From contig NC_014655.1 of the NCBI RefSeq assembly GCF_000166395.1, positions 3,534,001 to 3,598,000 of the forward strand: a stretch of 64,000 nucleotides of DNA, in the 5' to 3' direction. This document shows, in pieces, positions 1 to 64,000 of the stretch. Below the pieces are notes generated by a model. That model saw only the letters and a program-made list of their open reading frames with translations, was not told the origin of the DNA and did no database searches. Each line of letters begins with the position of its first letter. Position 1 is the first letter of the stretch. The stretch is from Leadbetterella byssophila DSM 17132. GTDB taxonomy: Bacteria; Bacteroidota; Bacteroidia; Cytophagales; Spirosomataceae. The translations under genes were made by a program, and so were the position numbers.

Positions 1-27
1 GTTAAGATCTTCCTTTTGGTCTACATA

Positions 28-1824
28 CTATTCTGTTTCTTCCTCGTGATCTAGTGTTTTTGTGATCTTGTCAATGTTTAAACTGTTAGCCATGGCCGTA
101 AAGATTTCATAGTATCTTCCTTTCTGGTCAAAGAGTGCTTCATGATGTCCACTTTCCACCGCTCTGCCCTGTTCTAGAACTACGATGTTATTCGCGTCAA
201 TTATTTGGGAAATACTATGTGATATGATGATTACCGTACGGTTTTCTTTTATAGCATCTAAGCTCTTTTTGATCTGTTCGGTAGCTATTGCATCGAGACT
301 GGCTGTGGGTTCATCTAGGAAGATGATGGGCGGATTTTTTAGGAATAATCTGGCAATAGCTATCCTCTGCTGTTGTCCTCCTGATAAACTTCTTGCATCT
401 GACTCGTAACCTTCTGATAAGAGCATGACCTGGTCATGGATATACGCTTTTTTCGCAGCATCAATCACCTCTTCATCCGTGGCGTCTGGTCGGCCGTAGC
501 GAATATTTTCAGCTATAGTTCCCTTAAAGATGTGATTCTTCTGTAGTACTAGACCGATGTGCTTTCTCAATTCTGTAGTATCATAGTCTGCCAAATCCAC
601 GCCGTCTATGAAGATTTGACCACGAGTAGGCTCGTAGAATTTGTCCAATAGATTTACGATAGTACTCTTCCCTGCTCCACTTAAACCTACTAGGGCGGTG
701 GTTTCATCAGGAGGAATGGTCATACTGACATTGAAAAGGGCTTGGTTACCGTTTGGATACACAAAGTCTACATTTTTCAATTCTATTTTGCCTTTCATCT
801 GGGCAGGAATATACTTTCCGCTGTTCTCTATCTGATGCTCTGATTCCAAAATATCGAAGAATCCTTCCGAATAGATCAGGGCATCATTCACTTCATCGTA
901 GATGCGGTGCAACTGCCTGATGGGAGCTGAGATATTACCAAATAACATCACATGGAACATGATAGCACCTATAGACATTTGGCCGTCTAATACAAAGTAG
1001 GCGGTCAGGATGATGATGATCACCACGCCGATTTGTTCTATCAAACTCTTGATACTATCAAAAATAAAGGCAGTTTTACGTGTTTCCAGTTGGTTATTCG
1101 TCATGTCCAATTGGATCAATCTATGTTTCTCTGCTTCATCATTCTCGCGGACAAAGGATTTGATGACGGTGATAGATTCTATTAAACTGATGATGCTATG
1201 GTTTTTAGTTTCTCTGTAGTTCCTCATTTTTCTACGGAAACCACTTAGTTTATTGGCTTGGTATTGGCTGATATAGAAATAGATGGGAACTATACATAAA
1301 CTCACTAAGCCCACCCAGAAGTTGGCCGAGAACATAGCGATTAAGGCCACAATGGCATTGGCAAATAATGGGAAGATATCAATGAAAAAGTTCTGTACCA
1401 GACGGGTTAGGCTGCTGATTCCCGTATCAATCCGTGTTTGAAGTTTACCACTTTCGTTCTCTGATGAGGTGTAAAATGCCAAACGATAGGTGAGGATCTT
1501 TTCCACTATTGATTGAGAAAAATCTCTGGCAATCAAGATACGTAATCGTTCTCCGTAATATTTCTGTCCAAACTGAACGACGGAGTTAAGGAGTTCCTTT
1601 CCTAATAAAATAGAACTAATGACGGTAAGTAAGGAAAATCCTTTACTGAGAGGTTCCTTTGCTACCATCAATTCGGAAATAGAATCTACTGTATATCTAA
1701 GAATATAGGCATTTACTTGGGCTGCAAAGGAACCTATCACGGTCAAGACCAAGGTTAAGATGACGAGTACTCTGTAAGGTCTTACAAAGGGTCTTAACTT
1801 TTTAAATAAGGCGGTTAATGTCAC
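28..1824 (-). CDS. ABC transporter, fused permease and ATPase (exporter type)
   Basis: An ABC exporter half-transporter of 598 residues, which would act as a homodimer or heterodimer in the inner membrane. The first roughly 330 residues are an ABC type-1 transmembrane domain with about six hydrophobic helices. The nucleotide-binding domain follows, with Walker A GLSGAGKST near residue 380, signature LSGGQQQR near 480, Walker B IIFLDEPTAS near 500 and an H-loop ISHS. Length is normal for the MsbA/LmrA-like family. The substrate cannot be read from sequence; lipid, peptide or drug are all possible. The start is GTG, 23 nt from a TATATTTG box. It is transcribed away from the lipoprotein gene at 1921. 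Family certain, substrate unknown. Confidence 0.93.
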   Translation of the reverse strand: MTLTALFKKLRPFVRPYRVLVILTLVLTVIGSFAAQVNAYILRYTVDSISELMVAKEPLSKGFSLLTVISSILLGKELLNSVVQFGQKYYGERLRILIARDFSQSIVEKILTYRLAFYTSSENESGKLQTRIDTGISSLTRLVQNFFIDIFPLFANAIVALIAMFSANFWVGLVSLCIVPIYFYISQYQANKLSGFRRKMRNYRETKNHSIISLIESITVIKSFVRENDEAEKHRLIQLDMTNNQLETRKTAFIFDSIKSLIEQIGVVIIIILTAYFVLDGQMSIGAIMFHVMLFGNISAPIRQLHRIYDEVNDALIYSEGFFDILESEHQIENSGKYIPAQMKGKIELKNVDFVYPNGNQALFNVSMTIPPDETTALVGLSGAGKSTIVNLLDKFYEPTRGQIFIDGVDLADYDTTELRKHIGLVLQKNHIFKGTIAENIRYGRPDATDEEVIDAAKKAYIHDQVMLLSEGYESDARSLSGGQQQRIAIARLFLKNPPIIFLDEPTASLDAIATEQIKKSLDAIKENRTVIIISHSISQIIDANNIVVLEQGRAVESGHHEALFDQKGRYYEIFTAMANSLNIDKITKTLDHEEETE

Positions 1825-1846
1825 GGATTTGCGAGAGTTGTATGGA

Positions 1847-1854
1847 CAAATATA
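1847..1854 (-). promoter_or_regulatory. -7 promoter box of the ABC transporter gene
   Basis: The minus strand reads TATATTTG, an exact TAnnTTTG Bacteroidota -7 element. The predicted transcript start is near 1841, just upstream of the GTG start at 1824. I see no TTG at the usual -33 distance, so only the -7 half is supported. Confidence 0.45.
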
Positions 1855-1920
1855 GATTTATATTGTTAGTTTTTACGAAGCATTTCCTTTAATTAGCATC
1901 TGAAACAAATTTTAACGATC

Positions 1921-2607
1921 ATGAAAAACTTCATCCTCATTACTCTATTATTGGCCGTTTTCTCTTGTGCCAAAAAGCAGTATTCTTCGCATAATAGTAT
2001 GAATTCACTGGACTGGAATGGGGTCTATGAAGGTAGACTACCGGGTGGAAATGCCGTGCTAACTTTAAATCAAGATCTTACCTATAGTTTAAGCCAGGGA
2101 GGGAAAACTACTAATGGAGATTTTGTTTGGGCTGAAGATGGGGGTAGAATACTTTTGGCAGAAGATAACATTCATTTAAAGGTGGGAGAGAATTTTGTAA
2201 GAATGGTTACAGTGAAGGGAAAGGACTTAGGAGATTACCAGTTAGAGAAGAGATTCGGAGGGGATTTAAGCATCAAAGAAAAATATTGGAAACTTGTGGA
2301 GCTTAATGGAAAACCCATAAAAGCAGGTCAAAAAGAACCTCACCTGATCATTAAGGAAGGACGAGTAACCGGAAATGGTGGCTGCAATGGATTTAGCGGT
2401 AGCTATGAATTAGATGAATCTACCATGAGAATCAGCTTTAGTAAAGTAGCTGCTACACAGATGGCATGCATGGATGCAGAATATGAAAGCGAGTTCTTTA
2501 GCGTCCTAAACACGGCTGATAATTATACCACAGATGGAAAGACATTGAGTCTCAATAAGGCCAGGATGGCGCCATTAGCAAGATTTGAAGCGGTCTATAT
2601 GAAATAG
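1921..2607 (+). CDS. META-domain lipoprotein with NlpE-like N-terminal domain
   Basis: The 228-residue protein begins with a lipoprotein signal (lipobox AVFSC, Cys16), so it should be membrane anchored. Residues about 30-105 resemble the small beta-barrel NlpE/DUF-type domain of Bacteroidota lipoproteins. Residues about 115-226 are a META/HslJ domain, with the typical WKLVELNGKPI opening, GNGGCNGFSGSYEL core and KVAATQMACMDAEYE segment. META proteins in other bacteria are linked to heat-inducible expression or novobiocin resistance, but their biochemistry is not defined. The gene is monocistronic. Its 3' terminator hairpin has been split by the insertion sequence that follows. Domain call is firm; function is not known. 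Confidence 0.85.
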   Translation: MKNFILITLLLAVFSCAKKQYSSHNSMNSLDWNGVYEGRLPGGNAVLTLNQDLTYSLSQGGKTTNGDFVWAEDGGRILLAEDNIHLKVGENFVRMVTVKGKDLGDYQLEKRFGGDLSIKEKYWKLVELNGKPIKAGQKEPHLIIKEGRVTGNGGCNGFSGSYELDESTMRISFSKVAATQMACMDAEYESEFFSVLNTADNYTTDGKTLSLNKARMAPLARFEAVYMK

Positions 2608-2613
2608 TAAGAA

Positions 2614-2620
2614 GGGTGCT
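2614..2620 (+). terminator. Left arm of a transcription terminator split by the IS element
   Basis: GGGTGCT here pairs perfectly with AGCACCC at 4056-4062. If the IS (2625-4052) and one copy of the CAA duplication are removed, the site reads GGGTGCT-ACAA-AGCACCC followed by CTC and seven Ts. That is a standard intrinsic terminator, placed between the convergent META lipoprotein and acs genes. Only the left arm lies here. Confidence 0.75.
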
Positions 2621-2630
2621 ACAATAGAGT

Positions 2631-2661
2631 GCCCCCAAAAAGTTAGACACTAATTGGGGGC
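2631..2661 (+). promoter_or_regulatory. IS-internal inverted repeat able to mask the orfA ribosome site
   Basis: GCCCCCAA (2631-2638) and TTGGGGGC (2654-2661) form a perfect 8-bp stem with a 15-nt loop. The GGGGG of the right arm is the only candidate ribosome-binding purine run before the orfA ATG at 2668. A transcript entering from outside would contain both arms and could hide the site, as is known for IS10 and IS50. Its function here is inferred. Confidence 0.5.
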
Positions 2662-2667
2662 ATTTTT

Positions 2668-3198
2668 ATGAGCAGGAAAGTAAAGTATGATCTAGCGTTT
2701 AAGCTAAGATGTGTAAAAGATGTTTTAGAAAAACATCAATCAATAGTAAGAGTAAGTGACAGCGTGGGGATTAAGGAAGTTCTTTTACGGAAGTGGTTAC
2801 AAGAGTATGAAATAGGTGGTTTAAAAGGCCTGGAACCTAAGGTGAGCAATCGGACTTATAGTTCATCTTTTAAACTCAATGTTTTAAAGGCTATCGAAAA
2901 TGAGAATTTAAGTTTAAAGGATGCGCGATTGAGATTTCGTATTCCAAGTGACTCAACCATAATCACTTGGCAAAGGAATTTTGCTACCTTTGGAGTCAAC
3001 GGTTTAGAAAGCAAACCCAAAGGCCGTCCCATAACTATGAATCGCAAACCCAAAGCACCTTTAACGAGATTAGAAGAGCTAGAATTAGAAAACGAACGTT
3101 TACGTTGTGAAAATGCTTTTCTAAAAAAGTTGAGAGCCTTAATTCAAGCCGAGGAGGAACAACGCCGCGGACAATCGCAAAAGCCATACAAGAATTAA
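2668..3198 (+). CDS. IS3-family transposase OrfA (DNA-binding subunit)
   Basis: This 176-residue protein has two helix-turn-helix units. The first covers about residues 5-55 (LAFKLRCVKDVL...GIKEVLLRKWLQEY) and the second about 60-110 (FKLNVLKAIE...STIITWQRNFATFG). A leucine-rich coiled coil at about 130-155 (LEELELENERL) is typical of the OrfA dimerisation zipper. It binds the IS ends and regulates transposition. Ribosomes can leave this frame at A6G (3123-3129) to make the OrfAB transposase. The unshifted C-terminal tail after residue 154 is low in complexity and is not conserved in kind. Confidence 0.92.
   Translation: MSRKVKYDLAFKLRCVKDVLEKHQSIVRVSDSVGIKEVLLRKWLQEYEIGGLKGLEPKVSNRTYSSSFKLNVLKAIENENLSLKDARLRFRIPSDSTIITWQRNFATFGVNGLESKPKGRPITMNRKPKAPLTRLEELELENERLRCENAFLKKLRALIQAEEEQRRGQSQKPYKN
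3123..3129 (+). other. Programmed -1 frameshift site A6G
   Basis: The sequence is A AAA AAG in the orfA frame. Slipping back one base reads AAA AAA and continues with G in the orfB frame, which is open from here to 4019. The fusion would be 154 residues of OrfA plus 296 residues, 450 in all, the usual size of IS150-type OrfAB. A6G is the standard shift motif of this IS group. Confidence 0.8.
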
Positions 3199-3221
3199 GG
3201 CCGGAGTTTAATCTACAGTTA

Positions 3222-4019
3222 TTGTTAGATTGCTCTCATATGGCTAGAAGTAGCTTTTATTATCATCAACTCTGCAGTAAAAGCGACAAGTACCGTGAGC
3301 TAAAGGAGCTCATTAAATGCATTTATCATAAGCATAAAGGGCTTTATGGCTACAGAAGGATTACAGATGAGCTGCAAAAGCTAGGCCGGATCATCAACCA
3401 TAAAACGGTTTTAAAGTTGATGAGTTTATTGGGATTGAAGAGCTTGATTCGAAGGAAGAAATACCAGTCGTATCGGGGAGATCAAGGTAAAATAGCACCT
3501 CATATTTTACAACGTAACTTTAAAGCGGATCGGCCAAATCAGAAATGGGTAACAGACATCACAGAATTTAAAGTTCGAGACAAAAAACTTTATCTGTCGC
3601 CGATAATGGATCTTTATAATCAAGAAATTATCAGTTATCAGTTAAGTGAACGTCCTAGTTTTGACCAAGTGGTAGATATGCTCAAAAAGGCATTCAAAAA
3701 GATCCCTACTAGTACCGAACTACTGTTCCACTCTGACCAGGGATGGCAATATCAAATGAAACAATTCCAAGCTCTGCTTAAGAAAAAGGGAATTGTACAA
3801 AGCATGTCAAGAAAAGGAAATTGCCTAGACAATGCCATTATTGAAAATTTCTTTGGAACACTAAAAGCTGAAATGTTTTACATCCAAAAAATCAATTCAA
3901 TTGAAGAACTAAAAAAGGAAATCAAAAACTATATTTACTATTACAATCATGAAAGAATAAAGTCAAACCTAAAAAAAATGAGCCCGATTCAATATCGAAC
4001 TCATTTCTCAGAAACTTAA
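3222..4019 (+). CDS. IS3-family transposase OrfB (rve integrase, made as OrfAB)
   Basis: This is the catalytic part of the transposase. It has an HTH_21-like region (GLYGYRRITDEL) and then an rve RNase-H fold with the DDE triad visible as WVTDITEF, LFHSDQGWQY and NAIIENFFGTLKAE, with the conserved Lys of the last motif present. The TTG at 3222 is only the first formal start codon. The frame is open upstream to the A6G site and encodes the conserved ELRPEFNLQLLL segment, so the protein is most likely made only as the OrfAB fusion. No premature stop is present; the element appears functional. Confidence 0.92.
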   Translation: MLDCSHMARSSFYYHQLCSKSDKYRELKELIKCIYHKHKGLYGYRRITDELQKLGRIINHKTVLKLMSLLGLKSLIRRKKYQSYRGDQGKIAPHILQRNFKADRPNQKWVTDITEFKVRDKKLYLSPIMDLYNQEIISYQLSERPSFDQVVDMLKKAFKKIPTSTELLFHSDQGWQYQMKQFQALLKKKGIVQSMSRKGNCLDNAIIENFFGTLKAEMFYIQKINSIEELKKEIKNYIYYYNHERIKSNLKKMSPIQYRTHFSET

Positions 4020-4055
4020 TTTTTAACCGTCCAACTTTTCGGGGTCAGTCCACAA

Positions 4056-4070
4056 AGCACCCCTCTTTTT
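4056..4070 (+). terminator. Right arm and T-tract of the IS-split terminator
   Basis: AGCACCC (4056-4062) followed by CTC and a run of Ts. It pairs with GGGTGCT at 2614-2620 and is separated from it by the IS. The acs stop codon lies immediately next to the T-tract. Confidence 0.75.
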
Positions 4071-5969
4071 TTAATCTAGATTTTTGGAACCTTCCACTAT
4101 TTCTTCAACCACACTTGGGTCTAGTAGGGTGGAGGTGTCTCCTAAACTATTGAACTCTCCCTCTGCTATTTTTCGAAGGATTCTTCGCATAATTTTTCCG
4201 GATCTGGTCTTAGGAAGTCCTTTTACAAATTGAATCTTATCCGGTTTTGCTATTGGTCCAATGATTCTCGAGACGGTCATTAAGATGTCTCTTTTCATCA
4301 TAGAGTTAGCTTCCTGATCTTCTTCGAGGATGACGAAGGCGTGTACCCCTTGTCCTTTCACGTCGTGAGGATAACCCACTACCGCGGATTCTACCACTCC
4401 AGTATGACTATTGATAGCATTTTCAACCTCTGCGGTGCCTATCCTATGACCGCTTACATTGATGACATCGTCTACCCTACCTGTAATGCGGTAATATCCG
4501 TCTTTGTCGCGGAGGCAACCGTCGCCCGTGAAATACCTTCCAGGATAGGTGGAGAAGTAGGTACTCTTGCATCTTTCGTGATCTCCCCAAGTGGTTCTAA
4601 TTATGGATGGCCATGGGAAGGTTATACACAGGTTTCCACTCACGCTATTCCCTTCAATGACGGTTCCGTTCTCATCCACAAGGGCTAATTGTACCCCAGG
4701 TAAAGGCAGAGTAGCAAAAGAGGGTTTAGTGGGAGTGATACCTGCAAGAGGAGAGATCATGATCCCACCGGTTTCTGTTTGCCACCAGGTATCTACTATG
4801 GGGCATTTTCCTTTTCCTATATGTTCATGGTACCAGTACCACGCTTCTTCGTTGATAGGTTCGCCTACGCTACCTAGAACTTTAAGAGAACTAAGGTCTT
4901 TGTCTTGAACATATTCTAAGCCGAATCCCATCAAAGAGCGTATAGCCGTAGGAGCAGTATATAGAATATTTACTTTGTGACGAGCAACGATATCCCAAAG
5001 TCTACCCGCGTCTGGGTAAGTAGGGACCCCTTCAAACATCACGGAAATAGCCCCAGAAAGTAAAGGTCCATAAACCAGATAGGAGTGTCCTGTAATCCAG
5101 CCTACGTCAGCGGTACAGAAGAATACATCACCTGGATTATATTGGAACACGTTTTCAAAGGTGTATGAGGTGTAAACCATGTAGCCTCCACAGGTATGCA
5201 CTACTCCTTTTGGTTTGCCGGTGGAGCCTGAAGTATAAAGGATAAATAATGGATCTTCTGCGTCCATTTCTTCGGCAGGACATTCCGCTTCAACTTTCTT
5301 GATTTCTGATTCCCACCAGAAGTCACGCCCTTTGATCATGGATACAGGAGTACGCGTATGTGTAGCCACGATCACCTTCTTCACTGTAGGGCAAGCTATC
5401 AGGGCGTCATCCACCGTATCCTTCATAGGGATATGTTTTGATCCACGGATGGATCCGTCTGTGGTGATGACTAATTCACATTGAGAATCATTGATACGAT
5501 CTGATATAGAGTGAGCAGAGAAGCCCCCAAAGATCACGGAATGTATGGCGCCTATTCTGGCGCAGGCAAGTACAGCTACAGCTAATTCAGGGATCATGGG
5601 CATATAGATACATACCCTATCGCCCTTACTTACTCCGTGTTTCTTCAGTACGTTAGCGAATCTGCAAACCCTGTCTAATAGGATTTTGTAGGTAATAATT
5701 TCCGGTTCGTCTTCCGGGTCATTAGGCTCCCAGATGATAGCGGGATGATTAGGTTTAGAAGCTGCATGTCTGTCTAAGCAGTTCTCTGTGATGTTCAGCT
5801 TACCATTTCGAAACCATTTAACTTGGTAATCCTCAAAATTCCAATCCAGTACCTTAGTCCATGGTTTTTTCCACTGGAACTCCTGCGCTATTCCTGCCCA
5901 AAAGGTCTCCGGATCCTTTACACTCTCCTGATAAGCTTGATGGTATTCTTCTATGGTTTTTATTCGCAT
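4071..5969 (-). CDS. acs: Acetyl-CoA synthetase
   Basis: Acetate + ATP + CoA gives acetyl-CoA + AMP + PPi, in the cytoplasm. The 632-residue length is normal for Acs. Visible marks are the N-terminal ACAS_N segment (residues about 5-60), the AMP-binding P-loop LYTSGSTGKPKG near 250, the acyl-adenylate pocket DTWWQTETGG near 400, and the C-terminal Lys motif PKTRSGKIMRRILRKI near 595-610, whose Lys is catalytic and the usual acetylation target. The start ATG gives the expected N-terminus. An upstream minus-strand TATATTTC sequence is one base from the -7 consensus and partly follows a small hairpin (5998-6018). The terminator downstream is split by the IS. Confidence 0.97.
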   Translation of the reverse strand: MRIKTIEEYHQAYQESVKDPETFWAGIAQEFQWKKPWTKVLDWNFEDYQVKWFRNGKLNITENCLDRHAASKPNHPAIIWEPNDPEDEPEIITYKILLDRVCRFANVLKKHGVSKGDRVCIYMPMIPELAVAVLACARIGAIHSVIFGGFSAHSISDRINDSQCELVITTDGSIRGSKHIPMKDTVDDALIACPTVKKVIVATHTRTPVSMIKGRDFWWESEIKKVEAECPAEEMDAEDPLFILYTSGSTGKPKGVVHTCGGYMVYTSYTFENVFQYNPGDVFFCTADVGWITGHSYLVYGPLLSGAISVMFEGVPTYPDAGRLWDIVARHKVNILYTAPTAIRSLMGFGLEYVQDKDLSSLKVLGSVGEPINEEAWYWYHEHIGKGKCPIVDTWWQTETGGIMISPLAGITPTKPSFATLPLPGVQLALVDENGTVIEGNSVSGNLCITFPWPSIIRTTWGDHERCKSTYFSTYPGRYFTGDGCLRDKDGYYRITGRVDDVINVSGHRIGTAEVENAINSHTGVVESAVVGYPHDVKGQGVHAFVILEEDQEANSMMKRDILMTVSRIIGPIAKPDKIQFVKGLPKTRSGKIMRRILRKIAEGEFNSLGDTSTLLDPSVVEEIVEGSKNLD

Positions 5970-5997
5970 ATTACTTAAGGTTTAGTATTGAAATATA

Positions 5998-6018
5998 GCA
6001 CCGCCCTTAAATCGGTGC
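5998..6018. promoter_or_regulatory. Small hairpin between the TIM-barrel gene and acs
   Basis: GCACCG (5998-6003) and CGGTGC (6013-6018) form a perfect 6-bp stem with a 9-nt loop. No T-run follows on either strand. It may be a weak terminator of the upstream gene or an operator near the acs promoter. Confidence 0.3.
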
Positions 6019-6021
6019 AGT

Positions 6022-6945
6022 TTATAAAAATTTATCTACTTCTTGATAGGCTTTGATCAATGCCTTTTCTCCCTCTATTCCTTTGCCAAAATTCCCGTGC
6101 TCCATCCCGAAGATGAAGTTCCTATTAGAGGCTTTGGCTTTGTTGTAGATATGTTTGAAAACGTTTTTGTAATTGATTTCTCCTGTGGTAGGTTCTTTTC
6201 TCCCTGGTTCATCTCCGATCTGGAAATACCCTATTTCATCCCATGCCCAATCAATGTGTTGTATCAATCTGCCTTCATTTTTTTGCATGTGGTAGATATC
6301 AAAAAGGATCTTACAGGATGGGCTGCCCACAGCTTTACAGATCATATAGCTTTGGTCAGAATAACGGAGGAAAAGATCAGGATTATCACTTAATGGTTCC
6401 ATAACCATCACAAGGCCATGCGGTTCAAAGATCTCCACGGCTCTTTTGTATAGTTCTATGACGTTTGCTGTCTGTATGCCAATTGGTAATTCCCTTGCAA
6501 AGTAACCCGGCACTACTGTCATGTATTTACCATTAACTCTTTTAGCTACCTCTACGGCATCTTTACAAAGTTTTAGAAATCCGTCTACCAGCTCTTTCTT
6601 TCCCGTAGTGTAGGAAACCTTCCAGTTTTCCCCCGCATCTAGCACAAAGACGCCCATTTCCATGTTATGTTTGGCTAAACGCTCTCCTATCTGCTTTTGT
6701 ACTTCAGGTGTTCTTCCCATTAGGCCGTTATCTTCAAATGACCTGAAACCTTGGGCGGCCATGAAGTCTATCTGAGCCATAAGATCTTCTCCTGCAGATG
6801 CTCTGAACATCCCGAAGTGAGGAGCGTAACTTAAATTGAAGGGATATTTTTCAGGTGTGTTAGCAGCGAAGGAAAAACCGCCTGTGCCTAATACTGAGGC
6901 AGTTGTAAGGGTCTTCTTTATAAAGGAGCGTCGGGAATTCAACAT
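6022..6945 (-). CDS. Tat-exported sugar isomerase-like TIM barrel (hydroxypyruvate isomerase family)
   Basis: A 307-residue AP-endonuclease-2-type TIM barrel of the hydroxypyruvate isomerase family. The N-terminus has a twin-arginine signal (SRRSFIKK, residues 4-11, then a hydrophobic stretch to about 28), so it is probably exported folded to the periplasm. Candidate metal ligands are Glu183 (VMEPLS), Asp216 and His219 (LFDIYHMQ), Gln242 (YFQIGDE) and Glu282 (FGMEHG), the pattern of Hyi enzymes. The real substrate is unlikely to be hydroxypyruvate; secreted members in Bacteroidota probably act on sugars or polyols. It stands 52 nt upstream of acs on the same strand. Fold is confident, reaction is not. 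Confidence 0.75.
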   Translation of the reverse strand: MLNSRRSFIKKTLTTASVLGTGGFSFAANTPEKYPFNLSYAPHFGMFRASAGEDLMAQIDFMAAQGFRSFEDNGLMGRTPEVQKQIGERLAKHNMEMGVFVLDAGENWKVSYTTGKKELVDGFLKLCKDAVEVAKRVNGKYMTVVPGYFARELPIGIQTANVIELYKRAVEIFEPHGLVMVMEPLSDNPDLFLRYSDQSYMICKAVGSPSCKILFDIYHMQKNEGRLIQHIDWAWDEIGYFQIGDEPGRKEPTTGEINYKNVFKHIYNKAKASNRNFIFGMEHGNFGKGIEGEKALIKAYQEVDKFL

Positions 6946-7025
6946 AGTTAGATTTGGTTTAATTTCTAGCTAGTAAAATAATAAAAAAAATATTGAAAAT
7001 TTTAATCTTTATCTTGAATAAATTC

Positions 7026-7099
7026 TATATTTGTAACACTATTTAACCTTAAATGTCATTCATAGACCTCCCGAAGTAACCCCCGGGAGGCTTTTTTTT
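7026..7099 (+). ncRNA. Possible orphan short transcript with 8-codon ORF and terminator
   Basis: TATATTTG at 7026-7033 fits the -7 consensus, although no TTG lies at the right distance. About 20 nt after it is ATG at 7053, opening an 8-codon frame (MSFIDLPK, stop 7077-7079). The last codons form the left arm of a terminator: CCTCCCG (7067-7073), 10-nt loop, CGGGAGG (7084-7090), then C and eight Ts. The unit would be about 60 nt and ends at the ridA stop codon on the other strand. There is no + strand gene for this terminator otherwise. The ORF may be chance. Confidence 0.35.
7067..7099 (+). terminator. Intrinsic terminator on the + strand, beside ridA
   Basis: A 7-bp G/C-rich stem (CCTCCCG with CGGGAGG) with a 10-nt loop, followed by eight Ts. 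The T-tract is on the + strand, so it stops rightward transcription and not that of ridA, whose stop codon overlaps the T-tract. Confidence 0.75.
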
Positions 7100-7463
7100 A
7101 TTTTACTGCTATTACAGAGATTTCGACATTGACGTCACGAGGAAGTTTGGCTACCTGTACGGTTTCCCTGGCAGGTGGGTTAGTGGTAAAGAAGCTACCG
7201 TATACTTCGTTCACTGTGGCAAAATCATCCATATTCTTCAGAAAGATGGAAGCTTTAACCACATTTTCGTAGTTCATCTCTGCAGCTGCCAATATGTGTC
7301 CCAGGTTTTCTAAGACCTTTTTAGTTTCTGCTGCTACATCATTTAAAGGAGCGATGTCTAAGGCAATTTGACCTGAAACATAAAGTGTATTTCCTGCTAG
7401 AATAGCTTGAGAGTAAGGACCAATGGCCGGTGGAGCCTGTTCGCTATAGATTACTTTTTTCAT
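7098..7463 (-). CDS. ridA: RidA-family reactive imine/enamine deaminase
   Basis: The 121-residue YjgF/YER057c/UK114 protein has the expected full length. RidA trimers hydrolyse reactive 2-aminoacrylate and related imines in the cytoplasm and so protect PLP enzymes. The family marks are YSQAILAGNTLYVSGQIALD (residues about 18-37) and the substrate-binding Arg in PPARETVQVAKLP near residue 100. It is divergent from pruA, with 120 nt between the starts. Confidence 0.93.
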   Translation of the reverse strand: MKKVIYSEQAPPAIGPYSQAILAGNTLYVSGQIALDIAPLNDVAAETKKVLENLGHILAAAEMNYENVVKASIFLKNMDDFATVNEVYGSFFTTNPPARETVQVAKLPRDVNVEISVIAVK

Positions 7464-7532
7464 TGTATTAGATTAGATTTCCGTAAAATTAAGCGTAGAC
7501 TTCTAGCATTCTAACCGTTATGCCTAAATTAA

Positions 7533-7563
7533 TTGTCTTGCTTATGAATACTCCCTACCTTTG
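7533..7563 (+). promoter_or_regulatory. Promoter of pruA (TTG-N20-TACCTTTG)
   Basis: TTG at 7533-7535 and TACCTTTG at 7556-7563 with a 20-nt spacer, an exact fit to the Bacteroidota housekeeping consensus. The transcript start should lie near 7569, about 15 nt before the ATG at 7584. Confidence 0.75.
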
Positions 7564-7583
7564 TTAAAAAACAATCATACTTT

Positions 7584-9209
7584 ATGCATAATGCCATATT
7601 TCATATTCCTCAACCTGTGAACGAGCCGGTTTTGGCTTATGCTCCCGGGTCAAAGGAGAGAGCTGCGCTTGAAGCCGCTTTAAAAGAAGCGCGTAGCAAG
7701 CAAGTAAACATTCCTATGTATATAGGATCAAGAACGGTAGAAACGGATAAGAAGATTCGTTTGTCTCCTCCTCATGATCATCAACATGTATTAGGTTATG
7801 CTTCAGAAGGTGATGCATCGCATGTGACTGAAGCTATTGAAGCTGCATTAGCGGCTCGTGGAGCCTGGGCGGCTCTGCCATGGTCAGAGCGTGCTGCTAT
7901 TTTTCTAAAGGCTGCTGATCTACTTTCAGGTCCATATAGATATAAAATGAATGCTGCTACCATGTTAGGTCAATCCAAAAATGCCTTTCAGGCAGAGATT
8001 GATTCAGCATGTGAGCTTATAGATTTCCTTCGTTTTAATGCTGCATTCTATCAGGAAATCATGGAAGAACAACCTAGTTCTTCTCCTGGTGTTTGGAACA
8101 AAATGGAATATAGACCTCTAGAGGGATTTGTGTTCGCATTGACTCCATTTAACTTTACTGCTATAGCAGGTAATTTGCCAGCTTCTGCTGCTATGATGGG
8201 TAACGTAGTAGTATGGAAACCATCATATACGCAGATTTATTCTGCGCAAGTGATCATGGAAGTGTTTAAGGCTGCAGGATTGCCTGACGGAGTGATCAAT
8301 CTTATCTACGTGGATGGTCCTACCGCCGGTGATATCATCTTCTCTCACCCTGATTTCGCGGGTATCCATTTCACTGGAAGTACAGGTGTGTTCCAAAATA
8401 TCTGGAAAACCATAGGTACCAATATTCATAAATATAAATCTTATCCGCGAATTGTGGGTGAGACAGGGGGTAAAGACTTTGTTATTGCACACAAATCTGC
8501 AGATCCTAAGGCGGTAGCAGTGGCATTAGTAAGGGGTGCATTCGAGTTCCAGGGTCAGAAATGTTCGGCCGCTTCAAGGGCCTATATCCCTGCATCCTTG
8601 TGGGAAGATGTTAAGAAATTTATGTTAGAAGACCTGGCTACCATCAAGGTAGGTCCTACAGAAGACTTCTCTAACTTCGTGAATGCAGTGATTGATGAAA
8701 AGGCTTTTGATAAGATTGATGCTTATATACAAGGCGCCAAAGGTGCTGAAGGGGTAGAGATCATTGCTGGTGGTAATACTGACAAGAGCAAAGGCTATTT
8801 TATAGAGCCAACCGTCATCCTTACCTCTGATCCACTCTATAAAACCATGCAGGAGGAGATCTTTGGGCCTGTTTTAACTGTATACGTATACGAAGATGAG
8901 AAATGGGAGGAAACGTTGAAATTAGTAGATTCTACTTCCCCATACGCCTTAACCGGTGCTATCTTCTCTACTGACCGTTATGCGATCAACCAGGCAACTC
9001 AAGCCTTAGAGAATGCTGCAGGTAATTTCTATGTAAATGATAAGCCTACCGGAGCGGTCGTAGGTCAGCAGCCATTTGGTGGAGGCAGAGCTTCAGGAAC
9101 AAATGACAAAGCAGGTTCTAAGTTGAACCTATTGAGATGGGTGAATGCTAGGACCATTAAAGAGACTTTTGTCTCTCCTACAGATTATAGATATCCATTC
9201 TTAGGATAA
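7584..9209 (+). CDS. pruA: L-glutamate gamma-semialdehyde (P5C) dehydrogenase
   Basis: The protein oxidises glutamate-gamma-semialdehyde to glutamate with NAD+, the second step of proline breakdown. At 541 residues it is the single-function P5C dehydrogenase (ALDH4 type), not a PutA fusion. The catalytic Cys lies in FQGQKCSAASR near residue 324; the general-base Glu lies in VGETGGKD near 292; the NAD-binding loop is HFTGSTGVF. No proline dehydrogenase gene is in the window. The gene has its own strong promoter and a 12-bp stem terminator. Given the DUF1338/saccharopine-dehydrogenase-like operon next door, oxidation of the C6 homologue (aminoadipate semialdehyde) is conceivable, but that is inference only. 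Confidence 0.95.
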   Translation: MHNAIFHIPQPVNEPVLAYAPGSKERAALEAALKEARSKQVNIPMYIGSRTVETDKKIRLSPPHDHQHVLGYASEGDASHVTEAIEAALAARGAWAALPWSERAAIFLKAADLLSGPYRYKMNAATMLGQSKNAFQAEIDSACELIDFLRFNAAFYQEIMEEQPSSSPGVWNKMEYRPLEGFVFALTPFNFTAIAGNLPASAAMMGNVVVWKPSYTQIYSAQVIMEVFKAAGLPDGVINLIYVDGPTAGDIIFSHPDFAGIHFTGSTGVFQNIWKTIGTNIHKYKSYPRIVGETGGKDFVIAHKSADPKAVAVALVRGAFEFQGQKCSAASRAYIPASLWEDVKKFMLEDLATIKVGPTEDFSNFVNAVIDEKAFDKIDAYIQGAKGAEGVEIIAGGNTDKSKGYFIEPTVILTSDPLYKTMQEEIFGPVLTVYVYEDEKWEETLKLVDSTSPYALTGAIFSTDRYAINQATQALENAAGNFYVNDKPTGAVVGQQPFGGGRASGTNDKAGSKLNLLRWVNARTIKETFVSPTDYRYPFLG

Positions 9210-9211
9210 TG

Positions 9212-9241
9212 AAAATGGGGCTAAAACTAGCCCCATTTTTT
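9212..9241. terminator. Bidirectional terminator between pruA and yceI
   Basis: AAAATGGGGCTA (9212-9223), loop AAAC, TAGCCCCATTTT (9228-9239): a perfect 12-bp stem. T-rich on the + side and T-rich on the minus side through the A-run. It serves both convergent genes. Confidence 0.88.
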
Positions 9242-9810
9242 TATTTTGTAAATTCTCCACTTGCTCTCAATTGGACTACATCACTGATCATAGTCTCTCC
9301 AAATTTGCTCCCAAAGTTGAAGTCGGAGCGCTTAAGGGAACCTTCAACATCAAATCCTGCTGTTTCTTTGCCGGACTGTTGATTCGTTATCTTACCGTTT
9401 GGTTTAAGCGTCAAGGTTATTGATTTGGTTACACCGGCCAAAGTTAGATCACCCGTTACTAAAAGTGTTTTCTTCTTTCCTTTTTTAACGCTGGTGCTTT
9501 TGAAGGTCATAGTAGGATATTTTTCTACATCAAAGAAGTCTGCACTTCTTAAATGTTTATCGCGCATATCCACCCTTGTGTTCACAGAGTTTGTTCTGGC
9601 CTCCATTTCAAAGTAAGCATCGCTAAAATCATCCTTGTTCGACACAATTTTTGCATCAAAGTCTGTAAAAAATCCTGTGACAGTAGAAACACCTAAATGT
9701 TTTACACTGAAGGATAGCTCTGAGTGGGCTTTATCCTGATTCCAGTCAGTCTTCCATACGAAAGAGGTTAGGAGAAGGAATAAACAGCCCAGTGTGGTTA
9801 ATCGTTTCAT
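9241..9810 (-). CDS. YceI-family periplasmic lipid-binding-like protein
   Basis: The 189-residue protein has an N-terminal signal peptide (to about residue 18) and a YceI lipocalin-like beta barrel. It shows WNQDKAHSELSFSVKHLGVSTVTGFF at the start of the domain and DVEKYPTMTFKS in the middle. YceI folds bind polyisoprenoid or other lipids; their role is often unclear. It is the last gene of a run behind the saccharopine-dehydrogenase-like and DUF1338 genes (18-nt gap to DUF1338), which suggests co-transcription rather than a shared pathway. Confidence 0.85.
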   Translation of the reverse strand: MKRLTTLGCLFLLLTSFVWKTDWNQDKAHSELSFSVKHLGVSTVTGFFTDFDAKIVSNKDDFSDAYFEMEARTNSVNTRVDMRDKHLRSADFFDVEKYPTMTFKSTSVKKGKKKTLLVTGDLTLAGVTKSITLTLKPNGKITNQQSGKETAGFDVEGSLKRSDFNFGSKFGETMISDVVQLRASGEFTK

Positions 9811-9827
9811 ATGAATATTTAGTTTAA

Positions 9828-10715
9828 TTACCTATTGGTTTGGCTAGTGAAGGTACTTTCAAAGATTTTATCCGCATTGCCGGTCTCGAAGCCTTCTCTT
9901 CTGTGTTCTCTTTTGATTTCTTTCAAATGTTGGAACTCCGGAAGCACTTTCCTTTCTGCAAATTCCACATAACTGCCGGAAATCATATGTTCACTTCCGT
10001 CAGCAAAGGTGGCACTTATCATTTCCGCAACTGTAGAACTTTGAAGCAAGCCTCCGTCAGGACTGACTTTAATCTTACCTCCGGCATCATTTAGCTTGAT
10101 CCCTATTCTTTCTAAAAAGTCATTGAAACTTTGGATAGAATTATAGCCTTCAGGTAGATTATGTACGGAAATGGTATAATGGTTTAGATAATACCTGTTG
10201 TAAATGACCCATGCTGCATATTCACTTTCCTTCAGTAATCTTTCATAGTCTGCCCAGTCAGGAGTTCTCCATAGCGGTTGATGCAGAAAGGCATCTATGG
10301 CTTTCCCATCTTTCAGGTCCAGCAAATCCACAGGGTCTTGTTTAACCTCTGAGGTATAGGATTTAATTATCTTTTGTGCCTCTTCGCTCAGATCCTTTAC
10401 CCTTAATTCACTAACAAAGATTCGGGGGTATTTCGGTGCGGGAGGGGAAAACCAGTATGCGTTTAACTTCTTGCCTTCAAAATAGAAATAGTCTCTTTTC
10501 TCATAACCTAGGGCCAGAAAGATCTTCTCAAAAGAGGCAATCCCTAGGTGCGGAACCCCCATAGTTCTGAAGGCTACATGATCATTTTCTATCTCATTGG
10601 GAGAGGAAATCATACCTTCCTCTACCATAGCAGAGGTGATTTTTTTGACATCTGGTACCCTTTCAGCATACCGACGCATTAATCCCTCTAAAACTACCTC
10701 AAGCGTGTTCTCCAT
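9828..10715 (-). CDS. DUF1338 protein, 2-oxoadipate dioxygenase/decarboxylase-like (HglS family)
   Basis: A 295-residue DUF1338 protein. The characterised members (HglS of Pseudomonas putida, plant FLO7) are Fe(II) enzymes that turn 2-oxoadipate into 2-hydroxyglutarate in lysine catabolism. Candidate metal and substrate residues are visible: His46 and Arg50 in DHVAFRT, His179 in LNHYTISVH, and Glu251 in GSYVEFAER. It is shorter than HglS (about 460 residues), as many Bacteroidota members are. The ATG overlaps the end of the saccharopine-dehydrogenase-like gene by 17 nt, so translation is probably coupled. Family membership is confident; the exact reaction is inferred from family and neighbour. 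Confidence 0.8.
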   Translation of the reverse strand: MENTLEVVLEGLMRRYAERVPDVKKITSAMVEEGMISSPNEIENDHVAFRTMGVPHLGIASFEKIFLALGYEKRDYFYFEGKKLNAYWFSPPAPKYPRIFVSELRVKDLSEEAQKIIKSYTSEVKQDPVDLLDLKDGKAIDAFLHQPLWRTPDWADYERLLKESEYAAWVIYNRYYLNHYTISVHNLPEGYNSIQSFNDFLERIGIKLNDAGGKIKVSPDGGLLQSSTVAEMISATFADGSEHMISGSYVEFAERKVLPEFQHLKEIKREHRREGFETGNADKIFESTFTSQTNR

Positions 10716-11760
10716 AAAGCTTACCGTTTTCCGTACTTAAATAGTCTTCAAAGTTAATCTCTTCTTGCTTGATAAATCCTTTTTGCGGAAGTTTTCCGTC
10801 TGCAACCATTTCCATTACTGCTGCAATTGACGCTGCTGTGGTCCAGGAAATGGCTCTCCACTGCTCCCCGTCTATTTCTTTCGGATAATATGCCTCGTAG
10901 AATTCCTCTCTGGCTATCTCGGAGCCTTTCCATCCTTCCACTACTGCATAAACGTAAACCACGTCTTCCTGAACGGGAGGTTTAGCTTCTGTTAAGATTT
11001 GCTCAATTAGTTCTCTCTTTTCTTTAAGGATTAATTCATACAATAAGAACTTCATCAATTTAGCATGACCCGGATAGCGAATAGTCTTATAATTCAGTGT
11101 GTCTACTTTCCCTGCAAAGGTATCACACATGGTACCTAAACCACCAGAGGTACTGAAAGCTTCGAACTCGTTTCCTTCTATTTGGATATACTCCAAACCA
11201 TCTAAAGAAGGGACCATCTTCTTTTGTCCGTTATGTATCACTTCGGCATCATTGATGTATTCATTGATCACACCTGCCGGAGACCAGGTAAAAGAATAAC
11301 CTAAAAGGCCATTGGGGTATCGAGGTAAGGCACCTACCCTAAGTTCAATGTCTCTAAGTTTCGTGAATCTTTTAGCCAAATGAGCCCCCACTATTCCAAT
11401 CAAACCCGGGGCAAGACCACATTGAGGAGCCATGACTGCCTTAGAAGTCTTTGAAAGCTCCATAATGGCATTTGTGGTAGGTACATCTTCTGTTAAGTCG
11501 AAGTAATGAATCCCGTGTTTATGTGCCGTTTTTGCAATGTTCAAATTTAGATTATAGGGCATTGCTGACGCTACAGCATCAAAACCGGGCATAATTTTTT
11601 CTAAGAATTTGATGTCAGAGACATCACCTTGAACTACCTCAAATGGTAGTTTTTTCTCCGGAATGCGTTTGTCTAATCCGGTAACTGTAAAACGTTTTGA
11701 AAGTAGGATTCCTACCAAAGAACCCACCTTTCCCATGCCAATGACAAGGACTTTATTCAT
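10699..11760 (-). CDS. Saccharopine dehydrogenase-family oxidoreductase (lysine catabolism candidate)
   Basis: A 353-residue NAD(P)-dependent enzyme with N-terminal Rossmann motif VLVIGMGKVGSLVG and a saccharopine-dehydrogenase C-terminal domain (APGLIGIVGAHLAKRF near residues 117-132). Saccharopine dehydrogenase (to aminoadipate semialdehyde) and lysine 6-dehydrogenase both belong here and cannot be told apart by eye. I place the start at the ATG at 11760 (MNKVLVIGMG). The formal frame runs 28 codons further upstream, but that stretch has no family resemblance. DUF1338 follows in an overlapping frame. A consensus promoter at 11920-11950 leaves a leader of about 150 nt. Confidence 0.82.
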   Translation of the reverse strand: MNKVLVIGMGKVGSLVGILLSKRFTVTGLDKRIPEKKLPFEVVQGDVSDIKFLEKIMPGFDAVASAMPYNLNLNIAKTAHKHGIHYFDLTEDVPTTNAIMELSKTSKAVMAPQCGLAPGLIGIVGAHLAKRFTKLRDIELRVGALPRYPNGLLGYSFTWSPAGVINEYINDAEVIHNGQKKMVPSLDGLEYIQIEGNEFEAFSTSGGLGTMCDTFAGKVDTLNYKTIRYPGHAKLMKFLLYELILKEKRELIEQILTEAKPPVQEDVVYVYAVVEGWKGSEIAREEFYEAYYPKEIDGEQWRAISWTTAASIAAVMEMVADGKLPQKGFIKQEEINFEDYLSTENGKLYGEHA

Positions 11761-11914
11761 AGGTATAAATGATGTTTTTGTGGCCTCGATAAAGGCCGGT
11801 TGAATGAAGATTATATGTTTTGCCCATCGGGCACGAAGGAGCAAGCACTACGTAGGTAGGCTAGTCGGGCGAGGAAATATTTAAGGTCTTTGAACAATTA
11901 TAATGCTGTGAATC
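11761..11914 (-). promoter_or_regulatory. Long leader of the saccharopine-dehydrogenase/DUF1338 operon
   Basis: Between the predicted transcript start (about 11914) and the ATG lie about 150 nt with short self-complementary elements, read on the minus strand: CTACGTAG, GCCC-GAT-GGGC and GGCCT-N6-AGGCC. It does not look like the lysine riboswitch I know. It could be a structured leader or just a spacer with a degenerate repeat. Confidence 0.35.
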
Positions 11915-11919
11915 TCATT

Positions 11920-11950
11920 CAAAGATAAAACTTCCTTATAGTCAATGCAA
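11920..11950 (-). promoter_or_regulatory. Promoter of the saccharopine-dehydrogenase/DUF1338/yceI operon
   Basis: On the minus strand TTG (11950-11948), a 20-nt spacer, then TATCTTTG (11927-11920), an exact consensus match. The -33 element overlaps the last codons of the upstream glycosyltransferase gene. Confidence 0.7.
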
Positions 11951-13204
11951 ATTTTTTAGAGATGCAGCCTGCATTAAGGCTCTTCGGTATATATTTTCTC
12001 TCTTTTTAACGCATTCCAAGGAGGAGTAGTCTTGATTAAGTACTTCCGAAGCTTTTTGAATAAATGTATTTTGGAGTTCCGGATTGTTTAAAATCTGGTG
12101 TGTAGCCAGGATAAAATCTTCCGGGGTATCAGCTATCTTACAGTTTACATCATTTGTCATGGGAAGACCTTCTGCACCTACTGAGGTACTGATTACTGGA
12201 ACATGGTAAGAAACGCCTTCTAAGATCTTCATGCGCATACCTGAACCTATCCTTAATGGAACGATCATGATGGAACCTTCCATGATGGTGGCTAAGTCTG
12301 GGACAAAACCTTCAAAACGCACATTGGTATATTCTTCAAACCATTTCTTTTTTTCTTCTGACCATCTCCCTACCACGCTTAATTGAACATTAGGATTCAA
12401 TCTTTGGATCTCACTCCAACAATTGCTCAGGAACCAATCTATCCCATCTAAATTTGGATAATGCTGGTCGGGTCCTAGGAAAATAAGTCGGTTTTTAGAG
12501 ACAAAAGGAGTGTTTATTTCATGTTCTGACATGATCATGGGGAGGGGAGAAACTTCCAATTTTTCGCTTGGTACCCCATCCGCCAATAGAATTTGCTTAT
12601 CAATTTCAGTCAAGCAAACCACTTTGTCGAAATGATTGATTAATCCTATCTCCATCACTTTAGTATTGTAGATCTTCCAATCGTCTTCCGCCTTTTGATC
12701 TAGAAGCGTAGCTTTCTCTAACATCATGCGTTTATATCTCAATTCATGATGCACAAAGATCTTGGGAATGTCTTTTGGAATAAAGTGTACCAAAGGTGCC
12801 AGATCAATAAAATCTATCTGTACCAGGTCAAAGATGCCTAATAGGATCTCACTTTGGAACACACTGATTAGATCTTCGAAATAGTAGTTCATGAGGTTAG
12901 ATGCGTTCAATTGCATCTCTCTCTCCATGATCTGGGCTTTAGTGAATTTGAGTTTTCTACCGAATAATTGTCGAACGAGTCCCACAACTAAACCGTCCTG
13001 AGGTTTACCTTGAGGCAACTTAAATGTGCGGATGTTTACGTCCGGCCAAAGGTCTTGTAATTCTTTTACAAAATTACTTTCAGGAAGTATGATTGTGACA
13101 TTGTGATCTTCTCTAAGAGCATCCACCATACGGAAAGTGCCGCTTTTTCCCCCATCATTAATAGGGTACGGAAAAACCAATGTGGCCAAGAGTACGTTCA
13201 TCAA
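11942..13204 (-). CDS. Glycosyltransferase, GT4-like
   Basis: A 420-residue glycosyltransferase of the GT-B fold. The N-terminal domain begins VLLATLVFPYPINDGGKSGTF, and the C-terminal nucleotide-sugar domain carries the GSGMRMKILEG...VPVISTSVGAEGL motif (near residues 320-350) typical of GT4 retaining enzymes. It would add a sugar to a cell-surface glycan or a protein glycan. The sugar and acceptor are unknown. Its ATG overlaps the end of the preceding glycosyltransferase by 4 nt, so the two form one unit. Confidence 0.85.
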   Translation of the reverse strand: MMNVLLATLVFPYPINDGGKSGTFRMVDALREDHNVTIILPESNFVKELQDLWPDVNIRTFKLPQGKPQDGLVVGLVRQLFGRKLKFTKAQIMEREMQLNASNLMNYYFEDLISVFQSEILLGIFDLVQIDFIDLAPLVHFIPKDIPKIFVHHELRYKRMMLEKATLLDQKAEDDWKIYNTKVMEIGLINHFDKVVCLTEIDKQILLADGVPSEKLEVSPLPMIMSEHEINTPFVSKNRLIFLGPDQHYPNLDGIDWFLSNCWSEIQRLNPNVQLSVVGRWSEEKKKWFEEYTNVRFEGFVPDLATIMEGSIMIVPLRIGSGMRMKILEGVSYHVPVISTSVGAEGLPMTNDVNCKIADTPEDFILATHQILNNPELQNTFIQKASEVLNQDYSSLECVKKRENIYRRALMQAASLKNLH

Positions 13205-14196
13205 ATCGGAAGTTTTTCAAAAAAGTGGTAAATTCTAAATGTTATACCTGTGAGTACTCGTTTAAGAAAACTTTTCTTTGGAGCTTCTTGAACAGGTTTT
13301 AAGTAGTAACAACGAATTTTTTTCAATTCATCGTGCCCATTTTCTTTTAATTGGGCTCTATATCCATTAAATAGTTCTACCAAATCTGGTCTGTTATTAA
13401 GATCAAAACGATTTTGCCAACGAGAAATATTTATGGGATCCTTAACGTCTATCCCGCTATAGTGGTAAAAAACCAGGGGCTGACCATTACTAAAATATTT
13501 CCCATCCGCCTTCGTGAGTTGTCTTTCGTGCAAGTTCCAGTAGGATATATTGTAGCCTGGATATTTATCAATCTTCACCCCTTCGTAGTACAGAGGAACC
13601 ATATTGCAGTACAATTGGTCCACAAACATTCCGTTTTGAATGTCCATATAGCATTCCGTACGGAGTTTTGTCATCCACCAATGTAAGAATTTAAACGTTT
13701 CCTCCGACCTTTTTACTGCTAAAAATCCGAGATTATATATGCCGTTTACGAACATTTGCTGCTCTGTTCGCGATTTGTTATCAAAAATAGGAGTGTAAAA
13801 GTGCGGTGTTAAGACGATGTTATGATCTACCAGACCTTCCTCTATTCCAGTTAATTTATCGAAGATTTCGATGTCCGGATCAAAGTAAATGACTCTTTCT
13901 AGATTTGGGTCCTGATCAAAAAAGTATTGGAAGTAAAAAGGTTTTACTGCCGTATTTAGCTCAGTGATATCATAGCGTTCTGTCATGTCTGCAAATCCAT
14001 CTATTCCTATGTTATGGACTTCCAACAGATCCAATCCTTCAATGAGTTTTGGATCCACTCCGCTACCTTCAAGCTTATCGCAAAGACCTACTACGAATGT
14101 ATAGTCCGGATTAGTCTTTTTTAAGGATTTGGACAGTATTTTGGCTTGAGCCAAATAATTTATAGAACAAATAGTAAAAGCAAACTTCTGAGACAT
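13201..14196 (-). CDS. Glycosyltransferase, GT8-like GT-A fold
   Basis: A 331-residue GT-A type transferase. The metal/nucleotide motif is YFDPDIEIF (Asp-x-Asp, near residue 110), preceded by the N-terminal segment FAFTICSINYLAQAKILSKSL that resembles GT8 and related enzymes. A late WNLHERQL and FYHYSGID region fits the C-terminal part of this group. It is first in a two-gene glycosyltransferase operon; a TATTTTTG box lies 20-27 nt upstream. Substrates are unknown. Confidence 0.75.
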   Translation of the reverse strand: MSQKFAFTICSINYLAQAKILSKSLKKTNPDYTFVVGLCDKLEGSGVDPKLIEGLDLLEVHNIGIDGFADMTERYDITELNTAVKPFYFQYFFDQDPNLERVIYFDPDIEIFDKLTGIEEGLVDHNIVLTPHFYTPIFDNKSRTEQQMFVNGIYNLGFLAVKRSEETFKFLHWWMTKLRTECYMDIQNGMFVDQLYCNMVPLYYEGVKIDKYPGYNISYWNLHERQLTKADGKYFSNGQPLVFYHYSGIDVKDPINISRWQNRFDLNNRPDLVELFNGYRAQLKENGHDELKKIRCYYLKPVQEAPKKSFLKRVLTGITFRIYHFFEKLPI

Positions 14197-14215
14197 ACGC
14201 CTGAAAATAAAGTGA

Positions 14216-14223
14216 CAAAAATA
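14216..14223 (-). promoter_or_regulatory. -7 box of the two-gene glycosyltransferase operon
   Basis: The minus strand reads TATTTTTG about 20 nt upstream of the ATG at 14196. No clear -33 TTG is seen. Confidence 0.4.
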
Positions 14224-14261
14224 CTATCGCTTTGATGAAAATGGGTAGAAATAAACAAATA

Positions 14262-15605
14262 TTAGTCCTCTATTTTCATTCTTATCCTCCACTCTGCGGG
14301 GAGATAATTGTTAAATCGCTGACCGACTGCCTTCGCCCAGCCCAATCCTAGATTCTTATATTTCATTAGAACCCAACCACTGATAGGCTCAGGTAATTCA
14401 AATGGCTCCTTTTTTAAGAATAGTAACGCTTGCTTTTCGTCTAGTTCTAAAGAACTTACCTCCTGATTCAGCAGAGTGGATAGTGCCAAAGCATGTGAGG
14501 GAATAAAATCCTTACCTTTAAAATGGCCCACTTCCAAACCGGATGATCTTTTTTGTAAAGCTTTTAAGACGGAACCATATTCTAAGATTAGATGACCCGG
14601 AATGGCCACTATGCCTCCATCATTTTTTTGAAAGAGTTCATAGTTGTCCTCATTTAACCAAGGGCGAACCTGTTCTGTAAGACTTCGATTTAAGCGCGAA
14701 AGTTGGGGCCTGCCTTTTACATATCTTTCGTCTCTGCTTCTGTTTCTAAAGGCGGAGATATAGAAACCTTCTCCTTTTAGTCTGTGAGGGTAAAATTGTA
14801 AGCCGAAATCTGTTTTAACTATTCCCCATTCTTCTGGCATTTCTAGGGAGATGGCTTCAAAATCTAAGGTACGAGTTAACCATAATCCGTTTTCCTGGTT
14901 TTCCTTTTTGTTATAGGTGCAAGTGGAATAAAGGAGCAAGCCGTCAGGGGCTACTAGCATGGCGGCTGCACTTAGAATCCGCTTTTGGCGAGCAGAGCAT
15001 AGTTCTACGTTGTTCAATGACCATTCTTCCGTTGCCTCCGGTGTTTTTCTGAACATACCTTCTCCTGAACAGGGAGCATCTACCAGAACCACATCGAAAA
15101 AGCCTTCGAGGTCGGAGAAGGTTTCTGGGTCTTGTTGGGACACTATGACATTGGGATATCCCCATTTTAGGAGATTTTCTTTTAAAATGCTTACTCTGCT
15201 TTTGATAACTTCATTCGCTACCAGTAGATCCTCCGGTCCTAAGAGAGAAGCCAGATGCGTGGTTTTTCCTCCTGGAGCAGCACAAAGATCAAGGACACGT
15301 AGGGGTTTATCCGCTGGGACGTGTTTTTTGAAGATCTCCTCCACAATCATGGAAGAAGCTTCTTGCACATAGTAAGCTCCTGCATGGAATGCCGGATCCA
15401 AGGTAAATATCGGTCTTTCTTTTAAATACCTTCCTGCCGGAGTCCAAGGGATGTTTTCCAGATTTTGGAAGGGGAAGTCGTAGGTTTTGGCAGGATTTAG
15501 TCGGATACTAACCGGAGTTTCTTCTTGCAAGGCTTTTTCAAAGTCCGGAAATTCCGAACCTAATTGAGCTTGCATCTCCGTCACGAAATCTATAGGTAGT
15601 TTCAT
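14262..15605 (-). CDS. rRNA m5C methyltransferase, NOL1/NOP2/Sun (RsmF/RsmB type)
   Basis: A 447-residue SAM-dependent methyltransferase that puts a methyl group on C5 of a cytidine in 16S rRNA. The SAM loop is DLCAAPGGKTTHLASLL near residue 105. The two conserved cysteines lie in DAPCSGEGMFRK near 178 and STCTYNKKENQEN near 228. The C-terminal extension (to about 447) with the LFLKKEPFELPEP segment matches RsmF-type PUA-like domains rather than RsmB. The ATG overlaps the stop of the mechanosensitive channel gene (4 nt). Confidence 0.9.
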   Translation of the reverse strand: MKLPIDFVTEMQAQLGSEFPDFEKALQEETPVSIRLNPAKTYDFPFQNLENIPWTPAGRYLKERPIFTLDPAFHAGAYYVQEASSMIVEEIFKKHVPADKPLRVLDLCAAPGGKTTHLASLLGPEDLLVANEVIKSRVSILKENLLKWGYPNVIVSQQDPETFSDLEGFFDVVLVDAPCSGEGMFRKTPEATEEWSLNNVELCSARQKRILSAAAMLVAPDGLLLYSTCTYNKKENQENGLWLTRTLDFEAISLEMPEEWGIVKTDFGLQFYPHRLKGEGFYISAFRNRSRDERYVKGRPQLSRLNRSLTEQVRPWLNEDNYELFQKNDGGIVAIPGHLILEYGSVLKALQKRSSGLEVGHFKGKDFIPSHALALSTLLNQEVSSLELDEKQALLFLKKEPFELPEPISGWVLMKYKNLGLGWAKAVGQRFNNYLPAEWRIRMKIED

Positions 15606-16105
15606 TTGTTTTGCATTAATACGATGGGCCTTTGTAGGGCGAGATTATTGGGGTAGGAAATAATGATTCCTTCGTCTGTTTCTATATGAATATTAAAAAA
15701 GGTGATATCGTGCACCTTGCCTTCTACAGAATCATCTTTGTCCATGATTCTGATCCTAGATCCTATTTTAAAAGGAGAATTAAAAAACAGAATGATGGAT
15801 GCGGTGATATTACTGATGATGGACCACTGGGCAAATAGTGCTACGCCAGCGACCGCAAATACGGAGGCAAAATATACGGATAAGCCTTTTACGGAAATGT
15901 CCCAAACAATACCTAAGACAATAAAGAGTATGATGGCAAAGGCGAAATTGAAGAATTTGTTAGCATACACTCTTTGGCTGTTATCTAACTCATATTTGTT
16001 CGCATGGTTACGAATCATGATACGAGAAAACTCCCGAAGGCCAAGCAGAATGATGATGGCTATGACGGTGATGACTACTTTCAGATAGATGTCTTCTGTC
16101 TTCAT
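15602..16105 (-). CDS. Small MscS-family mechanosensitive channel
   Basis: A 167-residue membrane protein with three hydrophobic segments (about residues 8-24, 50-66 and 76-108). The last is an MscS pore helix followed by the beta domain (FKIGSRIRIMDKD, residues about 116-128, and FNIHIETDEGIIISYPNN). The C-terminal alpha/beta vestibule of E. coli MscS (286 residues) is missing, which is common in small Bacteroidota members. It would form a heptameric tension-gated pore in the inner membrane. It is translationally coupled to the rRNA methyltransferase. Confidence 0.82.
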   Translation of the reverse strand: MKTEDIYLKVVITVIAIIILLGLREFSRIMIRNHANKYELDNSQRVYANKFFNFAFAIILFIVLGIVWDISVKGLSVYFASVFAVAGVALFAQWSIISNITASIILFFNSPFKIGSRIRIMDKDDSVEGKVHDITFFNIHIETDEGIIISYPNNLALQRPIVLMQNK

Positions 16106-16158
16106 TTCAGGATATTTTTTTACAAAAATACCGAAATCCTTTTACAATTTGGCCATCA

Positions 16159-16701
16159 CTAGCTGGCTTTAAGCGCCACTTTTTGAGGGATCACATGGGA
16201 AAACAGGGGATGGTGATGGATCATATAAAGCTTCGCACATGCCATAGCATCAGAAAGGGCATTATGATGTGTAAGGTCTATACCGTAGAGCTTAGAGCAG
16301 GCTGCAAGATTTACTTTTGGAAGGCCCTTTTTTCTATAGATCTTTACCGTACAATCCCATTTCTTGGGTAGTTCAAGTTCGGAGTAGTCTAATCCGGCAC
16401 TTAACATGGTGTAGTAGAGCACATCTTTATCAAAAGCAGAGTTATGTGCCACGATCTTTTTGCCCTGGAGTATAGATTTAAGTTTGGGATAGATGTCTTT
16501 GAAGGTAGGGGCATTTTCTGTGTCCCGGGCGCGAATACCGTGCACCTTGGTATTGTAGAAATTGTATTCGTTATTGGGTGGCTGGATCAAGGTATAGTAC
16601 TCCTCTATAATGTCAAGTCCCTTAACCCAGACCACGCCTACTGCGCAGGCGCTATCCTTTTGTGCGGTAGCAGTTTCAAAATCTATTGCAACGAATTCCA
16701 C
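16159..16701 (-). CDS. DEDDh 3'-5' exonuclease (DnaQ-like)
   Basis: A 180-residue stand-alone exonuclease of the DNA polymerase III epsilon superfamily. The metal residues are Asp and Glu in AIDFETATA (residues 6-14), Asp in AHNSAFDKDVL near 95-106, and His plus Asp in HHNALSDAMACAK near 147. It lacks the DinG or BRCT extensions of larger relatives. Such proteins act in DNA repair or RNA trimming; the substrate is not known. It starts one base after the stop of the small zinc-ribbon gene. Confidence 0.85.
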   Translation of the reverse strand: MEFVAIDFETATAQKDSACAVGVVWVKGLDIIEEYYTLIQPPNNEYNFYNTKVHGIRARDTENAPTFKDIYPKLKSILQGKKIVAHNSAFDKDVLYYTMLSAGLDYSELELPKKWDCTVKIYRKKGLPKVNLAACSKLYGIDLTHHNALSDAMACAKLYMIHHHPLFSHVIPQKVALKAS

Positions 16702-16702
16702 T

Positions 16703-16936
16703 TTATCTAAGTTTTCTTTCCCAATACTCAGCTTCTAATTGTTTTCTGGCTTGTCCTGTATCTAAGAATCTCTTCAGTGCGGGGTGCAAATTACCTTTTG
16801 AAGTCAAATGCCACAGCCCACAATCTTCACACTGGTACACGGTGACTGCTTGATTGTTTTCGAAACGACCTCTTACTTCCAGTAGTGCAGTCAAGGCCAA
16901 TTCCTCTGAACTATAAGAACGTTTAGAACAACTCAT
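16703..16936 (-). CDS. Small zinc-ribbon-like protein, function unknown
   Basis: A 77-residue protein with an N-terminal Cys (MSCSKRSYSS) and a CEDCGLWHLTSKG motif in which two Cys and one His could bind zinc together with Cys3. The rest is basic and helical (LKRFLDTGQARKQLEAEYWERKLR). It is expressed immediately before the exonuclease in the same operon, which suggests a nucleic-acid role. I do not recognise a named family. Confidence 0.65.
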   Translation of the reverse strand: MSCSKRSYSSEELALTALLEVRGRFENNQAVTVYQCEDCGLWHLTSKGNLHPALKRFLDTGQARKQLEAEYWERKLR

Positions 16937-16948
16937 GAATTTTTAAGC

Positions 16949-16956
16949 CAAAAATA
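16949..16956 (-). promoter_or_regulatory. -7 box of the zinc-ribbon/exonuclease operon
   Basis: The minus strand reads TATTTTTG about 13-20 nt upstream of the ATG at 16936, an exact TAnnTTTG match. No TTG at -33. Confidence 0.4.
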
Positions 16957-17087
16957 GAGAACTTAGTTCGTATTAGGTTTGCTTTTTTTTCGAAAAGTGG
17001 GTAGAACAGGAATTTTTTCTCTGATTTGGAAGTATCAAAAATTTTTCGTAAATTTATTTATAAGCCTTTTGAAATCAGTAACATATC

Positions 17088-17127
17088 CGTTTTTAAACGT
17101 TTATATTCGTTTATAAATGTTTGTTAT
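17088..17127 (+). repeat. Four 10-bp phased repeats upstream of ssb
   Basis: The stretch divides exactly into CGTTTTTAAA, CGTTTATATT, CGTTTATAAA and TGTTTGTTAT. The period is 10 bp, close to one DNA turn, so the repeated CGTTT/TGTTT units face the same side of the helix. It ends 51 nt before the ssb start. Confidence 0.6.
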
Positions 17128-17178
17128 ACGATTATTGACTTAGATTTAGCCAGCTTTGCATCGTAAAACTATTCAACT

Positions 17179-17562
17179 ATGGCAGCAGTAAATAAAGTAT
17201 TATTGATCGGGAATCTGGGTGCAGACCCGGAAGTTAAGACTCTTCCAAGCGGGGATAAGGTAGCAACCATTCGTATGGCCACTACTGAAACCTATAAGAA
17301 CAAGAACGGTGAAAAGGTAGAAGACACCGAATGGCACAGGGTAGAATTTTGGGGAGGATTGGCCGGTATTGTAGAGCAGTATGTGAAGAAAGGTGACAGC
17401 ATTTACGTAGAAGGTAGGATCAGAACGGAAAAGTACACGGACTCTCAAAATGTGGAGAGATATAGTACAAAGATCCGTGCTTCTCAGATGCAAATGTTAG
17501 GTAGATCACCGAAGACTGAGGAGAACATTGCCGCTGTTGAAGATGATCATCTTCCATTTTAA
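17179..17562 (+). CDS. ssb: Single-stranded DNA-binding protein
   Basis: The 127-residue protein has the OB fold (NKVLLIGNLGADPEVKTLPSG at the N-terminus; DTEWHRVEFWG and YVEGRIRTEKYTD in the core) and the acidic C-terminal tip DDHLPF that recruits repair and replication partners. It is a homotetramer in the cytoplasm. It is shorter than E. coli SSB because the linker is very short (about 15 residues). The upstream region contains four helically phased repeats. Its stop codon lies in a hairpin-forming sequence. Confidence 0.96.
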   Translation: MAAVNKVLLIGNLGADPEVKTLPSGDKVATIRMATTETYKNKNGEKVEDTEWHRVEFWGGLAGIVEQYVKKGDSIYVEGRIRTEKYTDSQNVERYSTKIRASQMQMLGRSPKTEENIAAVEDDHLPF

Positions 17563-17577
17563 TGGAAGAAATCTTCC
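17550..17577 (+). promoter_or_regulatory. Competing hairpins at the ssb stop codon
   Basis: TCTTCCAT (17550-17557) can pair with ATGGAAGA (17562-17569). The same central arm can instead pair, as GGAAG, with CTTCC (17573-17577). The two stems exclude each other. The second is followed by GTTTTGATC, a weak terminator tract. Role unproven. Confidence 0.35.
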
Positions 17578-17603
17578 GTTTTGATCTCAAAACACATTAA
17601 TTT

Positions 17604-17625
17604 TAGGGGTATTTTTTTACCCCTA
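17604..17625 (+). promoter_or_regulatory. Hairpin reaching the start codon of the small membrane protein
   Basis: TAGGGGTA (17604-17611) and TACCCCTA (17618-17625) form a perfect 8-bp stem with a six-T loop. The last base is the A of the ATG at 17625, so the stem would cover the ribosome landing site. Confidence 0.45.
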
Positions 17626-17987
17626 TGAACATTCTTTCGGGAATTGCTGCATTTTTTATGCTCCTGTGCACCTTATTAGGATTTAAAGGTGCAAATGGGG
17701 TACGCGTGTTTGAAAGAAAGCACAAAGTTTTCTTACAGTGGACTTGTATACTATGCGTAATCTGCGCAATAGAGGTAGCATTTCGTAAATTCGCTTGGAC
17801 TTCTAAAGATCCTATACTTTATCTGGAAATCTTAGGATACCTGGGTCTAGCGCTTTGGTTTTTAATGATTATAAGTCGGATTAGTACCACGCTGACGCAC
17901 GGAAAAAAGTTTGGTATTATGGCTTTATACTCCTTAGCTGGATTATTGGGACTGATCATCATTAAAGTGGTTCTTTATTATATTTGA
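17625..17987 (+). CDS. Four-helix membrane protein, unknown
   Basis: A 120-residue integral membrane protein with four hydrophobic segments (about residues 5-20, 36-52, 66-84 and 98-119) separated by short basic loops. I do not recognise a family. The ATG is partly enclosed in an 8-bp hairpin. It is placed between ssb and the large PVC-type lipoprotein on the same strand, but a separate promoter box precedes the latter. Confidence 0.6.
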   Translation: MNILSGIAAFFMLLCTLLGFKGANGVRVFERKHKVFLQWTCILCVICAIEVAFRKFAWTSKDPILYLEILGYLGLALWFLMIISRISTTLTHGKKFGIMALYSLAGLLGLIIIKVVLYYI

Positions 17988-18023
17988 AGAGTTCGTGTAG
18001 TGGTTTTGGATTCAAATGCTTCG

Positions 18024-18031
18024 TACCTTTG
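18024..18031 (+). promoter_or_regulatory. -7 box of the PVC-type lipoprotein gene
   Basis: TACCTTTG, exact -7 consensus, 23 nt before the ATG at 18054. The nearest TTG (18006-18008) is only 15 nt upstream, so the -33 half is doubtful. The position supports the 18054 start. Confidence 0.45.
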
Positions 18032-18053
18032 CCTCCAATTTTCTCCACGTAGT

Positions 18054-21029
18054 ATGTTAAGAAATACACTATTGTTTTTTGTTTTGCTGGGCTTTGGGTC
18101 GTGTAAAAAGAAATCCGCTGAAAATTTTGACCGCTTCCCTGAAGGTAAAAAGAAGGAATATATTACTGTGGAGGGCCTGACGGTTCCTGATTCTGATCTT
18201 GACGTGAGTCTCTTTGCCTCTGAACCTATGCTCTATAATCCTACTAACATGGATATAGACCATAAGGGTAGGGTTTGGCTTTGCGAAGCATATAATTATA
18301 GAAATGATGTTAACCATGTTCCATATGAGAAAAAGGGAGATAAAATCCTTATTCTCGAGGATACGGACGGAGATGGGAAAGCTGATAAAAGCAAGGTTTT
18401 CTATCAAGGGGAGGATGTGAATGCAGCCCTGGGTATATGTGTGCTAGGTAACAAGGTCATAGTGTCTGCATCACCGAATGTGTTCGTATTTACAGATGAA
18501 GACGGAGATGATGTGCCGGATAAAAAGGAAATCCTATTTAAAACCAAAGGAGGGCTGCAGAGTGATCACGGGGTACATGCCATGATCTTCGGTCCCGACG
18601 GGAAACTGTACTTTAACTTCGGAAATCACGGAATTGGGTTGACAGATGCAAAAGGTCAGACCTTGAAGGATATTTATGGAAGAGAAATAGATCAAACGCG
18701 TCAACCCTTTCAAGATGGAATGGCCATCAGATGTGACCTTGAAGCAAAGAACTTTGAGGTGGTGGGATGGAACTTCAGGAATAATTATGAGCTATGTCTA
18801 GACTCCTTTGGTAGAATCTGGCAAAGCGATAATGACGATGACGGAGTTAGATCAAACCGTTTGAATTATGTGATGCCGTACGGAAATTATGGGTACAAGG
18901 ATGAGATGACGGGTGCCGACTGGCGCGCGTATCGTACTAACAAAGAAGACTCGGTGTGGAAACAGCATTGGCATCAGAATGACCCGGGAGTTGTGCCGAA
19001 TTTGAAAGTGATAGGGGCCGGATCACCTACAGGTATCTTCGTGTATGAAGGTGAACTATTACCTGAAAGATACAGAGGGTCTGTGTTTCTTGGTGACGCA
19101 GTAAACAATGATATTTCGGCTTATCAAATTAATAAGGAGAAAGCAGGTTATACTGTAGATCGGAAGTACATTATCCATGCTACGGATCAGTGGTTTAGAC
19201 CCTCTGATGTGGCAGCGGGACCAGATGGGTCTGTTTTTGTAGCTGACTGGTATGATGTGGGTGTTGGTGGCCACTTTGTGGGTGACTTGGAAAAGGGTAG
19301 GATATACAGGGTATTTCCCAAAGGTAATTCAAAGTATCAAGTGCCGAAATATGATTTCTCAGACCTTAATAGCAGCTTGGAAGCTTTGAAGAACCCTAGC
19401 AATTCTGTCCGATATCTGGCCTACCAAAGTCTAAGAAAATTCGGGAAAGTGGCAGAGGCAGGTCTCTATGCCATAGCTAAGGGCGATGATGTAAGATATG
19501 CTGCAAGGGCTCTTTGGTTGCTGAAGGAATTAGATGCTAAATACTTGGAAGAATTTTCCGCACATCCTGATGAAGATCTAAGAGCCGCTTTAGTGCGTAT
19601 GAGTCCTCAAGTGGATCATTCAGAATTTCTGATTAAGATGTCAAAGGATCCTTCATATCAGGTAAAACAGGCGGTAGCTACTCGAATCAGTCCCACGTAT
19701 AATCCTGTGGCTTGGTTAAATCTGGCCTTGGCCTACCAAGGGAATGATCGCTGGTATTTGGAGGCTTTGGGAATAGGTGCAGGTGCAAATTGGGATAAAT
19801 ACTTGGAAGCTTATCTCAAGTTGAAGAAAAATGGACCGGAATGGAATGATATCCTATGGAGAAGTCGCGGTAAAAGAAGTGCAGATCTTTTGGTTGATCT
19901 TATAGCAGGGACTTCCCATGAGAATTCATTGAGATATTTCAGAGCTCTGGATTTTCAAGATAAAGCCTTGCGCAATAATGCTCTCCTCCGACTACTGAAG
20001 ATGAGTCAGTCGGAAGAAAGGAAATTACTCATCTTTAAACATTTTGATACTGAAGATATATTAAAAAATCCTGAGTTTCATTCCCTAATACCTAATGTCT
20101 TAAAGGGTATAAAGAGCGATAAGGACTTTTTAGATATTGTTTCCAAATATGGATTAATAGAACAAAAGGATAGAGTACTTTCCATTTTGGATAGAAGCGA
20201 AGAGCCATCGGTATATAGGCAGGCAGCGGAGGTTGCCAACCAACTTTTTGGTATCGGTGTATTGAAAGATGCTTTAAGTCAGAAACCTCTACGCTTGGAC
20301 TTTGCAAAACGAAGAATAGAGAGAATTGGTCTTGTGGATCATGAAGTGGTGACTCGACAATTGATTCAAGTGTTCACAAACAAAAAGTATCCTTTTGAGC
20401 TACGTGAAGCAGCTGTATTGGCCATGGAAGGGTATATGAGTGACGTACGCCTCTGGGAGTTGATGAAGGTGAACAAGATCAGTAAGGATCTGCTTCCTGC
20501 AGCAAAAGAAGTGATGCGGAAAACCTTCCACAATGATATCAAAGTGGAATTTGAGCATATGTTTGGAAAGGCAGAGAATATACAGGTACATCCTATGCCT
20601 GATTTTAGCCAGAAGGGTGATGCTATGTTAGGTTTGAGTAGCTTTGCTAAAAACTGTTCTGTCTGCCATAGTAATGGTAGTATTGGAGGGAATTTCGGTC
20701 CGGGTTTAGGGTCTATTGGTAATAAGTTGACCAAAGAAGCGCTATATAATGCTATTGTGTACCCTAATCAAGGCATTAGCCTGGGTTACGAAACGTCTAT
20801 CATTACGTTTAAAGACGGGTCTAGTATGCAAGCCATTGTTACCAGTAAAACCGCTAATTCATACTTGGTGAAACTGCTAGGAGAGACTGAATTGAGAGAG
20901 TACCCACTGGATGCGGTGAAATCTGTGGAGGTAGTAGAAAAGGTCTCATTGATGCCTTCTTTCCCTCTGGAAGAGAAGGAAATGCTGGATTTAATTACCT
21001 ATCTTTCTACTCTTAAGCAAGGGTCATAA
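18054..21029 (+). CDS. PVC-type heme-binding lipoprotein with beta-propeller and HEAT-like repeats
   Basis: A large periplasmic or outer-membrane lipoprotein of about 991 residues. The start at 18054 gives a lipobox signal (VLLGFGSC). Residues about 30-430 form the PVC-type dehydrogenase beta-propeller (PTNMDIDHKGRVWLCEAYNYRND near 60; repeated EDTDGDGKADK-like calcium loops). Residues about 450-850 are helical HEAT-like repeats. The C-terminal about 120 residues hold a cytochrome c motif, NCSVCHSNGSIGG, and a later GYETSIITFKDG. Such proteins are thought to oxidise sugars or alcohols and pass electrons to heme; the substrate is unknown. The formal frame begins 18 codons earlier at a GTG, but the signal peptide supports this start. 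Confidence 0.85.
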   Translation: MLRNTLLFFVLLGFGSCKKKSAENFDRFPEGKKKEYITVEGLTVPDSDLDVSLFASEPMLYNPTNMDIDHKGRVWLCEAYNYRNDVNHVPYEKKGDKILILEDTDGDGKADKSKVFYQGEDVNAALGICVLGNKVIVSASPNVFVFTDEDGDDVPDKKEILFKTKGGLQSDHGVHAMIFGPDGKLYFNFGNHGIGLTDAKGQTLKDIYGREIDQTRQPFQDGMAIRCDLEAKNFEVVGWNFRNNYELCLDSFGRIWQSDNDDDGVRSNRLNYVMPYGNYGYKDEMTGADWRAYRTNKEDSVWKQHWHQNDPGVVPNLKVIGAGSPTGIFVYEGELLPERYRGSVFLGDAVNNDISAYQINKEKAGYTVDRKYIIHATDQWFRPSDVAAGPDGSVFVADWYDVGVGGHFVGDLEKGRIYRVFPKGNSKYQVPKYDFSDLNSSLEALKNPSNSVRYLAYQSLRKFGKVAEAGLYAIAKGDDVRYAARALWLLKELDAKYLEEFSAHPDEDLRAALVRMSPQVDHSEFLIKMSKDPSYQVKQAVATRISPTYNPVAWLNLALAYQGNDRWYLEALGIGAGANWDKYLEAYLKLKKNGPEWNDILWRSRGKRSADLLVDLIAGTSHENSLRYFRALDFQDKALRNNALLRLLKMSQSEERKLLIFKHFDTEDILKNPEFHSLIPNVLKGIKSDKDFLDIVSKYGLIEQKDRVLSILDRSEEPSVYRQAAEVANQLFGIGVLKDALSQKPLRLDFAKRRIERIGLVDHEVVTRQLIQVFTNKKYPFELREAAVLAMEGYMSDVRLWELMKVNKISKDLLPAAKEVMRKTFHNDIKVEFEHMFGKAENIQVHPMPDFSQKGDAMLGLSSFAKNCSVCHSNGSIGGNFGPGLGSIGNKLTKEALYNAIVYPNQGISLGYETSIITFKDGSSMQAIVTSKTANSYLVKLLGETELREYPLDAVKSVEVVEKVSLMPSFPLEEKEMLDLITYLSTLKQGS

Positions 21030-21298
21030 AGATTTGATGCTTTAGGAAGAATACACCGTTTTGTGTCTTGAATTGATGGAATCTCTTTCGAGTGGGGGGA
21101 ATCATCCTATGTTTTAGTAGAACTTTTTTGGCGAGATGAAGGAAGATCTTAGAAAAGGTCTGTCCTTCATAGGTATGTCCATCTTTTTGATCTTAAAAAT
21201 CTTCTTATAAAACTTGGTCACGTAGGTGGGTCAATCTTTTGACATTAAAGGATCTTAATTTGAACCCGAACGTATACTAGAACAAGCATTGGGCATGT
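21030..21298. other. Unassigned intergenic stretch of 269 nt
   Basis: No credible coding frame, tRNA, terminator with T-run or known motif is seen. The longest frame that starts with ATG on the minus strand is about 16 codons. It may hold the 3' ends of two convergent genes and a decayed sequence. Confidence 0.4.
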
Positions 21299-21973
21299 TT
21301 AAAGAATCTCCTTGAGTTGCTCTAATTGGGAGATCACTGCATTGTTGGTTTCTGAGGCCTCAGGATTGAACCAGATAAAGGGAAGACCTGCATTCTTTGC
21401 TCCTTCTTTATCGGCAATTTCATCATCTCCCACATAAACGGAGTTTTCAGGATTTGCGTTTGCTTTTCGAAGAGCGAATTGGAAGATGGCAGGGTCTGGT
21501 TTTCTACTATCAGCCACATCTGAGGTGATAATTTCCTGGAAGTAGGAGAGAATACCACTACCAGTCATTTTGCGCGTTTGGATATCAAGGTATCCGTTGC
21601 TAATGATGTGGAGATTATATTTACCGTGTAAGTATTCTAAGACTTCTAAAGCACCTTCCATCAGATAGGTTTGATGAGGGAGTAAGCGCATAAATTCTTC
21701 ATTCATGGCTAAAGAATCTGCGTCCGTACAACTTACAGAATGAGTTTCTAGAGTCTCTTTGAATCTACGTCTACGTAGTTCGTCGTGGGTGATCAGATTC
21801 TGTTCTAAATCACGCCAAAGTCCCCTGTTCACACGTCTGAAGGTGCCAGTAAAGGTTTCAAAATCCAGGTACGGTTTAATCTTATTTGCATGGATTTCTT
21901 CCAAGCAAACACCTGAATTCCTTTCGAAGTCCCAAAGGGTATGATCTAAATCAAAAAAGATGTGTTTAATCAT
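21299..21973 (-). CDS. YjjG-family HAD nucleotidase
   Basis: A 224-residue HAD-superfamily phosphatase of the YjjG (noncanonical pyrimidine nucleotidase) branch. HAD motif I is FFDLDHTLWDF (residues 6-16), with the two Asp; motif II is IISNGY (near 118), motif III Lys in SRKPDPAIF (near 156) and motif IV YVGDDEIADKEGA (near 178). It would strip phosphate from modified nucleoside monophosphates. It is the last gene of the comA-dedA-aroE-ferredoxin operon, with a 4-nt overlap. Confidence 0.88.
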   Translation of the reverse strand: MIKHIFFDLDHTLWDFERNSGVCLEEIHANKIKPYLDFETFTGTFRRVNRGLWRDLEQNLITHDELRRRRFKETLETHSVSCTDADSLAMNEEFMRLLPHQTYLMEGALEVLEYLHGKYNLHIISNGYLDIQTRKMTGSGILSYFQEIITSDVADSRKPDPAIFQFALRKANANPENSVYVGDDEIADKEGAKNAGLPFIWFNPEASETNNAVISQLEQLKEIL

Positions 21974-22275
21974 TCCGGGAGTCTAAGTCTTTCTACTGGA
22001 ATTCCATTTTCCAAATGGCTTTCAATGATTTCATCCACGTCTTCCGGGGTGACATTGCCATAAAATACGCCTTCCGGATATACTACCATTCCCGGTCCGA
22101 AAGCACATACATCAAGGCAACCTGTTTTTTGAGCTCTCATGGTTTTATTGAGGCCTTTCTCTTTCATTTTTTCTTTGAAGAGATTAACCAGAATCATGCC
22201 TCTTTCACTCCCACAACATTTTTTAGGAGCTACTTTGTCATTGGTACATATAAAGACGTGTTTTTCGTATTTCAT
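21970..22275 (-). CDS. Thioredoxin-like [2Fe-2S] ferredoxin
   Basis: A 101-residue ferredoxin of the thioredoxin-like [2Fe-2S] family. Candidate cluster ligands are Cys10 in HVFICTN, a Cys in KKCCGSERG (near 20) and the Cys pair in KTGCLDVCAFGPG. It is related to the NuoE C-domain and to Azotobacter FeS protein. An electron-transfer role is likely; the partner is unknown. It overlaps aroE and yjjG by 4 nt each, so all are translated together. Confidence 0.88.
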   Translation of the reverse strand: MKYEKHVFICTNDKVAPKKCCGSERGMILVNLFKEKMKEKGLNKTMRAQKTGCLDVCAFGPGMVVYPEGVFYGNVTPEDVDEIIESHLENGIPVERLRLPE

Positions 22276-23012
22276 AATTCATTCCAGATTTCCCAGGATT
22301 TTTCTGCCTGGTAAACTAACATTTGGTATCCGTTTAATACTTTGGCTTCCCTGTTCAAGCCTTCCTGCATAAAACGTGTTGTTTCAGGGTTATATACTAA
22401 GTCGTAAAGGAAATGCTCACTTCCTATCAAATCATAATTCAGGGGAGGTGCTGTTTCCACTTTAGGGTATGTTCCAAGTGGTGTACAATTGACAATCAAA
22501 TGGCTGCTTGAGAGCAGGTTATTTGCTTCCTCATAGCTAATGCTATTTTCGCCCGGGTTTCGAGAAACCAAATGGTATTCGATACCAAGATCTTCTAAAG
22601 CTACCCTGATGGCTTTTGCTGCTCCACCATTTCCTAAAACCAAGGCATGGGAAACAGTTCTGCCGTTTAGGAATTCTTCTAGTGATTTTCTAAAGCCATA
22701 GTAGTCACTATTGTATCCTTTTAGTCCTCCCTCAGGTTTCACTTTTAGGACATTTACCGCACCTATTCTTTGCGCGGCCGGGTCAATTTCACTAAGAAAA
22801 GGTAATACGTTCAGTTTATGCGGAATGGTGACATTAAGTCCCACTAATTCCGGATTTTCTTTAAGGACTACAGGTAGTTGATCAATATGTTCCATTTCGT
22901 AGAGATCATATTGATTCATATCGCTGATGCCTGTTTTTTCAAACTTTTCTGAGAAGTATTTCCTAGAAAAGGAATGTCCTAAAGGGTAACCAATCAATCC
23001 GAACTTTCTCAT
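22272..23012 (-). CDS. aroE: Shikimate dehydrogenase
   Basis: Reduces 3-dehydroshikimate to shikimate with NADPH in aromatic amino-acid synthesis. The 246-residue length is slightly short but complete. The substrate site is at the N-terminus (GYPLGHSFSRKYF), the catalytic Lys lies in NVTIPHKLNVLPF near residue 65, and the NADPH loop is VLGNGGAAKAIRVAL near 125. The gene overlaps dedA and ferredoxin by 4 nt. No other aro gene lies in the window. Confidence 0.95.
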   Translation of the reverse strand: MRKFGLIGYPLGHSFSRKYFSEKFEKTGISDMNQYDLYEMEHIDQLPVVLKENPELVGLNVTIPHKLNVLPFLSEIDPAAQRIGAVNVLKVKPEGGLKGYNSDYYGFRKSLEEFLNGRTVSHALVLGNGGAAKAIRVALEDLGIEYHLVSRNPGENSISYEEANNLLSSSHLIVNCTPLGTYPKVETAPPLNYDLIGSEHFLYDLVYNPETTRFMQEGLNREAKVLNGYQMLVYQAEKSWEIWNEL

Positions 23013-23659
23013 GCTTCTTTTTTAGCAAACTTCATCTTTATAGCTCCGATGATCATTGGAAGTACAGAGATAAAGATGATGCTCAAAACTACCTTTTCAA
23101 AATTCTCTTTTACCCATTCGTTTGTTCCAAGGAAATATCCCAATAAGGTTATACTAGTTACCCAAGTAACAGCTCCTATGATACAATACAGGATGTATTT
23201 TGGGTATTTCATGCTTCCGGCACCTGCTACGAAAGGTGCTACGGTACGGATGATGGGCATAAAACGGGCGAGAATTACGGCTACACCCCCGTGTTTTTCA
23301 TAAAATTCTTCCGTTTTTTCTATGTATTCTCTTTTTAAGAAGAGGATCTTTTCCCGTGATTTGATATAACTACCAAATCGACTTCCAATGAAATAATTGA
23401 CATTGTCTCCTAATAGGGCAGCACCTATTAACAGTGGTATCACCAAGGTAACATCTAACTGTCCCGTGGTGGCAGCCAAAAGGCCAACGGCAAAAAGCAG
23501 TGAATCTCCGGGTAATAATGGCATGATGATCAAGCCAGTTTCCACGAAAACGACTAGAAATAAGATGGCGTAAGTGAGTTTGTCATACTCCGCCAAAAAT
23601 TGTTGTAAAACGGATAGTGGATCCTTTAGGAAATCAATGATAAAGTGTATAAGTTCCAT
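23009..23659 (-). CDS. DedA-family membrane protein (SNARE-associated)
   Basis: A 216-residue DedA protein with a re-entrant loop region and several membrane segments. The family motif is seen as FVETGLIIMPLLPGDSLLFA (residues about 39-58), then GDNVNYFIGSRFG (near 85) and FARFMPIIRTVAPFVAG-like text, here LARFMPIIRTVAPFVAG (near 130). DedA proteins move undecaprenyl phosphate or phospholipids across the membrane and maintain proton gradient. It is second in the five-gene operon. Confidence 0.92.
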   Translation of the reverse strand: MELIHFIIDFLKDPLSVLQQFLAEYDKLTYAILFLVVFVETGLIIMPLLPGDSLLFAVGLLAATTGQLDVTLVIPLLIGAALLGDNVNYFIGSRFGSYIKSREKILFLKREYIEKTEEFYEKHGGVAVILARFMPIIRTVAPFVAGAGSMKYPKYILYCIIGAVTWVTSITLLGYFLGTNEWVKENFEKVVLSIIFISVLPMIIGAIKMKFAKKEA

Positions 23660-24483
23660 TAATTGTCTTGTTTTAGGCGCTCATCTTGGAAGTATTTGCC
23701 AAGTTTATATTTTTGTTTGATGTCTTCCGGTAAATAGGAGGCAAAGGTATCACTCCTAAGCCCTAAACGAGTAGTTTCTAATGCTATTACTTCTTCAGGT
23801 GCAATATTTCCTAAATTGACATTTGGTCCAATCAATTTAACGAAATATACCTGTTGAGGACGTTGAGGTGCTTCCCAAATGATATTCTCAGCAGAGATAG
23901 CATTTATAATCTCATCTACCAATCCCTGCCTAACTTCTCCAGTACTTCTGTATAAGCCAATGTTTCCGCTTTCTCTGGCTTCGCCAATAACTTTCCAAGA
24001 GCCTGCCTGTAATTCACTTCGCATCAAATCAATCCACTTATACGGAGCGAAGATTTTTTCGGCGTCTTTTGATCCTACTTCAGATAGAACCTTTCCGCGG
24101 GTAGCTAATTTGGCAATGTAATTACATTTTTCCTCATGAGGTAATGTAATGGAGCCGTCAGACACCTCTGCATATTCCAATCCATATTCGTCTAATACAC
24201 GCAAATAATCTTCAAATTGATTTCTTACAACAAAGGCTTCAAATAGAGTGCCTCCAAAATATACAGGGATATTATGAGCGTGATAGAGTTGAATCTTTTC
24301 TTTTAAGTTTTCCGTTATGTACGATGTGGCCCAACCTAATTTTATTATGTCCACAAACTTCGCAGCTTTAGAAAGGAAGTTCTCCGCTTCAGCCAGACTT
24401 AGGCCTTTATCCATCACCATGGTAACACCATTGTTGCGAGGTTGTGCAGTACGTTCCGGAACGTGAGATAAAGAATAATTCAT
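23659..24483 (-). CDS. comA: Phosphosulfolactate synthase (ComA family)
   Basis: A 274-residue ComA protein: phosphoenolpyruvate plus sulfite gives (R)-2-phospho-3-sulfolactate, the first step to coenzyme M in methanogens. It is a TIM barrel; DIIKLGWATSYI, VYFGGTLFEAFV and SDGSITLPHEEK are family signatures, and Lys/Glu at these sites line the active site. Bacteroidota do not make coenzyme M, so the product may feed cysteate and sulfonolipid synthesis (capnine type), which these bacteria contain. That is inference. It leads the five-gene operon and shares one base with the dedA start. Confidence 0.85.
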   Translation of the reverse strand: MNYSLSHVPERTAQPRNNGVTMVMDKGLSLAEAENFLSKAAKFVDIIKLGWATSYITENLKEKIQLYHAHNIPVYFGGTLFEAFVVRNQFEDYLRVLDEYGLEYAEVSDGSITLPHEEKCNYIAKLATRGKVLSEVGSKDAEKIFAPYKWIDLMRSELQAGSWKVIGEARESGNIGLYRSTGEVRQGLVDEIINAISAENIIWEAPQRPQQVYFVKLIGPNVNLGNIAPEEVIALETTRLGLRSDTFASYLPEDIKQKYKLGKYFQDERLKQDN

Positions 24484-24628
24484 TGATTACGTTTGAATAT
24501 AAGAAGGGCAAAAATACGAAATCATCGCGGGTTTCTTTTCCTATTTGAACAAAAATTAAGGGGTGTATATAAGGTCTTACCTAAACTTTTCTCGTATTAT
24601 TGGTGATAAATTCATCTTCCTAGCGACT

Positions 24629-26005
24629 TTGAAAACTTATTTAAAGATTTTCATGTTATTTCTCATGGCCTCACCTGTATGTGCTCAGGTTTTTACTGTG
24701 AGAAACATTGAGGTTCAGGGGAATAAAAAAACCAAGACTGCAGTCATTTTGCGGGAAGTGCATATGCTAAAGGGGGATACCATCTCCGAACCTCGACTCA
24801 CAAAGCAGCTCCAATTGATAAAAGAAAATGTAGTCAATACCAATCTATTCCTAGAAGTGGAGGTGACACCTTTATCTGACGCCGAAGGATATTTAGATCT
24901 GTTGATATGGGTAAAAGAAAGATGGTATATGTCTATATTGCCTATGTTAGCATTAGGTGACCGTAGTTTCAACGAATGGTGGTATGAAAGAGGGAGGGAT
25001 TTGAGTAGGTTAACGTATGGTTTGAATGTAAATCATTTTAATTTTTCAGGTAATGGAGATGTGTTAACCGCCAATGTGCATTTAGGATTTACTCCCTATT
25101 ACCAATTGGCCTATTCGCGGCCCTACATCGATAAGCAGAAGAGGCTGGGTTTTACGGCAAGGGCATTTTATGCTTCCAGAAAAGCTTTGCCGTTTAAGAC
25201 CTGGAATGATAAGCTCACTTTTGCCAGTTCAGATCATACTTTGTATCAAAGGGTGGGAGGAGCTATTGATTTTAAATACAGAGATAGAATCAATTATTAT
25301 CATACCTGGACCGGAGGTTTTTCAAATACGCAAATTAGTGACACTATAGCTCTGGCAAATCCTGAGTATTTCGGTGATTCCAGAACGAATCAGAATTTGT
25401 TATATACCGGTTATGAGTTTAGGGCGGACTTTAGAGATTTTAGGCAATATGCTGAAAGAGGCCATCTTTTTTTCAGCAGTGTGTATCATTATGTGGCGTT
25501 TAAAGGGAGAAATCAAACCAATGTGAATCTAAACTTCCACTATTTCCAACCCCTTGGAGCACGATTTTTCTGGGATTCTCAAGTAAGAGGGAAAGCCTCT
25601 TTTCCTAGGACTCAAAGCTATTTTTTGGTGAGCGGTTTAGGTTATGGAGGGAATATTGCGAGGGGGTATGAATTGTACGTGATTGATGGTCAGTTCTTTG
25701 CCCTAAGTAGACATACTATAAAAAATAAAATAATGGACAGGAGCTTTGATATTTCCTGGCTTATCCGGAAAAAGGAGTTTTCCTCTCTACCACTTAAAAT
25801 CTATCCCAACGTATATTTTGATGTTGCGTATGTAAGGAATTTTCAGCCCCAATGGAGTAATTCTCGACTGAGTAACAGAACTTTGCTGGGAGGAGGAGTA
25901 GGTTTGGATATCGTGACTTTTTACAATGTGAATATAAGAGCCTATTATTCTGTGAATGAGATGAAAGAGAGGAATTTGTTCTTCACTTTTGGCAGGGAGT
26001 TTTAG
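24629..26005 (+). CDS. BamA/TamA-like outer-membrane protein
   Basis: A 458-residue outer-membrane protein. Residues about 20-115 contain one or more POTRA-like units (VFTVRNIEVQGNKKTKTAVILREVHM). The remainder is a beta barrel rich in aromatic residues. It ends in Phe (RNLFFTFGREF), the usual BAM recognition signal. The likely start is a TTG at 24629, giving KTYLKIFMLFLMASPVCA as signal peptide with cleavage after CAQ or CA; the formal frame is 22 codons longer. It is shorter than BamA (the other copy at 39305). It might assemble a particular outer-membrane protein or phospholipid. Confidence 0.75.
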   Translation: MKTYLKIFMLFLMASPVCAQVFTVRNIEVQGNKKTKTAVILREVHMLKGDTISEPRLTKQLQLIKENVVNTNLFLEVEVTPLSDAEGYLDLLIWVKERWYMSILPMLALGDRSFNEWWYERGRDLSRLTYGLNVNHFNFSGNGDVLTANVHLGFTPYYQLAYSRPYIDKQKRLGFTARAFYASRKALPFKTWNDKLTFASSDHTLYQRVGGAIDFKYRDRINYYHTWTGGFSNTQISDTIALANPEYFGDSRTNQNLLYTGYEFRADFRDFRQYAERGHLFFSSVYHYVAFKGRNQTNVNLNFHYFQPLGARFFWDSQVRGKASFPRTQSYFLVSGLGYGGNIARGYELYVIDGQFFALSRHTIKNKIMDRSFDISWLIRKKEFSSLPLKIYPNVYFDVAYVRNFQPQWSNSRLSNRTLLGGGVGLDIVTFYNVNIRAYYSVNEMKERNLFFTFGREF

Positions 26006-26066
26006 CCGTTCATCTCCATAATCAGCCGTTTGATGATTAGCGTAGTGCAACTTGCTTTTCTTATTG

Positions 26067-26074
26067 TAATTTTG
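26067..26074 (+). promoter_or_regulatory. -7 box of sppA
   Basis: TAATTTTG, an exact TAnnTTTG match, 23 nt before the sppA ATG at 26098. A TTG lies only 12 nt upstream of it, so -33 is doubtful. Confidence 0.4.
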
Positions 26075-26097
26075 TAATCTACTATACTAACACTATT

Positions 26098-27843
26098 ATG
26101 CAGTTTTTGAAGTATGTTTTAGCTACCATTGTTGGCATCTTCTTGTTCTATATTCTTTTCTTCTTCTTGTTTATGGGGATAGGCTCAATGTTTTCCTCTT
26201 CTGAAGGTACGAGCGAGGTCAAAGAGGGCACAGTGCTAAAACTGGATTTAGATGGTAAATTCACTGATTTGAAAAAACCGGAGGATCCTTTCACGGGGAT
26301 ATTGGGTGATGAAATAAATTATATCAGTATTAGAGAGCTACAGACTTCTTTAAAAAATGCAGCTTTAGATCCTAAGATCAAGGGTATCAGTATTTCTATC
26401 AACGATCCATCCATGGGTTTTGCGGAGCTAGAAGAAGTCAGGTCAGCCTTGCTTAATTTCAAGAAATCCGGGAAATTCATTTATACGTACGGAGATTACT
26501 TATCAGAAAAAGCTATCCTCCTATGTGCAGTGGCTGACAGTGCATTTATACATCCAGAGGGTTCAGTAGAATTTAATGGCTTATCTTCTGAGATAACCTA
26601 TTTTCAAGGTACGCTGGAGAAATTAGGAATTGAACCCATCATCTTTAGGGTGGGAGAATACAAAAGTGCAGTAGAACCTTACTTCAGAAAGGATATGAGT
26701 GAGGCTAGTAAGGAGCAGATTAAGTCTTATTTAGGATCCATATCACATAAGGTTTATAGCAATTTTGCACAGGATAAAAATTGGGCATTAGCTTCCGTTG
26801 ATAGTCTTTTAAACAAGGCTCCAATATTCACTTCTGATGAGGCTTTAAAGTTTGATTTGGTACAAGCTGTGGCTTATGCTGATCAATACGAAGATGCAAT
26901 TAAGAATAAGTTAGGTGTCAAAAAAGTAGAATATGCTACCTTATCTACTTACAGTAAAGCCAAAAAGTTGATAAAAGAAAGTACTTCCTCTGATAGAGTG
27001 GCGGTGATAGTTTCTGAGGGTGAAATAGTTGACGGAAATGGTGGAGAAGGGTTTATTGCTGCTGAAGAGTTTATCAAAGAGATAAAGAGAGCAAGGAAGG
27101 ATAAGAAGGTTAAGGCCATAGTATTGCGCATAAATTCACCTGGTGGATCTGCTATGGCATCAGATAAGATGTGGAGAGAAATCCAATTGACCAAGAAGGA
27201 AAAGCCGGTATTTGCTTCCATGGGAAATGTAGCAGCATCCGGAGGATATTATATGGCCATGGGTTGTGATACTATAGTAGCTCATCCCACCACCATCACC
27301 GGTTCAATAGGAATCTTTGGCGTCATGCTGAATTTCCAAAAATTCATGAATGATAAGTTGGGCGTTACCTTTGATGAGGTAAGTACACACACTTATTCCA
27401 ATTCTCCTTCTTCAGTGAAGAAGATGACAGAGGTGGAAAAGCAGTCCATCCAAAACATGATCAATAAAGGATACGAAAGTTTTACTACTAAAGCTGCTCA
27501 AGGTAGGAAGATGGATTTGAATGAATTGAAGTCCCTAGCAGGTGGAAGAGTGTGGACCGGTGAGCAGGCTAAGGAAAATGGATTGGTTGACATTCTGGGG
27601 GATTTAGATACTGCTATAGAATTAGCAGCTAAAAAGGCTGGGATTAAGGATTATCAAGTGAAATACTATCCGTACCCTAAGTCTGACTTTGATAGGTTAA
27701 TAGAAAAGTTTACTAAATCAGGGAGTGAAGCGCAGCTGATAGAAAAGCTTGGAGAATTTGGTCCTATATATAAGACTATCAAAGGATTAAGTAAAATGGA
27801 TCTGGTACAGGCAAGGATGTTTGAGGTGCCGGAAATTAGATAA
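26098..27843 (+). CDS. sppA: Signal peptide peptidase SppA, 67-kDa type
   Basis: A 581-residue membrane-anchored protease (one N-terminal helix, residues about 5-30) that degrades cleaved signal peptides. It is the long form with two Clp-like domains. The catalytic Lys lies in FRVGEYKSAVEPYFR near residue 200, and the Ser in MGNVAASGGYYMAMG near 383, as in E. coli SppA. The oxyanion loop is INSPGGSAMASD near 345. A TAATTTTG box precedes it; there is no obvious operon. Confidence 0.95.
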   Translation: MQFLKYVLATIVGIFLFYILFFFLFMGIGSMFSSSEGTSEVKEGTVLKLDLDGKFTDLKKPEDPFTGILGDEINYISIRELQTSLKNAALDPKIKGISISINDPSMGFAELEEVRSALLNFKKSGKFIYTYGDYLSEKAILLCAVADSAFIHPEGSVEFNGLSSEITYFQGTLEKLGIEPIIFRVGEYKSAVEPYFRKDMSEASKEQIKSYLGSISHKVYSNFAQDKNWALASVDSLLNKAPIFTSDEALKFDLVQAVAYADQYEDAIKNKLGVKKVEYATLSTYSKAKKLIKESTSSDRVAVIVSEGEIVDGNGGEGFIAAEEFIKEIKRARKDKKVKAIVLRINSPGGSAMASDKMWREIQLTKKEKPVFASMGNVAASGGYYMAMGCDTIVAHPTTITGSIGIFGVMLNFQKFMNDKLGVTFDEVSTHTYSNSPSSVKKMTEVEKQSIQNMINKGYESFTTKAAQGRKMDLNELKSLAGGRVWTGEQAKENGLVDILGDLDTAIELAAKKAGIKDYQVKYYPYPKSDFDRLIEKFTKSGSEAQLIEKLGEFGPIYKTIKGLSKMDLVQARMFEVPEIR

Positions 27844-27894
27844 TCATGATTTGTCGCCGTTCTTCATTTCAGTCTGCCACTTGTGTACTTTGTA

Positions 27895-27925
27895 TTGCAT
27901 AGTACCATATATAGCAGTAGCTTTG
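27895..27925 (+). promoter_or_regulatory. Promoter of the first PspC-domain gene (TTG-N20-TAGCTTTG)
   Basis: TTG at 27895-27897, 20 nt, TAGCTTTG at 27918-27925; an exact consensus fit. The predicted start is near 27931, 15 nt before the ATG. Confidence 0.72.
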
Positions 27926-27945
27926 AATCATAAAACAAACAAATT

Positions 27946-28152
27946 ATGAAAAAGCTAGTAAGAATTAAAGGTGAAGGGTCCATGTTAGGCGGTGTTTGTA
28001 CCGGATTAGCAGAATACTTTGATGTAGACGTTACCCTTATCCGTATCCTGTTTGTGATGGCGGTAATCGCTCCCATTCCAGCGGTTATTCCTTACTTGGT
28101 GATGTGGGCTATTATGCCTCTCAAGTCTTCTGTCACTACACTACATACATAA
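27946..28152 (+). CDS. PspC-domain small membrane protein
   Basis: A 68-residue protein that is almost entirely a PspC domain: GSMLGGVCTGLAEYFDVDVTLIRILFVMA followed by a hydrophobic helix ending IMPLKS. PspC domains sit in the inner membrane and in other bacteria link to the phage-shock envelope-stress response. No PspA or PspB is present. It has its own promoter and an 11-bp terminator, so it is a single-gene unit. A second, shorter PspC gene lies at 30123. Confidence 0.88.
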   Translation: MKKLVRIKGEGSMLGGVCTGLAEYFDVDVTLIRILFVMAVIAPIPAVIPYLVMWAIMPLKSSVTTLHT

Positions 28153-28157
28153 ATTAG

Positions 28158-28188
28158 AACAGGGCCTCATCGAGGTCCTGTTTTTTTT
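28158..28188 (+). terminator. Terminator after the first PspC gene
   Basis: AACAGGGCCTC (28158-28168), loop ATC, GAGGTCCTGTT (28172-28182): 11 base pairs with one G-U, then a T-run. A typical strong intrinsic terminator. Confidence 0.88.
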
Positions 28189-28247
28189 GAACAAGATTAT
28201 AGATAATTTTGTTATACAGTAATTAGGGTTTTGTCCAAAAAGCTGTA

Positions 28248-29288
28248 ATGAAAAAAACAATTCTGATCCTCCTTCTTCCTTTTTTATGTGCAGCTCGTAT
28301 ACCTGAAGGATTGGATACGAAGACCCCTCCTAAAAGAATTATCAGAACCTGTTGTTCCTTTGGTGTAGACGTAAAGGTTTCTGTACTGTCCTTCCTTAAA
28401 GTTACGGATATTACTTCACTATCCGCTATGGGTGACCATACGTTTATGGGTAACAAAGCGGAAAAGAACGGGATTATATATACGCATAAAGGCGGCTTTA
28501 TAGATATGGGGCATCTCAGGGATATAGCTGATTATACAGCCTATTTATTTGCTCTGATCAAAGAAAACAGGAACGTGGGTTTGCATGAGTTTAAACTTGG
28601 CAAAGAAGGTGGCACAAAGAAATTGAATGTTTTTATTCCGGATCATTTTACGGATGAGGACATAGCGAATTTAGCTGGAAAGATAGCCTATGATTTATCT
28701 GCCTGGCATGAGATCTCCACGTGGTATGGTTCGTCTTATATTCCTTTGGTTCCTGAGAGATACTCGAGTTTTTCCGTGGAAGATGCCTATTCTAACTTAT
28801 TGGGCGCACATCTGGGTATAAAGGCCGTTTTGAGTGATAAGCCGTATGAAGAGGAAATGACTCGAAGTATCTTAGAAACTTTACATTACCTAGGAGCCGT
28901 TCAAACGGAAGAGGAAACTCGCCAGGCCATGAATGATGTAAAAGATATTTGGTGGTCAGGTACGGCAAAATTGCCTAGCAGAAAGGTTTTGATCAAACGT
29001 CAGTTTGAAATTCTAGGAAGAGTTAGTCCTCTTGTAGTGGATAGTGATTTAAGAGGGGAGAGTGAATATGATTTACTGGTTCCGGAGTTTGCTTCAGATG
29101 GAAAGAAGCTAACAGATTATTATACCTTACAGATAAAAACCAGTTACAAAATACCCGTACGTAAGGTCCTAGGATTTACTTCAAGGGAAAGGTATATCAC
29201 TCAAGAGGATTTTCCTGCATTGATTGAATATGCTGAATACCTGGCTACTACCTCAGAGCAGCCTCAAGAGTTATCATCAGCGCGATAG
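28248..29288 (+). CDS. DUF4056-domain exported protein
   Basis: A 346-residue protein with a signal peptide (KKTILILLLPFLCAARI) that matches DUF4056 in its features: RIIRTCCSFGVDVKV near the N-terminus, NGIIYTHKGGFIDMGHLRDIADYTAYLF near 75-102 and WHEISTWYG near 145. The HKGGFIDMGH segment contains conserved His and Asp residues that look catalytic or metal-binding, but the family has no known reaction. The 3' end overlaps the convergent trypsin-like protease gene by 25 nt. Confidence 0.75.
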   Translation: MKKTILILLLPFLCAARIPEGLDTKTPPKRIIRTCCSFGVDVKVSVLSFLKVTDITSLSAMGDHTFMGNKAEKNGIIYTHKGGFIDMGHLRDIADYTAYLFALIKENRNVGLHEFKLGKEGGTKKLNVFIPDHFTDEDIANLAGKIAYDLSAWHEISTWYGSSYIPLVPERYSSFSVEDAYSNLLGAHLGIKAVLSDKPYEEEMTRSILETLHYLGAVQTEEETRQAMNDVKDIWWSGTAKLPSRKVLIKRQFEILGRVSPLVVDSDLRGESEYDLLVPEFASDGKKLTDYYTLQIKTSYKIPVRKVLGFTSRERYITQEDFPALIEYAEYLATTSEQPQELSSAR

Positions 29289-30073
29289 TACTTTACTTCA
29301 AACTTTTCAAGGAAGTCTATAATCACCTGGGGGTGTATACACCATCCCAAGTTGATGAATTGATTTTCTTCTACATGTACTCCACCCTTGTTGATAGATG
29401 GAGAGAAGCCTAGTGGCAAATGCCTGGTCATGGACTGAATCCCCCATAAATTAGCTTCACGATCAAATAGAGGGCCACCACTTTGCCCGCGTAATCCCGG
29501 TGTGCTGGTCTCTATCCATTTCCCCCATTCATTTGAATCACCTTCAATGATTCGAGTTAACATTCCATCCAAAGGGAAATGAGGGATGGGAAACAAGGAA
29601 GCATCATATTGAAAGGTATTGCCCGTAAAGGTTGCGTGTATATCGTAGAAGGGATAACCCAATTTACATAGGGACCTTCCTGCTGCAATTCTGCTGGGAG
29701 AAATGATTTTAGGGTAAATTTGCCCTGGCGCAGCCTGATAATCTTCTATTTTACCGATGGCCAAATCGTTTTCAGGTAGGAGGTGAAAGGTCTGTATCCG
29801 GTGATGGTCTGCTCCAAACCATAAGGAATGATTTAATATCCATTTTGGATTTAAAACCATTCCGTTACCATGGATATAATTGTGGTATTCTTGCACATGT
29901 TCATGGTGTCTTTTGGTTTCTGCGATGATGTGAGCAGCGGTGATAATCCATCCTTCTTCATTTAGGAGAACGAAGCTCCCTAGATGGCTGCTGGTGCTAC
30001 CGTCCTGATAATGATTAGATATGATCAAAGGAAAGGTGAATTTGGCTACTTGATTAATCGCGTTTACAAACAT
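29264..30073 (-). CDS. Trypsin-like serine protease (chymotrypsin fold)
   Basis: A 269-residue protein with a complete catalytic triad: His48 in ITAAHII, Asp103 in ENDLAIGKI and Ser198 in LRGQSGGPLF. It lacks an obvious signal peptide and any PDZ domain, so it is probably cytoplasmic or exported without a normal signal and differs from DegP. Homologues in Bacteroidota and Proteobacteria are annotated only as trypsin-like peptidase. It is divergent from the second PspC gene (49 nt) and convergent with DUF4056. Confidence 0.82.
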   Translation of the reverse strand: MFVNAINQVAKFTFPLIISNHYQDGSTSSHLGSFVLLNEEGWIITAAHIIAETKRHHEHVQEYHNYIHGNGMVLNPKWILNHSLWFGADHHRIQTFHLLPENDLAIGKIEDYQAAPGQIYPKIISPSRIAAGRSLCKLGYPFYDIHATFTGNTFQYDASLFPIPHFPLDGMLTRIIEGDSNEWGKWIETSTPGLRGQSGGPLFDREANLWGIQSMTRHLPLGFSPSINKGGVHVEENQFINLGWCIHPQVIIDFLEKFEVKYYRADDNS

Positions 30074-30122
30074 GGTATTTTGAAATTTCCTTGTAAATTT
30101 ACTTTTAATTCTTGTACAAAAA

Positions 30123-30314
30123 ATGCAAAGGAAACTTCAAAGAACAATAGGTAAAGAGGCCATGATCTTAGGTGTGTGTGGAGGCTTAGGCAAATATCTG
30201 GAAGCAGATCCCACTATTATCAGGATAGGTGCAGCTTTATTGACCATTTTTAGTATGGGAGGATTGCTCCTGGCTTATTTTATAATGGCTATTATCATGC
30301 CTAAGGAAGCTTAG
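30123..30314 (+). CDS. PspC-domain small membrane protein, second copy
   Basis: A 63-residue PspC domain: AMILGVCGGLGKYLEADPTIIRIGAALLT and a hydrophobic helix ending FIMAIIMPKEA. The stop codon TAG overlaps the TAA of the convergent DUF6089 gene (shared bases TTAG, 30311-30314). Together with the PspC gene at 27946 it flanks the DUF4056/protease pair. Confidence 0.85.
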   Translation: MQRKLQRTIGKEAMILGVCGGLGKYLEADPTIIRIGAALLTIFSMGGLLLAYFIMAIIMPKEA

Positions 30315-31054
30315 AAGAAGCTGAATTTCTTGCCTGGCGTATTACAGTTTACTCTATAAATCAAATAACTCAGCGTAAATGAGGCGTGGAAGTATTTGTC
30401 GTTTTGTTGAGTATTACCAAAGAAGAATTGACGAGGTGGAGAATACGAATTGTTAAGAGTAGAGCCATCTACTCCATCAAACATAGCTCCATTCTTCTTA
30501 TTAAGGAAGGTTCTAGTGGAAAACTCTCCGCTCAGATTCCATCTCGAGCTTAGTACCTTCTTGAAGCCAATACCATAAACAAGGATATTGTCAGATCCTG
30601 ACCCCGCCTTATCTATTGGTGCTCCCTGAAAATTTAATTTCTTCTGTAGGATTTGGGCTTGTCCCACTCCTCCAAATAAGTATGGGGTCCAGTCGTGCTC
30701 ATATCTTCCATCATGAGTTCGAAAATTCAGGAAATTGTATTCCAATTGAACCAAATAATCCATCACTACATTACGAAACTTGAAATCTCTTTCCTTTTGG
30801 AAGGGATCAGTAGATTTGCTATCGTCACCTACTACTAGTCCCATCATAAAGTTGGCTCTAGCAGAAACAATTCGATTGAAGTTGTATCTGAGCATGATAT
30901 CTCCTGCTGCACCCGGATTGATTACATTGAACCTTGGGTGCAGGTCTCCTTTATAAAAGGTAGGTCCCAGTCCTGCTCCATATTCTACTTTTTGGGCAAA
31001 ACAGAAGAGCGGTGAAACAGTAAATAAAAGGATTATTGACCTAAAGGAGGACAT
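30311..31054 (-). CDS. DUF6089 outer-membrane beta-barrel protein
   Basis: A 247-residue protein with signal peptide (SIILLFTVSPLFCFA) and DUF6089 barrel: VEYGAGLGPTFYKGDLHPRF at the start of the domain and LVQLEYNFLNF in the middle. The barrel should sit in the outer membrane; no ligand is known. It overlaps the previous DUF6089 gene by 22 nt. In Bacteroidota this family is usually next to NAD kinase, CBS protein and uppS-bamA genes, as here. Confidence 0.83.
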   Translation of the reverse strand: MSSFRSIILLFTVSPLFCFAQKVEYGAGLGPTFYKGDLHPRFNVINPGAAGDIMLRYNFNRIVSARANFMMGLVVGDDSKSTDPFQKERDFKFRNVVMDYLVQLEYNFLNFRTHDGRYEHDWTPYLFGGVGQAQILQKKLNFQGAPIDKAGSGSDNILVYGIGFKKVLSSRWNLSGEFSTRTFLNKKNGAMFDGVDGSTLNNSYSPPRQFFFGNTQQNDKYFHASFTLSYLIYRVNCNTPGKKFSFF

Positions 31055-32016
31055 TTTACTCTGCTGCCGATAATATAGTTAAGGGTAACCTGGGTTAAAA
31101 TATACATATCATTTCTCTTTGAACCTCTGAATCCTGTACGAGGTTCATGATTCTCTGCATCTACAGAAGGGTACAAGCTGCCTACCGCTTGATTTCCTGT
31201 GGCTTTCATATAGGATTCCAAACGTGATTTTCCGGTTAAAGCGAAGTAATCTTCATTCGCCCTGTAGGATAATGCATCCGTGCTATATCGTCCGGTACTT
31301 ACATCATCCAAATAATCAGTGAAAGTAAACCTTATACTGCCTTCGATTCCTAAGATCAGATTAGGTTTCAACATGGTTTTGATTCCTAGTGAAAGAGGAA
31401 TGACAGGAGTGATGGAAGAGTACTTTTTGTCTGTCTCTGTATCTGCGTTTCTTAGAGCTGTCCAACCGCTTTGCACCTTATCTCTTAATATCCCCCCGGT
31501 ATTATCTGTGATTCTATCTTTTGCCATAGGGTTATTACTCACTAGGCCTATTCCCAGACCTACATAAGGGCTCCACTGTAGACCATCATTCTTTCTGCGG
31601 TTCATGTCTAAAGGTCTGAAGGAATATAGCCCCATCACCGCAAATTCCAGCATGTCATTTTTGAAATGTAGGTTGCGGATTCTTTGTTGGTTGATCCCTG
31701 ATTTTCCATCGGCTAGTTTCCCCCCATAAGTAGCATCGTTCCCAAACAAACGCAAATAGGTAACGGAAGCTCTGGCGGCGAATTTGGAATTCAATTGAGC
31801 GGTATAATTGATGGTTCCGTTCCAACGAACATTGGAATATATGGCATAATAAAAAGTACGATAAGGAGAAAGATCTCCAAAATAATGGGAGGTTCCTGCT
31901 CCAATGCCTACTGATGAATAGCTATCGCTAGTTTTTTTGAACAATTGTCCTAATGCTAGGTGTGTTTGTAGGAAAGCAAAAGCTATTGTAATAAAGAAAA
32001 TCTTATTCTTTAGCAT
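31033..32016 (-). CDS. DUF6089-like outer-membrane beta-barrel protein, longer copy
   Basis: A roughly 327-residue barrel protein with signal peptide (LKNKIFFITIAFAFLQTHLALG) and the same opening pattern as its neighbour (SVGIGAGTSHYFGDLSPYR). I choose the ATG at 32016, because the 8 preceding codons from 32040 add charged residues before the signal. The long middle (about residues 170-270) is an insertion relative to the neighbour. Two adjacent copies suggest duplication and divergence. Confidence 0.78.
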   Translation of the reverse strand: MLKNKIFFITIAFAFLQTHLALGQLFKKTSDSYSSVGIGAGTSHYFGDLSPYRTFYYAIYSNVRWNGTINYTAQLNSKFAARASVTYLRLFGNDATYGGKLADGKSGINQQRIRNLHFKNDMLEFAVMGLYSFRPLDMNRRKNDGLQWSPYVGLGIGLVSNNPMAKDRITDNTGGILRDKVQSGWTALRNADTETDKKYSSITPVIPLSLGIKTMLKPNLILGIEGSIRFTFTDYLDDVSTGRYSTDALSYRANEDYFALTGKSRLESYMKATGNQAVGSLYPSVDAENHEPRTGFRGSKRNDMYILTQVTLNYIIGSRVKCPPLGQ

Positions 32017-32078
32017 AATTGTTGATTTAATCCGCATCACCCTCTTTTAACGAGACGGGAGGCAAATTTATTTACTTT

Positions 32079-32966
32079 TTATATTCTATTTCTAACGTCT
32101 TCGCCCCATTTTAATTTGTTTCTTAGGGTAGATAGGAAGCTCATTCCATCTATTTTCAGAAGTTTAGCTTTAAATGTCTCTAAACTTACCGTGATTTCTC
32201 CCATCTCATCTCCCACTATTCTGGCTCTAGAATCCATAGAAACCAGGTAGTTGTTACTTCTACTCTCTACTTTAAGCGTAATCTTACTCTGGCTGGAAAC
32301 GATAATAGGCCTTACAAAGAGGTTATGAGGGCAGATAGGAGTAATGATGAAGTCATTTGAGATAGGCATGACCAAAGGCCCGCCACAACTCAAATTATAT
32401 CCTGTACTTCCCGTAGGTGTGGCCACCATAAGACCGTCAGCCCAGTAGGAGTTTAGGAATTCTCCATCAATGTAAGCGTGAATTACGATCATCGAAGAGG
32501 TGTCCGTCTTCGATATGGCTATCTCATTTAATGCGAAGTTCATGCCGTCAGGGAAGATAGGCTGCGCCCCATCTGCATGTAGCATGATGCGTTCATCAAT
32601 GGTATATTCTTTCCGTAATATCTTATCTAAAGTTTCTTGAATGTTTTTCGGTGCAATGTCAGTCAGGAATCCTAGTCGACCAAAATTTATACCCAATACC
32701 GGCGTTTCTTGGCGGGCCACCATACCTAAGGTTTCTAGGAAAGCACCATCTCCTCCTAGACTAATGGCTACATCTAGGTCGCAAAGCTCCGCCTTCTCCC
32801 GAAAGATCATGCTTTGATCATGGTGAACTCCGCTTTCCTTTAAGAGGTTTGAAAATGTATCCGAGATTTGATAAAATATCCCTCTCTGGTCGAGGGCGTG
32901 AAATATATTTTGAATCTCCTCGCGAGATTCCGGTTTAAAGGGTCTGCCATGGATAGCAAATTTCAT
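32079..32966 (-). CDS. nadK: NAD kinase
   Basis: NAD+ + ATP gives NADP+ + ADP. A 295-residue protein with the GGDG motif in AISLGGDGAFLETLG (near residue 72), NFGRLGFLTDI (near 93) and TPTGSTGYNLSCGGPLV (near 176). Normal length for bacterial NadK. It is 38 nt upstream of the DUF6089 pair and 14 nt downstream of the CBS gene on the same strand, a common Bacteroidota arrangement. Confidence 0.96.
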   Translation of the reverse strand: MKFAIHGRPFKPESREEIQNIFHALDQRGIFYQISDTFSNLLKESGVHHDQSMIFREKAELCDLDVAISLGGDGAFLETLGMVARQETPVLGINFGRLGFLTDIAPKNIQETLDKILRKEYTIDERIMLHADGAQPIFPDGMNFALNEIAISKTDTSSMIVIHAYIDGEFLNSYWADGLMVATPTGSTGYNLSCGGPLVMPISNDFIITPICPHNLFVRPIIVSSQSKITLKVESRSNNYLVSMDSRARIVGDEMGEITVSLETFKAKLLKIDGMSFLSTLRNKLKWGEDVRNRI

Positions 32967-32980
32967 AAGGAAAGCAAAAT

Positions 32981-33631
32981 TTATATACTTAGGTATCGCA
33001 TTAACTGCTCATACCTGTCTTTTTCAATATTGGTAACCGGTTCCGAACTGTGATAGGAAATCACATCATATCCGAATCTGGTTAAAGCACTGACCACTGT
33101 ACTGATCTGCGTTTTGTCTAACTTCAAAGTTAGAATCAAATCATCTTCCTCTTCCGCATGTACAAAACTACTTAAGATCTTTGTCGACTCACTTTCCACA
33201 ATCCTGGAAATTTCAGCCAATGAATAATCTCTGCCTTTCAGGTGTATTTCTAATAGACCACCTGCGTTTTGAAGCCCCATTTGAATGGTAAGTTCATCAA
33301 TTAGACGAACCTTCTCTACAGTGCCTAAGAACCTATGGTCTTCATCACATACCGGTAACAATGGCAGCTGAGCAGTCATGAACTTTCTGATGCCTTCTAA
33401 CAGGGAATCGGATTCCTCTAGAACACATTCCCCAGGTAGGGCTTGAATGTCATTCAAAAGGTCATCATTGTCATAATTGAGCAGCAAATCTTCTGAGAAA
33501 TATCCACTGAAAACCTCGTCCTGGATATAGGGCAGCAGATCCAACTTGTAATCATTAAAGAGTACAAGTGCATCATCCACCGTATCAGACGGCTTTAGGA
33601 CCGGGATATTTGGGTTAATGAACGATTTCAT
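32981..33631 (-). CDS. CBS-domain protein with ACT-like C-terminus
   Basis: A 216-residue cytoplasmic protein with two CBS motifs in the first about 125 residues (VLKPSDTVDDALVLFNDYKLDLLPYI and DSLLEGIRKFMTAQLPLLPV) and a C-terminal region (about 135-205) with an ACT-like pattern (EISRIVESESTKILSSFV...VSALTRFGYDVISYHS). CBS pairs bind adenosyl compounds and regulate partners. The immediate neighbour is nadK, so a nicotinamide- or adenylate-linked role is possible, but I cannot show it. Confidence 0.8.
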   Translation of the reverse strand: MKSFINPNIPVLKPSDTVDDALVLFNDYKLDLLPYIQDEVFSGYFSEDLLLNYDNDDLLNDIQALPGECVLEESDSLLEGIRKFMTAQLPLLPVCDEDHRFLGTVEKVRLIDELTIQMGLQNAGGLLEIHLKGRDYSLAEISRIVESESTKILSSFVHAEEEDDLILTLKLDKTQISTVVSALTRFGYDVISYHSSEPVTNIEKDRYEQLMRYLSI

Positions 33632-33698
33632 TCCAAAAGATTAACGTTCAAGTGACCGCTTAATTGTTATGCAAATAGGGAAGAAATATAGTAAAAAC

Positions 33699-34439
33699 CT
33701 ATATTTTTTGGCCTAAATATTCTCGGATTTGGTCTTCACATTCTTTGACAATATCTTCCGGTGTTCTGTCCTTTGGTTCTATTGCTTCCAAAGTAGTCCA
33801 AGACATTGTAGTAAAGGAGCTTAATGGGAACAAACCCGTTGGATTGAATTTGCCTGTATTCTTGATAGCTATGGGTACTACAAGAGGGTGCTTCGTTTTC
33901 TTTAAGAGTGTAGCCACACCTCCTACGGCAAAAGGCTTTAGCTTCCCGGTTCTGGATCTGGTACCTTCCGGGAAAATGGCAGCAGAGAAAGTATGCTCAG
34001 AGATATGCTTGGCAAATCTTAATATCTCCATAATGGCCTGTTTGGAATCAGAACGGTCAATCAAAGCTGCTTGTCCTACCCTAAGATTATAGGAGATGGC
34101 AGGTATTCCCTTTGCTAGCTCTTTTTTAGAAACAAACTTAGGCGTATGCTTTCTCAGAAACCAGATGATTCCCGGGATGTCAAACATACTTTGGTGGTTT
34201 GAGATAAAGATGATAGTGCGATCAGTAGGTAAGGGTGATTGTTGGTAAAACTTTGCACGTGAACCCGTTAGAAAAAAGCCTCCAATAATAAATAGGTTCA
34301 ATATTTCTACCGATCTTTGATGTGCACGTGGACCGAATAAATGAAAAGCAATCACCTGTACCACGTGGAAAACACATAAAAGTATCCCAAAATAGAGGGC
34401 ATAAATGGCGCTTAACAAATAATCCAGAATCTTCTTCAA
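33699..34439 (-). CDS. plsC: 1-acyl-sn-glycerol-3-phosphate acyltransferase
   Basis: Makes phosphatidic acid from lysophosphatidic acid. About 246 residues, membrane bound: two N-terminal hydrophobic helices, then the acyltransferase motif NHQSMFDIPG near residue 80 (variant of NHxxxxD) and FPEGTRSRTGK near 155. I place the start at TTG 34439, since the box TAACTTTG (34462-34455) overlaps the formal TTG start at 34457. It is divergent from the acyl-ACP desaturase, another lipid gene. Confidence 0.88.
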   Translation of the reverse strand: MKKILDYLLSAIYALYFGILLCVFHVVQVIAFHLFGPRAHQRSVEILNLFIIGGFFLTGSRAKFYQQSPLPTDRTIIFISNHQSMFDIPGIIWFLRKHTPKFVSKKELAKGIPAISYNLRVGQAALIDRSDSKQAIMEILRFAKHISEHTFSAAIFPEGTRSRTGKLKPFAVGGVATLLKKTKHPLVVPIAIKNTGKFNPTGLFPLSSFTTMSWTTLEAIEPKDRTPEDIVKECEDQIREYLGQKI

Positions 34440-34454
34440 ATGTGTATTTTTTTG

Positions 34455-34462
34455 CAAAGTTA
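34455..34462 (-). promoter_or_regulatory. -7 box of plsC that fixes its start
   Basis: The minus strand reads TAACTTTG. It covers the formal first TTG of the plsC frame (34457), so the true start should be the TTG at 34439. Confidence 0.45.
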
Positions 34463-34528
34463 AAGGGATATTTTGGGTTTGAAAATTGGTGGTTTGGAAT
34501 TAATTTGCATTTGTAATGTAAGAATGGC

Positions 34529-35506
34529 ATGGAACCAAGTCGCATAGAAGTCATGAAACATATAGGGAAGGAAGTGGACGATCTTTCTCTTGAATTTCTA
34601 AATCCTATTGAGTCCAACTGGCAGCCGGCTGATTTCCTTCCGGATTCGGGAAAGGAGAATTTTTTTGATGAGCTAAAAGAGTTACAGGATGCCTGCAAAG
34701 AATTGCCGTATGATTACTTAGCGGTTTTGGTGGGTGACTGCATCACAGAAGAAGCCTTGCCTACGTATACTTCTTGGCTAATGACCGTTGAGGGGATTAA
34801 ACAGGTAGAGGAACCAAATTCCGGTTGGGTGAAATGGGTAAGATGGTGGAGTGCTGAAGAAAATAGGCATGGCGATTTATTGAACAAGTACCTTTATCTC
34901 TCCGGTAGAATAAATATGCGGGAGATGGAAACCTCTACTCAGTGGCTGATTGCTGATGGCTTTGATATTGGTACAGATGATGACCCTTATAGAAACTTTA
35001 TTTATACTTCTTTTCAGGAATTAGCAACTAATATTTCTCACAGAAGAACGGCCACACTGGCAAAGAAGTTTGGTAATACTCATCTGTCTAAGATTTGTGG
35101 GAAGATAGCTTCTGATGAGATGAGGCATGCTAAGGCATATAAGACCTTTATCTCCAAATTCTTTGAGGTGGATCCTTCAGAGGTGATGTTAGCCTTTGAA
35201 GATATGATGAGAAAAAAGATAGTGATGCCTGCACATTTTCTTCGAGAAACGGGGGAAAAGATAGGGGAGGTGTTTTCTCATTTTTCTGATTCCGCACAAA
35301 GGCTGGGTGTGTACACTACCATAGATTACATTGAAATTCTGGAAAGCTTACTTCAGGAATGGAAGATAGAAAAAGTGAGGGAACTTAATGCTCAGGCAGA
35401 GAGAGCCAGAGATTATTTATTAGCTTTGCCGGCGCGTTTGCGTAGAATAGCAGACAGAACTAAGATACCGGAATTGGAATACGAATTCAAGTGGATTACA
35501 AGATAA
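34529..35506 (+). CDS. Acyl-ACP desaturase (soluble di-iron)
   Basis: A 325-residue soluble ferritin-like desaturase that introduces a cis double bond into acyl-ACP, as in plastid stearoyl-ACP desaturase. The di-iron motifs are seen: EENRHGDLLNKYL (near residue 110) and DEMRHAKAYKTFI (near 195). These match ExxH-type ligands. It probably makes the monounsaturated fatty acids of the membrane. It is divergent to plsC and overlaps the VanZ-like gene by 16 nt. Confidence 0.93.
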   Translation: MEPSRIEVMKHIGKEVDDLSLEFLNPIESNWQPADFLPDSGKENFFDELKELQDACKELPYDYLAVLVGDCITEEALPTYTSWLMTVEGIKQVEEPNSGWVKWVRWWSAEENRHGDLLNKYLYLSGRINMREMETSTQWLIADGFDIGTDDDPYRNFIYTSFQELATNISHRRTATLAKKFGNTHLSKICGKIASDEMRHAKAYKTFISKFFEVDPSEVMLAFEDMMRKKIVMPAHFLRETGEKIGEVFSHFSDSAQRLGVYTTIDYIEILESLLQEWKIEKVRELNAQAERARDYLLALPARLRRIADRTKIPELEYEFKWITR

Positions 35507-35865
35507 TTAAGATCTTTCGGAAACCGCATCTCGCTTATTTAGCGATATTTGTTGTAACTATTTTGTTGGGAATGCCCACCTCAGATATAGACACTACCAG
35601 CGTGCCCTTTATCAATGATAAAGTAGTGCACGCTACGGTCTTCGCGGGTTTAGGATTCCTTTGGCATCAATACAAAAAAAGCATAATAGGAGTGTCTCTT
35701 GGGCTTTTTCTGTACGCAGTGGGTTCTGAAATAATGCAGTACCTGTTACCGGAGAGTTTTGGAAGGTCCTTTGATGTTATGGACATCGTTGCAGATGTTT
35801 GCGGCATACTATTAGGAATAGTAGTCAGTATTATAGTGAACTCAAAATTCGGGGACTTAAAGTAG
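35491..35865 (+). CDS. VanZ-family membrane protein
   Basis: A 124-residue protein with four hydrophobic helices and the VanZ-like segment NDKVVHATVFAGLGFLWHQY, then SFGRSFDVMDIVADVCGILLG. GTG start, overlapping the desaturase frame. VanZ-like domains occur in many unrelated envelope proteins; nothing points to antibiotic resistance. Its 3' end overlaps the convergent DUF2490 gene by 35 nt. Confidence 0.85.
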   Translation: MDYKIIKIFRKPHLAYLAIFVVTILLGMPTSDIDTTSVPFINDKVVHATVFAGLGFLWHQYKKSIIGVSLGLFLYAVGSEIMQYLLPESFGRSFDVMDIVADVCGILLGIVVSIIVNSKFGDLK

Positions 35866-36574
35866 GTGTTTCCCTTTTCTTTAAGAGTTCAACTCTGGAC
35901 ACATAACTCAAACGAATCGTAGCATTGTTTTCCTGAATTGTATTGTTAAAACTCTTGATGGTTTGATGGATGTAAGCAAGCTGAACTTGATTCCTTGGGT
36001 TGAATTTGTAAGCCATTCCCGCTATAATCCGGTTTTGGTTCAATAATGTTTTTCCGGCATTTTTCCCCATATTGAGAAATACTTCATTACCTGCCAGGAT
36101 ACTGAAGGGACTTTGTGCCAAAGGTTGGTTTAGGATCAGCATATACCTCATTCTATTTCTATAGGCATAGGGTTCGTCTTCATTGATGAATACCCATCGG
36201 CTTTCATTTCTCCATCTGTGCGTAAGATTTGTTTTCTTTATGGGAGTGTTTAGCTGTGCTTGAATCCATGCATGATTTTCGTGCATGTTTCTTTTGTTTA
36301 AGGCAGGTTCCCCATACACTCCGGTTAACACATAGGTATAGCCTAAGCTGGTTGTAAAGCGTGAAGAGACCTTATAATCTAAAGAAGGTCGCAGAAAAAA
36401 CTGTTGGAATTCTTGGGTTACATTCGCGCCTCTAATGGAGGTTTCAAAGGAAGAACTCCATTTCGGGTGAAATTGGAAAGTGCCCATATAGTGCAACCAG
36501 GCATTGGTGTTCGTAGAGATGGTTTGGGCGAATGAACTTAATGGTAGTAAAAGGGTAAAAATGAACTGTCTCAT
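35831..36574 (-). CDS. DUF2490 outer-membrane beta-barrel protein
   Basis: A 247-residue protein with signal peptide (RQFIFTLLLPLSSFA) and DUF2490 barrel features: NAWLHYMGTFQFHPKWSSSFE at the start, RWVFINEDEPYAYRNRMRYML in the middle. Probable outer-membrane location; function unknown. The formal end reaches into the 3' part of the VanZ gene on the other strand. Confidence 0.82.
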   Translation of the reverse strand: MRQFIFTLLLPLSSFAQTISTNTNAWLHYMGTFQFHPKWSSSFETSIRGANVTQEFQQFFLRPSLDYKVSSRFTTSLGYTYVLTGVYGEPALNKRNMHENHAWIQAQLNTPIKKTNLTHRWRNESRWVFINEDEPYAYRNRMRYMLILNQPLAQSPFSILAGNEVFLNMGKNAGKTLLNQNRIIAGMAYKFNPRNQVQLAYIHQTIKSFNNTIQENNATIRLSYVSRVELLKKRETPTLSPRILSSL

Positions 36575-36632
36575 AATACCCCTATAACCAAATACTTATT
36601 AAAAAAGTGTGATTCTAATCAGATTCTAATGT

Positions 36633-36658
36633 GAAAGGGCCACCTTTCGGCAGCCCTT
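36633..36658. terminator. Hairpin after aspS
   Basis: AAAGGGC and GCCCTTT form a 7-bp stem with a 12-nt loop just downstream of the aspS stop. It is followed by a T-rich tract only on the + strand (GGATTTTTATC). Weak as an aspS terminator. Confidence 0.35.
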
Positions 36659-36665
36659 TGGATTT

Positions 36666-38411
36666 TTATCTTACTTGAATGTTAAGTTCTTTGAGTTGAT
36701 CCTCGTGCAGAGTTGATGGAGAATCTATCATGACATCCCTACCACTATTGTTTTTAGGGAAGGCGATGAAGTCTCTTATGGAATCCGCACCTCCGAAGAT
36801 GGCACAAAGTCGGTCAAACCCGAATGCAAGTCCTGCATGCGGTGGCGCACCGTATTCGAATGCTTCCATCAAGAAGCCGAATTGTTTCTTCGCTTCTTCA
36901 GGAGTAAAACCAAGGATTTCAAACATCTTACCTTGTAGTTCTTTTTGGAAGATCCTTACTGATCCTCCACCCACTTCGGTACCGTTGATGACTAAGTCAT
37001 AAGCATTAGCTCTTACTTGTCCTAGGTCTTTATCAAGTAGAGCCAAATCTTCTGGTTTAGGAGCGGTGAACGGATGGTGCATAGCAAACCATCTTTGTTC
37101 CTCTTCTCCGTACTCTAATAGAGGGAAGTCTAAAACCCATAATACTTTATATTCTTCCGGATTTCTTAGGCCCAAGCGTGAGCCCATTTCCAGACGTAGT
37201 TCGTTCAGTTGTTTACGAGCTTTGTCCTTGGTACCTGAAAGTATTAGGATTAAATCTCCCGGTTTCGCCTCAAAACGTGCAGCGATGGCTTGAAGGTCTT
37301 CTGGAGTGTAGAACTTGTCTACGGAAGATTTGATAGATCCGTCTGTATTTACACGAATGTATACCAGCCCTTTTGCTCCGATTTGTGGGCGTTTTACCCA
37401 GTCGGTTAGTTCGTCTATTTGTTTACGGGTATATTCTGCACATCCATCAGCTTTGATACCTACTACTAATTCGGCATCGTCAAAAACTTGGAATCCTTTT
37501 CCTTGAACCAGGTCATTCAACTCTACGAACTGCATACCGAAACGGGTGTCAGGCTTATCTGAACCGTAAAGTCGCATAGCATCCGCATAGGTCATTCTAG
37601 GCACTTCAGGAAGATCTATTCCTTTGACCGTTTTGAACAAGTGGCGAATAAGTCCTTCGAACATGTTCAATACATCTTCCTGCTCTACGAAGGACATCTC
37701 ACAGTCGATTTGCGTAAATTCCGGTTGGCGGTCGGCTCTAAGGTCCTCATCGCGGAAACACTTAACGATTTGGTAGTAACGGTCGAATCCGGATACCATC
37801 AACAATTGTTTGAAGGTCTGAGGCGACTGTGGAAGAGCGTAGAATTCGCCCGGGTTCATACGGGAAGGAACCACGAAATCCCTAGCTCCTTCCGGAGTAG
37901 ATTTAATAAGGACCGGAGTTTCTACTTCTATGAAGTCATTGGCATCCATATAGATTCGGGTTTGCTGAGCCACTTTATGGCGCAGCGCCAGGTTTTGTCT
38001 GACCGTATTTCTTCTTAAATCTAGGTATCTGAACTTCATTCTGAGTTCATCACCTCCATCGGTATCGTCTTCGATTAAGAATGGAGGTAATTTAGCAGGA
38101 TTTAAGATTTGTATATCATCTACAGAGATTTCAATGTCACCTGTAGGGATTTTATCGTTTTTGGCTAATCTTTCTTGAACCTTTCCGGTAGCAGAGATGA
38201 CAAATTCACGCCCTAAGCTACGGGCTTTTGCAATGACCGCAGCATCTGTTTTGCCTTCTTCAAAGATCAATTGGGTAATGCCGTAGCGGTCTCGGAGGTC
38301 AATCCAGATCATGCCCCCTTTGTCTCTAATCTTCTGTACCCATCCGCAAAGGGTAGCGGATTGATTTACCTCTGACATGCGGAGCTCTCCGCAGGTGTGC
38401 GTTCTTAACAT
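36666..38411 (-). CDS. aspS: Aspartyl-tRNA synthetase
   Basis: Charges tRNA with aspartate in the cytoplasm. 581 residues from the ATG at 38411 ([10 protein letters not shown]). The formal frame is 9 codons longer, but a TAAATTTG box at 38443-38436 would lie inside it. N-terminal OB anticodon domain ([21 protein letters not shown]), class II motif 2 ([23 protein letters not shown]) and motif 3 ([13 protein letters not shown]) are seen, with the bacterial GAD insertion in between. Bacterial-type discriminating enzyme in length. Confidence 0.97.
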
Positions 38412-38435
38412 GAGCGTATTTCTATAAATAAGGCG

Positions 38436-38443
38436 CAAATTTA
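38436..38443 (-). promoter_or_regulatory. -7 box of aspS
   Basis: The minus strand reads TAAATTTG; the transcript would begin near 38430, giving a leader of about 20 nt to the ATG at 38411. No -33 TTG at 20 nt. Confidence 0.45.
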
Positions 38444-38558
38444 AGGATTTCTTCGTTATACTTTCTTTAACAACAATCTAAAATCCAGGTGCTAGGTAAA
38501 AATCTTGATCCACAACGTATTATTTGGGTGTCATCTTTTTATTACTTAGGTATTTTTA

Positions 38559-38566
38559 TATTTTTG
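38559..38566 (+). promoter_or_regulatory. -7 box of the uppS-bamA-ompH operon
   Basis: TATTTTTG, exact -7 match. A transcript beginning near 38572 excludes the formal TTG start at 38524 and fits the TTG at 38590. Confidence 0.45.
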
Positions 38567-38589
38567 CAATCCCTTTTTTACCTAAACTT

Positions 38590-39312
38590 TTGGAAGAGAT
38601 CAGTCTGAACAATTTACCGAAGCATGTTGCCGTTATTATGGACGGCAATGGAAGATGGGCAAAGAGCAGAGGTGCTTTGCGTATTTTCGGACATCAGCAT
38701 GGCATCAAAGCGGTTCGAGAAACCGTGGAGGGATGTGCTGAATTAGGCATAAAATATTTAACGTTATATACTTTTTCTACTGAAAACTGGGGAAGACCTA
38801 AGGCAGAAGTAGATGGGATTATGGACCTGTTAGTAAAAACCATTGGTGATGAAGTTCCTAGACTTCATAAAAACAACGTGCGTTTGCAGTGCATAGGAGA
38901 TATGGACGCATTGCCGGATAGCGCGCGTAAGAATATGGAGAAAGGGATAGAAACTACAGCAGGTAATACAGGACTCGTATTAAATATTGCCTTGAGTTAT
39001 AGTGGTAAATGGGATATTCTTCAGGTCAGCAAAAAACTGGCTACTGAAGTAAAAGAAGGAAAAATTCAAGCTAGTGATATTGATGAAACCCTATTTAGTC
39101 AGTATCTTTCTACTTTCCCGGCTCCTGATGTGGATCTATTGATCCGTACCGGTGGCGATCACAGGATAAGTAATTACCTTTTATGGCAGTCTGCTTATGC
39201 TGAATTATTATTTTTAGACATTTTGTGGCCCGATTTCAGGAAAAGTCACTTACTGGATGCAATAAAATCATTTCAAACCAGAGATAGGCGTTTCGGTAAA
39301 ACCCATGATTAA
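38590..39312 (+). CDS. uppS: Undecaprenyl diphosphate synthase (isoprenyl transferase)
   Basis: Condenses isopentenyl units onto farnesyl diphosphate to make the C55 carrier lipid. 240 residues from the TTG at 38590 (then EEISLNNLPKHVAVIMDGNGRWA), the usual N-terminus of the family. The Asp in MDGNGRWAK (near 19) binds magnesium; the conserved RTGGDHRISNYLLWQSAYAEL motif lies near 193. The frame runs a further 22 codons upstream, but the promoter box at 38559-38566 lies inside it. The gene overlaps bamA by 8 nt and starts the envelope operon. Confidence 0.93.
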   Translation: MEEISLNNLPKHVAVIMDGNGRWAKSRGALRIFGHQHGIKAVRETVEGCAELGIKYLTLYTFSTENWGRPKAEVDGIMDLLVKTIGDEVPRLHKNNVRLQCIGDMDALPDSARKNMEKGIETTAGNTGLVLNIALSYSGKWDILQVSKKLATEVKEGKIQASDIDETLFSQYLSTFPAPDVDLLIRTGGDHRISNYLLWQSAYAELLFLDILWPDFRKSHLLDAIKSFQTRDRRFGKTHD

Positions 39313-41920
39313 TTTTCAAATGACGTATTTTTTTAGACTTTTCTTTGTTCTTCTACTTTTATCTGGTTTGACTGCTAATGCACAGAGAATTGGTGTAGGT
39401 AGACAATCTACTCCTACAGCACCCACTTCTTTGGTTGATTACAACAACCCTAAAGAATATATCATAGGCGGGATTACCGTGGTAGGAGTTCAGTATTTAG
39501 ATAAGAATACTTTAATCTCTGTAGCAGGTTTAAATGTTAATGAGAAAATCACCATTCCCGGAGAGAGAATCACTACGGCTATCCGTAGATTGATGGATCA
39601 GGGTATCTTGGAAGATGTTTCTATAAATATTACTAGTATAGAAGATAACAAGGTATTTCTTGAACTAGACTTGAGGGAGAGACCCCGATTAAATAAGATT
39701 GTTTTGAATGGTATTCGGAACGGTCAAAAAGAAACCATAGAAGAGAAGATCAAAACCTATAAAGGGAAAGTGATCACTGAAGCTATGGTGAAGAACATGC
39801 AAAACATTATCAAGAAGCACTATTTAGATAAGGGATTTTTGCATACCAAAGTTCAGGCCCAGCAAATCAACGATACCATTCGTACTAGCACCGCGCAGAT
39901 CGTATTTAATATTGATAGAGGGAAAAAAGCGAGAATTGATAAGATTGAAATTGAAGGACTTAATGAAGTTCCTAAATGGAGAGCTTTGTCAAAGATGAAG
40001 GGTACCAAAGAGAAAGCCCCTTTGCGTATTTTCAATCCTTCTAAGTTTAGAGAGAAGAAATACAAGGAAGATAAAGAGAAGCTGATTGCGTTCCTCAATA
40101 AGAACGGATACCGTAACGCTAATATCGATAAGGACTCTGTATACATCAATCCAAATGGGAATGTAGGGATTAAACTGGAGGTAACGGAAGGGCAGAGGTT
40201 CTATTACAGAAATATCACATGGGTAGGAAACTATGTACGTAATACAGATACATTGAATCTGATTTTGGGCATAGAAAAAGGAGATGTTTATAATCCTGAA
40301 GATCTTCAGAAGAGACTTAATGGTAAACCTACCGGTGGTGACGTGAGTTCCTATTATCAGGATGATGGTTATCTGTATTTTAACGTAGAACCGGTAGAAG
40401 TAGCAGTGGTAGGTGACTCTATTGATATAGAACTTAGAATTAGAGAGGGTAAGCAGGCTACCATTTCAAAGATCATTTTGAATGGTAATACTAAGACTAG
40501 TGACCACGTAGTGCTTCGTGAGATCCTTACTAAGCCGGGACAGAAATTCAGTAGGTCAGATTTAGTGGAGAGCGTTCAAAGTTTAACCCGTTTGGGATAC
40601 TTTGATCCTCAGAAAATAGACCCTAAACCTGTTCCTCAGGCTGACGGAACGGTGAATATTGAGTATACGGTAGAAGAGAAATCTTCTGATAATATAGAGT
40701 TATCTGGGGGGTATTCTGCCATGCAAGGTATTATCGGTACCTTCGGGGTAGTCTTTAATAACTTCTCTATCCGTAAGATTTTTGACTTTAAAGAATACAA
40801 ACCTTTACCTAAAGGTGACGGACAGAAGTTTTCCATTCGTTTGCAAGCGAATGGTGGTTTCCAGAACTACTCTCTATCTTTCTCTGAGCCATGGTTAGGA
40901 GGTAAGAAACCTAATTCCTTGACCGTGTCGCTTTGGCACTCCGTACAGGATTTAGGAAAGATGTACGATAGATATAGAAGGTATTATGCAAACTCTGCTT
41001 ATGCTGACTACTATAATACTCTTTATAGCAGTGCTTATTATAACGGTTACTTTAAGAACACCGGTTTGTCTGTGGGCTTTGGTAAACGTTTGAACTGGCC
41101 GGATAGGAACTTTAACTTCAGCTCAAGCTTAAGTTATCAGTTCTATGATGTGAAGGATTCCTGGTATCTACGTGGATTCAGCAATGGTGTAGCTCACGAC
41201 TTGTCTCTTGGATTTAACCTTTCCAGATACAGCTTAGATAATCCACAGTTTACCCGTACAGGTTCTAATGTGTCCTTGAGCGGTACGTTTAACCCTCCTT
41301 ATTCCGGATTAGGTATAGAGCCTAAGAATAATAGAATGTTTATAGAAGGGCATAAATGGATGTTTGACTTAGACTGGTATACGCCGGTAGTAGGTAAGTT
41401 TATTTTCCATGCTAAGGCCAATATGGGCTTCTTAGGAAGATACAATAGCAAGAATGATTATAGCCCATTCGGAAGATTTGTACTAGGTGGTGCAGGTATG
41501 GGAATGCAGAACAGTAACAGTATCGGTATTGAACTGATAGGTTTAAGAGGATACGAAGAAGGTATAGTATATGAGCCTACTTATAATGAGGCTGCGGATG
41601 TCTTGAATCAGAGTGCATATACGCGTCAAGGTGGTATCATATATAATAAATACGCTGTGGAGCTAAGATATCCTGTGTCACTGAATGCTCAGGCTACTAT
41701 CTATCTATTGACCTTTGCAGAGGCCGGTAATAGCTGGGGAAGTTATAAGGACTTCAATCCATTCAAGATTCGTAGGTCTGCGGGTGTGGGTGCCAGAGTA
41801 TTTATGGCAGCCTTCGGTCTATTGGGTATAGATTATGGTTATGCATTTGACCCCATTCCGGGATTACCTAACCAAGGTAAGAAGGCATTTACCTTCAGTA
41901 TAGGGCAGCAAATACGTTAA
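39305..41920 (+). CDS. bamA: Outer-membrane protein assembly factor BamA
   Basis: The central subunit of the BAM complex, which inserts beta-barrel proteins into the outer membrane. 871 residues: signal peptide (to ANAQ), five POTRA domains (residues about 45-450, with KIVLNGIRNG-like repeats) and a 16-strand barrel, ending in Phe-x-Ile-Gly-Gln-Gln-Ile-Arg. The conserved barrel motif VRGF of other BamA appears as LRGY (GLRGYEEG near 745). ATG at 39305 overlaps uppS; a second ATG at 39320 is an equal candidate because it precedes the hydrophobic core directly. Confidence 0.95.
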   Translation: MINFQMTYFFRLFFVLLLLSGLTANAQRIGVGRQSTPTAPTSLVDYNNPKEYIIGGITVVGVQYLDKNTLISVAGLNVNEKITIPGERITTAIRRLMDQGILEDVSINITSIEDNKVFLELDLRERPRLNKIVLNGIRNGQKETIEEKIKTYKGKVITEAMVKNMQNIIKKHYLDKGFLHTKVQAQQINDTIRTSTAQIVFNIDRGKKARIDKIEIEGLNEVPKWRALSKMKGTKEKAPLRIFNPSKFREKKYKEDKEKLIAFLNKNGYRNANIDKDSVYINPNGNVGIKLEVTEGQRFYYRNITWVGNYVRNTDTLNLILGIEKGDVYNPEDLQKRLNGKPTGGDVSSYYQDDGYLYFNVEPVEVAVVGDSIDIELRIREGKQATISKIILNGNTKTSDHVVLREILTKPGQKFSRSDLVESVQSLTRLGYFDPQKIDPKPVPQADGTVNIEYTVEEKSSDNIELSGGYSAMQGIIGTFGVVFNNFSIRKIFDFKEYKPLPKGDGQKFSIRLQANGGFQNYSLSFSEPWLGGKKPNSLTVSLWHSVQDLGKMYDRYRRYYANSAYADYYNTLYSSAYYNGYFKNTGLSVGFGKRLNWPDRNFNFSSSLSYQFYDVKDSWYLRGFSNGVAHDLSLGFNLSRYSLDNPQFTRTGSNVSLSGTFNPPYSGLGIEPKNNRMFIEGHKWMFDLDWYTPVVGKFIFHAKANMGFLGRYNSKNDYSPFGRFVLGGAGMGMQNSNSIGIELIGLRGYEEGIVYEPTYNEAADVLNQSAYTRQGGIIYNKYAVELRYPVSLNAQATIYLLTFAEAGNSWGSYKDFNPFKIRRSAGVGARVFMAAFGLLGIDYGYAFDPIPGLPNQGKKAFTFSIGQQIR

Positions 41921-41975
41921 TCATTTGTTAATCGTTTAAACTATTTAAGATTTCGAACGTCTTAGTAGCAGAAAG

Positions 41976-42491
41976 ATGAAAAAACTAGGGTCTTTAATCA
42001 TATTGCTGATGTTGGCTCTTCCGGGATTTTCTCAGAAGTTTGGATACATCGATAGTGAATACATCCTGAGTAGAATGCCGGAATATAAAAAGGCAGAGGA
42101 GACCATGAATGCTTTGACTGAGCAGTGGACAAAGGAGGTTTCCAAAAAATACGAGGATGTGGCTCAGATGAAGTTGAAGTACCAACAGGAGGAGATTCTC
42201 TTAACGCAAGACATGCGGGTGGAGCGACAAAAGGCAATTGAAAAAGCGGAAGAGGACCTAAAGAGTTATAACAATAGTATTTTCGGATTAAATGGGATGT
42301 TGTTCCAAAAAAAGAAGGAATTGTTGAAGCCTATTGTGGAGCAGATCTATAAAACGTCCGAAAAAATTGCGAAGAACCATAAACTTAGCTTTATATTTGA
42401 CAAGGCATCTGATCTGAGCATGTTCTATGCTGATCCGAGACATGACTATACGGATTTCATGTTAGAAGAGTTAGGTCTGGTAAATAAATAG
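41976..42491 (+). CDS. OmpH/Skp-family periplasmic chaperone, first copy
   Basis: A 171-residue Skp-like protein with signal peptide (KKLGSLIILLMLALPGFS) and a long helical hairpin (residues about 35-130) predicted from its charge pattern. Skp trimers hold unfolded outer-membrane proteins on the way to BamA. YIDSEYILSRMPEY is the OmpH opening. It is 55 nt downstream of bamA and 29 nt before a second copy. Confidence 0.9.
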   Translation: MKKLGSLIILLMLALPGFSQKFGYIDSEYILSRMPEYKKAEETMNALTEQWTKEVSKKYEDVAQMKLKYQQEEILLTQDMRVERQKAIEKAEEDLKSYNNSIFGLNGMLFQKKKELLKPIVEQIYKTSEKIAKNHKLSFIFDKASDLSMFYADPRHDYTDFMLEELGLVNK

Positions 42492-42520
42492 TAAACCAAA
42501 GTAAATTAATAGTTTAAAAA

Positions 42521-43063
42521 ATGAGAATCAAATTGTTTGTAACTGCGCTGGCACTTTTGGCAAGCCTAACCGTGAACGCCCAAACTAGCGTAAAAATTGG
42601 TTGGACTAATGTTGACCACATTTTGCAGAATCTACCTGATTTCAAAGACATACAGACCAAACTTTCTACAGAACGTGCTCAGTACGAGAAATTGTTTAAC
42701 GAGAAATTGGCTGAATATCAGAAGTTAGTAGAAGATTATCAAAAGAATGCGGCTACTATGTCTGAAGTTATCCGCAAAGACAAAGAGAAAGTAATTCAAA
42801 ACAAGCAAAACGAATTGCAGGAATTACAACAAAACTCTGAAGCAGCTTTAACTGCTAAGCAGCAAGAACTTCTAAGTCCTGTAATGGATAAGATCCAAAA
42901 AGGAATTGAGGAAGTAGCTAAAGAAAACAACTATACTATAGTACTTAACTCTGATGCAGGTTATGGTACTACTCCGGTGATTTTAGTTGCTCCAGACGCA
43001 GACAATATTACTGAGAAAGTATTCAAAAAATTAGGAGTAACCGTTCCGGCAGCTTCTAAATAA
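42521..43063 (+). CDS. OmpH/Skp-family periplasmic chaperone, second copy
   Basis: A 180-residue Skp-like protein: signal peptide RIKLFVTALALLASLTVNA, opening KIGWTNVDHILQNLPDF and coiled-coil arms. It is similar in plan but clearly diverged from the first copy. Two ompH genes after bamA are typical of Bacteroidota. The gene ends at a 9-bp hairpin with a UUCG loop. Confidence 0.92.
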   Translation: MRIKLFVTALALLASLTVNAQTSVKIGWTNVDHILQNLPDFKDIQTKLSTERAQYEKLFNEKLAEYQKLVEDYQKNAATMSEVIRKDKEKVIQNKQNELQELQQNSEAALTAKQQELLSPVMDKIQKGIEEVAKENNYTIVLNSDAGYGTTPVILVAPDADNITEKVFKKLGVTVPAASK

Positions 43064-43070
43064 GACTTTG

Positions 43071-43092
43071 GCGCAGACCTTCGGGTCTGCGC
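43071..43092. terminator. UUCG-capped hairpin between ompH and proB
   Basis: GCGCAGACC (43071-43079), loop TTCG, GGTCTGCGC (43084-43092): a perfect 9-bp stem closed C-UUCG-G, a very stable tetraloop. The following T-tract is poor on both strands, but its place between convergent genes suits a shared terminator. Confidence 0.7.
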
Positions 43093-43095
43093 TTC

Positions 43096-44121
43096 TTACC
43101 AGACCACTAAATCATCTGCATGGATGATGAGGGTATTTTTCCCTGCAGAATTTGGAATATCCACTGAGGATATCCTGACCTTTCCTACACCAATCGTTTC
43201 TCCAGCTTCATTTTGGATCTCTACCAGTTCACCTTTGGTGAATTCTCCTGTGTAGTTTTTAATACCTACGTGTAATAAGCTTTTGCGGGCTTTCAAGGCA
43301 TCTTCTGCACCTTTGTCTATACTTACCTTGCCTACTGAGATTCCGGAGCTTGCAAGCCATTTATTTCGCGCATTGATCTTAGTAGGGTATGCTCGGAAAG
43401 TAGTTCCACTTTCTCCTCTAAAAGCTTTTAGGATACCATCTGTTTCTTTCATTCCAAAGATCACTACTTCAATCCCCATTTTATTTGCCAAATGAGTAAA
43501 GGTCAGTTTAGATGCCATGCCCCCTGAACCTAGGGATGTCTTTGAAGGAAGGACGTAGGAAAGAATTTTTTCGTCTATTCGTTCGACTTCTGGAATTATT
43601 TGACCGGAAGGGTCCAATAGACCACCGGAGGCAGTACAAAGCATTAGTTTCTTTGCCCCAAATCCGCTGGCTATTAAAGTAGCTAACTCGTCGTTATCAG
43701 AGAACTTTAATTCTCTGTTACTTACTACGTCATTTTCATTCGCTATAGGAATGATGTCTGACTTCCATAATTCTTCGTAGGTTTCTTTTAGCTGAAGAAA
43801 TTGTGGCCTTTGAGAAAAGTGTTGCTTCTCAATTAAACTTTGTGCCACTACAATATTATACTCTGCAAATACCTCCTGATACATTTTTAGTAGCAAGGGG
43901 TTCCCTATAGCGGCCGCAGCTTTTTTTTGCGCGATAGTAGCTTCGTAGCGAGGTATAAATGATTTTCCCGCACCTACTGCCCCTGAGGATACTATAACGA
44001 GGTAATGCTTTTTATGAAGTTGTGCAATTTGTCTTGCTATTTCTTTTAATATCTGTACATCAGGTTCTCCGTTCCCGAGGGATGCTGTACCAAACTTGAT
44101 GACAAGTATGTCTTTTTTCAT
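43096..44121 (-). CDS. proB: Glutamate 5-kinase
   Basis: Phosphorylates glutamate, first step of proline synthesis. 341 residues: an amino-acid-kinase domain (VIKFGTASLGN at the start, IVSSGAVGAGK near 44, IPIANENDVVS near 126) and a C-terminal PUA domain (HVGIKNYTGEFTKGELVEI). It is slightly shorter than E. coli ProB (367). No proA follows, which is unusual. It is the last gene of the asnS operon and overlaps the unknown gene by 4 nt. Confidence 0.94.
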   Translation of the reverse strand: MKKDILVIKFGTASLGNGEPDVQILKEIARQIAQLHKKHYLVIVSSGAVGAGKSFIPRYEATIAQKKAAAAIGNPLLLKMYQEVFAEYNIVVAQSLIEKQHFSQRPQFLQLKETYEELWKSDIIPIANENDVVSNRELKFSDNDELATLIASGFGAKKLMLCTASGGLLDPSGQIIPEVERIDEKILSYVLPSKTSLGSGGMASKLTFTHLANKMGIEVVIFGMKETDGILKAFRGESGTTFRAYPTKINARNKWLASSGISVGKVSIDKGAEDALKARKSLLHVGIKNYTGEFTKGELVEIQNEAGETIGVGKVRISSVDIPNSAGKNTLIIHADDLVVW

Positions 44122-44624
44122 AGTTGTTTGTAGTCTTTTTCCAGTTGTTTTAGGTCGTCCATATATTCCAAATGATAGTCTTCGTGTAAACCTTCAAGGA
44201 GAGTATACATCTTAGAAATTTTCTTGAGAGCATTTTCTTTGAATTTAGGTTTTAGTTGGCTATCCCTCAAAGTTGCTCTATATTGTTTAAAGGCTATTAA
44301 GGCTGCTTCACAAAGGTATTTCCATAGCTCAAGTTCTGATTGCTTATCTTTTGTAACCTTTGCGAATCGATTTATTTTTCCGGAAAAGGTTCTGAAGTAA
44401 GTTAAGATCTGTTTAAGCGTTAATCTACCTGATGTGAAATCTATTTGATCCTGAACTTCTTGTTGCCTAAATTTCAAGTCAGACGGTGTATTTTCCAGCA
44501 GCTTGTATTGCAGTTGGTCTGTCAATAACTCATCTTTTGCAATAAGTCTCAGAAGTAATTTGTTCTTTTCCTTAGTAGGCAAAGAAAGTATAGCTTCCTT
44601 CAGTTCATCTGATAATTTAGCCAT
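44118..44624 (-). CDS. Helical protein of unknown function between nuoH and proB
   Basis: A 168-residue soluble, highly charged, all-helical protein (KEAILSLPTKEKNKLLLRLIAKDELLTDQLQY... pattern). I recognise no domain, signal or catalytic motif. The frame overlaps nuoH by 8 nt and proB by 4 nt, so it is translated in the operon and is real. Similar proteins probably exist in other Bacteroidota next to proB. Confidence 0.65.
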   Translation of the reverse strand: MAKLSDELKEAILSLPTKEKNKLLLRLIAKDELLTDQLQYKLLENTPSDLKFRQQEVQDQIDFTSGRLTLKQILTYFRTFSGKINRFAKVTKDKQSELELWKYLCEAALIAFKQYRATLRDSQLKPKFKENALKKISKMYTLLEGLHEDYHLEYMDDLKQLEKDYKQL

Positions 44625-45708
44625 AGATCATTAAGATTCTCCATGCTGCAGAAAGTCCTAATAAAGCTAATGAAAATGGTGTGAGGACTTTCCAGCATAG
44701 GTACATTAATTGGTCAACTCGAATACGCGGAAAACTCCATCTAACCCACATTTGGATAAGCATTCCCAGATAGGCTTTTGTGAAGATCCAAAAGGCTCCC
44801 CAAAGGTTTCCTGACCATTCTCCGGGAGTTCCGGAAGTCCAATCAGCTAAGCGGATAGGTCCTATATTGGGAAAGATGGTGTTCCATCCTCCAAAGAAAA
44901 ATATGGCGGCTAAAAAGGACATGAGTAGCATCATTCCGTATTCTGCCAGAAAAAGTATAGCCCAGCGAAATCCGGAGTATTCCGTTTGGAAGCCGGCAAT
45001 CAATTCGGATTCTGCTTCCGGAAGGTCAAAGGGGGCTCGGTTAGCTTCTGCTAATGCGGCAATAAAAAAGATGATGAAGACGGGGATCAAGATTGGACTT
45101 CTAAAGATGTTCCAAGTAAGAAAACCTCCCACCTGAGTGGTATCCCAGCCTAGGGATTTGATTCCTAAGAAGTAATTCGTTTCGCTAGAAAATATTCCCT
45201 GCTGAAGGGTCATTTCCTGAAGGTTAAGGGTAGTGCTAATTAAACAAACTGAAAGGATAGATAAGCCCAAGGGAACCTCAAAAGAGATGATTTGGGCCGC
45301 TGAACGCATTGCACCTAATAATGAATATTTGTTGTTAGAAGCGTATCCCGCGAGGATCAATCCCAAAATGTCTATGGAGATGAGTCCTAATAATAGAAAT
45401 ACGCCGGTTTGTACATTTACCCCTTGAAGTCCATGGGATATAGGTAAAAAAGCAAAACCGGAAAATACAGCCGCAAATATGATATATGGCGCGGCTTTGA
45501 ACATTTTCCGGTCGGCAGCAAAAGGAATGGTATCTTCCTTTTGGAATAATTTTATAAGATCAGCGAATAATTGTAGAAGTCCCCACTTACCTACCTCCAT
45601 TGGGCCTAGTCGGTCCTGAATAAAAGCAGATACCTTACGTTCCAGATAAACGCTAATGATCACATTAGCTCCTATTACAGCCAGGAAAATAAGGAGGGGC
45701 AACCACAT
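44617..45708 (-). CDS. nuoH: NADH-quinone oxidoreductase subunit H, isolated from nuo genes
   Basis: A 363-residue membrane subunit of respiratory complex I that joins the quinone site to the peripheral arm. About eight hydrophobic helices and the family signatures GPMEVGKWGLLQLFADLIKLFQKED (near residue 40), RAPFDLPEAESELIAGFQTEYSG (near 230) and VRWSFPRIRVDQLM (near 325) are seen. The Glu/Asp-rich PEAESE motif is intact. No other nuo gene is in the window; in most genomes nuoH is inside the nuo cluster. The ATG shares one base with the end of asnS. Confidence 0.95.
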   Translation of the reverse strand: MWLPLLIFLAVIGANVIISVYLERKVSAFIQDRLGPMEVGKWGLLQLFADLIKLFQKEDTIPFAADRKMFKAAPYIIFAAVFSGFAFLPISHGLQGVNVQTGVFLLLGLISIDILGLILAGYASNNKYSLLGAMRSAAQIISFEVPLGLSILSVCLISTTLNLQEMTLQQGIFSSETNYFLGIKSLGWDTTQVGGFLTWNIFRSPILIPVFIIFFIAALAEANRAPFDLPEAESELIAGFQTEYSGFRWAILFLAEYGMMLLMSFLAAIFFFGGWNTIFPNIGPIRLADWTSGTPGEWSGNLWGAFWIFTKAYLGMLIQMWVRWSFPRIRVDQLMYLCWKVLTPFSLALLGLSAAWRILMIYG

Positions 45709-47150
45709 TAGAATTCGGCATTTTTAGGCGTTCTTGGGAAAGGTATCACGTCTCTGATGTTTGTCATACCTGTAACGAACAACACTAAACGTTCAAACCC
45801 TAATCCGAATCCGGAATGTGGGGCAGAACCGAATTTACGAGTTTCTAAGTACCACCAGATGTTTTCAGGATCTATGCCCACTTCTTTTACTCTGGCCATC
45901 AGTTTCTCGTAGTTGTCTTCTCTCTGAGATCCGCCTATGATCTCTCCGATTCCAGGGAAAAGAACGTCCATAGCGCGTACTGTAGCTCCAGGGGCGCCAT
46001 TTAGCTCATCGTCCTGTTTCATGTAAAAGGCTTTGATCTCCTTCGGATAGTTCGTTAGAATGACGGGTTTTTTGAAATGCTTCTCTACTAGATATCTTTC
46101 GTGTTCTGATTGTAAGTCAATACCCCAAGCTACCTCGTATTGGAACTGTTTCTTTTGAGCTGGCTTGGATTTTAGTAATATGTCTATCGCTTCTGTATAC
46201 GTTAATCTTTCGAAGTCATTTTCTACTACAAATTTTAGCTTTTCTATAAGCTTCAACTCTGATCTTTCGTTCTGTGGTTTTTGCTTCTCTTCTTCTAATA
46301 GTCGGTTTTCCAAAAACTCCAGATCTTCTTTGCAGTTTTCAAGTGCATAAGAAATGACATATTTCACGAAACTTTCCGCCAGATTCATGTTATCTTCCAG
46401 TTCGAAGAATGCCACTTCTGGTTCAATCATCCAGAATTCCGCCAAATGTCGAGAAGTGTTAGAGTTTTCAGCACGGAAGGTAGGTCCAAAGGTGTAAATT
46501 CTAGACAAAGCTAGGGCGCCTAATTCTCCTTCTAACTGCCCCGAAACGGTTAATGCTGTTTCTCTACCAAAGAAATCCTGACTGAAGTCAATATTTCCTT
46601 CCGGTGTCAAAGGGGCTTTGTTAGGTTCAAAAGTACTTACCCTAAACATCTCACCTGCACCCTCAGCATCAGAAGCGGTGATGATAGGAGTATGTAAATA
46701 GAAGAAGCCTTGTTCGTTGTAGAATTTATGAACGGCATAAGCCAGGGCGTGACGAATACGGAATACCGCACCGAATACATTGGTTCTGAAGCGTAAATGG
46801 GCTTTCTCTCTCAAGAATTCCAAACTATGCTTCTTAGGCTGTATAGGGTAGGACTCATCAGCCGTACCGTAAACTTCTATGGTTTCAGCTAAAACCTCCA
46901 TGGTTTGTCCTGCTCCTGCCGAAGCTACTAGTTTACCAGTCACAGCTATTGCTGAACCGGTGGTAGCTAACTTCAGTATATCTTCAGAAATTTTGCCGTT
47001 CTCCACTACAGCCTGAATATTTTTCAGGGTTGAGCCGTCATTTATATTGATAAAAACGATATTGGATTGTCCTCTTTTAGTCTTCACCCATCCTTTCACC
47101 ACGATAGACTGCCCTTCAGGAGTCAGCTTTAAAATTTCTTTGATCTGCAT
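45708..47150 (-). CDS. asnS: Asparaginyl-tRNA synthetase
   Basis: A 480-residue class IIb enzyme: OB anticodon domain ([25 protein letters not shown]) and catalytic core with motif 2 ([26 protein letters not shown]) and motif 3 ([16 protein letters not shown]). The Asn-type motif SRHLAEFWM distinguishes it from AspRS. It leads an operon with nuoH, an unknown gene and proB. A TATTTTTG box at 47178-47171 lies about 21 nt before the ATG. Confidence 0.96.
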
Positions 47151-47170
47151 ACTACATACTGTTATTTTAG

Positions 47171-47178
47171 CAAAAATA
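47171..47178 (-). promoter_or_regulatory. -7 box of the asnS-nuoH-proB operon
   Basis: The minus strand reads TATTTTTG about 20 nt upstream of the asnS ATG. No TTG at -33. Confidence 0.4.
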
Positions 47179-47326
47179 AAGAATTACATGTAGCTATCCG
47201 AGTTTAGGCTAAGGGAATCTTTAGCATTTGTCTCGGCTAACTTTAGAATCTACAATATTTCCTTAATCTTGTCCAGTCTGGTATCCGTGTTTTGGTGTTT
47301 TTGGAATTCAATAATCAGCTGATTTA

Positions 47327-47357
47327 TTGTGATTTGATGATTAATGCTTTAAATTTG
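47327..47357 (+). promoter_or_regulatory. Promoter of the two-component system (TTG-N20-TAAATTTG)
   Basis: TTG at 47327-47329, 20-nt spacer, TAAATTTG at 47350-47357. Exact consensus. The transcript should start near 47363, just before the TTG start codons of the kinase gene. Confidence 0.72.
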
Positions 47358-47385
47358 CGCGCCTTGCCGACATAACAAATAATAT

Positions 47386-48651
47386 TTGACCTTGAATAGA
47401 CAAACCATAAGACTTGTAATCCTGTTAGGTGTGATCGCCATTTGTGGAATTATTGGAATTCAGATCTATTGGATGAAGAAAGCCTTTGATCTCCACGAGC
47501 AGCAATTTAGGCAAAGTGTGATGGTAAGTCTTCGAAACGTAGCTAATACCATTGCGAAGTCTTATAATATGTCTGTCATCGAAAATCCGGTTGAACAGCT
47601 TTCTTCAGATTACTTCGTGGTTAATTTACGTGTTCCATTAGAGCCGGGGATTTTGGAACCTTTGTTGATTGAAGAATTCAAGAAGAAGAATCTCAGCACT
47701 GACTTTGAATATGGAATATATAATTGTGATACGGACAATATCATTTACGGGGGATATGTAAAGGAGAGTTTTGAACCCTATTATGTAGAAGGGAGTAATG
47801 AACTTCCTAAAACAGACAAATTCCTTAATTACTTTGGCGTTAGATTTCCCGGAAAATCAAGCTATATCACAGGTAAATTAGATATTTGGATCATATCCTC
47901 CTTGATTACATTGGTATTTACGGTGTTCTTTGGTTATGCCATGTTTGTCATTTTACGGCAGAAGAGGTTAAGTGAAGTTCAAAGGGATTTCATTAATAAC
48001 ATGACCCATGAGTTCCAAACCCCTATTTCTACTATTAAGATAGCTACGGATGTATTGGCTACTGATAAGATCACCTCTCAGCCTGAAAGGTTAAAGAAAT
48101 ATGTAGACATCATCCGTTCTGAGAATAATCGTTTGAAGAATCAGGTAGAGGCGGTTTTGTCCACGGCAAAAATTGGTAAGGGGAACATTCAAATCAATAT
48201 ACAATTACAAGACCTTCATGCGCTTATATGGGAGGTGACAGAGAGTATAAGAGTAGAATTAGGTGAGGATTTCCATTTGAATCTGGATGCCCAAAAGACC
48301 AGTATCAAAGCAGACAAAATGCATTTGATGAACATCATCCGAAATCTATTGGATAATGCATGTAAATACTCTGGAGATCATCCTGAAATTACCTTAAAGA
48401 CCCTAAATGACGATAAATACATCTATGTAGCCGTAGAAGATAAAGGAATAGGAATAGCTAAAGAACATCAAGCGAAGATCTTTGATCGTTTTTATAGAGT
48501 ACCTACCGGAAATGTACATAATGTAAAGGGCTTTGGCTTAGGATTGAATTATGTCAAAGAAATGGTAAGATTACACAAATGGGAAATAGATGTTAGTTCT
48601 GAATTGGGACATGGTACTACCTTTGTGATTAAGATTCCTATAAGTGAATAA
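47386..48651 (+). CDS. Sensor histidine kinase, two membrane helices
   Basis: A 421-residue membrane kinase. TM helices are about residues 7-28 and 167-190; the periplasmic sensor between them (about 138 residues) has no domain I know. The phosphoacceptor His208 lies in MTHEFQTPISTIK (HisKA). The ATPase has N-box NIIRNLLDNACKYS, DKGIGIAKE and GFGLGLNYV. The formal start is TTG 47386; a second TTG at 47392 gives NRQTIRLV and is equally likely. The response regulator follows after 5 nt. The signal sensed is unknown. Confidence 0.92.
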   Translation: MTLNRQTIRLVILLGVIAICGIIGIQIYWMKKAFDLHEQQFRQSVMVSLRNVANTIAKSYNMSVIENPVEQLSSDYFVVNLRVPLEPGILEPLLIEEFKKKNLSTDFEYGIYNCDTDNIIYGGYVKESFEPYYVEGSNELPKTDKFLNYFGVRFPGKSSYITGKLDIWIISSLITLVFTVFFGYAMFVILRQKRLSEVQRDFINNMTHEFQTPISTIKIATDVLATDKITSQPERLKKYVDIIRSENNRLKNQVEAVLSTAKIGKGNIQINIQLQDLHALIWEVTESIRVELGEDFHLNLDAQKTSIKADKMHLMNIIRNLLDNACKYSGDHPEITLKTLNDDKYIYVAVEDKGIGIAKEHQAKIFDRFYRVPTGNVHNVKGFGLGLNYVKEMVRLHKWEIDVSSELGHGTTFVIKIPISE

Positions 48652-48656
48652 GAAAA

Positions 48657-49343
48657 ATGGCCAAAATATTATATGTGGAGGATGATCCCAACCTCGCTTT
48701 TGTGGTAAAGGATAGTTTAGAGGAGATTGGCGACTTTGATATTTCGCATTTTAGCGACGGAAAAGAAGCATGGAAGGTATTCAAGAAAGAGAAGTTTGAT
48801 CTCTGCCTCTTGGATGTCATGTTACCTGAATTGGATGGTTTTTCTTTGGCTGAAAAGATCAGAGAGCAAAATGCTCATATTCCTATCATATTTCTATCTG
48901 CAAAAGCCTTACCGGAAGACAGGATTCAAGGTTTGAAGGTGGGAGGGGATGATTATATCACAAAGCCATTTAGTATTGAAGAATTAGAACTGAAGATCAA
49001 AGTATTCCTGAAAAGGAATGCCGTATCTTTAAACCCGGTGGTGCAAGATAATATTCCATGTGGGGATTATATTTTTTGCTATTCTCAATTGAGTCTGACC
49101 TTTGATGAGGAGGTTCAGAGACTCACACATAGAGAAGCTGAAGTGTTGAAATTCTTTTTGGACAGAAAGAACCAAATTGTTAAGAGAGAAGAGATCTTAG
49201 TTGCTATCTGGGGAAGAGATGATTATTTCTTAGGTCGAAGTCTTGACGTTTTTTTAACTCGCATTAGAAAGATGTTAAATAGAGACTCAAAAGTGAAATT
49301 AGAGAATATTCATGGGGTCGGATTTAAGTTGATCGTACCTTAA
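48657..49343 (+). CDS. OmpR/PhoB-type response regulator
   Basis: A 228-residue regulator. The receiver domain (residues 1-120) has Asp9/Asp10, phosphoacceptor Asp53 in LLDVMLPELDG and Lys103 in ITKPFS. The C-terminal winged helix (about 130-226: LTHREAEVLKFFL...DVFLTRIRKML) is of the OmpR type. It is co-transcribed with the kinase at 47386. Its target genes cannot be told; the carbonic anhydrase gene lies 100 nt downstream. Confidence 0.94.
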   Translation: MAKILYVEDDPNLAFVVKDSLEEIGDFDISHFSDGKEAWKVFKKEKFDLCLLDVMLPELDGFSLAEKIREQNAHIPIIFLSAKALPEDRIQGLKVGGDDYITKPFSIEELELKIKVFLKRNAVSLNPVVQDNIPCGDYIFCYSQLSLTFDEEVQRLTHREAEVLKFFLDRKNQIVKREEILVAIWGRDDYFLGRSLDVFLTRIRKMLNRDSKVKLENIHGVGFKLIVP

Positions 49344-49443
49344 TCTTTTTTTAATCTCTGTTAGAAAGCTATTAGAATTTCAAAATAGCTTCGGTTTCCA
49401 TAGGGCTATGTGCTAATTTCGTATCCAAATCAAAATTAAGCTT

Positions 49444-50070
49444 ATGGAAATCGCACAGATTTTTAAGAACAACGAAGAGTGGATAGGTAAGGTCTTAGAG
49501 AATGATCCTACTTATTTTGATAGGCTTGCTGAGGGTCAGGAACCTAAATATTTATATATAGGATGCTCTGATAGCAGGGTGACAGCAGAAACCGTTATGG
49601 GCGCTAAGCCAGGTGAGGTATTTGTACATAGGAATATCGCTAATCTCGCTCCAAATAATGACCTGAATGTTCTATCCGTGGTGGTTTATGCCGTAAAACA
49701 TTTGAAGGTAAAGCACATTATAGTATGCGGTCATTACAATTGTGGCGGTATTAAAGCGGCTATGCAACCAGAAGATTTAGGAATCTTAAATCCTTGGTTA
49801 AGAAATATTCGTGATGTGGTGAGGATTCATCAGGCAGAACTGGAAGCAATACCATCTGAAGAAGAGAGATATAAAAGGTTAGTGGAGTTAAATGTGCAGG
49901 AACAATGCCTGAACATTGTGAAGATGAAAGAAGTACAGAAGGCTATGCAAGAAAGAGGTCTTCGAGTTCACGGCTGGGTATTTGATCTGCATTCGGGAAG
50001 AATAATAGATCAGAAACTTGATATGAAAGAGATCGCTGATCATTTAGGCGATATATATAAGTTGGTGTAA
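49444..50070 (+). CDS. can: Beta-class carbonic anhydrase
   Basis: CO2 + H2O to bicarbonate + H+. 208 residues with zinc ligands Cys41 in GCSDSR, His97 and Cys100 in VCGHYNCGG, and the Asp43-Arg45 dyad. The length is in the E. coli Can class. The gene is alone and ends in a 12-bp terminator shared with htpG. Confidence 0.96.
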   Translation: MEIAQIFKNNEEWIGKVLENDPTYFDRLAEGQEPKYLYIGCSDSRVTAETVMGAKPGEVFVHRNIANLAPNNDLNVLSVVVYAVKHLKVKHIIVCGHYNCGGIKAAMQPEDLGILNPWLRNIRDVVRIHQAELEAIPSEEERYKRLVELNVQEQCLNIVKMKEVQKAMQERGLRVHGWVFDLHSGRIIDQKLDMKEIADHLGDIYKLV

Positions 50071-50099
50071 AATAAGGCCCGAATTAATCGGGCCTTATT
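50071..50099. terminator. Bidirectional terminator between can and htpG
   Basis: AATAAGGCCCGA (50071-50082), loop ATTAA, TCGGGCCTTATT (50088-50099): a perfect 12-bp stem with AT-rich base. Serves both convergent genes. Confidence 0.9.
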
Positions 50100-50101
50100 T
50101 A

Positions 50102-51895
50102 TTATTTCAATCGTTCAATACTTCTATGTATGAACTGTGTCAGATCTTTACCGCTTAGCATACCTTGAGATAATAAGGCTAAATCTACCAGTTGTTTAGC
50201 TAAATCAGCGCCTTCTTCTGTCACAACCTTTTGAATGATGGGGTGATTTCCGTTGACCACCAAATTATACATTAGAGGCATCATGTTAGCTTGTCCGTTC
50301 ACTTTTGACATATCCGTATATCTACGCATGAATTCAGTTTGGACAATACTTACAGGTAAATCATCTACCGGTAATGCTTCAATTTGTACTATATTATTTC
50401 CAATCAAAGGCTTAAATACTTCTTCTACTTTCTTTTTCTCATCTTCAGAAAGAACAACCTCCGCTTTGATCCCTTTATCTATAATCTTCTCTAAAGGTTC
50501 TGAGTCAACACGTTTGAAACGAAGTTTTTCAACTTTCATTTCAAGAGCATTCAGGAAGTGAGCATCTAAAACATCGTCCAGTATCAATACATCGTATTCT
50601 CTTTTAAGAGCACCCTCAATGTAAGCATCTTCTTTATTGAGATCATTGCAGTAGAGTGCTATGGCATTTCCATCCTTGTCTACCTGATTGCTCTCTAACT
50701 TGGTTTTATATTCGTCTATAGTGAAGTACTCGTTCTTAGTGTTCTTTAATAAAATAAATTCTTTTGCTCTTTCATAGAATTTATCATCAGAGATGATACC
50801 ATACTTCACAAATAGCCCAATAGACTCCCATTTTTCTTCAAAAGCCTTACGATTATCCCTGAATAGTTCTGCCAGTTTTTCTCCTACTTTTTTGGTAATG
50901 TAGGTGTTTATTCTCTTCACGTTACCATCAGCCTGTAAATAACTTCTGGATACGTTCAATGGAATATCAGGTGAGTCAATCACCCCGTGAAGTAATTGTA
51001 AGAATTCCGGAACAATATCCTTCACATCATCCGTAATAAAGACTTGCTTGCTGAAGAGCTGAATCTTCTCCCTGTTTAATTGGAAGTCTTGCTTAATCTT
51101 AGGGAAATAAAGTACACCGGTAAGATTAAACGGATAGTCTACATTCAAGTGAATCCAGAATAGTGGATCTTCAGAATAAGGATACAGTTCTTTGTAGAAA
51201 GCTAAATAATCCTCGTCTTTTAATTCGCTAGGCGCCTTAACCCAAATAGGATTAGGATTATTAATCGTCTTTTCCTTGAATTCTATGGTGGTAGGTAGGA
51301 ACTTACCGTATTTGCTAAGTATTTGCTCTAATTTAAATTCGTCTAAAAACTCTTCAGAGTCTTCAGCAATATGTAGGATAACATCAGTACCTCTTTCAGC
51401 TCTTTCGGCTGCAGAAATCTCGAATTCAGTGCTACCGTCACTGAACCATCTTACGGCCTCAGCTCCTTCCTGGAAGGATTTGGTGATAATTTCAACCTCT
51501 TTGGCCACCATAAATGCAGAATAGAATCCTAACCCAAACTGTCCTATGATGGTGGATTTATCTGTAGTTTGCTGATACTTTTCTACGAATTCTTTTGCAC
51601 CGGAGAAAGCAATCTGATTGATATATTTCTTTACCTCCTCTGCCGTCATCCCAATTCCATTGTCTGAAATGGTGATGGTCTTTTTATCTTTGTCGAAGCT
51701 AACTTTAACCTTAAGTTCTCCTAATTCTCCATTAAACTGACCGAGTGAGGATAATTTCTGAAGCTTTTGAGTGGCATCTACTGCATTTGAAACTAATTCC
51801 CTAAGAAATATCTCATGGTCAGAATACAAGAATTTCTTGATGATGGGGAAAATGTTTTCCGTATTGATTGAAATAGTACCTTTTTCTGTAGTCAT
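50102..51895 (-). CDS. htpG: Hsp90-family chaperone HtpG
   Basis: A 597-residue cytoplasmic chaperone with the N-terminal GHKL ATPase (SNAVDATQKL, ISDNGIGMT and GQFGLGFYSAFMVA within the first 135 residues), middle domain and C-terminal dimerisation region. A palindrome TGACAATTTGTCA lies about 60 nt upstream, between htpG and the thioesterase gene. Heat-shock control is plausible. Confidence 0.97.
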   Translation of the reverse strand: MTTEKGTISINTENIFPIIKKFLYSDHEIFLRELVSNAVDATQKLQKLSSLGQFNGELGELKVKVSFDKDKKTITISDNGIGMTAEEVKKYINQIAFSGAKEFVEKYQQTTDKSTIIGQFGLGFYSAFMVAKEVEIITKSFQEGAEAVRWFSDGSTEFEISAAERAERGTDVILHIAEDSEEFLDEFKLEQILSKYGKFLPTTIEFKEKTINNPNPIWVKAPSELKDEDYLAFYKELYPYSEDPLFWIHLNVDYPFNLTGVLYFPKIKQDFQLNREKIQLFSKQVFITDDVKDIVPEFLQLLHGVIDSPDIPLNVSRSYLQADGNVKRINTYITKKVGEKLAELFRDNRKAFEEKWESIGLFVKYGIISDDKFYERAKEFILLKNTKNEYFTIDEYKTKLESNQVDKDGNAIALYCNDLNKEDAYIEGALKREYDVLILDDVLDAHFLNALEMKVEKLRFKRVDSEPLEKIIDKGIKAEVVLSEDEKKKVEEVFKPLIGNNIVQIEALPVDDLPVSIVQTEFMRRYTDMSKVNGQANMMPLMYNLVVNGNHPIIQKVVTEEGADLAKQLVDLALLSQGMLSGKDLTQFIHRSIERLK

Positions 51896-51953
51896 ATCTT
51901 TATTGATCTTCTTACAGACATTTAATCAAAGGCTGTTCCAATACAGGAAATCG

Positions 51954-51966
51954 TGACAATTTGTCA
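51954..51966. promoter_or_regulatory. 13-bp palindrome upstream of htpG
   Basis: TGACAATTTGTCA is a perfect 6-bp inverted repeat around one central T. It is 58 nt before the htpG ATG and 8 nt after the preceding gene. A regulator or alternative sigma factor site is possible; it is not the CIRCE sequence. Confidence 0.5.
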
Positions 51967-51973
51967 GAAAGTC

Positions 51974-52369
51974 TTATTTTTTCTGCTCAAATCTGTCTTT
52001 GGTGTATTCAATTTTTGTCTTCCCATGTGGTGTGGGATTACCTTCCTCATCAAGGGAGACCATGACAATCTTATCTATTTTGATAATGGTTTGGCGTGTC
52101 ATTTTGTTACGAACTTCACAGGCTAAAGTCAGAGAAGTATGTCCAAAATGTGTAGCTACAATCCCGATTTCAATGATGTCTCCCTGTTTGGCAGAGCTGA
52201 TAAAGTTGATCTCTGACATGTATTTTGTTACACATCTGGGATTCTCTAGTTGGATGATGGAATAAAGGGCAGCTTCTTCATCAATCCACTCCAAAAGCCT
52301 CCCTCCGAAGAGGGAAGCGTTTGGATTCAGATCTTCAGGTTTTACCCATTTTCTGGTGTGAAAATTCAT
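51974..52369 (-). CDS. Acyl-CoA thioesterase, hotdog fold
   Basis: A 131-residue single hotdog protein of the YciA/BFIT-like group: [24 protein letters not shown] (residues about 17-40) with the catalytic Asp in WIDEEA. It hydrolyses acyl-CoA; the chain length is unknown. It ends the folate operon with a 4-nt overlap to folD. Confidence 0.88.
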
Positions 52370-53247
52370 GAGTATATGGCTTTTTTACTGGCTAAAAGCG
52401 TATTGTACATCAAGGCTGCCACGGTCATCAAACCTACACCACCCGGTACAGGAGTGATAAATGAGGTTTTAGGAGCAACTTCTTCAAAAGCCACATCTCC
52501 CTTTATGGCAAATCCTGATTTTTTGGTCTCATCCTTTACACGGGTTATACCCACGTCAATCACCACTGCTCCTTCCTTCACCATATCAGCTTTGATGAAT
52601 TCAGGTCTACCTAGGGCTGCCACCAATATATCTGCTTGTTGACAGATCTCTTTTAGGTTAGCCGTTCTACTGTGTGTAAGGGTTACGGTGCAGTTGCCAG
52701 GATAGTCGTTCCTAGCCATCAATAAGCTCATAGGTAAACCTACGATTTGGCTTCTTCCTACTACCACACAATGTTTACCTGCAGTTTCTATCTTATATCT
52801 TTTGAGTAGTTCCAAAACCCCAAATGGCGTAGCTGATATGTATGCCGGAAGGCCCTTAGCCATTCTACCTACATTGATAGGGTGGAATCCGTCCACATCT
52901 TTCTTAGGATCAATGGCTTCAATCACCTTGTCTACATTGATATGGTCAGGAAGGGGTAATTGTACAATAAACCCGTCCACATCTTCATCCTTATTCAAGC
53001 TATCAATAATTTCTAAAACCTCTGCTTCTGTAGTTTCTGATCCTCTTCTGATCAAAGAAGATTTAAAGCCTATCTGTTCGCATGATTTGATTTTGCTGGC
53101 TACATACGTTTCTGAAGCTCCATTGTCGCCAATAAGTACAGCGGCCAAGTGCGGAATTTTTCCACCGTTTTCTCGGATTTTATCCACTTCTTCTTTAAGC
53201 TCCTGCTTTACCTCTGCTGAAATGCGCTTTCCGTCAATAATTGTCAT
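52366..53247 (-). CDS. folD: Methylene-THF dehydrogenase/methenyl-THF cyclohydrolase
   Basis: A 293-residue bifunctional FolD that interconverts 5,10-methylene-THF and 10-formyl-THF with NADP+. The catalytic Lys is in [14 protein letters not shown] (near residue 56), [13 protein letters not shown] near 96, and the NADP site [16 protein letters not shown] near 163. It overlaps the MFS and thioesterase genes by 4 nt each. The second folate gene of the operon is folB. Confidence 0.97.
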
Positions 53248-54416
53248 ATCGTAGATACTGAATGTTTTCTGTTATAAATCAATAGGTAAATCAAGGCTAT
53301 GGACACTACTGCAGTAGTAAAAATAAAGGATGCCGGTAAATTCTCCACTCTATTCTGATAAATAAATGTAGGAAGTAAAGCACCTAACCCTATACCTGCT
53401 TCTAAGGCGATATACATGGTAGCTACGGCTTTACCCCTGTTTTCTTCCCTGCAAAGGTCAATGGTCCAAGCCTGAGTGATGGGTGATACTATTCCATTAC
53501 CTATCCCAAAGAGTACCCCAGAGATGGAAAGGAGTATGATTTCGTGGGTGAATGCCAAGCAAAGCAAAGCTAAAATCATGAACAAGGTTCCAATGATCAA
53601 TACATTGGGCCTACCTTTTCTATCTGACCATCTGCCCGCTATAAATCGAATACCAATGGATGCTAATGTATAGACAAGGAAGTAATAACCTTTGTTCTTT
53701 AAGCCGATACTCTGACTTAAATCTGGAATTAAAGTAATCACTGCACCATAAGAAAACAGGCAAAAGAAAACTACTATAACCACAGGAAGCACACTTCCAT
53801 CAAAAATGTCGTTTCTGTTAATTTTTAATAGTGACCAACTATACTTCTCTTGCCTTTCTTTAGGTAAAGTCTCCTTCATATTGAAGAGAATGGCTATAGA
53901 AAGAAAGGAAAGTAAAGAGGAGGCATAAAATAATATATTGATGTCATAGTGTTGGACTATCCATCCGCCGAGAAACGGACCAAAGGCCATTCCCAAACTC
54001 CCTATCAAGCCATGAATGCCCATGCTTTCACCTCTTCTGTTAAACGGTACTATGTCTGCAATATAGGCAGAGGTTCCTGTGGGTTTAAAGCCGGTAGAAA
54101 AACCGTGGATCAGACGTAAGAATAGAAATGGGAAAACCGTAGTAGTCAAGGGGTATAAGAATCCACATACAAAGCATACCAGGGAGCCAAAAGCCATCAC
54201 CGGCACACGACCCACCTTGTCCGAAAGTTTTCCACTAAAGGGTCTCGAAATGCCAGCGGTTAGAGTAAATAGGGCTATGATCAGTCCTTTAAATTCTCCT
54301 CCACCCATATCCGTCAGGTACTGAGGAAGCTCAGGAATGAGCATATTAAAGCTGGAAAAAAATAAGAATGAGCTGGCACACAAAAGCCAGAATTGTAAGG
54401 TAAATACCCGGTTCAA
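53244..54416 (-). CDS. MFS transporter (12 helices)
   Basis: A 390-residue major-facilitator permease with 12 predicted membrane helices. The loop 2-3 motif is [17 protein letters not shown] and its counterpart between helices 8 and 9 is [17 protein letters not shown]. The substrate is not determined; a drug or metabolite exporter is possible. It lies in the middle of the folB-folD operon, with 4-nt overlaps on both sides. Confidence 0.88.
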
Positions 54417-54766
54417 TGATTTTCTAATGTAATTTTCGACCTCTTCACTATTCCACCCACAGGAGGATTACACTTGGATACTTCTATAGTCATCTTTCCG
54501 GCCTCAGGAAATTCTGCCCTTAATCTGCTTAATACCCTGTGACCTATATTTTCAAGTAGGCGACTAGAAATTCTCATTTCCTCCGCCACAATACCATATA
54601 TTTTGCCGTAATCTAAAGTGTCTTCCAGATGATCCGTAACTCCGGATTTTTCTAAATCAGCTTCTATATGAAGGTCTATGATATAGCGATTCCCCACTTT
54701 TTGTTCTTCATCCCACACCCCATGGTGAGCAAAGAACTCCATCCCCTCTAAGCTGATCTTCCCCAT
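54413..54766 (-). CDS. folB: Dihydroneopterin aldolase
   Basis: A 117-residue FolB (7,8-dihydroneopterin to 6-hydroxymethyl-dihydropterin and glycolaldehyde). EGMEFFAHHGVWDEEQKVGNRY (residues about 6-27) is the family opening; the catalytic Lys and Glu lie in this segment and in NPPVGGIVKRSKITLE. It directly follows the DivIVA/HhH gene (one base gap). Confidence 0.94.
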   Translation of the reverse strand: MGKISLEGMEFFAHHGVWDEEQKVGNRYIIDLHIEADLEKSGVTDHLEDTLDYGKIYGIVAEEMRISSRLLENIGHRVLSRLRAEFPEAGKMTIEVSKCNPPVGGIVKRSKITLENH

Positions 54767-55873
54767 TTATATGCTGTCAAAAAATGATCCGCTTTTTGGC
54801 TTTTCCTCCTGTGTTTTGTCTACCATTGCCTTACGAATGGCAGCCTTTACCTTATTGACCTTATCTAACATCTCTTCGGTATTAGAACCGTCCACAGTAG
54901 GTGTGCTTGAAGGGGTTTCAGGTAATCGTCCGGCTATCAATCTGGCCTTCAATTCCTCTAATTTATCCCATTGTCCATTCTCTGCCAGTAATGCCTGTTC
55001 ATTCCATGAACCCGGATCATGCGCCGCATAGATAGGACCGGCAGCAGATAAAATATCTCTAAGTCTATATTCAGGAGTAGTGGCCAAAGTACGGAAATCA
55101 TATATTCCTGCTCCGTTCAAGATTTCTTTTATCTTAGGACCAATACCTTCAATCACTTCCAAGTTTGTCTTGTCTTCTTTCGTAGTTTCAAGACTGATAT
55201 CATTCACTGCAGAAGGTAAACTTACACCTGTAGAGAAGTCGTCTTCTATGTTAAGGTCAACAGGCGTAGATTCCTCTACTGGCTCAATCACAGCGGGTAT
55301 ATCTGCGCCATCTAACAATTTGGCGATTTCTACATGATAGCTTTGTAGTTTGGAAAGTAGTTCGTTTTTCTTCCTTTCCAAATGGTTATATCTGGTGTCA
55401 AGTTCAGCTATTGCCTTTTCTGAAGTCTTCTGAATATCCAGAGCTTTCGTTTCTGCTTCTAGGATTAACTGCTTTCCGGTATGTTCAGCTTCTTTAACTA
55501 ACTGTGCAGCTTTAAGTTGTGCTTCTTCAATCGTCTTCGCTGCTTCTAGCTTAGCAGATTCTATGGTTTTAGCTGCTTCTTGTTCTGCTGATTCTATCTT
55601 TCTCGTGGCTTCAGCCTGAGCTGTTTCTGCAATTCTTGAACTGGTGTCTTCGGCTGTTCTTAAGGTTTTAATGAGTGTCATTTCCACCTCACGCAATTTA
55701 GATGCCTCCTTCTCGGCTATGTCTAATTGCATCTTCAACATCTTTATCTCATTAAACATCTTGTCCCATTCCTGAGCCAGATCACCCAAAAATTGGTTCA
55801 CCTCATCCACGTTATATCCTCTGAATGATCTCTCAAACTCGTGCTGCTTAATTTCTAAAGAAGTGATTTTCAT
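54767..55873 (-). CDS. DivIVA-domain coiled-coil protein with HhH C-terminal domain
   Basis: A 368-residue fusion. The N-terminal 60 residues are a DivIVA membrane-curvature domain (LEIKQHEFERSFRGYNVDEVNQFL). Residues 83-148 are six 11-residue repeats: ETAQAEATRKI, ESAEQEAAKTI, ESAKLEAAKTI, EEAQLKAAQLV, KEAEHTGKQLI, LEAETKALDIQ. This suggests a right-handed (hendecad) coiled coil. Residues about 237-315 are a helix-hairpin-helix domain (LEVIEGIGPKIKEIL). DivIVA proteins are mainly known in Gram-positive bacteria, where they mark poles and septa. The gene sits upstream of folB in the operon. Confidence 0.85.
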   Translation of the reverse strand: MKITSLEIKQHEFERSFRGYNVDEVNQFLGDLAQEWDKMFNEIKMLKMQLDIAEKEASKLREVEMTLIKTLRTAEDTSSRIAETAQAEATRKIESAEQEAAKTIESAKLEAAKTIEEAQLKAAQLVKEAEHTGKQLILEAETKALDIQKTSEKAIAELDTRYNHLERKKNELLSKLQSYHVEIAKLLDGADIPAVIEPVEESTPVDLNIEDDFSTGVSLPSAVNDISLETTKEDKTNLEVIEGIGPKIKEILNGAGIYDFRTLATTPEYRLRDILSAAGPIYAAHDPGSWNEQALLAENGQWDKLEELKARLIAGRLPETPSSTPTVDGSNTEEMLDKVNKVKAAIRKAMVDKTQEEKPKSGSFFDSI

Positions 55874-55978
55874 TTCGATTAAATTTCGGTTATGTAAAGC
55901 CGGACTATTGCCACAGTGTCACCTTAATAACGGTGAATGTCGAATTAAGACACAAAATAACAAAAAAATACTAGCAAA

Positions 55979-56866
55979 TTAAAATAATTTCCACTCCGAT
56001 ATTGTCCGGTCATCGCTGGCTGAAAATAGCGTTTCTGAGGTCTCATTCCACCATAATTTGTTCACAGAAGTACCATGTGAAGCATATTTGCCTTTGTCAA
56101 TCACTTTTAACAGGCGCATGTCATCTAAGTTCCACAATTTGATGGATTTATCCATGGAGCAGGTGGCCAGAAGCCCTTTGCTTTCTATAGGTAAAAGGTG
56201 ATTTATGGCATAGTTGTGCGCGGGAATTTCAGTAATAGGCAGATACTCTAATTTAATATCCCATAATCTTATCTTCGCATCTCTTCCTGCTGAAAGCAAA
56301 AGATCATTCACATAGCACACAGAAAATACTGAGTTGCTATGTCCTTCTAAGGTGTATTTTATCTTTAAAGTATCCAAATCAAGGATATAGATTTGATGGT
56401 CAGAGGTTCCAATGGCCATTTCCTTCTTAGTCTTATTAATGGCTATACTCCTCAGGCTTTTATGGCTTACCTGTACATGTTTTGTAAATGTCTGATCCTT
56501 GATGACGTGCAGATATCCTAAACTGTTAGCTACATAGGTATACTCTCCCAGGGTAGTTATTTGGAATATTGAAACCTTTCCCAAATGCAAGGAAGTCTCT
56601 ACCTTTTTAGCTGATGGGCTAATTTTATGAATACCTTCTGAGTTTTCGCCTACCCATAGGGTATCTGAATCCCTTATGTACTCAAAGGCATATATAGGGT
56701 GATTTACTTTAGCAATTGGCACACCCTCATCAGGTGATTTCCACTGAACCAAATACCCATCTCCTCCAGCTGAGAGCAGTTTTCCAGCTTCCGGGCCTTC
56801 TGAAATGTGGTATACACTATCTTTATGGCCATTGTAGCTGCCTATTTTTTTGATTTCAAAATGCAT
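55979..56866 (-). CDS. WD40-repeat protein
   Basis: A 295-residue beta-propeller: about seven repeats, with typical endings GTSDHQIYILDLD, SAGRDAKIRLWDIK, ATCSMDKSIKLWNLD and SASDDRTISEWKLF. No signal peptide, no other domain. WD40 propellers are protein scaffolds; the partner is unknown. It is 105 nt upstream of the DivIVA gene on the same strand and is divergent from the phosphopantetheinyl transferase. Confidence 0.9.
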   Translation of the reverse strand: MHFEIKKIGSYNGHKDSVYHISEGPEAGKLLSAGGDGYLVQWKSPDEGVPIAKVNHPIYAFEYIRDSDTLWVGENSEGIHKISPSAKKVETSLHLGKVSIFQITTLGEYTYVANSLGYLHVIKDQTFTKHVQVSHKSLRSIAINKTKKEMAIGTSDHQIYILDLDTLKIKYTLEGHSNSVFSVCYVNDLLLSAGRDAKIRLWDIKLEYLPITEIPAHNYAINHLLPIESKGLLATCSMDKSIKLWNLDDMRLLKVIDKGKYASHGTSVNKLWWNETSETLFSASDDRTISEWKLF

Positions 56867-56888
56867 GGAGGATTTCTCAGTTTAAACG

Positions 56889-56896
56889 TAAATTTG
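56889..56896 (+). promoter_or_regulatory. -7 box of the phosphopantetheinyl transferase gene
   Basis: TAAATTTG, an exact -7 match, 17 nt before the ATG at 56914. No TTG at -33. Confidence 0.4.
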
Positions 56897-56913
56897 TAAC
56901 AAATTTAGTTGGG

Positions 56914-57537
56914 ATGGCGCTTTTTAGCAAAACTTCTCCCGTGCAGGGAATTCAGGTGGTAGTGTGGAAATTGACGGAAAGCTTTGAAGAGCTGTTCGAG
57001 GATACTTCACTTTGTAAAGAAGAAACCCAAACCTGCCTGTCCATTCCGGTACCAGCTAAACAAAAGGAATTCCTGGCAGGGAAATATGTTATTGAAAGAG
57101 CCTGCCTACTTCTCGGCATACCCTATGAAGGTTTAGAAAAGGATGAATATGGAAAACCCTATCTGAGAGGAAAACCTTGTGAAATATCTCTAACACATAC
57201 GGAAGATTATGTGGCTGTGGCATTTTCTGAAAACGGTGCCATAGGTATTGACCTTGAGAAATCTAGAGATCAAATCATGCGTATTTTCCCAAGATTGTTT
57301 TCTCAGTTAGAAGTGGAAACGGTCAATGGAGACTTAGAAGAAGCTACGGTGTATTGGTCGGCTAAGGAAGCCATGTACAAATTGTATGGTAAAAGATCAG
57401 TGGATTTCCGTGCGCATTTGATGCTAAGAAAAGAAAATGGAAACCTTCAAGGTGAGATTCACATCAAAGATTTCCATTATCCCTGTCAATTCCATATCTC
57501 TAGAATAGCAGAGTACTATATGGTTTTGGCCTATTAA
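56914..57537 (+). CDS. 4'-phosphopantetheinyl transferase
   Basis: Transfers phosphopantetheine from CoA to an acyl-carrier protein or carrier domain. 207 residues, Sfp-like two-lobed (GsppT) type: Asp113 and Glu115 in GIDLEKSRD and WSAKEAMYKLYG (Lys151, Glu152) bind magnesium and CoA. The only candidate for activating fatty-acid ACP in this window, but other carriers are possible. The 3' end overlaps the convergent ytxJ-like gene by 4 nt. Confidence 0.93.
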   Translation: MALFSKTSPVQGIQVVVWKLTESFEELFEDTSLCKEETQTCLSIPVPAKQKEFLAGKYVIERACLLLGIPYEGLEKDEYGKPYLRGKPCEISLTHTEDYVAVAFSENGAIGIDLEKSRDQIMRIFPRLFSQLEVETVNGDLEEATVYWSAKEAMYKLYGKRSVDFRAHLMLRKENGNLQGEIHIKDFHYPCQFHISRIAEYYMVLAY

Positions 57538-57866
57538 ATTTGCTCAGCAATCTCGGAGACCTGAATCCCAAAATGAGACTCATGATACACTGCCTTGCCA
57601 TTTTTTAATAATATAAACTGAGGGGATTCATGTGTAATCCCAAATGTATCTTGTATGGCATTGGAGATGTCCCTATGGGCTATTAGATCTAAGTAATAGG
57701 GGCTTATTTTTCCATCTATTTTCGACCAATTCCTCTCCAATCTGTCTTTTGCTGTGGCACTAATGGAGCATCGGGTACTGTGCTTAAATAAACCTACAGG
57801 GGTTTGGTGTGATTCTTCTATGGCCGACTGTAGATCTTCCATAGTGCTTAGTTTTTTCCAGTTCAT
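57534..57866 (-). CDS. YtxJ/BrxC-type monothiol bacilliredoxin-like protein
   Basis: A 110-residue thioredoxin-like protein with a single candidate redox Cys33 in HSTRCSISATAK, the signature of YtxJ (bacillithiol system redox-active protein). It removes bacillithiol from proteins in Firmicutes. Some Bacteroidota make bacillithiol; whether this one does needs bshA/bshB/bshC elsewhere. It is 32 nt downstream of panC on the same strand. Confidence 0.85.
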   Translation of the reverse strand: MNWKKLSTMEDLQSAIEESHQTPVGLFKHSTRCSISATAKDRLERNWSKIDGKISPYYLDLIAHRDISNAIQDTFGITHESPQFILLKNGKAVYHESHFGIQVSEIAEQI

Positions 57867-57898
57867 ATATAAAAAACAGTAGACGGAAAGGGTTTAGT

Positions 57899-58726
57899 TC
57901 ACCAAAGGATGTTGTCTATTAACCTAACTCCACCTAAGTGCGCGGCAAGTACTATGGCAGTTTTGACTTGAGGATCATAAGTACTTATATTTTGGAGGTT
58001 TTCGAAGTCTACAATCTCATAATATTCCAGTTCAAATTCCGACCGATTATTAAACATTTTCTGTATTTCGGTCTTTACTTCCTCTGGCGATTTACCTTCT
58101 AACAGCAATTCTTGTCCTGCTTGTAATGTGCTATATAAGAAAGGCGCCTTAGCTCTATCTTCTGTACTTAGTCTTGCATTTCTGGAAGACAATGCTAATC
58201 CATCTTCTGCTCTTACTGTGTCGCAAAACACAAGATCAATACCAAAGTTGAGGTCTTTTACCATTCTGTTAATGATGGCGCACTGTTGTAGATCCTTTAA
58301 TCCAAAATAAGCCCTTTGAGGTTTTATCATATGAAAGAGCTTACTCACTACTATGCCTACACCGTTAAAATGTCCCGGTCGGAAAGCACCTTCTAAAACT
58401 CTTTCCAGAGGTCCAAAATCCATTTTTAGAGCCACAGGTTCCGGATACATTTCTTCTACACTTGGCACGAAGACCATATCACAACCTGTTTTTTCTAATA
58501 GATCCAAATCTTTTTCTAATGTTCTTGGGTATTTTTCCAAGTCTTCCGGATTATTGAATTGTATGGGATTGACAAAAATACTTGCTGCACAAACTTCGTT
58601 ATCTTTTTTGGCTCTCTTGATCAAAGATAAATGTCCGTCATGTAGAGCTCCCATAGTAGGAACTAATCCAATTTCATGACTTTTTGCGTAATTTTGCGTC
58701 TCAATTCTAGTTTTAAGTACTTTCAT
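57899..58726 (-). CDS. panC: Pantothenate synthetase
   Basis: Pantoate + beta-alanine + ATP gives pantothenate, a CoA precursor. 275 residues; GLVPTMGALHDGHLSLIKRAK (residues about 20-40) with the HIGH-like HDGH, and FVNPIQFNNPEDLEKYPR near 52. ATG at 58726 is immediately adjacent to the ATG of the M23 peptidase gene on the other strand (CATATG at 58724-58729). Confidence 0.97.
   Translation of the reverse strand: MKVLKTRIETQNYAKSHEIGLVPTMGALHDGHLSLIKRAKKDNEVCAASIFVNPIQFNNPEDLEKYPRTLEKDLDLLEKTGCDMVFVPSVEEMYPEPVALKMDFGPLERVLEGAFRPGHFNGVGIVVSKLFHMIKPQRAYFGLKDLQQCAIINRMVKDLNFGIDLVFCDTVRAEDGLALSSRNARLSTEDRAKAPFLYSTLQAGQELLLEGKSPEEVKTEIQKMFNNRSEFELEYYEIVDFENLQNISTYDPQVKTAIVLAAHLGGVRLIDNILW
58689..58696 (+). 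promoter_or_regulatory. -7 box of the M23 peptidase gene, inside panC
   Basis: TAATTTTG matches TAnnTTTG. The predicted start (about 58702) lies 25 nt before the M23 ATG and inside the 5' end of panC on the opposite strand. Confidence 0.45.
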
Positions 58727-59323
58727 ATGAAGGTTTTCCGCATTATAACGGTTTTAATACTGTCCACATTTACAGTAAATGCTCAATTGTTGTACAAAGG
58801 TACTTCGAATTTAGAGGATTTGGAGGACTATTGGGAAAAAGAACTAAGTCCTATGACGGAGTTGAATGAAATAGTCTCCTACATCCATAATGACCCGTTC
58901 AAAAATGTTTTTATCTCCCATATCCCCGCCGGTAATCCGCTTATGAGAGAACTTGAAGTGAACTCTTTTTATGGAGCACGTACGCATCCCATTCATAAAG
59001 TAATGAAGTTTCACAGAGGTATAGATCTGCAAGGTAAAAATGGAGAGGTGGTTATTTCAAGTGGAGAAGGTTTGGTTACAGAAACCGGCCACGATGAGAA
59101 TCTGGGTAACTTTGTGAGGATAAAGCATAAATATGGTTTTGAATCCTTATACGGGCATTTGAGTAAGATCACTGCTAAGAAGGGGCAGAGGGTAGAGAAG
59201 GGAACTAAGATTGGACTAGTAGGTTCAACAGGTAAAGTTACTGGTCCTCACTTGCATTATACGCTGAAGAAAAATGGCCAATATCTAGACCCATTTGATT
59301 TCCTATTTATGAGATTTGAGTAA
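58727..59323 (+). CDS. M23-family peptidase (LytM-type, exported)
   Basis: A 198-residue protein: signal peptide (KVFRIITVLILSTFTVNA, from the ATG at 58727) and a C-terminal M23/LytM domain. Zinc ligands are complete: His and Asp in MKFHRGIDLQ (HxxxD) and the HxH in GPHLHYTLKK. It is therefore a probable peptidoglycan endopeptidase. The formal frame is 17 codons longer into panC, but the signal peptide fixes this start. It ends in a 10-bp stem terminator about 100 nt away. Confidence 0.92.
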   Translation: MKVFRIITVLILSTFTVNAQLLYKGTSNLEDLEDYWEKELSPMTELNEIVSYIHNDPFKNVFISHIPAGNPLMRELEVNSFYGARTHPIHKVMKFHRGIDLQGKNGEVVISSGEGLVTETGHDENLGNFVRIKHKYGFESLYGHLSKITAKKGQRVEKGTKIGLVGSTGKVTGPHLHYTLKKNGQYLDPFDFLFMRFE

Positions 59324-59420
59324 GGTTAAACTTCGTAAAATCACCTAATTGGACTTGATATTGTGTAGGAATAACGCAAATAGAGTTTTGTCCACTTCAT
59401 TTTGCGTCATTAGTATTTTG

Positions 59421-59453
59421 GGAGATCTGCATTTGCAGATCTCCTTCTTTTTT
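59421..59453 (+). terminator. Strong terminator after the M23 peptidase gene
   Basis: GGAGATCTGC (59421-59430), loop ATTT, GCAGATCTCC (59435-59444): a perfect 10-bp stem, then TTCTTTTTT. It ends the + strand unit, leaving a 3' untranslated stretch of about 100 nt. Confidence 0.9.
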
Positions 59454-60282
59454 AGGCATTTAAAGCTTTTGTTACAGCATCTGATAAGCTGGTAGTGGGT
59501 CTGCCTATGATTTTAGAAAGTTCCTTTCCGTCATAGTACAGATCTCCATTTTTAGCTCCTTGATCAAAGGAAGCGAATACCTGAGCAAATTGTTCCGGCA
59601 TACCTCCCTGAGCTAAAGCTTTTGCATGCTCCTCTACACTTAGATCTTCGTAAGGGATAGTCTTATGTGTCTGTATGGAGATTTCCGCAGCAAGTTCCTC
59701 TAGAGTGAAGGCCTCGTCACCTGCTAGTTCGTAAACTTTTCCTTGAAGTTCTGGATGAAGAATAACTTTAGCCGCCGCTTCTGCATAATCAGCTCTGGTG
59801 GCACCGGAGATTTTACCTGCACCGGCACTTCCCACTAATTTCCCCATCTGAATAGCAGGCTGAACACTTCCGGTATAGTTCTCTGTATACCATCCGTTCC
59901 TCAAAATGGTATAAGGGATGTTACTTTCGGCTATAAGCGCTTCAGTCTCTAAGTGCTCTTTTGCTAGCATTAAACCTGATTTATCAGCTTTAAGTAGACT
60001 TGTATAGATAATGTGTTTAACTCCTGCTGCTTTTGCTGCTTCAATTACATTTTTGTGCTGCTGTGTTCTTTGACCTATAGCATTTCCGGAAATCAAAAGT
60101 AAGGTGTCTATCCCTTTTAAAACATTGGCATCAGCATTTTCATAGTCGAAGGCTCGTGCTTCTACTCCTGGTGCTGAAACCTTTTCAGGGTTCCTAACTA
60201 ATGCAATAGTGTCTTCTTTTGGTAAGTGTGTGATGACAAGTCGGCCCAGTTGTCCACTTGCTCCTGTTACTCCGTATTTCAT
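59452..60282 (-). CDS. NmrA/QorB-like SDR oxidoreductase
   Basis: A 276-residue atypical SDR (NmrA/HSCARG-like, quinone reductase QorB type): NAD(P)-binding YGVTGASGQLGRLVITHL at the N-terminus, LISGNAIGQRTQQHKNVIEAA near 65. QorB-type proteins reduce quinones with NADPH. Right upstream of its ATG is a TGTAAT-N7-GTTACA palindrome, matching the operator of the Rrf2 gene, so it is a likely target of that regulator. Confidence 0.85.
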   Translation of the reverse strand: MKYGVTGASGQLGRLVITHLPKEDTIALVRNPEKVSAPGVEARAFDYENADANVLKGIDTLLLISGNAIGQRTQQHKNVIEAAKAAGVKHIIYTSLLKADKSGLMLAKEHLETEALIAESNIPYTILRNGWYTENYTGSVQPAIQMGKLVGSAGAGKISGATRADYAEAAAKVILHPELQGKVYELAGDEAFTLEELAAEISIQTHKTIPYEDLSVEEHAKALAQGGMPEQFAQVFASFDQGAKNGDLYYDGKELSKIIGRPTTSLSDAVTKALNA

Positions 60283-60284
60283 AA

Positions 60285-60303
60285 TGTAATAATATTTGTT
60301 ACA
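60285..60303. promoter_or_regulatory. Rrf2-type operator copy 2, before the NmrA-like gene
   Basis: TGTAAT (60285-60290), 7 nt, GTTACA (60298-60303). Same size and spacer as the copy at 60765-60783, with one mismatch in the left arm. It is 3 nt from the NmrA-like ATG. Confidence 0.65.
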
Positions 60304-60320
60304 AAATAATATAAAAAAAA

Positions 60321-60731
60321 TTAATCAAATCCTTTTGCGAACTCTGCTAAGCTTTTCTTATCTAAATATTGTCTAAGTAGACTATCTGCCTCATGGCTTA
60401 ATTCTTCTAATTTTTGGTTAATTCTACTTCCAACCGGACAATTGCTATTGGTGTCTTTGTTTTTCTTACCTAAGATTTCAGAGTTCTTAACGGCAAGGTA
60501 GACTTCACCTAGACTGATTTCTTCCGGCTTTTTACTCAATTTAGAACCTCCGTCTTTTCCTTTTCTGCTATAGATAAGTCCTGCTTCATTCAGAGAACTT
60601 AATTCCCTTCTAACCATGACGGGATTGATGCAAATAGAGCCGGCGATATAATCAGAACTCACCCAATCTTCCTGGTTTTTAGCCAAAAGCGTCAGTACAT
60701 GTAGGGCCGTTGAAAATCTAGTATTGCTCAT
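60321..60731 (-). CDS. Rrf2-family transcriptional regulator
   Basis: A 136-residue winged-helix regulator (Rrf2). Helix-turn-helix at about residues 24-58 (SSDYIAGSICINPVMVRRELSSLNEAGLIY), then a wing KGKDGGSKL. It has Cys34 and Cys98 (NSNCPVG) but not the three-Cys iron-sulfur motif of IscR/NsrR, so it may sense by a thiol or by protein contact. It is likely autoregulated: its promoter contains the palindrome, and the NmrA-like gene follows. Confidence 0.9.
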   Translation of the reverse strand: MSNTRFSTALHVLTLLAKNQEDWVSSDYIAGSICINPVMVRRELSSLNEAGLIYSRKGKDGGSKLSKKPEEISLGEVYLAVKNSEILGKKNKDTNSNCPVGSRINQKLEELSHEADSLLRQYLDKKSLAEFAKGFD

Positions 60732-60741
60732 AATTATGATA

Positions 60742-60772
60742 CAAAGTTAATAGGAATTTTTATATGTAACAA
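60742..60772 (-). promoter_or_regulatory. Promoter of the Rrf2 gene (TTG-N20-TAACTTTG)
   Basis: On the minus strand TTG (60772-60770), 20-nt spacer, TAACTTTG (60749-60742). Exact consensus. The -33 element lies within the palindrome at 60765-60783. Confidence 0.75.
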
Positions 60773-60783
60773 AAAATGTTACA
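60765..60783. promoter_or_regulatory. Rrf2-type operator copy 1, overlapping the -33 element
   Basis: TGTAAC (60765-60770), 7 nt, GTTACA (60778-60783), a perfect inverted repeat. It covers the -33 box of the Rrf2 promoter, the place for a repressor. Confidence 0.7.
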
Positions 60784-60789
60784 AAAAAA

Positions 60790-62061
60790 TTATTTCCAGG
60801 TGAAGCCTAGTTTTTTCAGAGCAATTTGTATTTCTGGATTCTGCATGAACAGTTTCCAGATCAGTCCGGTTCTATAATTTTCTATCATGACCACTATAGG
60901 TCCCTGGTCTATAGCCAGGTAGGATGAGGCTACCCAGTTTTGTTCATCAGAGAATGCATCATAAAATCCATATGGCCCCCAAAGGTCTTTATGTCTTACT
61001 TCATAGAAATAACGTAAAGCTTCCATACTCTCCTTTGGCGTGTAAGGGAAAGAGGACAAAGCTGCTGTTGGCGTTATCACCCCTATATCATTTGTAGGAG
61101 AGTGGGCGTCATATCCCTTTGGGCTATCTGAAGCTGTTAATCCCCAGCATTTTGGCCCATAGTTCTTGAATCCTTTGGGATTTTCTACGCAGTATCTATA
61201 GTTGATCAATGCATGATTTACATTTTGTTCCCAATAATCGGCGTATCTATCTTTTAAATTTCGTGGATCAAGTCCCAGGAAGGAGTAGTGCGTAAAGAAT
61301 AGGGGACCACCATAATCAAAACCTAAAGGTAAAGATAAGTCGTAAAAGGTTTTGCCATTGTAAAAATGATCTCCTTTTGCATACACTTCGTGATATAGGT
61401 TTGGGTCAATGGGATGGGTAGGTGATGCGGAAGCTAAGATATAGGTTATCAAAGTTTCATTGTAGCCCCTCAAGGCAAAATTCATGGCCCACTCATGATT
61501 AGGACTCCAATGCCAGTACAGAACCTGATCTTTTACATACGCGTTCCAATCCACCTCTTCCCATATCCTTGTGATGATTTCTCTAAGTTCCGTTTCAATA
61601 ATAGTATTTTGGTCAAAATAGGCTCTTGCTGTAAGTAGGCCTTGAATTAAGAAGGCGGTTTCTACTAGATCTCCTCCATCATCCTTGGGACTAAATGGAA
61701 GAGTTGCTCCCGTTTCTCCATGTATCCAATGCGGAAACGCGCCTTTGTATCTTGGACTTTTTTCCAGAAATCTTGAGATCTTGAGTATCCTTTCTGCTGC
61801 TTCCTTTCTGCTCACCCAATTGCGCTCAGACGCTACTATCATAGCCATGATGCCCATGCCCGTTCCTCCTGTGGTACAAGTTTCGTCGCCATAGCCGAAA
61901 GCTTGATTGCTTCGCTCTCTGGCAAGCCCGGAAACAGGATGGCCAAACTCCCAAAAATATTGAAAGGTGGCCTTCTGAACCTTTTCTAATACTACTTCAT
62001 CAGAAAGGTCCTGGGCGAAGAGGGAAGTGCTCAATAGTAGTGCTAGCAGTATCCTGGTCAT
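60790..62061 (-). CDS. GH144-like glucanase (PF10091 glucoamylase family)
   Basis: A 423-residue exported protein with signal peptide (TRILLALLLSTSLFA) and an alpha6/alpha6-barrel domain that contains the PF10091 segments: FQYFWEFGHPVSGLARERSN (residues about 35-54), TTGGTGMGIMAMI near 63 and YGPKCWGLTASDSPKGYDAHSPTNDIGVITPTAALSSFPY-type text near 300-340. Chitinophaga CpSGL of this family is an endo-beta-1,2-glucanase (GH144). So it probably cuts beta-1,2-glucan in the periplasm. It is 40 nt downstream of glmS. Confidence 0.8.
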   Translation of the reverse strand: MTRILLALLLSTSLFAQDLSDEVVLEKVQKATFQYFWEFGHPVSGLARERSNQAFGYGDETCTTGGTGMGIMAMIVASERNWVSRKEAAERILKISRFLEKSPRYKGAFPHWIHGETGATLPFSPKDDGGDLVETAFLIQGLLTARAYFDQNTIIETELREIITRIWEEVDWNAYVKDQVLYWHWSPNHEWAMNFALRGYNETLITYILASASPTHPIDPNLYHEVYAKGDHFYNGKTFYDLSLPLGFDYGGPLFFTHYSFLGLDPRNLKDRYADYWEQNVNHALINYRYCVENPKGFKNYGPKCWGLTASDSPKGYDAHSPTNDIGVITPTAALSSFPYTPKESMEALRYFYEVRHKDLWGPYGFYDAFSDEQNWVASSYLAIDQGPIVVMIENYRTGLIWKLFMQNPEIQIALKKLGFTWK

Positions 62062-62101
62062 GTGTTTAAGGTTTTACTGCTAGCAATCTACGTATATAGC
62101 T

Positions 62102-63937
62102 TTATTCTACCGTAACGGATTTAGCTAAATTTCTGGGTTGGTCTACATTTCTCCCTCTTAATACGGCTATATAGTAGGATAGGAGTTGTAAAGGTATAAC
62201 ACTTAATAAAGGTTGAAGCATCTCATGCGTATTAGGGATTTCTATGGTGAAATCAACCATTTTTTGAACCTCCGTTTCGCCTGCGCTGACTATGGCTATA
62301 ACTCTTCCTTTTCTGGCTTTTACTTCTTGGATGTTAGAAACTACCTTTTCGTAGGAGCTATCTCGGGTAGCGATGAATACTACGGGCATGTCTTCATCTA
62401 TAAGGGCTATAGGTCCATGCTTCATTTCTGCTGCAGGGTATCCTTCGGCATGTATATAAGAGATCTCTTTCAACTTCAACGCTCCTTCTAGGGCCACAGG
62501 GAAATTTAAACCTCTACCCAGGAAGATAAAGTTAGAAGCAAAGGTGAATAATTTAGATATGTCTTTGATCTCATCCGCTTTTTGCAGTATCATTTCTACC
62601 TTTTTAGGCATCTCCTGTAATTCCCAAAGTAACCTTCTAAAGGTGTCTTCCGTAATGGTCCCCTTTTGGTGAGCTGTGGCTATAGCCATCAGGGACAGGA
62701 CGCTTACTTGCGCTGTGAATGCTTTTGTACTGGCCACCCCAATTTCCGGACCGGCGTGAGTATACACACCGGCATGTGTAACTCTGGCAATGGAAGACCC
62801 CACCACATTGCATACCCCTAAAATGATAGCTCCTTTGGATTTAGCTAATTCTAGAGCGGCTAAGGTGTCTGCGGTTTCTCCAGATTGGGAGATAGCTATC
62901 ACAATATCCCCCTCTCTAATGATAGGGTTTCGGTATCGGAATTCAGATGCATACTCCACTTCTACGTTGATTCTCGCTAGTTCTTCAAAAAGGTATTCTC
63001 CCACTAGCCCTGCATGCCAAGAAGTTCCGCAGGCTACGAAAACTATACGCTTTGAATTTGCTAGTTTACCTATGTAATCCCGGAGACCTCCTAGTTTGAT
63101 CCAGGCTTCCTCGGGGTGAATTCTACCTCGTAGACAGTCGGAAATGGATTTGGGCTGTTCGAAGATCTCTTTGAGCATGAAATGATCAAACCCTCCTTTT
63201 TCAATAGCCTCTAATTCTAGATCTACAGTGTGAACTTGAGGGTCTGAAACTTCATTTTGAAGGTTTTTTATTTCCAAACCTTCCGGAGAAACTTTGGCTA
63301 CCTCTAGATCATCTAGGTAAACCATCTCTTTCGTGTATTCTATGATAGGAGTAGCGTCAGATGCAAAAAAGTATTCATTTTGGCCTAGACCTATCACCAG
63401 AGGTGATCCCTTACGGGCTCCAATTAATACATTAGGATTCTCTTTGTCCATAATTACTATGGCATAGGCCCCAACCACGTCTTTTAAGGCTTTACGCACG
63501 GCTTCGTCTAATTCATAGTTGCCTGCCTTTTGAACTTCCTCTATGAAATTCACCAGCACTTCCGTGTCCGTTTGGCTTGAGAACGTATAGCCCTTACTGA
63601 TTAACATTTGCTTGATACTGGCATAGTTTTCTATGATACCATTGTGTACCAAACTTAAACGGCCCGAATTAGAGACATGTGGATGTGCATTCACATCATT
63701 TGGCTCCCCGTGTGTGGCCCAACGGGTATGTCCAATGGCTATATGTGAAGTGAGGTTTTGGTTTTGTAATAATTGTTCCAGTTCTGCTACTTTGCCTTTC
63801 TTTTTATACACAGTCATTCCTCCATCCATGACCGCAACGCCAGAACTATCGTATCCTCTATATTCTAATCGTTTTAATCCCTTGACTACCACTGAAGAGG
63901 CTAGTCTTTCTCCCAGGTAAGCTACTATTCCGCACAT
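62102..63937 (-). CDS. glmS: Glutamine-fructose-6-phosphate aminotransferase
   Basis: Makes glucosamine-6-phosphate, first step to UDP-GlcNAc, from fructose-6-phosphate and glutamine. 611 residues: glutaminase domain with nucleophile Cys2 (MCGIVAYLGE), GHTRWATHGEPNDVNAHPH near 70; two SIS isomerase domains (ACGTSWHAGLV near 303; SQSGETADTLAAL near 350). Full length, ending in the usual KSVTVE. It may share a message with the GH144 gene. Confidence 0.97.
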   Translation of the reverse strand: MCGIVAYLGERLASSVVVKGLKRLEYRGYDSSGVAVMDGGMTVYKKKGKVAELEQLLQNQNLTSHIAIGHTRWATHGEPNDVNAHPHVSNSGRLSLVHNGIIENYASIKQMLISKGYTFSSQTDTEVLVNFIEEVQKAGNYELDEAVRKALKDVVGAYAIVIMDKENPNVLIGARKGSPLVIGLGQNEYFFASDATPIIEYTKEMVYLDDLEVAKVSPEGLEIKNLQNEVSDPQVHTVDLELEAIEKGGFDHFMLKEIFEQPKSISDCLRGRIHPEEAWIKLGGLRDYIGKLANSKRIVFVACGTSWHAGLVGEYLFEELARINVEVEYASEFRYRNPIIREGDIVIAISQSGETADTLAALELAKSKGAIILGVCNVVGSSIARVTHAGVYTHAGPEIGVASTKAFTAQVSVLSLMAIATAHQKGTITEDTFRRLLWELQEMPKKVEMILQKADEIKDISKLFTFASNFIFLGRGLNFPVALEGALKLKEISYIHAEGYPAAEMKHGPIALIDEDMPVVFIATRDSSYEKVVSNIQEVKARKGRVIAIVSAGETEVQKMVDFTIEIPNTHEMLQPLLSVIPLQLLSYYIAVLRGRNVDQPRNLAKSVTVE

Positions 63938-63960
63938 AAGTTATGATTTAGTTATTGTGC

Positions 63961-63993
63961 CAAATATAGGAACTATGCACACGTGTGCACAAA
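63961..63993 (-). promoter_or_regulatory. glmS promoter with palindrome in the spacer
   Basis: On the minus strand TTTG (63993-63990), a 21-nt spacer and TATATTTG (63968-63961), a good consensus. The spacer holds TGCACACGTGTGCA (63976-63989). Confidence 0.75.
63976..63989. promoter_or_regulatory. 14-bp perfect palindrome, LacI-type operator candidate
   Basis: TGCACACGTGTGCA is a perfect palindrome with a central CG, the pattern of LacI-family operators. It lies between the -33 and -7 boxes of glmS, the position for a repressor. Confidence 0.6.
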
Positions 63994-64000
63994 GGAAAAA

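What the first reader, a model, noticed from the sequence alone, without database searches (positions are those of the whole stretch)
60282..60783. Matching palindromes at an Rrf2 gene and the NmrA-like gene it precedes
TGTAAC-N7-GTTACA (60765-60783) covers the -33 box of the Rrf2 promoter, and TGTAAT-N7-GTTACA (60285-60303) lies just before the NmrA-like ATG. Equal arms, same 7-nt spacer and perfect placement strongly suggest one regulator controlling itself and its neighbour. The Rrf2 protein lacks the three-Cys iron-sulfur motif and keeps one Cys98, so it may sense quinones or reactive species by a thiol.
Basis: partly seen in the sequence, partly recalled or inferred. Interest (0 to 1): 0.62.

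Follow-up and report, generated by a model that had tools for sequence, protein, structure and literature searches.

The report
Redox-type repressor with two operators
A small bacterial regulator very probably switches off its own gene and a neighbouring quinone-detoxifying enzyme by binding two matching DNA sites; this kind of switch is known in other bacteria, but the second site sits in an unusual, strictly conserved place just after the regulator's own stop codon.

Summary
TGTAAC-N7-GTTACA (60765-60783) and TGTAAT-N7-GTTACA (60285-60303) are the only two TGTAAY-N7-RTTACA sites in the 4.06-Mb genome. Their 19-bp core, TGTAA-N9-TTACA, is the published operator of the Rrf2 repressors SifR and HypR. 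The window protein's closest solved relatives are YwnA (1xd7) and BC1842 (1ylf). Its partner resembles quinone oxidoreductase YtfG/QOR2. Across 53 Bacteroidota rrf2 loci, 49 carry site 1, 45 carry site 2, and a reversed-motif control scored 0. The shared-regulator interpretation is therefore strongly supported, though binding is untested.

Two corrections follow. The protein has two cysteines, not one: invariant Cys98, capping helix alpha-5 like SifR Cys102, and a private Cys34 whose position resembles HypR's partner cysteine. Site 2 is also not an enzyme promoter operator. It is anchored 15-22 nt after the rrf2 stop codon, behind an A-tract centred 22 bp from the site, lacks a promoter box, and lies at variable distance from the next gene. 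The same layout occurs in three Deinococcus plasmids and, less clearly, in Nostoc and Cupriavidus. In one Deinococcus, and probably Nostoc, both sites changed motif in parallel.

I read this as a SifR/HypR-like operon (new variant), with a stop-anchored auxiliary operator, possibly a transcription roadblock.

The parts
60321..60731 (-). rrf2 gene, 136 aa, SifR/YwnA/HypR-like Rrf2 repressor (winged helix; recognition helix residues 37-49)
   Evidence: Pfam Rrf2 E 6.3e-30; PDB YwnA 1xd7 E 3e-20 and 1ylf E 2.3e-18; AlphaFold2 mean pLDDT 82, Foldseek top hits 1ylf, 3k69, 1xd7
59452..60282 (-). NmrA-like / QOR2-type NAD(P)H quinone oxidoreductase gene, 276 aa
   Evidence: YtfG/QOR2 2zcu E 2.4e-79 over residues 4-275; triphenylmethane reductase 2vrb E 2e-45; Pfam NAD_binding_10 and NmrA
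60765..60783 (.). Site 1: operator TGTAAC-N7-GTTACA upstream of rrf2, covering the -33 element
   Evidence: conserved in 49/53 loci
60285..60303 (.). Site 2: operator in the rrf2/QOR2 gap, starting 17 nt after the rrf2 stop codon
   Evidence: conserved in 45/53 loci
60770..60772 (-). -33 TTG of the rrf2 promoter, inside site 1
   Evidence: TTG-N20-TAACTTTG
60742..60749 (-). -7 box TAACTTTG of the rrf2 promoter (Bacteroidota TAnnTTTG)
60313..60320 (-). A-tract (T8 on the coding strand) directly after the rrf2 stop, centre 22.5 bp from the centre of site 2
   Evidence: AnTm run of 7 or more in 40 of 46 site-2 loci; centre-to-centre distance 22-22.5 bp in most
60438..60440 (-). Cys98 codon, invariant thiol at the N-cap of helix alpha-5 (99-123)
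   Evidence: 35 of 35 aligned proteins; model
60630..60632 (-). Cys34 codon, found only in this protein of the aligned set; turn just before the recognition helix

Best explanation
The two palindromes are operators of the Rrf2 protein encoded between them. In the reduced state an Rrf2 homodimer binds site 1 over the -33 element and represses the rrf2-QOR2 operon. It also binds site 2, an auxiliary operator just past its own stop codon, which tightens repression of the enzyme without interrupting the regulator's reading frame. [quoted passage not shown] Shown by sequence: the sites, their conservation and parallel change, the promoter at site 1, the absence of a canonical promoter at site 2, the invariant Cys98, and the identity of both genes. 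Inferred from characterised relatives: repression, release on thiol modification, quinone reductase activity. Inferred from geometry only: how site 2 works. Roadblock of transcribing RNA polymerase is my first choice (about 0.4), DNA looping with site 1 about 0.25, a weak non-canonical promoter about 0.2, other about 0.15.
For: The core TGTAA-N9-TTACA equals the operator measured for SifR (Ka about 1e8 per M) and known for HypR (PMC9218516). SifR represses ywnB, an NAD(P)H quinone reductase, and loses DNA on quinone adduction of one alpha-5 N-cap cysteine (PMC9218516). Window protein: nearest structures YwnA and 1ylf by sequence and fold; Cys98 invariant and at the alpha-5 N-cap. Partner: QOR2/YtfG, E 2.4e-79. 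Footprint: site 1 49/53, site 2 45/53, reversed-motif control 0/53. The next gene is an NAD(P)-binding oxidoreductase in nearly all, either QOR2-type or the 212-217 aa YwnB-type. Parallel change at both sites in Deinococcus sp. KNUC1210 (TGTAGT-N7-ACTACA at both) implies one reader for both sites. Site 1 lies in a promoter (TAnnTTTG in 29/49, expected 4.0), site 2 does not (1/45, expected 3.0). No other exact sites in the genome. The two other Rrf2 paralogues in the genome have several cysteines, as in Fe-S types, and no such site nearby.
Against: No binding, expression or chemistry data exist for this protein. The 53 loci share ancestry and are not independent. The SifR-cluster signature HxxPNPxC is not kept here (NKDTNSNC). 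The partner is QOR2-type rather than the YwnB-type found in most relatives. Five relatives (L013, L020, L024, L027, L028) keep an rrf2 gene without site 2. The roadblock idea for site 2 rests on geometry only.
Confidence: 0.85

Rival explanations
1. Site 2 is the operator of a separate promoter for the QOR2-like gene, so that each gene has its own repressed promoter.
For: In this genome site 2 ends 2 nt before the enzyme's ATG, and a degenerate TTATTTTG lies just upstream.
Against: TAnnTTTG occurs near site 2 in 1 of 45 loci (expected 3.0) against 29 of 49 for site 1 (expected 4.0). The site-to-ATG distance varies from 2 to about 90 nt while the stop-to-site distance stays at 15-22 nt. In Deinococcus, site 1 sits 17 nt after a TTGACA but site 2 has none.
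Confidence: 0.2
2. Sites 1 and 2 are bridged by the repressor in a DNA loop of about 450-480 bp, helped by bending at the A-tract.
For: Both sites are conserved together in 43 of 53 loci. Spacing falls in two clusters, 445-452 and 476-482 bp, about three helical turns apart, and helical coherence is R 0.51 against a 95% null of 0.39. An AnTm tract without a TpA step is kept even where the T-run is replaced by A4-6T3-4.
Against: The two spacing clusters follow two clades, so coherence may be ancestry. Deinococcus spacings of 470-474 bp differ in phase. Rrf2 proteins are known as dimers, and no tetramer or looping is described in the papers read.
Confidence: 0.25
3. The junction palindrome works as an RNA hairpin or, with the T-run, as an intrinsic terminator or attenuator rather than as a protein-binding DNA site.
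For: It lies in the presumed transcript between two genes and next to a T-run.
Against: The T-run precedes the palindrome. Hairpins before the A-tract are weaker (mean -3.2 kcal/mol) than elsewhere in the gene (-5.2). Arm position 6/14 is most often C:A (39 of 94 sites; C:G only 4), which does not pair. Site 1 of the window clade lies upstream of the -7 box and so is not transcribed.
Confidence: 0.03
4. The regulator is an Fe-S Rrf2 sensor (IscR, NsrR or RsrR type) rather than a thiol switch.
For: Same fold. RsrR is a known Rrf2 regulator with a [2Fe-2S] cluster (PMC9218516).
Against: Only one conserved cysteine in the family and no three-Cys motif. The closest solved relatives are YwnA and 1ylf. 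NCBIfam IscR, NsrR and RirA scores are far below cut-off.
Confidence: 0.04
5. A different DNA-binding protein reads these sites and Rrf2 is a bystander.
For: No direct binding data.
Against: The motif equals the SifR/HypR operator and travels with rrf2 across phyla, including parallel changes at both sites. The genome's other two Rrf2 genes have no such sites nearby.
Confidence: 0.05

Closest known systems
SifR (Streptococcus pneumoniae, Rrf2 monothiol quinone sensor) and Bacillus subtilis YwnA-YwnB
   Same: Rrf2 protein without Fe-S motif, one conserved Cys at the alpha-5 N-cap, operator TGTAA-N9-TTACA, NAD(P)H quinone reductase as target (PMC9218516)
   Different: HxxPNPxC signature only partly kept; partner enzyme is QOR2-type; an extra Cys34; a second operator after the rrf2 stop codon; Bacteroidota host, whereas the SifR cluster was reported from Bacillota and a few Actinobacteria
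HypR-MerA (Staphylococcus aureus)
   Same: Rrf2 redox repressor in an operon with a reductase; TGTAA-x9-TTACA operator; two cysteines at matching profile positions (Cys33/Cys99' in HypR; Cys34/Cys98 here, inferred coordinates)
   Different: NCBIfam HypR score 72 against a cut-off of 180; target enzyme unrelated (MerA is a flavin disulfide reductase, PMC10715087); Cys34 not shared by relatives
RsrR (Streptomyces venezuelae)
   Same: Rrf2 redox regulator; partnered with an NmrA-type gene (from memory, not tested here)
   Different: RsrR uses a [2Fe-2S] cluster whose ligands are absent here
E. coli QOR2 / YtfG
   Same: Full-length sequence match, NmrA-like NAD(P)H quinone oxidoreductase (2zcu)
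   Different: In E. coli it is not next to an Rrf2 gene (from memory)

Membership tests
Rrf2 family (PF02082) | Rrf2 domain over the curated cut-off and winged-helix fold of the family | tested here: met
   104.5 bits, cut-off 30; Foldseek top hits all Rrf2 proteins
SifR/YwnA monothiol quinone sensors | Single conserved Cys at the N-cap of alpha-5 | tested here: met
   Cys98 in 35/35; helix 99-123
SifR/YwnA monothiol quinone sensors | HxxPNPxC signature | tested here: not met
   Window has NKDTNSNC; most relatives have PNPxC but not the His
SifR/YwnA monothiol quinone sensors | Operator TGTAA-N9-TTACA at regulated genes | tested here: met
SifR/YwnA monothiol quinone sensors | NAD(P)H quinone reductase (YwnB type) in the regulon | tested here: inconclusive
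   Partner is an NAD(P)H quinone oxidoreductase homologue of QOR2 type, not YwnB type
SifR/YwnA monothiol quinone sensors | Release from DNA by quinone adduction of the Cys | not testable with these tools
   needs purified protein
HypR | NCBIfam equivalog score above 180 | tested here: not met
   72.1 bits
HypR | Two redox cysteines forming an intersubunit disulfide | tested here: inconclusive
   Cys34 and Cys98 fall at matching profile positions; disulfide not testable
Fe-S Rrf2 regulators (IscR, NsrR, RirA) | Three cluster cysteines in the connector / alpha-5 | tested here: not met
   one connector Cys only
QOR2 / NmrA-like quinone oxidoreductases | Full-length match to a solved member | tested here: met
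   2zcu E 2.4e-79, residues 4-275
QOR2 / NmrA-like quinone oxidoreductases | NAD(P)H-dependent quinone reduction | not testable with these tools
   needs an enzyme assay

The most novel reading that the evidence does not exclude
Site 2 and its A-tract form a regulator-operated transcription stop: the repressor bound just after its own stop codon halts RNA polymerase on an A/T-tract, so the regulator's own message is completed while the enzyme's message is cut off. This single-operon device is shared by Bacteroidota, Deinococcota and, on one locus each, perhaps Cyanobacteriota and Betaproteobacteria.
Probability: 0.35. Interest if true: 0.65.

Novelty: new variant of a known kind. Interest (0 to 1): 0.48.

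Why it matters
It extends the SifR/HypR type of thiol-based repressor to Bacteroidota with an operator that can be tested directly. It also shows a second operator anchored to the regulator's stop codon and accompanied by an A-tract, a layout I did not find described in the papers I could search. If site 2 is a roadblock, it is a compact way to let a repressor be made while its target stays off. The strict geometry in distant phyla makes the question testable with a reporter plasmid.

Tried and rejected
Wider regulon in this genome: one-mismatch sites (39) are fewer than control (60), and the looser pattern TGTAA-N9-TTACA gives 8 places against 10 for the control, so I claim only the one operon. 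In 28 relatives the pattern CTGTAAY-N7-RTTACA marks mainly the rrf2 operon plus hits at about the control rate. Intrinsic terminator at the A-tract: rejected by folding. RNA hairpin reading: rejected, since arm positions do not co-vary as pairs. Strict helical phasing between sites: suggestive in Bacteroidota but confounded by clades and not kept in Deinococcus. Site 2 in Bacillota: absent. Bacillaceae plasmid loci have the sites in the upstream/divergent region, and Lactobacillales pairs are tightly packed without a junction site. Papers on Rrf2 with Bacteroidota operators or with roadblocks: none relevant found. A first tree attempt failed on group labels and was replaced by FastTree.

Full report
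Observation. Both palindromes are at the stated coordinates. The exact pattern occurs nowhere else in the 4.06-Mb genome, and TGTAAY-N7-RTTACA also hits only these two places exactly; one-mismatch sites are not enriched over a reversed-pattern control (39 against 60). By number alone two hits are unremarkable. Their position, one in each gap of a single two-gene operon, and their conservation are what matter.

Genes. The minus-strand gene at 60321-60731 encodes a 136-aa Rrf2 protein. Its nearest solved relatives are B. subtilis YwnA (1xd7) and B. cereus BC1842 (1ylf), by sequence and by fold of an AlphaFold2 model (mean pLDDT 82). The next gene, 59452-60282, matches E. coli YtfG/QOR2 over its whole length (E 2.4e-79). 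There are two: Cys98, invariant in all 35 aligned proteins and capping helix alpha-5 in the model, and Cys34, in the turn before the recognition helix and seen only in this protein. From the coordinates of the NCBIfam HypR match (protein 3-129 to profile 2-130), Cys34 and Cys98 fall at about positions 33 and 99, the pair that forms the HypR disulfide (PMC10715087). This is a coordinate inference; the HypR sequence itself was not aligned.

Known parallel. SifR of S. pneumoniae is an Rrf2 quinone sensor with one alpha-5 N-cap cysteine. It binds TGTAA-N9-TTACA, the same core as HypR's operator, and represses among others ywnB, an NAD(P)H quinone reductase (PMC9218516). The window motif TGTAAY-N7-RTTACA is the same 19-bp core.

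Footprint. I collected rrf2 relatives from the family, the class and GTDB contigs. Of 53 loci (window included), 49 carry the core with at most one mismatch upstream of rrf2 and 45 carry it after the rrf2 stop; 43 have both. The reversed motif was found at that level in none, at either place. The following gene is an NAD(P)-binding oxidoreductase in nearly all: QOR2-type in the window's clade, a 212-217 aa YwnB-type protein in most others; L064 is followed by a medium-chain quinone-oxidoreductase-like protein. Arm position 6/14 pairs are C:A 39, T:A 31, T:G 17 and C:G 4, so the arms follow a Y/R rule and not base pairing. The element is therefore read as DNA.

Two positions of site 1. In the window's clade site 1 covers the -33 TTG (TTG-N20-TAACTTTG here). 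In the larger clade it lies about 31 bp further downstream, directly after the -7 box, over the start of transcription. A tree places these as separate groups, with modest support values. Both placements suit repression.

Site 2. The junction site starts 15-22 nt (mostly 16-17) after the rrf2 stop codon, while its distance to the next ATG varies from 2 nt (window) to about 90 nt. Between stop and site lies an A-tract: an AnTm run of 7 or more in 40 of 46 loci, with mean length 7.4 against 4.7 (s.d. 0.2) in shuffled spacers, and its centre 22-22.5 bp from the centre of the site in most. In eight loci the T-run is replaced by A4-6T3-4, which keeps an A-tract but not a U-run. No stable hairpin precedes it, so it is not an intrinsic terminator. 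TAnnTTTG lies near site 1 in 29 of 49 loci (expected 4.0) but near site 2 in 1 of 45 (expected 3.0). Tract and site occur together (Fisher p 0.003 in Bacteroidota and 0.0003 elsewhere; ancestry not corrected).

Other phyla. Rrf2 homologues on plasmids were examined. All three Deinococcus loci have stop-T7/T8-site 2-oxidoreductase in GC-rich DNA. In Deinococcus sp. KNUC1210 both sites read TGTAGT-N7-ACTACA, a parallel change that implies one reader. In Nostoc both places carry GATACT-N5-AGTA-type repeats with a T7 after the stop, although the right arm of the second copy is imperfect. Cupriavidus has one-mismatch sites at both places with a shorter tract. Bacillaceae, Lactobacillales, Actinomycetota, Haloferax and most Alphaproteobacteria examined lack this junction site; two rhizobial loci have sites further downstream. 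These sites were found by targeted search in a small sample.

Mechanism. Best supported: reduced Rrf2 represses the operon from site 1; thiol modification at Cys98 releases it and induces the quinone reductase. The effector is inferred from SifR and HypR. For site 2, a separate promoter is disfavoured, looping is possible, and I rank an elongation roadblock first. The site is anchored to the end of the regulator's reading frame, so a stalled polymerase would already have copied, or nearly copied, rrf2. This last step is inference from geometry.

Verdict. The finding is sound and mostly explained by a known kind of system. The added value is its presence in Bacteroidota, the correction on the cysteines, and the stop-anchored second operator with its A-tract.

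Noticed in passing
window 60630-60632 (Cys34 codon): A second cysteine unique to this protein among relatives sits where HypR's Cys33 would be; possible independent gain of a dithiol switch.
   Followed up: partly
L105 1460-1952 (Deinococcus sp. KNUC1210 plasmid): Both operators changed in parallel to TGTAGT-N7-ACTACA, a natural specificity change that could be matched to recognition-helix residues.
   Followed up: partly
L111 (Nostoc sp. UHCC 0926 plasmid pn4): Both places carry a different repeat (GATACT-N5-AGTA) with T7 after the rrf2 stop; apparently a diverged operator pair.
   Followed up: partly
L107, L108, L109 (Bacillaceae plasmids): The region upstream of rrf2 (divergent SDR gene annotated in L107 and L109) holds two to four copies of TGTAA-N9-TTACA-like sites.
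   Followed up: no
L100 and L119 (rhizobial plasmids): Sites lie 29-70 nt after the rrf2 stop (two in tandem in L100), before an NTF2-like gene.
   Followed up: no
L028: Close rrf2 relative with neither operator and a different neighbourhood; perhaps relocated or decaying.
   Followed up: no
L005 (own genome, C1:345814-346206): Another Rrf2 gene with several cysteines sits beside a haem-copper oxidase-like gene; looks like an NsrR-type NO regulator.
   Followed up: no
window 60790-62061 (-): Putative glucoamylase-family protein (PF10091) directly upstream of rrf2 on the same strand, ending 6 bp before site 1; read-through into rrf2 is possible.
   Followed up: no
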